The notes under the pieces were generated by a model. The model ran no database searches, was not told where the DNA came from, and worked only from the letters and a program-made list of their open reading frames with translations. DNA of 32,198 nt from Clostridia bacterium (GTDB lineage: Bacteria > Bacillota > Clostridia > UMGS1883): contig JAFQQD010000064.1 in assembly GCA_017411435.1 (NCBI GenBank), forward strand, positions 1-32,198. Direction: 5' to 3'. The translations under genes were made by a program, and so were the position numbers. Of the stretch, positions 1-32,198 are shown piece by piece; positions within the stretch are counted from its first letter, which is position 1, and every line of letters starts with the position of its first letter.

Positions 1-15
1 ACACGGTTTTTTCGT

Positions 16-92
16 TGGTGCGCCATCAGGGACTCGAACCCTGGACACCCTGATTAAGAGTCAGGTGCTCTACCAACTGAGCTAATGGCACA
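16..92 (-). tRNA. tRNA-Lys (anticodon CTT)
   Basis: On the minus strand a full cloverleaf can be folded. The acceptor arms TGTGCCA and TGGCGCA pair over seven positions with one G-T, and CCA is encoded. The anticodon arm CTGA-CTCTTAA-TCAG places CTT at the anticodon, and the T arm contains GGTTCGAGTCC. It is the last of three tRNAs in a minus-strand run; whether more follow beyond the window edge is not visible. Confidence 0.97.
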
Positions 93-97
93 TATTA

Positions 98-173
98 TGG
101 AGCTGCCCAGCAGATTCGAACTGCCGACCTCTTCCTTACCAAGGAAGTGCTCTGCCAACTGAGCTAGGGCAGC
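98..173 (-). tRNA. tRNA-Thr (anticodon GGT)
   Basis: The acceptor arms GCTGCCC and GGGCAGC pair perfectly, followed by discriminator T and an encoded CCA. The anticodon arm CTTCC-TTGGTAA-GGAAG gives anticodon GGT, and the T loop is GTTCGAATC. It lies five bases upstream of the Lys tRNA in the same transcript. Confidence 0.97.
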
Positions 174-181
174 ATAAAAAG

Positions 182-258
182 TGGCGACCCGGAAGGGGCT
201 CGAACCCTCGACCTCCAGCGTGACAGGCTGGCGTTCTAACCAACTGAACTACCGGGCC
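182..258 (-). tRNA. tRNA-Asp (anticodon GTC)
   Basis: The acceptor arms GGCCCGG and CCGGGTC pair with one G-T, followed by discriminator G and an encoded CCA. The anticodon arm CCAGC-CTGTCAC-GCTGG gives anticodon GTC. It is the first tRNA of the run and lies about 60 bases downstream of a consensus promoter. Confidence 0.97.
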
Positions 259-319
259 GGATAATCATCACGGTAAGTGTCGACGAGCTGTACACAATTT
301 TTATCCGCTGACTTGAATT

Positions 320-348
320 ATTATACTGTGTTTAGGCTTATTTGTCAA
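320..348 (-). promoter_or_regulatory. Sigma-A promoter of the tRNA run
   Basis: Reading the minus strand, TTGACA (343-348) and TATAAT (320-325) are separated by exactly 17 bases, a perfect housekeeping match in an AT-rich stretch. The first tRNA follows about 60 bases downstream. This is the expected strong promoter for a stable RNA unit. Confidence 0.9.
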
Positions 349-395
349 TAGAAAAATTGCAAAAAACTATAAAATTTTTGTTTAGTTTATAATAT

Positions 396-426
396 AAAAG
401 GAATCCATACATGATAGATTCCTTTT
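396..426 (-). terminator. Terminator after asnA
   Basis: Ten-base inverted repeat (396-405 with 417-426) with an 11-base loop, 11 bases past the asnA stop. It is flanked by A runs on one side and T runs on the other, so it could work in both directions and also insulate the tRNA promoter. Confidence 0.75.
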
Positions 427-436
427 TTCAGCTTTA

Positions 437-1447
437 TTATAACAAGAATATTCCGTTTTCACTGCAAACCTTTTTCATTTCTTCAGGCCATACGGAAACC
501 TGCACTTCACCGATATGCGCGCGGCTGAGCATCTGCATACAAAGTCTTGACTGTCCTACACCGCCGCCGATTGTAAGTGGGAGGATTTCCTCATCAATCA
601 TTTTGTGATAGTCAAACTTCATTCTATCAAGAGCGTCACGCTCGGCAAGCTGCGCGCGAAGAGCTTCGCGGTCTACACGGATTCCCATGGATGAAAGTTC
701 AAGACTTCTGCCCAGAACATTGTTCCACACGAGGATGTCACCGTTAAGCGACCAGTCATCGTAATCGGGCGCACGCCCATCGTGAGGCTTTCCGCTTTTA
801 AGCGCTTTTCCTATCTGCATAAGAAAAACTGTCTTGTGTTCTTTTACGATTGCATCTTCCTTTTCCTTATCGGTAAAAGTGGGATACATATCTTCAAGCT
901 CCTGAGCGGTAATGAAAAACACATCACGCTCAATCGTTTTTTCAAGGCAAGGGAAGTTTTCGCAGAGAATGTCCTGTGTGTCTGCTGCTGCGTTTATGAT
1001 TTTCCTTACTGTATCTTTGAGAAATTCAATTGTGCGTTCCTCTTTTTTTATTACCCTTTCCCAGTCCCACTGGTCAACGAAAAGAGAATGAACATTGTCA
1101 ACTTTGTCATCGCGGCGTACTGCGTTCATATCTGTATAGATACCCTCGCCTGCGCTGTAGCCATAGCGGTAAAGGGCCATTCTTTTCCACTTGGCAAGAG
1201 ACTGCACGATTTCGACAACTTCAGCTCCACATTCGAGTGTATCAAACTCCACCTTGCGTTCTACACCGTTGAGGTCGTCATTGATACCGCTTGATTTTGT
1301 TACTAAAACGGGTGCGGTTACTCTGTCAAGATTAAGTTCATGAGCGAGTCTTTTCTGAAAATTATCCTTTACTATTTTAATTGCCCGCTGTGTTTCACGA
1401 AGAGAAAGCTTTGCACTGTATCCTTCGGGTAATATTAATCCTTTCAT
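437..1447 (-). CDS. asnA: Aspartate-ammonia ligase (asparagine synthetase A)
   Basis: AsnA makes asparagine from aspartate, ammonia and ATP in the cytoplasm; it has a class II aminoacyl-tRNA-synthetase-like fold. The 336-residue product starts MKGLILPEGY and contains the family blocks VDQWDWE in the middle and GGGVGQSRLCM near the C-terminus, at the usual family length of about 330. An in-frame ATG exists 66 bases upstream (1513), but that would overlap the flippase gene; the internal ATG at 1447 has AGAGG about ten bases before it and matches the family N-terminus. It follows the flippase gene by 37 bases and is probably read with it, since no separate promoter is obvious. A terminator lies directly behind. 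Confidence 0.95.
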   Translation of the reverse strand: MKGLILPEGYSAKLSLRETQRAIKIVKDNFQKRLAHELNLDRVTAPVLVTKSSGINDDLNGVERKVEFDTLECGAEVVEIVQSLAKWKRMALYRYGYSAGEGIYTDMNAVRRDDKVDNVHSLFVDQWDWERVIKKEERTIEFLKDTVRKIINAAADTQDILCENFPCLEKTIERDVFFITAQELEDMYPTFTDKEKEDAIVKEHKTVFLMQIGKALKSGKPHDGRAPDYDDWSLNGDILVWNNVLGRSLELSSMGIRVDREALRAQLAERDALDRMKFDYHKMIDEEILPLTIGGGVGQSRLCMQMLSRAHIGEVQVSVWPEEMKKVCSENGIFLL

Positions 1448-1484
1448 CCTTTGACGCCTCTTTTCTACCTTGTATTCTATCATT

Positions 1485-3038
1485 TTACCGCGACACCACG
1501 GTTTTGTCAACACCGATAATCGGTTTTTTAGGAGCTTTTTCCTCGTTGTCAGCTTTAATCAGGGAAAATACCCACCGTATATCTTCGCGCGAAACTGCGC
1601 TCAGTATATAAAGAAGTGTTACATAAAATGAGATATACACTAAAATGATTATTCCAAGGGGTGCAGAAAGGCGCATTGTATCGCACAGAACCTTCGCGCC
1701 CCACAGGGATATAACAGAGCTTGTCATTCCCCAGGACATAATATCGACCTGCGTCACTTTACGAAGCCTGCGGATACTTAAAACCGCGTTAAAAAGCTCT
1801 TTTATGTACATAACCATAACATATCCCATGATGGCAGTTTTCGGAAGAAGGAGGAAGAGCAAAACAACATTTATGACTCCCTCGAGCACATTATAAACCA
1901 TGGAATACACCTGTTGGTTAAGCCCCTTAAGACAGCCGTCTGTCACGCAATCTATGTAAACAATCGGCACGAGGGGCGCGAAAATTCTTATATACTCGCC
2001 CGCCTCTATACTTTTATATATGGTGCGCCCCAAAGGCTGTGAATAAAAAAACATTACCCCTGCAACACCAAAGCTGAATATTACCCCCAGCCGAAGTGCA
2101 CGGTTAACGATATAGCTGATGCCGATTTTTCTTCCCTGAATCTGTGCCGCGGTAAGGCGCGGTATCAGAACCTCCCCAAGAGCATTAAGAAGTGCCGCAG
2201 GGAACATTATGACCGGCATAGACATCTGGGAAACTACGCCGTAAGTAGCAAAGGCACTTTTGCTCCCCATACCACCTTTTTTCAGGCCGTGGGGAATTAT
2301 AATCTGCCCGAGCGAGGAAAGCCCCGTGCGCATATATGCACTTATTGCAAGAGGAAGCGATGTCTTTATGAGGCGAACGAAGTTTCCTTTTTGGGGATTT
2401 TCTTCTTTCTTTCCTGCTGTATCTATGAAGTAGAGCAAAATCCCACCGATTGTAAGAGATATTTCGCCTATGAGCATTCCCAGAGAAAGAGTGTCAATTA
2501 TATTGCGATTTGCAGGCCTAGAGAAGCAACTTACTACAAATATTATCCTTAAAAGCTGAGCGATTATTTGCATGGTAACAAGACGGAAGATTTTCTGTTT
2601 TGCCGTAAAATATCCCTCAATAACGCTGCCAAATGCTACGAAAGGCATTGAAATCGCGATTATTCTAAGCGCTGTAGAGGCAGAAACATTCATTACCCAA
2701 TAGCGCGAGAATATATTTGCAGCTGAGTACAGCACCCCTCCTGAAGCAAATCCAAATATAAGTGAATAAACAAATGCGCATCGCATAAGTGAGTGCGGAT
2801 TTTTATTGCCGCGTCCCTCCTCCTCGGAAACAAGGCGCGTAGTTCCAAAACGCACTCCAGAGATGGAAATGGTAGCAAAAACCACCCCGAGCGATGATAT
2901 TATACCGAAAAGGCCCAGATTTTCCGCACCTATTTTACCGGCAAGAAATGACTGCAGTAAAAGCGCCAGAAGGCGTAATATTATGTTACTTGTCGCAAGG
3001 AGTATTGTATTTTTGAGTAGAACTGTTGCTTTTTTCAT
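1485..3038 (-). CDS. spoVB: SpoVB/MurJ-like polysaccharide or lipid II flippase
   Basis: A 517-residue integral membrane protein with about 12 to 14 hydrophobic segments. The N-terminal part (first segment near residues 8-30, then LAGKIGAENLGLFG and a RLVSEEEGRG loop) resembles the SpoVB branch of the MOP flippase superfamily, and the length equals that of SpoVB of Bacillus (about 518). Such proteins move lipid-linked cell-wall or spore-cortex precursors across the membrane. The start at 3038 has GGAGGGG about eight bases upstream, preferred over an ATG six codons earlier. That ribosome binding site lies inside the 3' arm of a terminator-like hairpin (see 3042-3076), so expression may depend on read-through or on an internal promoter. 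The substrate is not determinable from sequence; a more general oligosaccharide flippase is the alternative. Confidence 0.8.
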   Translation of the reverse strand: MKKATVLLKNTILLATSNIILRLLALLLQSFLAGKIGAENLGLFGIISSLGVVFATISISGVRFGTTRLVSEEEGRGNKNPHSLMRCAFVYSLIFGFASGGVLYSAANIFSRYWVMNVSASTALRIIAISMPFVAFGSVIEGYFTAKQKIFRLVTMQIIAQLLRIIFVVSCFSRPANRNIIDTLSLGMLIGEISLTIGGILLYFIDTAGKKEENPQKGNFVRLIKTSLPLAISAYMRTGLSSLGQIIIPHGLKKGGMGSKSAFATYGVVSQMSMPVIMFPAALLNALGEVLIPRLTAAQIQGRKIGISYIVNRALRLGVIFSFGVAGVMFFYSQPLGRTIYKSIEAGEYIRIFAPLVPIVYIDCVTDGCLKGLNQQVYSMVYNVLEGVINVVLLFLLLPKTAIMGYVMVMYIKELFNAVLSIRRLRKVTQVDIMSWGMTSSVISLWGAKVLCDTMRLSAPLGIIILVYISFYVTLLYILSAVSREDIRWVFSLIKADNEEKAPKKPIIGVDKTVVSR

Positions 3039-3041
3039 GAA

Positions 3042-3076
3042 AAAACCCCTCCACACACAATGTATGAAGGGATTTT
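3042..3076 (-). terminator. Terminator/attenuator hairpin that contains the flippase RBS
   Basis: Eleven-base stem (3042-3052 with 3066-3076, G-T pairs included) and a 13-base loop, followed on the minus strand by six T. It sits 13 bases after the stop of the G5-3D gene, so it is its natural terminator. The 3' arm is GGAGGGG, which is also the ribosome binding site of the next gene, and the T run fills the gap up to that start codon. Confidence 0.8.
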
Positions 3077-3089
3077 GTTTTTATGATAT

Positions 3090-3896
3090 TTAGTTGAGTA
3101 TATATACGCGGCAAGGTCTTCTGCCGAACTGTCTGCATTCGCTCTTTGTACGGTAGCAAAGGTCAACACGGTAGCCCTTGATTGCTCCGCCTGTATCCGC
3201 TGCAACTGCGTAGCCGTAGCTCCAGCTTCCATCAAGCGCCTCGATATAAACACGAGAGCCGAGGGGAATTATTCTGGGGTCAACTGCTATAACGCCTTTG
3301 TCAAGAGGAACGCCTGTTGCTGTCTGACCTGCATATCCGCCATTTTCCTCGGGAGAAAGGTCATATGCAGTTGCTTCACAAGTAATAACACTCTTATAAT
3401 CAAGTTTCATCGCTTCTGCGGAAGCTTCCTGAACTTCGGCTGTGGTACCGTATTCCACAATTTTATCAACGGGAGCAACAGTAATAACTTCCGAAATCAT
3501 CTCGCGTGAAATTTCAACGCCGTTTTCATACTTTACCTTGTAAGTAACTTTTTTCTGTCCTGAAACGCCTTCGCGTACTGTAACCGTTTCCCCTGCCAGA
3601 AGAGCAGTATTAAGTTTCTTAACTGTGTTAAAGTTAACAGTTTCATCAACAGTAATCTCTTCGTAAAAAACTTCATTTCCCAAGGAGGAAACTTCATTTT
3701 CGGCATTAAGAGCAAACTTTGTCATTGAAACAACACCTGTAGTTGATGAAAGATATTCACCAAGAGCCTTGGCACGAACATCTTCGGCACCATTATAACT
3801 AAAAGGTGCTGCAATTGCACTTACTGTATTTAGGATAAGTGTAGCTGTCACACAAACTGATGCAACAACCGTCTTAATCTTCTTGTTTGTAAACAT
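3090..3896 (-). CDS. Secreted G5 and 3D domain cell-wall protein
   Basis: A 268-residue exported protein. A basic N-terminus and hydrophobic core (about residues 8-30, ending SAIAA) form a signal peptide. A G5 domain covers about residues 77-151. A C-terminal 3D domain (about 172-268) shows its three conserved aspartates in AVDP (D196), ADTG (D224) and RVDLC (D235). The 3D fold is a double-psi barrel related to lytic transglycosylase MltA; G5-3D proteins such as YabE and Rpf-like factors remodel peptidoglycan. The start is supported by AAGGA about ten bases upstream. A consensus promoter and a short leader hairpin lie in front, a strong hairpin behind. Cleavage specificity is inferred, not visible. 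Confidence 0.88.
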   Translation of the reverse strand: MFTNKKIKTVVASVCVTATLILNTVSAIAAPFSYNGAEDVRAKALGEYLSSTTGVVSMTKFALNAENEVSSLGNEVFYEEITVDETVNFNTVKKLNTALLAGETVTVREGVSGQKKVTYKVKYENGVEISREMISEVITVAPVDKIVEYGTTAEVQEASAEAMKLDYKSVITCEATAYDLSPEENGGYAGQTATGVPLDKGVIAVDPRIIPLGSRVYIEALDGSWSYGYAVAADTGGAIKGYRVDLCYRTKSECRQFGRRPCRVYILN

Positions 3897-3918
3897 AAAA
3901 TCACATCCTTATTTGGGG

Positions 3919-3933
3919 TTGCCATCAGCAACA
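3919..3933 (-). promoter_or_regulatory. Small hairpin in the leader of the G5-3D gene
   Basis: GTTGC and GCAAC form a five-base stem with a five-base loop just after the predicted transcription start and before the ribosome binding site. It may stabilise the 5' end of the mRNA; no known riboswitch is recognised. Confidence 0.4.
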
Positions 3934-3943
3934 CACCTTGCTA

Positions 3944-3972
3944 ATTATAATCAAAAATTCATCGTTTGTCAA
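3944..3972 (-). promoter_or_regulatory. Consensus promoter of the G5-3D gene
   Basis: Minus-strand TTGACA (3967-3972) and TATAAT (3944-3949) with a 17-base spacer: a perfect sigma-A match about 50 bases ahead of the start codon. Confidence 0.9.
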
Positions 3973-4131
3973 GGTTTTTTGCCGTTTTTGTTATAAGTTT
4001 GTAACATTTGCTTAATTTTTTGTGCTTTTTTTTGAGATACTCCCCTATATATAGGGTTTTATGCTGGTCTCTTTTTTCATATTCTTAATCCAAGCAAATT
4101 ATTACTGATGCAATTTTTTGTAATATTTCGA
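3973..4131. other. AT-rich intergenic stretch with a 14-bp palindrome
   Basis: No coding potential is seen. The only structure is the perfect palindrome CCCTATATATAGGG at 4043-4056, enclosed by short GAGA/TCTC arms and followed on the plus strand by a T run. It looks like a small hairpin or protein site, but there is no plus-strand gene for it to terminate. Confidence 0.4.
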
Positions 4132-4214
4132 TGCCACTTCACCCATTTCGCGTTCCGGCTAAATTTCAAACTGACAAATGCAGCTCGCGAAACACACACA
4201 ATTTCCTATACAAT
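4132..4214 (+). repeat. Single dispersed copy of the 94-bp repeat
   Basis: This stretch matches the repeat unit found three times at 10527-10808 with only about ten differences, including the conserved core from CACCCATTTCGCG to CACACAATTTCCTATA. The inverted pair TTTCGCG / CGCGAAA is kept; the GAAGCG hairpin at the unit border is lost. It ends directly against the terminator of the 132-residue gene. Confidence 0.85.
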
Positions 4215-4217
4215 AAA

Positions 4218-4249
4218 AAAGGGCTTCGGAAACGAATCCGAAGCTCTTT
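4218..4249 (-). terminator. Terminator of the toxin-antitoxin/secreted protein operon
   Basis: Thirteen-base stem (4218-4230 with 4237-4249, one G-T) and a six-base loop, with A and T runs on the two sides. It lies 14 bases past the stop of the 132-residue gene and would work in both directions. Confidence 0.9.
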
Positions 4250-4263
4250 TATAGTATATTGTG

Positions 4264-4662
4264 TTATTTTATCTCATAACTGCCCTTAATCATAAATATA
4301 CAGTCAGTTGAGGTTTTTACTCCTCTTCCGTCATCGAGCGGTACTATGAGAAGATGATTTCCCTGGACAACAATTCCGTCAGCAAGGTCAAATCCCATTG
4401 TTACATCACTTACGCCACCCTTCTGAGTGCCTACTACAGAGCAGGTTCCCATTCTGAGAATCAGTTCTGTTCCGGCAGAGCAAATAACATTTTTTCCTGC
4501 AGGAACATTTACCACTTTGAATTTTGTAGCCGGGTATACTACGCTGTCAATGTAACTTTTTGTAATAAGCGGATCTGCCTCCGTTCCGGGCTGTGCAGCA
4601 TATGAGCCTGCCACAAAGAGCACTCCGAGTGCACAAAGAACTATTGCTATTCTCTTTTTCAT
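4264..4662 (-). CDS. Small secreted protein of unknown function
   Basis: A 132-residue protein with a clear signal peptide (MKKR, hydrophobic 5-20, cleavage likely after SYA near residue 22). The mature part is mostly beta-like: a short variable start, then AGTELILRMG, GGVSDVTMGFDLADG, a NHLLIVPLDDGRG block and a short C-terminal strand. I recall similar exported hypotheticals in Clostridia but no named domain, and I give no function. It starts 14 bases after the toxin stop with AAAGGATG as ribosome binding site, and a terminator follows, so it is the last gene of the antitoxin-toxin transcript. That linkage is unusual for a secreted protein. Confidence 0.8.
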   Translation of the reverse strand: MKKRIAIVLCALGVLFVAGSYAAQPGTEADPLITKSYIDSVVYPATKFKVVNVPAGKNVICSAGTELILRMGTCSVVGTQKGGVSDVTMGFDLADGIVVQGNHLLIVPLDDGRGVKTSTDCIFMIKGSYEIK

Positions 4663-4676
4663 AGGTAATCATCCTT

Positions 4677-5027
4677 TCAATTCCCAACGAGTCCAAAGCT
4701 TACTGATATGGCATCGTTGACTTTTATCATTTGCAGTTCATCAAGCTTGCCGATTTTTTCGCGAAGACGCTGCTTGTCAATCGTACGCACCTGTTCTAAA
4801 AGTATCACGCTGTCGCGCGAAAGTCCGTACTGTTGTGCGTCTATCTCAATATGCGTAGGAAGTTTAGCCTTGTTAATTTTGCTTGTTATTGCCGCGGCAA
4901 TAACGGTGGGACTGTATTTGTTCCCAACATCGTTTTGCACTACAAGAACAGGCCTTACTCCGCCCTGTTCTGAACCTATGACAGGGCTTAAATCGGCATA
5001 AAAAATGTCACCGCGTTTTACTAACAA
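4677..5027 (-). CDS. mazF: EndoA/MazF-type mRNA interferase toxin
   Basis: A 116-residue toxin of the MazF/PemK family, which cuts mRNA at short sequence motifs. It contains [59 protein letters not shown] and RTIDKQRL, very close to Bacillus EndoA (NdoA, 116 residues), including the GxRP and SxxxxEQ blocks of the active site. The family N-terminus is reached by starting at a TTG codon (5027), with GGAGAG eight bases upstream; a longer ATG-started reading at 5102 runs through the antitoxin gene and is unlikely. Only one base separates it from the antitoxin stop, so translation is probably coupled. Confidence 0.93.
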
Positions 5028-5028
5028 A

Positions 5029-5310
5029 TTATTCACTCTCCGATAAAAAATCCTCGTAGATTTTACACGCACTTTCATCGGATAAGAGGGAAGAATTGGC
5101 AAGAGACAAATTTATCTTGCCCATTTCCAAATATCCCTTTTTCATTTGTTCCTTCTTTTCAATTTTCTTATATTCGCTGATATAACTTTTTACTGCCAGT
5201 GCAATAAATTCACTTCGTGACCGATTAAGTGACGAGGCGATTGTGTCCGTCTCCTCAACCAAGAAATCGGGCAATGTGACAGATATTCTGCGCTGCGCCT
5301 TTTTTTCCAT
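5029..5310 (-). CDS. Ribbon-helix-helix antitoxin (EndoAI/MazE-like)
   Basis: A 93-residue protein. The N-terminal 45 residues form a ribbon-helix-helix DNA-binding unit ([15 protein letters not shown], then [17 protein letters not shown]), typical of CopG/EndoAI antitoxins; the charged C-terminal part should bind and block the toxin, and the dimer likely represses its own promoter. AGGGGG sits about eight bases before the ATG. A TTGACC-17-TATAAT promoter lies just upstream. In Bacillus the same pair sits behind alr; here nnr is the upstream neighbour and alr is absent. Confidence 0.9.
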
Positions 5311-5342
5311 CTGACATGCCCCCTATAATAAATACTACATTC

Positions 5343-5371
5343 ATTATACACTACTATCCTTGGCAGGTCAA
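5343..5371 (-). promoter_or_regulatory. Promoter of the antitoxin-toxin operon
   Basis: Minus-strand TTGACC (5366-5371), 17 bases, TATAAT (5343-5348), about 30 bases before the antitoxin start. Autoregulation by the antitoxin is expected from the family, but no clear operator dyad is seen. Confidence 0.8.
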
Positions 5372-5447
5372 ATGTAAGTTCTTCCACTTTATATGTAGGC
5401 GCTAATCTACACTTTTATTATGCACTCCATTTTCTTCTTTGATACAT

Positions 5448-6932
5448 TTATTTTATTTCCTTGATTGCAACGGGGATTTTATTTATGATATCATCGGCAG
5501 TAACTCCGTATGCGCCAATTTCTTTTTCACAAATAAGACCTGCACGCGCGTGAATATAACAGCCTGCTGCAGCGCTGTCTGTAAGCGAAAGTCCCTGCGA
5601 TGCAAGTGATACAATAATTCCTGCAAGTACATCTCCGCTTCCTGCTTTGGCAAGTGCACTTGTAGAGATATGTGAAACATATTTATTTCTGCCACCGTAT
5701 GTAACAACTGTTCTTGCCCCTTTGAGAAGAAGGTTCACTCCCATATTCTGCGCAAATTTGTCAGCAACCTCAATTCTTCTTGACTCAATTTCGGGGACGC
5801 TGTATCCGCTTATACGCGAAAACTCCTTGACATGAGGTGTAAGAAGCACATTCTTGTTTTTGATTATATCTGTTCTTCTGGCAAGGGCATTAATACCGTC
5901 TGCATCAATAATAACAGGACAGGAGGCGCAGTTTAATATGTTTTCAATAAGCTGTGCGTGGTTCCCCTTCCCAATACCGCAACCTACAAGCAAACTGCCT
6001 GCGGTCCTTATGGAGTATAGCGCATCTTCCGTAAGCTCCGGAAGCATAACTCCGTTTTGATGTGGTACGGAAATTATAATTGCTTCCTTTACCAATATAT
6101 TCAGAACTCCGCATATCGGTGCAGGAGCAATAATTTTCACAAGTCCGCAACCGCTTTTGAGTGCCGCCTGCGCCGCCATTGCTGCCGCTCCTGACATAGT
6201 CTGACTTCCTGCAACAATCACGGCTGTGCCGAAAGTACCCTTATGGCTGTAGCGACTGCGCGCAGGAAGAATTGTTTTTACGAGCTTGTCCGTAAGGGGG
6301 ACACAGGTAGACTGTGTGATACTGTTATAATCTACAGGGATACCCACTTCTGCGATTATGATTTCTCCGCACAAGTCCACACTTTCATTGGAAAGCATAC
6401 CTTTTTTGGGAGCAGTAAAAGTAACTGTCTTATCTGCTTTCACACATACCCCCATAGCTTTTCCCGTGTCAGAATCCATACCGCTGGGGACATCGCAGGA
6501 AACAATATATGAATCTGAAGAATTTATCATCTCTATCGCACGGATAACATTTTCGTCTGTAACAGTTCCCTTCATTCCTATTCCAAAGATTGCATCAAGA
6601 GAGCAATCAAACTTCTCAGTAGGAAATGAAACTGTGGGAATTACAGGGATTTCCTCATCGATTGCTTTTCTGGCAAGAAATTTGCACTCATCGGTAGAAG
6701 GCTCCATCACCTGCACAATTTCAACGCGTTTTCCATGCTTTTTTAATAAAATAGCAGTGGCGTAACCGTCACTGCCGTTTTGTCCTTTTCCGCAGTAAAC
6801 TCTCACGGAATTAAACTCCTTAATTTCATCAAATGAGACTTTTGCGGCGTTTTCAATAAGATGCATTGCTGATACATTCTCCATTGCACGCTTCTCTGCC
6901 TCTTTTATCATATCAACTGATAAGAACAGCAT
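5448..6932 (-). CDS. nnr: Bifunctional NAD(P)H-hydrate repair enzyme (epimerase and dehydratase)
   Basis: A 494-residue cytoplasmic enzyme that repairs damaged NAD(P)H hydrates. The N-terminal half (about 1-205) is the YjeF epimerase: GKGQNGSDGY, DAIFGIGMKG and SCDVPSGMDSDTGK. The C-terminal half (about 225-494) is the ADP- or ATP-dependent dehydratase: HKGTFGTAVIVAGS, GCGIGKG, IIDADGINAL, LLTPHVKEF and KAGSGDVLAGI, the last holding the catalytic aspartate region. The phosphate loop is slightly off the usual GNNGGDG form. The start at 6932 has AGGAG eight bases upstream. A strong hairpin lies only 20 bases ahead of the start, so the gene either depends on read-through from the penicillin-binding-protein unit or has a promoter not recognised here. 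Confidence 0.95.
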   Translation of the reverse strand: MLFLSVDMIKEAEKRAMENVSAMHLIENAAKVSFDEIKEFNSVRVYCGKGQNGSDGYATAILLKKHGKRVEIVQVMEPSTDECKFLARKAIDEEIPVIPTVSFPTEKFDCSLDAIFGIGMKGTVTDENVIRAIEMINSSDSYIVSCDVPSGMDSDTGKAMGVCVKADKTVTFTAPKKGMLSNESVDLCGEIIIAEVGIPVDYNSITQSTCVPLTDKLVKTILPARSRYSHKGTFGTAVIVAGSQTMSGAAAMAAQAALKSGCGLVKIIAPAPICGVLNILVKEAIIISVPHQNGVMLPELTEDALYSIRTAGSLLVGCGIGKGNHAQLIENILNCASCPVIIDADGINALARRTDIIKNKNVLLTPHVKEFSRISGYSVPEIESRRIEVADKFAQNMGVNLLLKGARTVVTYGGRNKYVSHISTSALAKAGSGDVLAGIIVSLASQGLSLTDSAAAGCYIHARAGLICEKEIGAYGVTADDIINKIPVAIKEIK

Positions 6933-6951
6933 ACTATCAGCTCCTCTATAA

Positions 6952-6979
6952 AACCAAGGGGGCCCAAGCCCCCTTGGTT
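6952..6979 (-). terminator. Strong GC-rich hairpin between the DUF6106-like gene and nnr
   Basis: Eleven perfect pairs (6952-6962 with 6969-6979) around a six-base loop, followed on the minus strand by TTTTAT. It lies 20 bases past one stop codon and 20 bases before the nnr start, with the nnr ribosome binding site immediately behind. Terminator or processing/attenuation site. Confidence 0.85.
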
Positions 6980-6999
6980 AAGAATTGATTAATTTACTT

Positions 7000-7494
7000 T
7001 TAATCTATAACAACCTTTGACGGAGCAAACTTTCTAAGCTCCTGAAGTGCTGTTACGGGAGGCTCGAATTTAACTAAAAACTTCCCATTTTTTTCTACTG
7101 CCGCAAAATACACATTTGCATCTTTCCTGTGTGTTGTGGCGTCAATTTCCTTGTAGTCCATTTTTGAAAAGCGACCGAATTCTCCATTACTCACCGGTGC
7201 GATAATCTGGGCATCTTTCATATAGAATGAAATAAGTCTTTTTCTGCGCGAAGCATTGAAAATAACATCAATATCAACAGCATCTTCCGTAAAGGTATAC
7301 TCAAATTCACGGTTTAATTTTGATGTAAGCCAATAACTACCGTAAAAGCATCCTACCGAAAGCAAAAGTCCTATTCCGGGAACAAACATTACACAAATAA
7401 ACGAAAGAAAAAGTGCCACAACATATATTAAAGCAGCGAGCAAAATCTCTTTTGCTCCTTTTTTTCTTTTAACCAAATACTCTTTATATGCCAT
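7000..7494 (-). CDS. Small membrane protein, DUF6106-like
   Basis: A 164-residue protein. Residues about 15-60 form two adjacent membrane segments (EILLAALIYVVALFLSF, then a glycine-rich second one). The rest is a soluble domain with alternating strands (EFEYTFTEDAVDIDVIF, RKRLISFYMKDAQIIAP) and a C-terminal VKFEPPVTALQELRKF stretch. It resembles the clostridial DUF6106 family, from memory only; the function is unknown. AAGGAGA is well placed before the ATG. It starts 12 bases after the penicillin-binding-protein stop, so the two genes form one operon, which hints at an envelope role. Confidence 0.8.
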   Translation of the reverse strand: MAYKEYLVKRKKGAKEILLAALIYVVALFLSFICVMFVPGIGLLLSVGCFYGSYWLTSKLNREFEYTFTEDAVDIDVIFNASRRKRLISFYMKDAQIIAPVSNGEFGRFSKMDYKEIDATTHRKDANVYFAAVEKNGKFLVKFEPPVTALQELRKFAPSKVVID

Positions 7495-7506
7495 TTTATT
7501 CTCCTT

Positions 7507-9957
7507 TTATATGCCTTCCGGGGTAGTTCCAGTTGACGGAGCCGGGGCTGGCGTAACCGGAGCCGGGGTCGGTGTAATCGGGGGTGGAGTCGCTTCTGAG
7601 GAAGGTGGTGTTACCGGAGCTGACGCTGGCGGAGACACAGGGTCTGACGGAACCGAGGGTTCCGGTACTGTTACATCACCGGCAGGAGGCAATGTTCCCG
7701 GGTCTGTCGGAATAACGCCTTCACCTATGTTTGTATCTAAAGATCCCCCTTCTTCCACAATTCCTTCTACTTTCTTGTCTTTTTTAATTACGCCATCATT
7801 CAAAAGACTCTTATTAAATGAGTAGGGGTGCTTTGTACAGCGTTCCTTGGGAACTTTTCCGCTCTCAAACGCTTTGCAAGTCAATTTCTTACAAGAAGGC
7901 GTTGCACGCATTCCACTTTCTTCACAAAGCATAATATCGTACTTTCCTTCTTCTGTGTGTTCAAGGAAAGGCTTATCGGGCAGGTTCTCATGGATGGGAG
8001 CCATAACCTTTCTCCACGCTACTGCTGCAGGGTTTGGTGAGAAGCCGCGAAGAGACTGTGGATTGTCATATCCGAACCATACTGCACCAACATAATAAGG
8101 AGTAAATCCAACAAACCATCTGTCACGGTTTGAGGAGGTTGTACCTGTTTTACCTGCTACGCGCATACCGGGAAGTCTTGCTGCTGTACCGGTACCTCCA
8201 TCAACTGCGCTCTTGAGCATACTAATCATAGATTCTGATGTAGTTTCACTCATAGCTATCTGCTTTTCAGCCTTGTGTTCAAGGACTACTTTACCATCTG
8301 AGTCAAGAACCTTTGTATAAAGGGATGGTTTTATATACTTACCGCCGTTGGGGAAAACACAGTAAGCGGCACACATATCAAGAACTGTAACACCGTCTGT
8401 AAGACCACCGAGCGCAATAGGAGCAAGCGCAACATCGCTGAAACTTCTTTCAGGCTCTTTTCGGTATTCTACCAAGGTGTCAAAGTGAAGAATGTTTTTC
8501 ATATAGTCAAATGATGCACGGGCAGTAAGGTAATCACAAATTTTTACTGCGGGGACATTTCTTGACCCTCTGAGTGCTGTTGCTACAGTAATTCTTCCTC
8601 TGAAAGCACGGTCATCGTTTCTCGGTGCCCATTCGCCGAATTTGACGGGAGCATCGTTCACGATTGAGCCGGGGGTTATAAGTCCGTATTCAATTGCAGG
8701 TCCGTATGTCGAAATAGGTTTTATAGTAGAACCGGGCTGACGAAGTGTCTGTGTAGCACGGTTTAATGTACGGTTACCTTCCTTTTCTCCTCTACCGCCT
8801 GCAAGAGCTTTAACAAGTCCTGTATAGGGGTCCATTATTACCATTGATGACTGAGGCTGTACCTCTCCGGCTGCTCTCTGAAAAGCGTTGGGATCATTGT
8901 ATACAGCATCCATATGCGCCTGTATTTCGGGATCCATGGAAAGGTATATCTGAAGACCGCCGTTGTAAAGAATCTTTACTGCATACTGCTTAGTATAGTT
9001 GTACTGGGTCATCAAATCTTCTATAACCTGGTCAATCACAGCATCTGTGAAGTAGCTGTGGTACTGCTCTTCCTCTTCGGGGGTTTTCTTTACAAAAACA
9101 AGCTCCTCGTCCTTTGCTGCTGTGTATTCTTTTTCAGAAATAAATCCCAAGTCGTACATCTTTTTAAGAATTACAAGCTGTCTTTTCTTGTTGTTCTCGG
9201 GATTTATGAGCGGGTCATACTTCGTGGGATACTGCGTTATTCCGGCAATAGTTGCACATTCTGCCAATGAAAGCTCAGAAACATCTTTGCCGAAGTATCT
9301 CATAGAAGCACTCTGTACACCGTTACATTTCTGACTGAGGTAAATGGTGTTAAGATAATACTCGAGTATTTCCTCTTTCGAAAGATCTCTCTCAAGGTTA
9401 AATGCACGGTAAACTTCCTGTATCTTACGCTTGATAGAATAGTCATCTTCCTGAGTAAGATTTTTAATAAGCTGCTGAGTTATGGTACTTCCGCCGTAAC
9501 TTGAATTACCCTTTTGGGTAATATACTGCATTGCGGCACCTGTGAAACGCTTCATGTCAATACCATTATGCGAATAGAAGCGCTCATCCTCAATTGCAAC
9601 AAAAGCATCTTTGAGGTAGTCCGGAATTTCCTTGCTGGATACCCAGATTCTGTGTTCAGTATCATAAAGCTGCTCATACTCTACCATTTCGCCTGTTTCG
9701 GAATCCTCAATATATACAATTGAGGTAAGGTTGAGTCGCATGTTTTCAACATCAATAAGTTCTGCGTCTTCGACATAACCAATAAGAGAACCTACAACGA
9801 GACCTATAATTGCAATCACCAGCAGTCCCACAACCAAGCCTAAACCGATGAAGAATTTTTTTATAAAACTGGTTTTACCCTTGCGCTTCGCAGTTTTCTT
9901 TGTACCGGTTTTTGCACTGGTCTTTTTTTCCCCGGTCTTTTCTGATTTTTTTGCCAT
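7507..9957 (-). CDS. Class A penicillin-binding protein (PBP1A type)
   Basis: An 816-residue bifunctional enzyme that polymerises and cross-links peptidoglycan at the outer face of the membrane. Residues 1-35 are a lysine-rich cytoplasmic tail and about 36-60 the membrane anchor. The glycosyltransferase (GT51) shows EDERFYSHNG (123-132) and GGSTITQQ (155-162). The transpeptidase shows STIK (410-413), SRN (465-467) and KTGT (603-606). The last 80 or so residues are a proline/threonine/serine-rich tail of low complexity, likely wall-spanning. The start at 9957 has AGGAGGT seven bases upstream; the ATG 22 codons earlier lacks a site. It is followed by the DUF6106-like gene. Confidence 0.96.
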   Translation of the reverse strand: MAKKSEKTGEKKTSAKTGTKKTAKRKGKTSFIKKFFIGLGLVVGLLVIAIIGLVVGSLIGYVEDAELIDVENMRLNLTSIVYIEDSETGEMVEYEQLYDTEHRIWVSSKEIPDYLKDAFVAIEDERFYSHNGIDMKRFTGAAMQYITQKGNSSYGGSTITQQLIKNLTQEDDYSIKRKIQEVYRAFNLERDLSKEEILEYYLNTIYLSQKCNGVQSASMRYFGKDVSELSLAECATIAGITQYPTKYDPLINPENNKKRQLVILKKMYDLGFISEKEYTAAKDEELVFVKKTPEEEEQYHSYFTDAVIDQVIEDLMTQYNYTKQYAVKILYNGGLQIYLSMDPEIQAHMDAVYNDPNAFQRAAGEVQPQSSMVIMDPYTGLVKALAGGRGEKEGNRTLNRATQTLRQPGSTIKPISTYGPAIEYGLITPGSIVNDAPVKFGEWAPRNDDRAFRGRITVATALRGSRNVPAVKICDYLTARASFDYMKNILHFDTLVEYRKEPERSFSDVALAPIALGGLTDGVTVLDMCAAYCVFPNGGKYIKPSLYTKVLDSDGKVVLEHKAEKQIAMSETTSESMISMLKSAVDGGTGTAARLPGMRVAGKTGTTSSNRDRWFVGFTPYYVGAVWFGYDNPQSLRGFSPNPAAVAWRKVMAPIHENLPDKPFLEHTEEGKYDIMLCEESGMRATPSCKKLTCKAFESGKVPKERCTKHPYSFNKSLLNDGVIKKDKKVEGIVEEGGSLDTNIGEGVIPTDPGTLPPAGDVTVPEPSVPSDPVSPPASAPVTPPSSEATPPPITPTPAPVTPAPAPSTGTTPEGI

Positions 9958-10127
9958 AAAGCGCACCTCCTGTAACAGAATTTTGCTAATTTTATACCAA
10001 TACATAGTAAAGTATAACACCAAAGCATTAAAAAAGTGTTACAAAGTAGCATTTTTTTGAATAATAAGCATTAAAACGCGCATAATAAGGGGCAACAGAG
10101 GAAATTTTCAGGTGGTGGAATGTTTTT

Positions 10128-10526
10128 ATGAAGATTAAATCATTTTTAATTTATGCCGGATTGTTTGTGGGGGTTTTTCTTTTTACAATGACGGGATACA
10201 TCTCAGGCGTTGGAAAAAAAGCTCAGCAAAACGCCGATGCTGTTGTAGCGTCACAAAACGGCAATCTCTCTCAGAAGAGTGCTTTTGATTCAAATGCCTC
10301 TGCTCCAAACCCTGCTGGAAAAATTACACAGTCATATATTCTGCGTGAAAACGAAAACAAAATTTCCCTTTTTATAAGATATTCAAACGGAGACGAGCAG
10401 ATTCACAGCGAATATGAAGTTGCAGTAAATCTGCTTCCCAAGAGTGACCGAGAAAGACTCCGCGAAGGAATAGAATTTGACAGCGTAGACGAGGTTATAA
10501 GATTTATTGAAGATTATATGGGATAA
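10128..10526 (+). CDS. BofC C-terminal-domain-like membrane-anchored protein
   Basis: A 132-residue protein with an N-terminal membrane anchor (about residues 5-25), a low-complexity linker rich in N, S, Q and A (30-65), and a C-terminal domain from SYILRENENKISLFIRY to a RLREGIEFDSVDEVIRFIEDY end. The pattern YILRE, then strand, then LPxxDRxxLREGI and a final LxDY helix is typical of small clostridial proteins with the BofC C-terminal domain. BofC itself controls the forespore signal for sigma-K activation, but most such short proteins have no tested role. GGTGGTGG lies about nine bases before the ATG. It diverges from the penicillin-binding protein gene; the repeat array follows directly. 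Confidence 0.72.
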   Translation: MKIKSFLIYAGLFVGVFLFTMTGYISGVGKKAQQNADAVVASQNGNLSQKSAFDSNASAPNPAGKITQSYILRENENKISLFIRYSNGDEQIHSEYEVAVNLLPKSDRERLREGIEFDSVDEVIRFIEDYMG

Positions 10527-10808
10527 AGAAGCGTGCCGCTTCACCCATTTCGCGTTCTGGCTAAATTTCAAACTGACAGATGCTATTCGCGAAACACACA
10601 CAATTTCCTATACGGTAAAAAGAAGCGTGCCGCTTCACCCATTTCGCGTTCTTGCTAAATTTCAAACTGACAGATGCTACTCGCGAAACACACACAATTT
10701 CCTATACGGTAAAAAGAAGCGTGCCGCTTCACCCATTTCGCGTTCTGGCTAAATTTCAAACTGGCAAATGCTACTCGCGAAACACACACAATTTCCTATA
10801 CGGTAAAA
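10527..10808 (+). repeat. Three tandem copies of a 94-bp repeat
   Basis: Units begin at 10527, 10621 and 10715 with an exact 94-base period and only a handful of substitutions between copies. Each unit has a border hairpin GAAGCG-TGC-CGCTTC and a longer inverted pair TTTCGCG / CGCGAAA about 34 bases apart, followed by a constant CACACACAATTTCCTATA. A fourth copy lies at 4132-4214 in the same strand orientation. Both loci end directly against a terminator hairpin. Short plus-strand open frames run through it, but they follow from the repeat and have no ribosome binding sites. Confidence 0.95.
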
Positions 10809-10839
10809 AACACGCGACACAAATTGTGTCGCGTGTTTT
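10807..10839 (+). terminator. Terminator after the BofC-like gene and repeats
   Basis: Fourteen-base perfect stem (10807-10820 with 10826-10839) with a five-base loop and A/T flanks. It closes the plus-strand unit and could also work in the opposite direction. Confidence 0.88.
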
Positions 10840-10910
10840 ATGTTGCACAAAAAGTGCCCCGTCCCCAAACTGTTCAATTAAATCATCATAAAATGGCAGT
10901 TTATTCAACA

Positions 10911-10943
10911 AAAACAGAGTGAGCAATTTGCTCACTCTGTTTT
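10911..10943 (-). terminator. Terminator of tuf / str operon
   Basis: Fourteen-base perfect stem (10911-10924 with 10930-10943) with loop AATTT, 15 bases past the tuf stop, with A and T runs on both sides. Nothing else is seen between it and the terminator at 10807-10839. Confidence 0.92.
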
Positions 10944-10957
10944 TTAGTCAGTTTGGA

Positions 10958-12160
10958 TTATTCTATGATTGCAGAAACAACGCCTGAACCAACTGTTCTA
11001 CCACCTTCACGGATAGCGAAACGAAGACCTTCTTCGATAGCGATAGGAGTGATAAGCTCAACAGAGATTGTTACATTATCGCCAGGCATACACATTTCTG
11101 TGCCTGCAGGAAGTTCGATTACGCCTGTAACATCAGTTGTTCTGAAATAGAACTGGGGACGGTAGTTGTTGAAGAAAGGTGTATGACGGCCACCTTCATC
11201 CTTGTTAAGAACATAAACTTCGCCCTTAAACTTTGTGTGAGGATTGATGCTGCCGGGCTTAGCGAGAACCTGACCTCTTTCGATTTCATTTCTCTGAACA
11301 CCACGGAGAAGAGCACCGATGTTGTCACCAGCTTCAGCCTGAGGAAGAAGCTTTCTGAACATTTCGATACCTGTTACAACAACCTTACGAGCCTCGTCTG
11401 TAAGACCAACGATTTCAACTTCTTCGTTAACGAGAAGTGTACCTCTTTCAACACGGCCTGTAGCAACTGTACCACGACCTGTGATTGAGAATACATCTTC
11501 GACAGGCATAAGGAAGGGAAGATCTGTGGGGCGCTGAGGAGTAGGAATGTACTCGTCAACCTTGTTCATGAGCTCGATGATGGGAGCGTATTCGGGAGCA
11601 TTGATATCTGTAGAAGCAGATTCAAGAACCTGAAGTGCGCTACCGCAAACGATCGGGATGTCATCTCCCGGGAATTCGTATTCTGTGAGAAGGTCACGGA
11701 TTTCCATTTCAACGAGTTCGAGAAGTTCGTCATCGTCAACCTGGTCTCTCTTATTCATGAATACTACGATATAGGGAACGCCTACCTGACGGCTGAGAAG
11801 GATATGCTCACGAGTCTGAGGCATAGGACCATCAGCTGCAGATACAACGAGGATAGCACCGTCCATCTGAGCAGCACCTGTGATCATGTTCTTAACATAG
11901 TCAGCATGTCCAGGACAGTCAACATGTGCGTAGTGACGAGTTTCTGTTTCATACTCAACATGTGCAGTAGAAATCGTGATTCCTCTTGCTTTTTCTTCGG
12001 GTGCCTTGTCAATCTGATCGTAAGCTGTGAAGTCAGCCTGACCCTTCATACCAAGTACCTTTGTGATTGCTGCGGTAAGAGAAGTCTTACCATGGTCAAC
12101 GTGACCGATTGTACCAATGTTTACATGGGGCTTTGTTCTTTCGAATGTAGCCTTTGCCAT
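10958..12160 (-). CDS. tuf: Elongation factor Tu
   Basis: A 400-residue GTPase that brings aminoacyl-tRNA to the ribosome. Domain 1 carries GHVDHGKT (19-26), [12 protein letters not shown] and SAL, the G1, G3, G4 and G5 motifs; domains 2 and 3 follow with the family end [12 protein letters not shown]. Length is usual. AGGAGG lies eight bases before the ATG. It follows fusA by 83 bases, and that gap holds its own promoter. It is the only tuf copy in the window. Confidence 0.99.
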
Positions 12161-12199
12161 TGTAATTCCTCCTTTTTATTGCTTGTTTTATTTTAATTA

Positions 12200-12228
12200 A
12201 TTATAATACAAAACGAAATAAAAATCAA
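12200..12228 (-). promoter_or_regulatory. Internal promoter for tuf
   Basis: Minus-strand TTGATT (12223-12228), 17 bases, TATAAT (12200-12205), in the AT-rich fusA-tuf gap. It would give tuf extra transcription beyond the str operon, as expected for the most abundant protein. Confidence 0.75.
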
Positions 12229-12243
12229 CTAGTTTTTTGCAGA

Positions 12244-14325
12244 TTAGTCGTTCTTGTTACGAAGAGAAATAACTTCGTCCATAATGCTCTTGGGAACTTC
12301 TTCGTAATGTGAGGGGCTCATAGAATAACTACCACGGCCCTGAGTATTACTACGAAGGTCAGTTGCATAACCGAACATTTCTGAAAGCGGAACAAATGCG
12401 CCGATCTGCTGGCTGCCGTTTCTTGCTTCCATACCCTGGATCTGACCACGGCGTGAAGAAAGGTCGCCGATTACATCGCCCATATATTCCTCAGGAACAT
12501 TGACATCAACCTGCATGATAGGTTCTTTAAGAACGGGGTCAGCCTTTCTGCAGGCTTCCTTGAATGCCATAGAAGCGGCAATCTTGAACGCCATTTCAGA
12601 AGAGTCGACTTCGTGGTAAGAACCATCATAAAGAGTTACGCGAACATCAACTACATTGTAACCTGCAAGTACACCTGACTGCATAGCACCCTGGATACCC
12701 TGGTCAACAGCGGGAATGTATTCCTTGGGAATAGCACCGCCGACAATCTTGTTAACGAATTCGTAACCGCTGCCTGCTTCAAGGGGTTCGAGAGTAATCT
12801 TAACATGACCGTACTGACCCTTACCACCACTCTGACGAGCGTACTTGTGATCCTGGTCAACTGTCTTACGGATTGTTTCACGGTAAGATACCTGAGGCTT
12901 ACCAACATTAGCCTCTACCTTGAACTCACGAAGGAGACGGTCAACAATGATTTCAAGGTGAAGCTCACCCATACCTGCAATAATTGTCTGACCTGTTTCT
13001 TCGTCTGTATAAGTCTTGAATGTGGGATCTTCTTCTGCAAGCTTTGCAAGAGCGATACCCATTTTTTCCTGACCTGCTTTTGTCTTGGGTTCGATTGCAA
13101 CACGGATAACGGGTTCAGGGAATTCCATTGATTCGAGAATGATAGGTGCATTATCTGCACAAAGAGTATCACCTGTACCTGTATTCTTAAGACCAACTGC
13201 TGCAGCGATATCACCGCTGTAAACAATGTCTATATCCTTACGGGAGTTCGCGTGCATCTGAAGGATACGACCAAGTCTTTCCTTAGAATCTCTTGAACTG
13301 TTAAGGACATAAGAACCTGTTTCAATCTTACCTGAATAAACTCTGAAGAAGCAAAGCTTACCAACAAACGGGTCTGTCATAACCTTGAATGCAAGTGCAC
13401 TGAAGGGACCGTTATCGTCTGCAGGACGCTCTTCCTCTGCATCAGTCTTGGGGTTAACACCCTTGATTGCAGGGATGTCAAGAGGAGAGGGCATATAGTC
13501 AACAACTGCGTCAAGAAGCTTCTGAACGCCCTTGTTTCTGTATGAAGTACCGCAGCATACGGGAATCATTGTTACATTGATTGTAGCACTGCGGATACCC
13601 TTCTTGATTTCCTCGATTGTGAGCTCTTCACCCTCGAGATACTTCATCATGAGTTCTTCGTCTGTTTCAGCAACATGTTCTACGAGTTCTGCTCTGTACT
13701 GCTCTGCAAGTTCAAGCATATCTGCAGGAATTTCTTCCTGACGGATATCCTTACCAAGGTTATCGTAGTAAACATATGCCTTCATTTCAACAAGGTCGAT
13801 AAGACCCTTGAAATCGTCTTCCTTACCAATAGGAAGCTGAATCGGAACTGCATTACACTGTAAGCGGTCCTTCATCATTTTTACAACATTATAGAAATCT
13901 GCACCGAGGATGTCCATCTTATTTACATAAGCCATTCTGGGTACATTATACTTATCTGCCTGTCTCCAAACAGTTTCACTCTGAGGTTCAACGCCGCCCT
14001 TTGCACAGAATACTGTAACACTGCCATCGAGCACACGCAGAGATCTCTCAACTTCAACTGTGAAGTCAACATGTCCGGGTGTATCGATGATGTTGATTCT
14101 GTGGTCGTTCCAGTGAGCTGTTGTAGCAGCGGAAGTGATAGTAATACCTCTTTCCTGTTCCTGCTCCATCCAGTCCATAGTAGCGCTACCGTCATGAGTT
14201 TCACCGATTTTGTAGTTTACACCGGTGTAGAAAAGTATTCTTTCTGTTGTTGTAGTTTTACCGGCATCGATGTGAGCCATGATACCGATATTTCTGGTTT
14301 TCTGCAGTGAATATTCTCTAGCCAT
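12244..14325 (-). CDS. fusA: Elongation factor G
   Basis: A 693-residue translocase GTPase, the usual length. It starts [19 protein letters not shown] and contains [14 protein letters not shown] (G1), DTPGHVDF (G3) and NKMD (G4), followed by domains II to V with [10 protein letters not shown] in domain IV. It drives tRNA and mRNA movement on the ribosome and helps recycling. AGGAGG lies about five bases before the ATG. It follows rpsG by 31 bases within the str operon. Confidence 0.99.
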
Positions 14326-14356
14326 AATATCCTCCTTATAAAACTAAACAGAAAGA

Positions 14357-14827
14357 TTACCAACGATAATGAGCAAATGCCTTGTTAGCTTCTGCCATCT
14401 TGTGAGTATCTTCTCTCTTCTTCACAGCTGAACCAAGGTTGTTTGTAGCATCCATGATTTCACCTGCAAGACGCTCAGCCATAGTTCTTTCACTTCTCGC
14501 TCTTGAGTAAGTTGTAAGCCAACGAAGACCAAGTGTCTGTCTTCTTTCGGGACGAACTTCCATGGGAACCTGGTAAGTTGCACCACCAACTCGTCTAGCC
14601 TTAACTTCAAGAACGGGCATGATGTTATCCATTGCTTCGCGGAATACTTCAACAGGTTCTTTACCTGTCTTTTCCTTAATGATATCGAAAGCACCGTACA
14701 CAATCTTCTGTGCAGTACCCTTCTTACCATCAAGCATGATATTGTTGATAAGGCGTGTTACCACCTTGTCATTGTATACCGGATCCGGTAATACATCTCT
14801 TTTGGGAATAAAACCTCTTCTTGGCAC
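14357..14827 (-). CDS. rpsG: 30S ribosomal protein uS7
   Basis: A 156-residue primary 16S rRNA-binding protein that organises the head of the small subunit. It has [15 protein letters not shown] at the start, [43 protein letters not shown] and the exact family end [15 protein letters not shown] start it at GTG (14827), which gives the usual 156 residues and has AAGGAGG seven bases upstream; an ATG at 14845 would overlap that ribosome binding site and add six residues not found in the family. In E. coli this protein represses its own operon by binding the rpsL-rpsG gap. Confidence 0.97.
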
Positions 14828-14956
14828 TATTCTTCCCTCCTTCATAAAATTTTAATGAATTCATAGGTACTCTGCGGCCTATGCCGCCGTAAGTGCAACG
14901 ACAAATATATATAAATCCGTGCGTTACACTGTTTGTGCGTCAAGCGCACGGAAAAA
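14828..14956 (-). promoter_or_regulatory. Structured rpsL-rpsG spacer
   Basis: The 129-base gap holds two hairpins. One starts five bases after the rpsL stop: eight pairs, 14916-14923 with 14945-14952, with an inner CAC/GTG stem. The other is GCGGC-CTAT-GCCGC at 14874-14887, ahead of the rpsG ribosome binding site. In E. coli the matching gap is where S7 binds for feedback control. A similar role here is inferred; no motif comparison was possible. Confidence 0.5.
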
Positions 14957-15370
14957 TTACTTCTTCGGTCTCTTTGCACCGTACTTAGATCTACTCTGGA
15001 GTCTACCGTTAACACCTGCTGTATCGAGTGTACCGCGGATGATGTGGTAACGAACACCGGGAAGATCCTTTACTCTACCGCCACGGATAAGAACAACGCT
15101 ATGCTCCTGAAGGTTGTGACCTACACCAGGGATGTAGCTTGTTACTTCGATACCGTTAGAAAGTCTTACTCTGGCAATCTTACGAAGAGCTGAGTTAGGC
15201 TTCTTGGGAGTCTGTGTCTTTACATTAGTACAAACACCTCTCTTCTGCGGTGAGCTTTGGTCAGTCTGAGCTTTCTTGAGGGAGTTGAGACCCTTCTGAA
15301 GTGCGGGAGCTGTAGACTTTGTTACAGATGTTTCCCTGCCCTTTCTGACAAGCTGATTAAAGGTTGGCAT
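14957..15370 (-). CDS. rpsL: 30S ribosomal protein uS12
   Basis: A 137-residue protein of the decoding centre. It carries [18 protein letters not shown] (the streptomycin-contact lysine is intact) and [19 protein letters not shown], and the Bacillota-type insertion after residue 26 that makes it longer than the E. coli protein. TGGAGGTG is well placed before the ATG. It is the first gene of the str operon, with a promoter about 80 bases upstream. Nothing suggests streptomycin resistance. Confidence 0.99.
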
Positions 15371-15451
15371 GATTTCACCTCCATAAAAATTTTCTTCGCA
15401 ATAGGTATAAAACTGCGCAAAAGCCCACTTTCACACCTATAGCACTATAAC

Positions 15452-15480
15452 ACTATAACAAAGCTGGGGCGGATTGTCAA
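15452..15480 (-). promoter_or_regulatory. Promoter of the str operon
   Basis: Minus-strand TTGACA (15475-15480), 17 bases, TATAGT (15452-15457). The -10 box is repeated twice more just downstream (TATAGT, CTATAG). It drives rpsL-rpsG-fusA-tuf. Confidence 0.85.
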
Positions 15481-15540
15481 GTATTTTATTTGTAAAGATC
15501 GCCATATTTTCCGTAATTTTAGTTTTTTATTAAAATAAGT

Positions 15541-15568
15541 TTGACATTCTGCGTTTTTATGGTAAATT
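15541..15568 (+). promoter_or_regulatory. Promoter of the zinc-ribbon membrane protein
   Basis: TTGACA (15541-15546), 16 bases, TAAATT (15563-15568), about 40 bases before the ATG. It is divergent from the str promoter, with about 60 bases between the two -35 boxes. Confidence 0.65.
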
Positions 15569-15607
15569 AATAAAGTATCTATTTGATTTTCAAGAAGGTG
15601 TTTTCTT

Positions 15608-16270
15608 ATGAAAGAATGTGTGAATTGCGGTAGTAAGCAAGACAATAACGCTGTTTTTTGTCGGCAGTGCGGTGGAGAACTTATTAAAATAGAAGAGTCC
15701 CGTTGCAAAGTTTGTGGCATTAGCATTGATTCCGGTCTTAAAATTTGTGAAAATTGTTCCGAGGAAATGAATTCAGCTGCAGATGTATATGATGCATATC
15801 CGCGTGATTTGATCCCCGTAAAAGAAAGGAATGACAAATCACTTTTAATAATACTTACCACAGCAGTAGTTGTGTGTGCGTTAGCAATCTTTTCTGTATG
15901 TGCTCTTTTGTTTTCAGAAAAAAATGAGCTTTTTCCCGGGAAGGAAAATTCATCTGTTTCCGTTGATTCAGAAACAGATACCGAAAACGAAATCTCTAAC
16001 CAAGCTCCCGATGAGGCAGCAAATCAGGCAGAAGAACCAAAGCAAAGCCAACCTATTATTGAGTATCGTGAAGCACCTGCGACAACTACCCGCGTTCTTT
16101 ATGATTACGACTATGACAGCAAGGACTGGTACCGCCTGAGAAAATCAGAAAATGGAGTTATCACTCAGGTAGGTGCTTATAAAACAGTAGAACAAGCTCT
16201 CTACTATGCTGATATCTATTGTCCCCAAGGTTACACGCTGTATGACAAAGATTTTAATGTAATCAGATAG
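15608..16270 (+). CDS. Zinc-ribbon membrane protein of unknown function
   Basis: A 220-residue protein with two N-terminal zinc ribbons (C4, C7, C18, C21 and C33, C36, C47, C50), a single membrane helix (about 78-102), a Glu/Gln/Ser-rich disordered linker (105-150) and a small C-terminal domain of about 60 residues that begins VLYDYDYDSKDWYRLRK and contains AYKTVEQALYYAD. The topology would put the ribbons in the cytoplasm and the C-terminal domain outside. I do not recognise the C-terminal domain. AGAAGGTG precedes the ATG, and a promoter and terminator make it a one-gene unit. It stands between the str operon and rpoBC, facing the other way. Confidence 0.82.
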   Translation: MKECVNCGSKQDNNAVFCRQCGGELIKIEESRCKVCGISIDSGLKICENCSEEMNSAADVYDAYPRDLIPVKERNDKSLLIILTTAVVVCALAIFSVCALLFSEKNELFPGKENSSVSVDSETDTENEISNQAPDEAANQAEEPKQSQPIIEYREAPATTTRVLYDYDYDSKDWYRLRKSENGVITQVGAYKTVEQALYYADIYCPQGYTLYDKDFNVIR

Positions 16271-16313
16271 TTGAAGAACGACCCTCTCGCCATAGGCAAA
16301 TACTCGTAAAATC

Positions 16314-16349
16314 AAAAGCAGAAACTACTCAAAGGTAGTTTCTGCTTTT
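16314..16349 (+). terminator. Bidirectional terminator between the zinc-ribbon gene and rpoC
   Basis: Fifteen-base perfect stem (16314-16328 with 16335-16349), six-base loop, with A and T runs on the two sides. It serves both converging units; rpoC stops ten bases away. Confidence 0.93.
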
Positions 16350-16358
16350 AATTTTTGA

Positions 16359-19300
16359 TTATTTAATTCCTGATGCGTTCATATTTTCAACCATATCTGC
16401 GAGAATGTCAGAATAATCACTTCCGCTTTCCTCTACTTCGATATCGTGATACATGGGAACGCCTGTACCTGCAGGAATAAGTTTACCGATAATAACATTT
16501 TCCTTAAGGCCAACAAGTGGGTCAATCTTGCCCCTTATCGCAGCATCTGTAAGAACTCTTGTTGTTTCCTGGAATGATGCAGCTGAAAGGAATGAGTCAG
16601 TAGCAAGGGCAGCCTTGGTAATACCGAGGAGAAGCTCCTCACCTACGGGAGGATTCTTACCCTGTGCCTTATACTCTTCAACAAGTTCACCGAACTTGAT
16701 ACGGTCTTCTGTTTCGCCTATAAGGTAGTTGCTGTCGCCACTCTCATCGATTCTTACCTTGCGCATCATCTGGCGTACGATAACTTCAATATGCTTGTCA
16801 GCGATATCAACCGCCTGCTGACGGTAAACCTTCTGAACTTCCTTAACAAGGTACTCCTGAACTGCACGAAGGTTCTTGATACGAAGGATGTCATGGGGAT
16901 TGATAGAACCTGTTGTAAGTTCATCACCAGCCTCAACAACATCGCCGTCATTAACCTTAAGTGTAGAGCCATAAGGAATGAGGTAAGTCTGTGCCATACC
17001 TTCAGAATCGGCAATCATAACCTCTGTCTTGCTCTTTGTCTTATTAACTGTAACAGTACCTGCGATATCTGTTACAATTGCAAGGCCCTTGGGCTTTCTT
17101 GCTTCGAAAAGTTCTTCGACACGGGGAAGACCCTGTGTGATATCGTCACCTGCGACACCACCGGTATGGAATGTTCTCATCGTAAGCTGTGTACCGGGTT
17201 CACCGATAGACTGAGCAGCGATGATACCAACTGCTTCACCGATATTTACAAGTTCGCCACGGCTTGCAAGGTTTGCGCCGTAACAGTGAGCACATACGCC
17301 AACCTTGGCATGACAGTTAAGAACGCTTCTGATCTTAACTTCCTTGATGCCTGCATTTACAACCTTCATAGCCATTTCCTTGTCCATGAGGGTGTTTTCG
17401 GGGATAATTACATTGCCCTTTTCGTCAACAATATCGTCACAGTTAACTCTGCCGATAAGTCTTTCTTCCAAGGGTTCGATAACTTCCTTACCCTCTACGA
17501 TTTCGGAAACATTGATACCGTCATGAGTCTTACAGTCTATTTCACGGATGATAACATCCTGCGATACATCGACAAGACGGCGTGTAAGGTAACCTGAGTC
17601 AGCAGTACGAAGCGCTGTATCGGCAAGACCTTTACGAGCACCGTGAGTTGAAATGAAGTACTCAAGGATATTAAGACCTTCACGGAATGAAGCACGAATC
17701 GGGATTTCGACTGTACGACCCTGAGTATTTGCCATAAGGCCACGCATACCGGCAAGCTGTCTGATCTGGTTGATACTACCACGGGCACCTGATGTTGCCA
17801 TCATGTAGATGGGGTTGTACTTATCAAGGTTATCCATAAGAGCCTTTGTAATCTTGTCGTTAGCGCCCTGCCAGGTTTCGATAACCTTTCTGTAACGCTC
17901 ATCGTCAGTGATAAGACCCTTTCTGTAAAGCTTTGTGATAGCTTCTACTTCTGTTTCTGCTTCAGCAAGGCGCTCTGCCTTACTTCCGGGAATTTCCATA
18001 TCGCTTACGCTGATTGTAACTGCGCCACGGGTAGAGAATTTATAGCCGAGTTCCTTGATTGAGTCAAGAACTTCTGCGGTCTTTGTTGTGCCATGTACCT
18101 TGATACAAGCATCAACAATCTTACCCAAAGACTTCTTGTCTGCAAGGAATGATACTTCAGGCTCGAACTTGTTTTCGTAAATTGAACGGTCAACAAATCC
18201 AAGGTCCTGAGGAATAACTTCATTAAATATAAGTCTGCCGACTGTAGTCTTGATGATTCTTGTTTCAATTACTCCGTCAATTTCCTTTTCAACACGGACA
18301 TTGATAGGAGCATGAAGTCCTACATCGCCACAGTCATAAGCCATCATTGCTTCATTAACACTTACGAAGTATTTTTCCTCGCCGATTTCGCCTGCAAAAC
18401 AGCCTACGCCCTCGTTTGTGTATTCAATCTTTTTCTTACCCTGCTGTTCGAGAAGAATGTTCTGTGTATGAATAGCATCGTAATACTTGTAAACCTTACC
18501 AACCTCAAGGTCACTGTCACCTGCGTCAGTAACTTTTACTTCCATAGGCTTAACAAGTGTCAGGTAGTAACTACCGAGAACCATATCCTGAGTAGGAACG
18601 GTAACGGGACGACCGTCCTGAGGCTTAAGAAGGTTGTTTGCACTGAGCATGAGGAATCTTGCCTCTGCCTGTGCTTCGGGAGAAAGGGGAACATGGACAG
18701 CCATCTGGTCACCATCGAAGTCGGCGTTGAACGCTGTACATACGAGGGGATGAAGTCTGATTGCTCTGCCTTCTACCAGGATGGGCTCAAACGCCTGGAT
18801 ACCAAGTCTGTGAAGAGTTGGTGCACGGTTAAGAAGAACAGGATGCTCGCGGATTACATTTTCAAGCACATCCCAAACCTCTGTACGAGCGCGTTCAACC
18901 ATTCTTTTTGCACTCTTTATATTATGAGCGCTTCCGTTTTCAACAAGACGCTTCATTACGAAGGGCTTGAAGAGTTCAAGTGCCATTTCCTTGGGAAGAC
19001 CGCACTGGTAAATCTTGAGCGCAGGACCTACAACGATAACGCTTCGTCCTGAGTAGTCAACACGCTTACCAAGAAGATTCTGACGGAAACGGCCCTGCTT
19101 ACCCTTAAGCATATCGGAAAGAGATTTGAGGGCACGGTTGCCGGGGCCTGTAACAGGTCTTCCGCGTCTGCCATTATCGATAAGGGCATCTACCGCTTCC
19201 TGAAGCATTCTCTTTTCGTTTCTTACGATAATATTGGGTGCACCGAGCTCAAGAAGTCTCTTGAGACGGTTGTTTCTGTTAATAACTCTGCGGTAAAGGT

Positions 19301-20063
19301 CGTTAAGGTCGCTTGTGGCAAATCTGCCTCCGTCAAGCTGAACCATAGGACGGATTTCCGGAGGAATTACTGGGATACAGTCAAGAATCATCCATTCGGG
19401 GCGGTTATTGCTCTTTCTGAAGGATTCTACTACTTCGAGGCGCTTGGAAAGTTTAACTTTCTTTTGTCCCTGTGCTGTTTCAAGTTCCTCTTTGAGTTCC
19501 TGACTGAGTTTTTCAATATCAATTTCTTCAAGGAGCTCCTTGATGGCTTCAGCACCCATTCCTGCACGGAAACGGTCGCCGTACTTTTCGTAGTAAGCCA
19601 TATACTCCTTCTCGGTAAGAGCGTCTTTCTTGTTAAGTTCTGTCCTACCGGGATCAATTACGATATACTGTGCAAAATACAGTACCTTTTCAAGGATGTG
19701 GGGAGATATATCAAGAAGAAGTCCCATTCTGCTGGGGATACCCTTGAAATACCAGATATGAGAAACAGGAGCTGCAAGCTCAATGTGACCCATTCTTTCG
19801 CGTCTTACCTTTGCTTTTGTTACTTCAACACCGCATCGGTCGCAGACTATACCCTTGTATCTGATTCTCTTATACTTTCCGCAGTGACATTCCCAGTCCT
19901 TCTGCGGTCCGAAAATCTTTTCACAGAAAAGACCGTCGCGTTCGGGTTTTAAGGTACGGTAGTTTATTGTTTCGGGCTTTTTAACCTCGCCGTAAGACCA
20001 CTCTCTGATTTTTTCGGGAGATGCAAGTCCTATTTGCATTGCTTCAAAAGTATTAAATTCCAT
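16359..20063 (-). CDS. rpoC: RNA polymerase beta-prime subunit
   Basis: A 1234-residue subunit that, with beta, forms the catalytic cleft. The N-terminal zinc site uses C59, C61, C74 and C77. The magnesium-binding NADFDGDQM is at 446-454 with all three aspartates. The second zinc site is in the [13 protein letters not shown] part. The trigger-loop and bridge-helix blocks are present, for example [15 protein letters not shown] and [23 protein letters not shown] lies six bases before the ATG. It follows rpoB by 14 bases. Length is normal for a Bacillota protein. Confidence 0.99.
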
Positions 20064-20077
20064 AATCTACCCCTCCC

Positions 20078-23000
20078 TTACTCATTTTCTGTCTGGTTTT
20101 CGATTTCGAGGAGTTCTTCATCAGTAGGTTCGATTTCAAACTCTTCATCATCAAAATCTGCCAGAGGATCATTTTCTTCTTCATCTTCGCCTGCAAGCGA
20201 GCCTTCTACAATGCCGTAGATTTCATCTTCGGGGTTAACTTCGCTATAGCCGGGAGCCATACCATCGTTAACTGTTGTGAGGAGTTCATCACGGTATTCT
20301 TCCATATTGGGCTCGTCGTCCTCTTCGCTCCTGAGTTCAACAACATCGCCTGCTGCGTTGAGCACATTGACATCAAGCGCAAGTGACTGAAGTTCCTTGA
20401 TAAGAACCTTGAACGATTCGGGGATGCCCGGTGCAGGAACATTTTCGCCCTTGACGATTGATTCGTAAGTTTTTACACGGCCTACGATATCGTCAGACTT
20501 AACAGTAAGAATTTCCTGAAGAAGATATGCAGCACCGTATGCTTCAAGTGCCCAAACTTCCATTTCACCGAATCTCTGACCGCCGAACTGTGCTTTACCG
20601 CCCAGAGGCTGCTGAGTAACGAGTGAGTAAGGACCTGTACTTCTTGCGTGAATCTTATCATCAACAAGATGATGGAGCTTTAAGAAGTACATATAACCTA
20701 CTGTTACAGGATTATCGAAGGGCTGACCTGTTCTGCCGTCGTAAAGAACGGTCTTACCGTCACGGCGGAGACCTGCCTCTTCAAGAAGATTCATAATATC
20801 TTTTTCGTTTGCACCGTCAAATACGGGTGTTGCAACCTTGAAGCCAAGCTTCTTGGCAGCCATACCCAGATGAACTTCAAGTACCTGACCGATGTTCATA
20901 CGAGAAGGAACGCCCAGGGGATTAAGAACGATATCAAGCGGTGTTCCATCGGGAAGGAAGGGCATATCTTCTGTGGGAAGAATTCTTGAAACGACACCCT
21001 TGTTACCATGACGGCCTGCCATCTTATCGCCGACAGAGATTTTTCTCTTCTGAGCGATATAACATCTTACAATTTCGTTTACTCCCGGAGGAAGTTCGTC
21101 ATTGTTTGCTCTTGTAAATACTTTAACATCTACGATGATACCTGCTTCACCGTGAGGAACACGAAGTGAAGTATCACGAACTTCACGCGCCTTTTCACCG
21201 AAGATTGCGCGGAGAAGTCTTTCTTCAGGTGTGAGTTCTGTCTCACCCTTGGGAGTAACCTTACCAACGAGGATATCGCCTGAGCGAACCTCCGCACCTA
21301 CGCGGATAATACCTCTTTCGTCAAGGTTTTTAAGTGCGTCATCGCCAACATTGGGGATGTCGCGTGTAATTTCTTCCGGTCCGAGTTTTGTATCACGGGA
21401 TTCTGATTCGTATTCTTCAATATGAATTGAAGTATAAATGTCATCGCGTACGAGTTTTTCGTTAAGAAGTACAGCATCCTCGTAGTTGTAGCCTTCCCAT
21501 GTCATGAAACCGATGAGCATATTTCTGCCCAGTGCGATCTCACCGTTATCTGTAGCGGGGCCGTCTGCAATGATGTCGCCCTTCTTAACCTTTTCGCCTT
21601 CCTGGACGATGGGACGCTGATTGATACATGTTCCCTGGTTTGAACGAAGGAACTTAAGAAGGTGGTAGTTGTGTCTTTCGCCATCCTTGTCCTTGATTAC
21701 GATTTCGTCAGCGCTTACCTTTTCAATCACACCGTCCTGTTTAGCAAGAACAACAACACCGCTGTCCTTAGCCGCCTTGTATTCCATGCCTGTACCGATA
21801 ATGGGGGATTCAGGAGAAAGAAGCGGAACTGCCTGACGCTGCATGTTTGAACCCATGAGCGCACGGTTAGCATCGTCATTTTCAAGGAAGGGAATCATTG
21901 CTGTAGCAACTGATACAACCTGCTTGGGCGATACATCCATGTAGTCAATGTTTTCAGCAGGAACTTCGAGGATTTCTTCTCTGTATCTTGCAGAAACCTT
22001 CTTGTCGAGGAATCTGCCGTTTTCATCGATAGGCTCGTTAGCCTGTGCAACGACATACTTATCCTCAGTATCCGCTGTCATATATTCGATTTCATTTGTT
22101 ACGATGCCTTCACCCTTGATAACCTTGCGGTAAGGTGCTTCGATGAAGCCGTATTCATTAATACGCGCATAGGTTGAAAGTGAGCTGATAAGACCGATGT
22201 TGGGACCTTCAGGAGTTTCGATGGGACACATTCTGCCGTAGTGGGTGTAGTGTACATCTCGAACCTGGAAGCCGGCACGCTCTCTTGAAAGACCGCCGGG
22301 ACCAAGTGCTGAAAGTCTTCTCTTATGAGTAAGCTCTGCAAGGGGGTTGTTCTGGTCCATGAACTGTGAAAGCTGTGATGAACCGAAGAATTCTTTAATG
22401 GTAGCAACAACAGGGCGGATGTTGATGAGTGACTGAGGAGTAACAATGTCAAGCTCCTGGATACTCATTCTTTCGCGAACACCGCGCTCCATACGGGAGA
22501 TACCGATACGGAACTGGTTCTGTAAAAGTTCGCCAACGCTTCTGAGTCTGCGGTTACCGAGATGGTCGATATCATCAACCTGACCGATGCCGTCACAGAC
22601 ATTGCTGCAGTAGTTAATAGAAGCAAACATATCGTCAATGATGATATGCTTGGGAACAAGCTCGTCAACTCTTTCCTGTGCGAGCTTCTTAATCTCAGCG
22701 ATGTCGCCAGCTGCTTCCTCAAGAATTTCGTCAAGAACATCCTTTCTCACTTTTTCGTGAGTGATATCATAAAGGCTGATACCTGCATACTTTTCAGGAT
22801 TTACCATGTTGTTGGAGAATACAACAACCTTTTTATTTTCAAGCGCAACGATAACGCGGTTGATACCCTTGTCCTCGATTGTCTGAGCGGCTGCCGCGTC
22901 AATACGGTCGCCTTCCTTTACGATAAGTTCGCCTGTCTGAGAGTCAATAATGTTTTCGCCTGCAATCTGACCTTCAAGGCGTGCTGCCATAGCGAGCTTC

Positions 23001-23824
23001 TTATTGTACTTATATCTGCCGACCTTTGCAAGGTCATATCTCTTTGCATCAAAGAAAAGACCGTTGATGAGAGTTGTGGCACTTTCAATCGTAGGCGGTT
23101 CGCCTGGACGAAGCTTGCGGTAGATTTCAAAAAGTGCTTCCTCACGGTTTTTGGTTGTATCCTTAGCAAGAGTTGCGATGAGACGCTCATCTTCGCCAAA
23201 GAGACCGAAAATTGCAGGTTCAGTATCAAGGCCCATAGCCTTGATGAGAACAGTCACGGGGAGTTTTCTGGTTCTGTCAATACGAACGGAGAACACATCG
23301 TTGGGATCTGTTTCATATTCAAGCCATGCACCACGGTTGGGGATTACGGTAGAGTTAACAAGCTTTTTACCAACCTTATCAAACTTCTGCTCGTAATAGA
23401 TGCCGGGAGAACGAACAAGCTGTGTAACAATTACACGCTCAGCACCGTTGATGATGAATGTACCCTGTTCTGTCATAAGGGGGAAATCACCCATGAAGAT
23501 TTCCTGTTCCTTGATTTCGCCTGTTTCCTGATTGATAAGGCGAACCTGAACGCGAAGGGGGGCTGCGTAGTTAGTATCCCTCTCCTTGCATTCCTCGATG
23601 GAATACTTGGGCTGCTCGTCAATTCTGTAATCGGTAAATTCCAGAACAAGATTTCCTGCGTAGTCTGTAATAGGACTTACATCATGGAAAACCTCGCGAA
23701 GACCTTCCTTAATAAACCACTCGTAAGAGCTTTTTTGCATATCGATAAGGTTTGGCATCTCCAATACTTCATCGATTTTTGCGAAGGTCATTCTTTCATT
23801 TTTTCCTAATTTAATAGGCTTCAA
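20078..23824 (-). CDS. rpoB: RNA polymerase beta subunit
   Basis: A 1248-residue subunit. The rifampicin region near residues 482-515 reads [11 protein letters not shown], then [13 protein letters not shown], the sensitive form at the usual aspartate, histidine and serine positions. Downstream it has [10 protein letters not shown] and the terminal [22 protein letters not shown] region, then an acidic tail of about 40 residues. I start it at TTG (23824): AGAGGTG lies six bases upstream, and the encoded [16 protein letters not shown] matches clostridial N-termini as I remember them. A longer ATG start at 23896 reads through the leader, and the next internal ATG would remove about 11 conserved residues. 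Confidence 0.96.
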
Positions 23825-24081
23825 CAAAATCACCTCTTCAAAGATATTTGAACGAACAACGCATTCCCATATTCTATGCTTTTGTGTAGAATGCACTCAA
23901 AGCATATTTCGAACGCAGAGATTTTTTGTCCGTACTGAATCAAAAAATATGCATTCTCATTGCATGTGTGATTGTAGAATGCACCACATATGCAAAATAC
24001 AAAAAATTGTTGTTAAAACCACTATTTTATCATATCCTTACCTGTTTTAGGGGATATGGGTGCATCTTAATGCAGTATAAC
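23825..24081 (-). promoter_or_regulatory. Long structured rpoB leader
   Basis: About 250 bases lie between the promoter and the rpoB start without a gene. The sequence TGTAGAATGCAC occurs twice on the plus strand (23885-23896 and 23973-23984). One copy is in the loop of an eight-pair hairpin (23875-23882 with 23899-23906). The other forms the 3' arm of an eight-pair hairpin (23950-23957 with 23976-23983). The layout suggests a regulated leader RNA, but I recognise no known class, and rplJ-rplL are not next to it. Confidence 0.55.
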
Positions 24082-24110
24082 ATAATATCACTTTTGTCAA
24101 TATCTGTCAA
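24082..24110 (-). promoter_or_regulatory. Promoter of rpoB-rpoC
   Basis: Minus-strand TTGACA (24105-24110), 17 bases, TATTAT (24082-24087). A second overlapping pair, TTGACA (24095-24100) and TATACT (24074-24079), has a short 15-base spacer. Either would give a leader of about 250 bases. Confidence 0.75.
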
Positions 24111-24149
24111 GCGAAAATTAAAATTTATTTACTAATTAACTGCGTTTTG

Positions 24150-24178
24150 TTGACAAAACAGGTATTATTGATTAAAAT
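24150..24178 (+). promoter_or_regulatory. Promoter of the small export protein gene and metK
   Basis: TTGACA (24150-24155), 17 bases, TAAAAT (24173-24178). It is back to back with the rpoB promoter. The leader is only about 45 bases and holds one tiny GTGC/GCAC hairpin, leaving no room for a SAM riboswitch. Confidence 0.75.
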
Positions 24179-24230
24179 ATATGTATTATATAATGAAATA
24201 ACTGTGTGCTTTCGCACATTGGAGGTTTTT

Positions 24231-24758
24231 ATGACAGAATCCATTAAAAAAGCAGCTCATTCCTTTGCCGTCTGGGCTGTTGGGCTGGTTGGTCTTTCTG
24301 AAGCATTCGCAAATTATGTGTACATACTCATTATTTCAATGCTTCCCATAATCGAGCTTCGCGGTGCTATCCCCGTGGCTTTTGCACTTGATATGCCACT
24401 TATACCGTCTTTTATTGTGTCAGTTGTGGGGAATTTGCTCCCCGTTCCGTTCATCCTGTGGCTTATTACCCCGTTTTGTAACTGGCTGAAAACAACAAAG
24501 CTATTCCGGTGGTTTCCTGAATTTCTTGAACGCAAGGTTGACAAGAATAAAGAAAAGGTTACAAAGTACGCAAACTGGGGACTTTTCCTTTTCGTTGCGA
24601 TACCGCTTCCCGGTACAGGTGCGTGGACAGGAGCACTGATTGCAAGTTTTCTCGATTTTAAGTTCCGTGATGCATTCTGGGCAATTGTAGGCGGTGTTCT
24701 TACCGCAGGCGTTGTGATGAGCGCTTTTTCTTACGGTTTACTTGGTCTTATTTTTTAA
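24231..24758 (+). CDS. Small multidrug export (COG2426) family membrane protein
   Basis: A 175-residue protein with about four to five membrane segments, with [18 protein letters not shown] in the first half and [19 protein letters not shown] in the second. Both blocks, with their proline and glutamate/arginine residues, are typical of the Sm_multidrug_ex (PF06695) family, whose transport role is poorly tested. The ATG at 24231 has TGGAGG five bases upstream; an earlier in-frame ATG at 24147 overlaps the promoter and is rejected. It is 13 bases ahead of metK in one operon. Confidence 0.85.
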
Positions 24759-24771
24759 GGAGGAATTACAA

Positions 24772-25950
24772 ATGATTAACAGAAAGTTCTTTACATCTGA
24801 ATCTGTTACTGAGGGACATCCCGACAAGGTATGTGATAAAATATCCGATGCGGTGCTTGATGATATTCTTGCACATGACCCTGAGGCGCGCGTTGCGTGC
24901 GAATGCTGCGTAGCTACGGGTATGGTCGTGGTATTTGGTGAAATTACAACATCGCACACATACGATATCCGTTCTATCGTTAAAAAAACTGTTGAGGACA
25001 TCGGTTATACAGATGCCTCGATGGGATTTACTGCAGACTCTATTGCGATTTTATCAACACTCAACAAGCAGTCTGAAGATATTGCCCTTGGCGTAGACAA
25101 ATCGCACGAGGCAAAGCAGGGCGTGGATACCGACAATGAAATCGGTGCAGGCGACCAGGGTATGATGTTCGGCTACGCCACAAACGAAACTGACGAGTAT
25201 CTTCCTGCTCCCATTTACTATGCCCAGAAGCTTGCAAAGAAGCTTACTGAGGTAAGAAAGAGCGGTCAGTTCCCCTACCTGCGTCCTGATGGCAAGACAC
25301 AGGTTACTGTTGAATATGATGGCGACAAGGTGAAAAGAATTGATACAGTTGTTCTTTCCACACAGCACAGCGCTGATGTAAGTCAGGAAACTATCCGCCG
25401 CGATATGATTGAGTATGTTATAAAGGCAGTGCTTGACCCTGCTCTTATTGACGAGGATACAAAATACCACATCAATCCCACAGGCAAGTTCGTAATCGGC
25501 GGACCTCACGGTGACAGCGGTCTTACAGGAAGAAAAATTATCGTTGATACTTACGGCGGATATGCTCCTCACGGAGGCGGTGCATTTTCAGGTAAAGACC
25601 CGACAAAGGTTGACAGAAGTGCTTGCTATATGGCGAGATATATTTCAAAGAATATTGTGGCGGCAGGACTCAGTGACAAGTGTCAGATTCAGCTTGCATA
25701 CGCAATCGGTGTTGCCCGTCCCGTTTCTGTAAGAATTGATACATTCGGCACAGGCAAAATCAGTGACGACCGCTTAAGCGAAATCATAAATAGCGAATTT
25801 GACCTTCGTCCGAGCGCAATCATTAAGGCACTTGACCTTAGAAAGCCTATCTATTCGCAGACAGCCGCTTACGGACATTTTGGAAGAAATGAGCTTGACC
25901 TTCCCTGGGAAAGACTTGATAAGGTGGATGTTCTTAAAAAATATTTATAA
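24772..25950 (+). CDS. metK: S-adenosylmethionine synthetase
   Basis: A 392-residue enzyme making S-adenosylmethionine from methionine and ATP in the cytoplasm. It has [20 protein letters not shown] at the N-terminus, [48 protein letters not shown] and the family C-terminus with YGHFGR. The start at 24772 has AAGGAGG eight bases upstream, following the small export protein by 13 bases. No SAM riboswitch is seen in front. A terminator follows. Confidence 0.98.
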
Positions 25951-25958
25951 ATAAGACA

Positions 25959-25986
25959 AAAGGCATTAACATGGGTTAATGCCTTT
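25959..25986 (+). terminator. Terminator of metK
   Basis: Twelve-base perfect stem (25959-25970 with 25975-25986) with loop ATGG and a short T tract, beginning eight bases past the metK stop. Confidence 0.9.
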
Positions 25987-26024
25987 CTTACAATAGCCTG
26001 CATATAATAATATTGGTGATAGTT

Positions 26025-26261
26025 ATGTATGGCGCAATTGCAGCACTTATAATTTCACTTATGATGATTGCTCTTGTAATATACAAGGGTAACGCTACAA
26101 AGCACGAGACGATATGTTGCAGGAAATCGGAGTTTTACAGTCTTTCGGGCCACATTCCCGATGACTGCATAATCGAAGTATGGATTGGCAGGAATACTTA
26201 TGACAAATCCCCCATTGGAAAAGCTTACGGGCGAAATTTACGAAATAATATATCAGAATGA
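26025..26261 (+). CDS. Possible small membrane protein overlapping recD2
   Basis: An open frame of 78 residues with a hydrophobic N-terminal segment (about residues 4-21, IAALIISLMMIALVIY), a basic flank and a polar tail. GGTGAT lies a few bases before the ATG. It overlaps the start of recD2 by 62 bases in another frame, which argues that the last part is not under selection. It could be a real short gene, coupled to recD2, or chance. I recognise no family. Confidence 0.3.
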   Translation: MYGAIAALIISLMMIALVIYKGNATKHETICCRKSEFYSLSGHIPDDCIIEVWIGRNTYDKSPIGKAYGRNLRNNISE

Positions 26262-28404
26262 AGAAAACGGTTACACAGTTTGCGAAGTGGATGTGAATAA
26301 CTCCCTTGTAACTGCGTGTGGGAATATGCCATTTATTGCACCCGGTGAACAGGTTGTTCTTGAGGGCAAATGGGTACACCACCCCGAATATGGCGAGCAG
26401 TTTTCCGTGACAAGTCTCCAGCGAGCGCTGCCCAAAAAGGTCAGCGCTATTTTGTCTTACCTCTCTTCAGGAATTATAAGCGGGGTGAGAGAGGCTACTG
26501 CCAAAAAAATCATAAACAAATTCGGAGAAGAGGCGCTTGAAATAATCGCAATTTCTCCTGAAAGACTTACCGAGATAAAAGGTATATCTAAAGGCCGTGC
26601 GATTAAAATTTCGGAATCTTTTTTAATCCGTCAGGACGCATCGCAGACGGTTATGTTTTTACAGGAGTACGGAATTACTCCTAACCTTGCGCTTAAGGTT
26701 TATAAAATTTTCGGGCAGAAGTCGATTGACCTTATAAAAGAAAATCCCTACATCCTTTGCGAAAGTGTTGACAAAATCGGTTTTAAGACGGCGGACAGAA
26801 TTGCATGCGCAATGAATATCCCCCAAAATCATCCTGCCCGTGTTTCAGGAGGCATAGTGCATACCCTTACTTACGCTACACTTTCGGGGCACACCTGCCT
26901 TAAAAAGGACGAGCTTATATATAACACGGCTGAGCTTCTGGGTTGCGACATTAAGGATATCGAAAATTCCCTGATGCAGATGAAATACGACTGCAAGCTT
27001 ATATTTGAAGATGAGTTTGTGTATCTCCCCGTTTATTATAACACAGAGCTGGCCTGTGCCGGAAAGCTTGGCGAACTTCTGGCGCTGGCAAAGCCTTATT
27101 CAAATAATATTGAAGAAGATATTACATTCGAGTCAAAAAGAAGCAATATCGAACTTTCCGCCATGCAGAAAGATGCCGTAAGAAAAGCGCTCGGTGGCGG
27201 TGTTCTTATCATAACGGGCGGTCCCGGAACGGGTAAAACCACCATAATGAAAATTATAATGGATATCTTTGAAAAGCACGAGTACAAGATTGCACTTTGT
27301 GCGCCTACGGGAAAGGCGGCAAAAAGACTTTCCGAGTCGTGTAATATGGAGGCGAAGACGCTCCACAGACTGCTCGAAGTGGAAGTAAGCGATGTACTCG
27401 ACCAGCGTTTTGGTAAAAATCAGTACAATCCCATAGATGCGGATGTTGTTATCGTTGACGAAATGAGTATGGTGGATGTGCTCCTTTTCGGGGCGCTTCT
27501 TAAAGCGCTTAAGCGTGGCACCTGTCTTATAATGGCAGGAGACAGCGACCAGTTACCGTCTGTCGGTGCAGGAAATGTGCTCCGCGATATGCTCCAGAGC
27601 GGTGTTATCCCGTCTGTAAGACTTAACGAAGTTTTCCGCCAGGCTGAAAAAAGCCGTATTGTCACTAACGCACATAGAATAAATATGGGCGAAATGCCTC
27701 TCAAAAATGACAGTGAAACAGACTTCTTCTTTATGCAGAGAACTCCCGATGGGGCACTTGACACTATTTGTGAGCTTTGTACGGGGCGTCTTGGTAAGGC
27801 ATACGGATTTGACAGCATAAACGATATTCAGGTTCTTTCCCCATCAAGGAAAGGCATTGTCGGGACGGCTAATCTGAATAAAATTTTGCAGAGTAAACTT
27901 AATCCCCCTAGCCGTGATAAAAAAGAAAAAGCGTTCGGTGAGAGAGTTTTTCGCGTGGGGGATAAGGTTATACAGACACGCAACAATTATGATATGTTAT
28001 GGTCGCTCCCTGACGGAAGCGAAGACGGTTTCGGCATATACAACGGAGATATCGGCACAATACTTGATATTTCGCCGAAAGAGAAGAGTATGCGAATACT
28101 ATTTGACGACAGTAAAATAGTTGAATACGATTTCTCATCGATAGAGGATCTGGAGATGGCATATGCCCTTACTGTTCACAAAAGTCAGGGCAGCGAGTGG
28201 AGTGCCGTGATAATTCCCGTGTGCTCATTCCCTTCAATTCTGATGACAAGAAACCTTTTGTACACAGCGGTAACAAGAGGCAAAAAGCTAGTCATCCTTG
28301 TGGGTTCACCCGAAAGCGTGGCACAGATGGTGCGAAACAACAAGCTCCAGACAAGGTACAGCTCGCTCCAGAAAAGACTTTCGGAGGCGATAGAAAATGA
28401 TTAA
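26200..28404 (+). CDS. recD2: RecD2-type ATP-dependent DNA helicase
   Basis: A 734-residue superfamily 1B helicase that unwinds DNA 5' to 3' and acts in repair without RecBC. The N-terminus (LTGEIYEIIYQNEENGYTV) is the RecD2 OB-like domain, followed by helix-hairpin-helix repeats around residues 85-220. The motor has GGPGTGKT (340-347), VDEMSMVD in motif II, and VHKSQGSEW and a TAVTRGKK end in the C-terminal lobe. I start it at 26200, where AGGA lies six bases upstream; an ATG 15 bases earlier has none. It overlaps comF by eight bases. Confidence 0.95.
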   Translation: MTNPPLEKLTGEIYEIIYQNEENGYTVCEVDVNNSLVTACGNMPFIAPGEQVVLEGKWVHHPEYGEQFSVTSLQRALPKKVSAILSYLSSGIISGVREATAKKIINKFGEEALEIIAISPERLTEIKGISKGRAIKISESFLIRQDASQTVMFLQEYGITPNLALKVYKIFGQKSIDLIKENPYILCESVDKIGFKTADRIACAMNIPQNHPARVSGGIVHTLTYATLSGHTCLKKDELIYNTAELLGCDIKDIENSLMQMKYDCKLIFEDEFVYLPVYYNTELACAGKLGELLALAKPYSNNIEEDITFESKRSNIELSAMQKDAVRKALGGGVLIITGGPGTGKTTIMKIIMDIFEKHEYKIALCAPTGKAAKRLSESCNMEAKTLHRLLEVEVSDVLDQRFGKNQYNPIDADVVIVDEMSMVDVLLFGALLKALKRGTCLIMAGDSDQLPSVGAGNVLRDMLQSGVIPSVRLNEVFRQAEKSRIVTNAHRINMGEMPLKNDSETDFFFMQRTPDGALDTICELCTGRLGKAYGFDSINDIQVLSPSRKGIVGTANLNKILQSKLNPPSRDKKEKAFGERVFRVGDKVIQTRNNYDMLWSLPDGSEDGFGIYNGDIGTILDISPKEKSMRILFDDSKIVEYDFSSIEDLEMAYALTVHKSQGSEWSAVIIPVCSFPSILMTRNLLYTAVTRGKKLVILVGSPESVAQMVRNNKLQTRYSSLQKRLSEAIEND

Positions 28405-29092
28405 TGCTGTTTTGAATTTTTTCTTTCCTCCAAAATGCCCCTTTTGTAAGGGAATACTGACGGATAAAGTGCCCGTGTGCAACAATTGTCTTGCGGATCT
28501 CCCCTATCTACCCGAAAACAGTTGCAGTATCTGTTCAATACCGCTTGAAGAATATTCGCATCCTGTATGTGCACATTGCCGTAATGAAAAGATTTATTTT
28601 GAGCATTCGTTTGTGCCTCTTATTTATAAGGGGAAGGCGAGGGAGCGTGCAATTTCACTGAAGAGTGGACACCCGTATTATGCAAAAGGCTTTGCATATC
28701 TTCTGGCAGATAAGATACTTTCTTCCCAGTATTATACAGAGTTTGACTGCGTGACATTCGTTCCGCAAAGTCCGAAGGGGAAGTTTGAACGCGGATATAA
28801 TCAGGCAGAGCTTATTGCAAAATCGCTTGCAAAGCTGCTGAAAGTTCCTTGTGTTTCAATGCTTAAAAGAACAAATGACGGCAAGGACCAGCATACACTC
28901 AGCGCGGCAGAAAGAAAACAGAATGTAAGAAAATGCTACTTCCCGAAAAACAAGAAAGGTAGCGGCACTGTGCTTCTGATTGATGATATTTATACGACAG
29001 GCGCAACGGCAAACTACTGCTCGTTTCTTTTGCGCAAGATGGGGTTTAACAGGGTTTATCTTGCAATTGGACTTATAAGGGCGGATGATTAG
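28397..29092 (+). CDS. comF: ComF family phosphoribosyltransferase-like protein
   Basis: A 231-residue cytoplasmic protein. The N-terminal 65 residues hold eight cysteines in pairs (C14/C17, C28/C31, C43/C46, C58/C61), the zinc finger region. The rest is a type I phosphoribosyltransferase fold with RGYNQAELIA in the middle and the PRPP loop VLLIDDIYTTGAT at 192-204. ComF helps DNA uptake in competence; the enzymatic substrate is not known. The ATGATTAA overlap with the recD2 stop indicates coupled translation. Confidence 0.94.
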   Translation: MINAVLNFFFPPKCPFCKGILTDKVPVCNNCLADLPYLPENSCSICSIPLEEYSHPVCAHCRNEKIYFEHSFVPLIYKGKARERAISLKSGHPYYAKGFAYLLADKILSSQYYTEFDCVTFVPQSPKGKFERGYNQAELIAKSLAKLLKVPCVSMLKRTNDGKDQHTLSAAERKQNVRKCYFPKNKKGSGTVLLIDDIYTTGATANYCSFLLRKMGFNRVYLAIGLIRADD

Positions 29093-29093
29093 C

Positions 29094-29232
29094 GGTTGCA
29101 TAGCAACCTTTCGCAACAAAAGTTTTACTTCGTAAAAGCATTCGTTGCGAGTAAAGGGCTTTCGCTCGCGCGGCACTCACCGTGCCAGCCCTTGCAAGGA
29201 GTCAAAAACGAGGTACACGCCCGGTTTTTGAC
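29094..29232 (+). repeat. Array of four nested hairpins between comF and the QueG-like gene
   Basis: Four hairpins follow each other with almost no spacing: 29094-29099/29103-29108; 29111-29117/29144-29150 with an inner 29123-29128/29132-29137; 29156-29160/29187-29191 with an inner 29172-29176/29182-29186; and 29201-29209/29224-29232. Base composition differs from the coding neighbours, with CGCGCGG-rich parts. It resembles the palindromic intergenic elements common in Clostridia rather than a plain terminator. An open frame across it has no ribosome binding site. Confidence 0.7.
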
Positions 29233-29263
29233 AGTTCTTATATCAGAAGGAGGTACCCACCTT

Positions 29264-30025
29264 ATGAAAAACAAAATAATTGATTTCATACATTTGCAGG
29301 GCATTGAAAAATGCGGTGTTTCAAAATATGAAGGCAAAAGTGCACTCGTATGCCTTTTTCCATATTACTGCGGTGACAGGGACGGGAATTTATCTCTTTA
29401 TGCGCGCGGATATGACTACCATGGAGTTATAAAAGAAAAGTTATCCTTAGTTGTAGATTATATAAAGGGGCTGTCTCCCGATTCGGAATGTGAAATTTTT
29501 GCCGATATAGGTCCTGAGATAGACCGTCGTCTTGCCTATAATGCAGGGCTTGGCTTTTACGGAAAAAACCGTATGCTTATAAATGATGACTTCGGCAGTT
29601 ACTTTTTCATCGGGTATATTCTGACAGATTTACCACTTGAAGAAGATACTCCTGTTGATAAAAGCTGTATGGGATGTAACAGATGTGTTGACGCGTGTGT
29701 CGGCGGAGCACTTTCTGATGGTTTTTGTATTGAAAAATGCGCCTCGCACATAAGCCAGAAAAAAGGCTACCTCACAGAAAGTGAAATCGCCATACTAAAA
29801 AAATCGGGACTTGTATTTGGTTGCGATATGTGTCAGCGGGTTTGCCCGCATAACAACATCACTCCAAAGCCAATGAAGGAATTTACCGAGGATATGATAG
29901 ACTTTCTTACAAAAGAAGATATAGAAAACCTTTCAAACAAAGAATTTTTGTCAAAATACAAAAACCGCGCCTTTTCATGGCGCGGTAAGAATGTGCTACT
30001 GCGGAATATCAAGTTTTTTATTTAG
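29264..30025 (+). CDS. queG: Short QueG-like iron-sulfur protein (epoxyqueuosine reductase family)
   Basis: A 253-residue cytoplasmic protein, shorter than usual QueG (over 300). It carries YARGYDYHGVIKEKL, FADIGPEIDRR with the probable catalytic aspartate (D81), and AGLGFYGKNRMLI, then a two-cluster ferredoxin part with C135, C138, C141, C145 and C187, C190, C194 (CDMCQRVCPHN). QueG uses a cobalamin cofactor to reduce epoxyqueuosine in tRNA. About 40 residues at the N-terminus and the C-terminal HEAT repeats of long QueG are absent. The start at 29264 has GAAGGAGGT nine bases upstream. Its last eight bases overlap the convergent lysR gene. Confidence 0.75.
   Translation: MKNKIIDFIHLQGIEKCGVSKYEGKSALVCLFPYYCGDRDGNLSLYARGYDYHGVIKEKLSLVVDYIKGLSPDSECEIFADIGPEIDRRLAYNAGLGFYGKNRMLINDDFGSYFFIGYILTDLPLEEDTPVDKSCMGCNRCVDACVGGALSDGFCIEKCASHISQKKGYLTESEIAILKKSGLVFGCDMCQRVCPHNNITPKPMKEFTEDMIDFLTKEDIENLSNKEFLSKYKNRAFSWRGKNVLLRNIKFFI
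29964..29986 (-). terminator. Terminator of the LysR gene inside the QueG-like coding region
   Basis: Eight GC-rich perfect pairs, ACCGCGCC (29964-29971) with GGCGCGGT (29979-29986), loop of seven, followed on the minus strand by TTTTGTATTTT. It lies about 30 bases past the lysR stop and within the last codons of the converging gene. Confidence 0.7.
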
Positions 30026-30971
30026 TTTCCGCTACAACTTCTTTTGCCGTAGTTATAAATTTTTTCATAGCACTGGTCAAGTACCGGTGCTTTTTATATA
30101 CAATATGAAGAATTCTCGAAGAATGCTGTTGAGCAATGTTATAAAGAACCGTGTTTCTGCCAAACTCACTGAATTTGAAGAAAGTGTCTGTTATAAATCC
30201 GGCTCCCATTCCTGACTCAACAAGCGAATAAGATATGTTTAACTGGTCAACATTGAAAATCACATTGGGTGTTATTTTCCAATTTCCAAACATAGCAGTC
30301 GCACGATCATACATATCGTTTCCCTTTTTAAGCATAATAAAAGGCTCGTTTGAAAAAGCATTTATCGGCACAGGCGGCACATCATCAATATTAATATCGC
30401 CGTTATAAATATTTTCCGGATATATCTGCCTGTCTGAAAATTTATCGTTTATTTTCCAATGAGAAGGAACGCAAAGTAATATCCGCTCGGAAAGAAGCTG
30501 ACTTCCCACATAGATATCCATAGTTTCATCATAACTGTCGATAATGACATCAATTTCTTCGTTATCCATCATTTCACTTAGTTTGCCTGAATTTGCTTCC
30601 ATAAGAGTAACCTTTATTTTAGGATACATGTTGGTAAATCTGTTTATTATTTTAGGAAGAACATAGGAACATAGATAATTCGTACCCCCTACTGTGATTT
30701 CTCCCGTTTCAAGATTATATATATCGTGAATTCTGTTTTCAAAGTCTTTTTCGGCACGCATAATCTTCTCTGCAGTACGAATGTATTCAACACCTATTTC
30801 AGTAGGTGTTATATGTACTCCGTTTCTTTCAAAAAGAGGTGCGCCCACCTTGTTTTCAATGTTTTTAACGGCTGCACTAAGCGATGGCTGAGATATGAAA
30901 AGTTTCTTAGCCGCACGGGTAAAACTTTTTTCCGTATAAACAGCATAGATATATTCGTATTTTGAAAACAT
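30018..30971 (-). CDS. LysR-family transcription regulator
   Basis: A 317-residue regulator. The N-terminal 60 residues are the winged helix-turn-helix (KSFTRAAKKLFISQPSLSAAVKNIE), then a linker helix, and about 90-300 is the periplasmic-binding-protein-like effector domain (ITVGGTNYLCSYVLPKII at its start). The ATG at 30971 has AGGAG seven bases upstream; an earlier in-frame ATG at 31142 would cross the divergent gene. It diverges from the YitT-like gene across a 37-bp palindrome that also fits a T-N11-A LysR box, so it probably controls that gene and itself. The inducer is not predictable. Confidence 0.93.
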   Translation of the reverse strand: MFSKYEYIYAVYTEKSFTRAAKKLFISQPSLSAAVKNIENKVGAPLFERNGVHITPTEIGVEYIRTAEKIMRAEKDFENRIHDIYNLETGEITVGGTNYLCSYVLPKIINRFTNMYPKIKVTLMEANSGKLSEMMDNEEIDVIIDSYDETMDIYVGSQLLSERILLCVPSHWKINDKFSDRQIYPENIYNGDINIDDVPPVPINAFSNEPFIMLKKGNDMYDRATAMFGNWKITPNVIFNVDQLNISYSLVESGMGAGFITDTFFKFSEFGRNTVLYNIAQQHSSRILHIVYKKHRYLTSAMKKFITTAKEVVAETK

Positions 30972-31020
30972 CTCTATTCTCCTATAGTTTTTTTCTATAT
31001 AAAATATATTTTGAAAGTAT

Positions 31021-31057
31021 TTGACTATATTATAACACTCGATTATAATGTAGTCAA
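31021..31057. promoter_or_regulatory. 37-bp palindrome with two overlapping divergent promoters
   Basis: Fifteen-base arms (31021-31035 and 31043-31057, one mismatch) flank seven central bases. On the plus strand TTGACT (31021-31026), 17 bases, TATAAT (31044-31049) points to the YitT-like gene. On the minus strand TTGACT (31052-31057), 17 bases, TATAAT (31029-31034) points to lysR. Both -35 boxes are the ends of the dyad and both -10 boxes lie inside it. A TAA-N7-TTA box sits at the centre, fitting T-N11-A. Confidence 0.85.
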
Positions 31058-31078
31058 TATGTGTCAGGAGAGTAAAAA

Positions 31079-31954
31079 ATGCAGCACACCAAAAAAACCT
31101 TGATTTATATTTCGATAGTGATTCTTGCTTCGCTATCGGCAATTAATTACATAATTTTCATTTTTCCGAATGGTTTTGCCTCTTCGGGGCTTGACGGAAT
31201 ATGCACAATGATACAGGACACCTTTAATGTAAATATGGGATACCTTTCACTTCTTTTGAATCTCCCTCTTATACTGAGTGCATATATTTATCTTAACCGC
31301 GACTTTGCAATCAGAACAACTTTGTACATAGTTTCTTTTTCGCTTGCGGTTATTTTCCTTAAGGACTCCTCCCTCTGTTCTTACTGCTACATAACAGAAA
31401 GCGGTTCCAGTATAATTCTTGCTCCCATTGTCGCAGGTGCCATAAGAGGGATTATTTATTCTTTTACGCTGAAAGCAAACTGTTGCAGCGGCGGAATAGA
31501 TATTGTAGCGGCAGTTGTAAAAAAGAAGATGCCACATCTTAATCTTATGAATATTATATTCTTTATTAATATGACTATTGCTGCAAGTTCATATTTCGTA
31601 TACGCAATGAGATTCGACCCTGTTATCTGCAGTATTATTTATTCGTTTATAACAAGTAGCACAAGCAAAAAAATTCAGGCCGATGAAAAAGAAACTGTTA
31701 AGTTCGAAATTATTACATCCCACGCACAGACTCTCTATGAAAAAATTTCTTCTGAATTACATCTTCCTGCAACTATAATGGAAGCCCACGGTGCTTATTC
31801 AGGAGAAAACAAAGAAATGATAATATGCGTAACAGACAAATCGGTTGCTCCTCTTGTGGAAAAAATTCTCACAAAATTTCCTGACTGTGTTGTTTTCAAA
31901 ACAGTTGTTGATAGTTCTCAAATGATAGTAAACTACAGCAAATCAGGCGTTTGA
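31079..31954 (+). CDS. YitT-family membrane protein (DUF161 and DUF2179)
   Basis: A 291-residue protein with about five to six membrane segments in the first 200 residues (FPNGFASSGLDGICTMIQ near residue 30, GAIRGIIYSFTLKANCCSGG near 120) and a cytoplasmic C-terminal DUF2179-like domain (about 205-291, with EIITSHAQTLYEKI and GAYSGENKEMIICV). YitT proteins are common in Bacillota; the transported substance is not established. AGGAG is well placed before the ATG. It is the divergent partner of the LysR gene and ends about 75 bases before a terminator. Confidence 0.88.
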   Translation: MQHTKKTLIYISIVILASLSAINYIIFIFPNGFASSGLDGICTMIQDTFNVNMGYLSLLLNLPLILSAYIYLNRDFAIRTTLYIVSFSLAVIFLKDSSLCSYCYITESGSSIILAPIVAGAIRGIIYSFTLKANCCSGGIDIVAAVVKKKMPHLNLMNIIFFINMTIAASSYFVYAMRFDPVICSIIYSFITSSTSKKIQADEKETVKFEIITSHAQTLYEKISSELHLPATIMEAHGAYSGENKEMIICVTDKSVAPLVEKILTKFPDCVVFKTVVDSSQMIVNYSKSGV

Positions 31955-32032
31955 AAAAAGGAATTCGCGTTAGCGGCGCTCACATAGGGATGAATTGGTT
32001 TTAGACTGATCTTTTCCGTTAATACTACGCAA
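31955..32032. other. Non-coding stretch after the YitT-like gene
   Basis: No gene, repeat or hairpin of note is seen. It looks like the 3' untranslated part of the YitT-like mRNA up to the terminator. Confidence 0.4.
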
Positions 32033-32068
32033 AAAAATGGCGAAATACGAAAGTATTCCGCCATTTTT
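32033..32068 (+). terminator. Terminator of the YitT-like gene
   Basis: Ten plus five pairs (32033-32042 and 32044-32048 with 32053-32057 and 32059-32068) separated by one A-C mismatch and closed by a GAAA tetraloop. A and T runs flank it, so it may also act for a minus-strand unit outside the window. Confidence 0.9.
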
Positions 32069-32198
32069 ATTTCTTGTCTTAAACGAAAAATCTCTATTCT
32101 AAAACTGCGAAGCATCCGAAAAATAGTAAGTTTGGATGTAGAACAAGGTAAAAATGCGAAGTTATCCTGACGGATTACAAGCATTTTTAACGCAGTTA
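32069..32198. other. Unassigned window end
   Basis: No coding region is supported. A weak inverted pair AAAAATGC / GCATTTTT near 32151-32190 with a loop of about 23 bases is the only structure. Confidence 0.35.

Follow-up and report, generated by a model that had tools for sequence, protein, structure and literature searches.

In E. coli, the bioA and bioB genes are read from face-to-face overlapping promoters that lie within one palindrome, and this palindrome is the operator of the repressor BirA. Overlapping promoters are also established for LysR-type regulators and their divergent targets, including metR/metE, ilvY/ilvC and gcvA/gcvB of E. coli and lysG/lysE of M. tuberculosis (PMC5002191, PMC5648196). 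These cases run against one premise of an earlier, sequence-only reading of the locus described here, namely that LysR pairs usually place separate promoters side by side. A different arrangement is found in the bidirectional promoters described by Warman, Grainger and colleagues, in which one -10 element is shared and the starts lie 7–25 bp apart (PMC10268837).

A palindrome with two promoter readings

The window, by which we mean the whole stretch of 32,198 nucleotides that was analysed, carries a LysR-type regulator gene and a divergent gene for a YitT-family membrane protein, arranged as follows.

30018–30971, minus strand: LysR-type regulator gene (P0002, 317 aa, stop codon included), with Pfam HTH_1 and LysR_substrate
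30978–30983, minus strand: likely lysR ribosome-binding site, AGGAGA, read from the sequence and abutting box 1
30984–30998, unstranded: LTTR-type box 1, ATAGTTTTTTTCTAT (ATAG-N7-CTAT), in the lysR leader just upstream of the lysR ribosome site
31014–31028, unstranded: LTTR-type box 2, AAAGTATTTGACTAT (AAAG-N7-CTAT), covering the yitT -35 and the predicted lysR start
31021–31057, unstranded: 37-bp pseudo-palindrome, read as two superimposed, opposite promoters of the sigma-A/sigma-70 type from sequence, genome count, shuffles and relatives
31021–31049, plus strand: predicted yitT promoter, -35 TTGACT at 31021–31026, -10 TATAAT at 31044–31049, predicted start ~31056
31029–31057, minus strand: predicted lysR promoter, -35 TTGACT at 31057–31052, -10 TATAAT at 31034–31029, predicted start ~31022
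31066–31070, plus strand: likely yitT ribosome-binding site, AGGAG, read from the sequence
31079–31954, plus strand: YitT-family membrane protein gene (P0001, 291 aa, stop codon included), with Pfam YitT_membrane and DUF2179

The regulator has both a helix-turn-helix and a substrate-binding domain (HTH_1, 2e-17; LysR_substrate, 1e-30). The segment at 31021–31057 reads TTGACTATATTATAACACTCGATTATAATGTAGTCAA and its reverse complement TTGACTACATTATAATCGAGTGTTATAATATAGTCAA, with the layout TTGACTA-y-ATTATAA, N7, TTATAAT-r-TAGTCAA and arms that match at 14 of 15 positions. TTGACT, 17 bases and TATAAT are legible on its plus and minus strands alike, as the sequence-only reading had claimed, and genome count and shuffles agree. 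The 2.0 Mb genome holds 20 copies of TTGACT-N17-TATAAT, of which the two at 31021–31057 are the sole coinciding pair. A relaxed mirror pattern, TTGA....A...TA.........TA...T....TCAA, is matched once in the window, and 100 dinucleotide shuffles yielded no match.

Wherever two identical promoters of opposite orientation have equal spacers, the sequence is pseudo-palindromic around the point midway between them; the palindrome therefore exists because the promoters overlap and adds no information beyond that overlap. Simultaneous occupancy of the yitT and lysR promoters should be physically excluded, and on anatomical grounds a mutually exclusive pair is well supported. The full overlap from which the earlier reading had deduced the exclusion of a second polymerase is retained in every divergent lysR–yitT relative examined; the pair may act as an either/or switch.

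Conservation in relatives and two promoter registers

Scanning with the YitT protein found 12 loci at 48–64% identity, nine of them with a divergent LysR orthologue (48–61% identical), and a class-wide genome search yielded further loci, among them two new lysR–yitT pairs, L051 and L054 (L054 is stored on the opposite strand, and its pair is therefore divergent). Including the window, this gives 12 distinct lysR–yitT pairs, all chosen by protein and none by promoter; the alignment also shows a thirteenth, L104, that was found by the mirror pattern. The relatives are all draft genomes, largely metagenome-assembled.

The lysR–yitT pairs align without gaps from box 1 through the dyad. TTGA-17-TAnnnT is present on both the yitT and the lysR strand in 12 of 12, so that both dyad promoters and both 17-base spacers, the features whose persistence the sequence-only reading had proposed to check, are kept throughout; relatives that retain the gene pair and have lost one promoter number 0 of 12. 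Invariant across the aligned pairs are TTGA, TA and the final T of the yitT promoter, and TTGA and TAnnnT of the lysR promoter. All six columns specific to the lysR promoter (dyad positions 13–14, TA, and 34–37, TCAA) are invariant, and the variable columns, spacer 15–23, 30–33 and 38 onward, lie outside the boxes and the target promoter. Set against 0 of ~55 background columns, 6 of 6 corresponds to a nominal 2e-8, which is not a true probability, the sequences being related.

The mirror site was not found in the yitT relatives that have no lysR neighbour (L039, L047 and L049), and so goes with the lysR–yitT pair rather than with yitT by itself. Searches of the window's family and order turned up no other close yitT orthologue, and further family and order searches added none: apart from the window genome (G000, contig C58), none of the other 27 genomes of the order carries one at E <= 1e-40. 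Restriction of the pair to the window genome within the order suggests horizontal transfer; a misbinned contig is less likely.

Two of the relatives show rearrangements or decay near the promoters. In L043, a 1234-bp element (L043:2745–3978) lies between the intact dyad and yitT and separates promoter from gene; its terminal inverted repeats are near-identical (ACCTATAACTttATTTTCTGTG), and a short direct repeat, TTAATGG, flanks it. In L113/L104 (genome G374, contig C86), the leader matches that of L112/L054 up to the ribosome site and is divergent beyond it; intact mirror promoters stand before a yitT that looks truncated (a 112-aa open frame).

The LysR protein and a 19-row profile, used as queries, recovered homologues 34–45% identical beside other divergent genes, encoding aspartase, class I/II aminotransferase, Asp/Glu-type racemase, ATP-dependent PEPCK and TauE. 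Thirteen of these wider divergent pairs were read, which together with the 12 lysR–yitT pairs makes 25. The lysR strand carries TTGA-17-TAnnnT in 24 of the 25, offset from the target promoter by 8 bp (13 pairs) or 3 bp (11 pairs); when everything is shuffled with the other elements held fixed, chance predicts 0.57 of 25. In 11 of the 13 wider pairs the site takes a 32-bp form, TTGATTATA-N14-TATAATCAA, with a 17-bp-spacer promoter on each strand. Here the lysR promoter is shifted by 5 bp (offset 3 vs 8), its -35 and -10 moving jointly between registers with the 17 bp kept. Two of the 11 offset-3 pairs, L122 and L131, have a degenerate target -35 (TAGATT and TTTATT, respectively) and an intact lysR promoter. 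An aspartase pair, L121, has offset 8, and the PEPCK pair, L123, has a weaker TTGTAA-17-TATTAT at offset 6. Since offset 8 occurs, on a maximum-likelihood tree, in the yitT clade and separately in L121 in another clade, more than one change of register has probably taken place, both promoters being retained.

Three of four homologues without a divergent partner keep the lysR promoter alone: L117, L118 and L119, whose upstream neighbour is not divergent but points the same way as lysR, have TTGCAA/TTGCAC-17-TATAAT and no facing promoter (L118 and L119 are near-identical). In L130, where lysR stands in tandem downstream of a YitT-family gene, no promoter was recognised between the two genes. This tandem arrangement (L130:2294–3172), with a lysR of the same subfamily, shows that the YitT–LysR link holds even where the order is not divergent. 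Separately, the aspartase-like gene divergent from lysR at L126:1307–1456 ends after ~50 aa and may be a pseudogene or reflect a sequencing frameshift.

The same geometry is found beyond this subfamily. In 391 genomes of the class, a hand tally gave 74 sites for the relaxed mirror pattern against 31 for the reversed pattern, a modest excess, and several mirror-pattern sites fall between close divergent genes. AraC-type regulators facing rhamnosidase-like (GH106) genes have it in three genomes (L099, L101 and L103; the Pfam GH106 match is to L099 only, with L101 and L103 assigned by similar N-termini). These loci were found by the mirror pattern, and so show its occurrence, not its conservation.

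Probable regulator sites, a candidate circuit and other explanations

The ATAG and CTAT of box 1 are invariant in all lysR–yitT pairs, and box 2, which differs from box 1 by one base (AAAG vs ATAG), is nearly invariant, with a single mismatch in each of L040 and L043; the distance between the boxes is exactly 30 bp in every pair. Their centres lie at -65 (box 1) and -35 (box 2) of the yitT start, predicted as 7 bases after the yitT -10. LTTR recognition and activation sites at divergent promoters have been reported at -65 and -35 (PMC11602165), and conserved T-N11-A boxes thus stand at about these positions here. Relative to the predicted lysR start the centres fall near +32 and +2, so that a bound tetramer would block lysR. 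The regulator's own binding sites are likely to be boxes 1 and 2, beside the palindrome and not at its centre. Box 2 overlaps the yitT -35, so its constraint is not cleanly separable from that on the promoter. Box 1 is less constant in the relatives that face aspartase or aminotransferase genes, where its sequence and exact position both drift.

We consider it very probable, on the sequence comparisons above, that the palindrome is a by-product of two genuine promoters in mirror orientation on the same DNA, which serve a classic LysR-type circuit, and that it is not an operator. From the anatomy and conservation that the sequences establish we infer binding, activation, exclusivity in the cell and an effector as follows. 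A LysR tetramer would hold box 1 (-65), its recognition site; once in the inducing state it would also occupy box 2, the activation site (-35), recruiting RNA polymerase to yitT. LysR would lower its own promoter by lying across the lysR start, and a polymerase already loaded on yitT would clash with use of the lysR promoter; when the activating signal is absent, lysR transcription would resume. The regulator would thereby activate its target and at the same time keep its own expression under tight negative autoregulation; the two-box layout fits the classic LTTR activator/autorepressor. The list of targets hints faintly that the effector is related to aspartate or C4 acids. In favour of our explanation, bidirectional promoters of E. 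coli do show RNA polymerase competition once one of the directions is activated; against it, basal activity at those tested was too low for competition (PMC12825309).

An alternative is that the 37-bp palindrome is an operator, for LysR or some other regulator, acting through a central T-N11-A, and that one promoter reading is incidental. LTTR sites are palindromes, and the window matches both T-N11-A and ATAA-N7-TTAT at 31032–31046. The central T-N11-A pointed out in the sequence-only reading (31033/31045) is literally present, but it amounts to no more than the TA that is invariant in each -10 element. Dyad pairs 1-37 to 4-34, 9-29, 13-25 and 14-24, the key hexamer positions, are symmetric in all 12 lysR–yitT pairs, whereas 15-23, 16-22, 17-21 and 18-20 are symmetric in 5, 1, 2 and 2 of 12, the last three thus in just one or two; the hexamer positions alone stay symmetric. 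In relatives with the 3-bp offset the dyad is 32 bp long and centred elsewhere, and other invariant LTTR-like boxes lie outside the palindrome. With the dyad unconserved outside the hexamers and conserved LTTR-type boxes at 30984–30998 and 31014–31028, the proposal that operator symmetry and promoter symmetry are the same object is not supported, and we regard a palindromic operator as improbable. An LTTR operator at the dyad centre was rejected, inner symmetry being lost in the relatives beyond the promoter hexamers. A third box formed by a dyad within the spacer, such as TAGCAC..GTGCTA in L124, was also rejected, since neighbouring centres are at least as symmetric as the dyad centre.

A shade less probable again is that the yitT promoter alone is real, the mirror reading arising from A+T richness and the constraints of box 2 and the start site, with lysR transcribed from elsewhere. 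Part of the mirror -10 is indeed dictated by box 2 and the -35, above all in the pairs with the 3-bp offset, but the 0.57 expected with those elements fixed is far from the 24 of 25 observed, TCAA or CAA is invariant amid variable columns, and homologues without a divergent target keep just the lysR-directed promoter. We give least weight, and very little, to a bidirectional promoter of the Warman and Grainger type, a single shared -10 firing both ways, which would likewise entail opposite starts on the same DNA and mutual exclusion. Known cases share the -10 and have starts 7–25 bp apart, whereas the locus has two separate -10 elements, near-consensus -35 elements and predicted starts ~34 bp apart; with the -10 elements separate, at 31029–31034 and 31044–31049, this candidate was discarded as having the wrong geometry.

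Beyond the preferred explanation, two genuine mirror-image promoters in a LysR-type circuit, a more ambitious reading is possible, with the balance tilted against it. The promoters may be register-locked at 8 or 3 bp, offsets that differ by half a helical turn, as a built-in device in which polymerase competition set by the regulator gives exclusive, low-noise expression. Such a design would survive changes of target, would have arisen or switched register more than once, and would be used by other families, as in the AraC regulators paired with GH106-like rhamnosidases in three genomes. Overlapping divergent promoters have been known singly, and whether an overlap is selected or incidental is seldom testable. 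One LysR subfamily supplies ~25 natural pairs with varied targets and two discrete offsets, plus partnerless relatives, a set on which the part that polymerase competition plays in autoregulation can be tested directly. For the uncharacterised YitT membrane family, the tie to a LysR subfamily that faces genes of aspartate and related C4/amino-acid metabolism is a lead to function.

Comparison with described systems

A search of the open literature on YitT with LysR, GltC/gltAB and bioA/bioB found nothing decisive. Likeness to the metR/metE, ilvY/ilvC, gcvA/gcvB and lysG/lysE pairs is close: a LysR-type regulator divergent from its target, overlapping promoters, inverted-repeat sites, and target activation with negative autoregulation, the circuit that we propose may operate here. 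With bidirectional promoters the locus shares pseudo-symmetric promoter DNA that polymerase can occupy in only one orientation at any moment (PMC12825309, PMC10268837), but it has two full promoters with ~34 or 39 bp between predicted starts. The palindrome, unlike that of bioA/bioB, appears to consist of promoters only. The difference from the LysR-type pairs seems to lie in equal 17-bp spacers and two main registers across a subfamily with changing targets; the mirror geometry, the two registers and their subfamily-wide conservation seem to be what is new.
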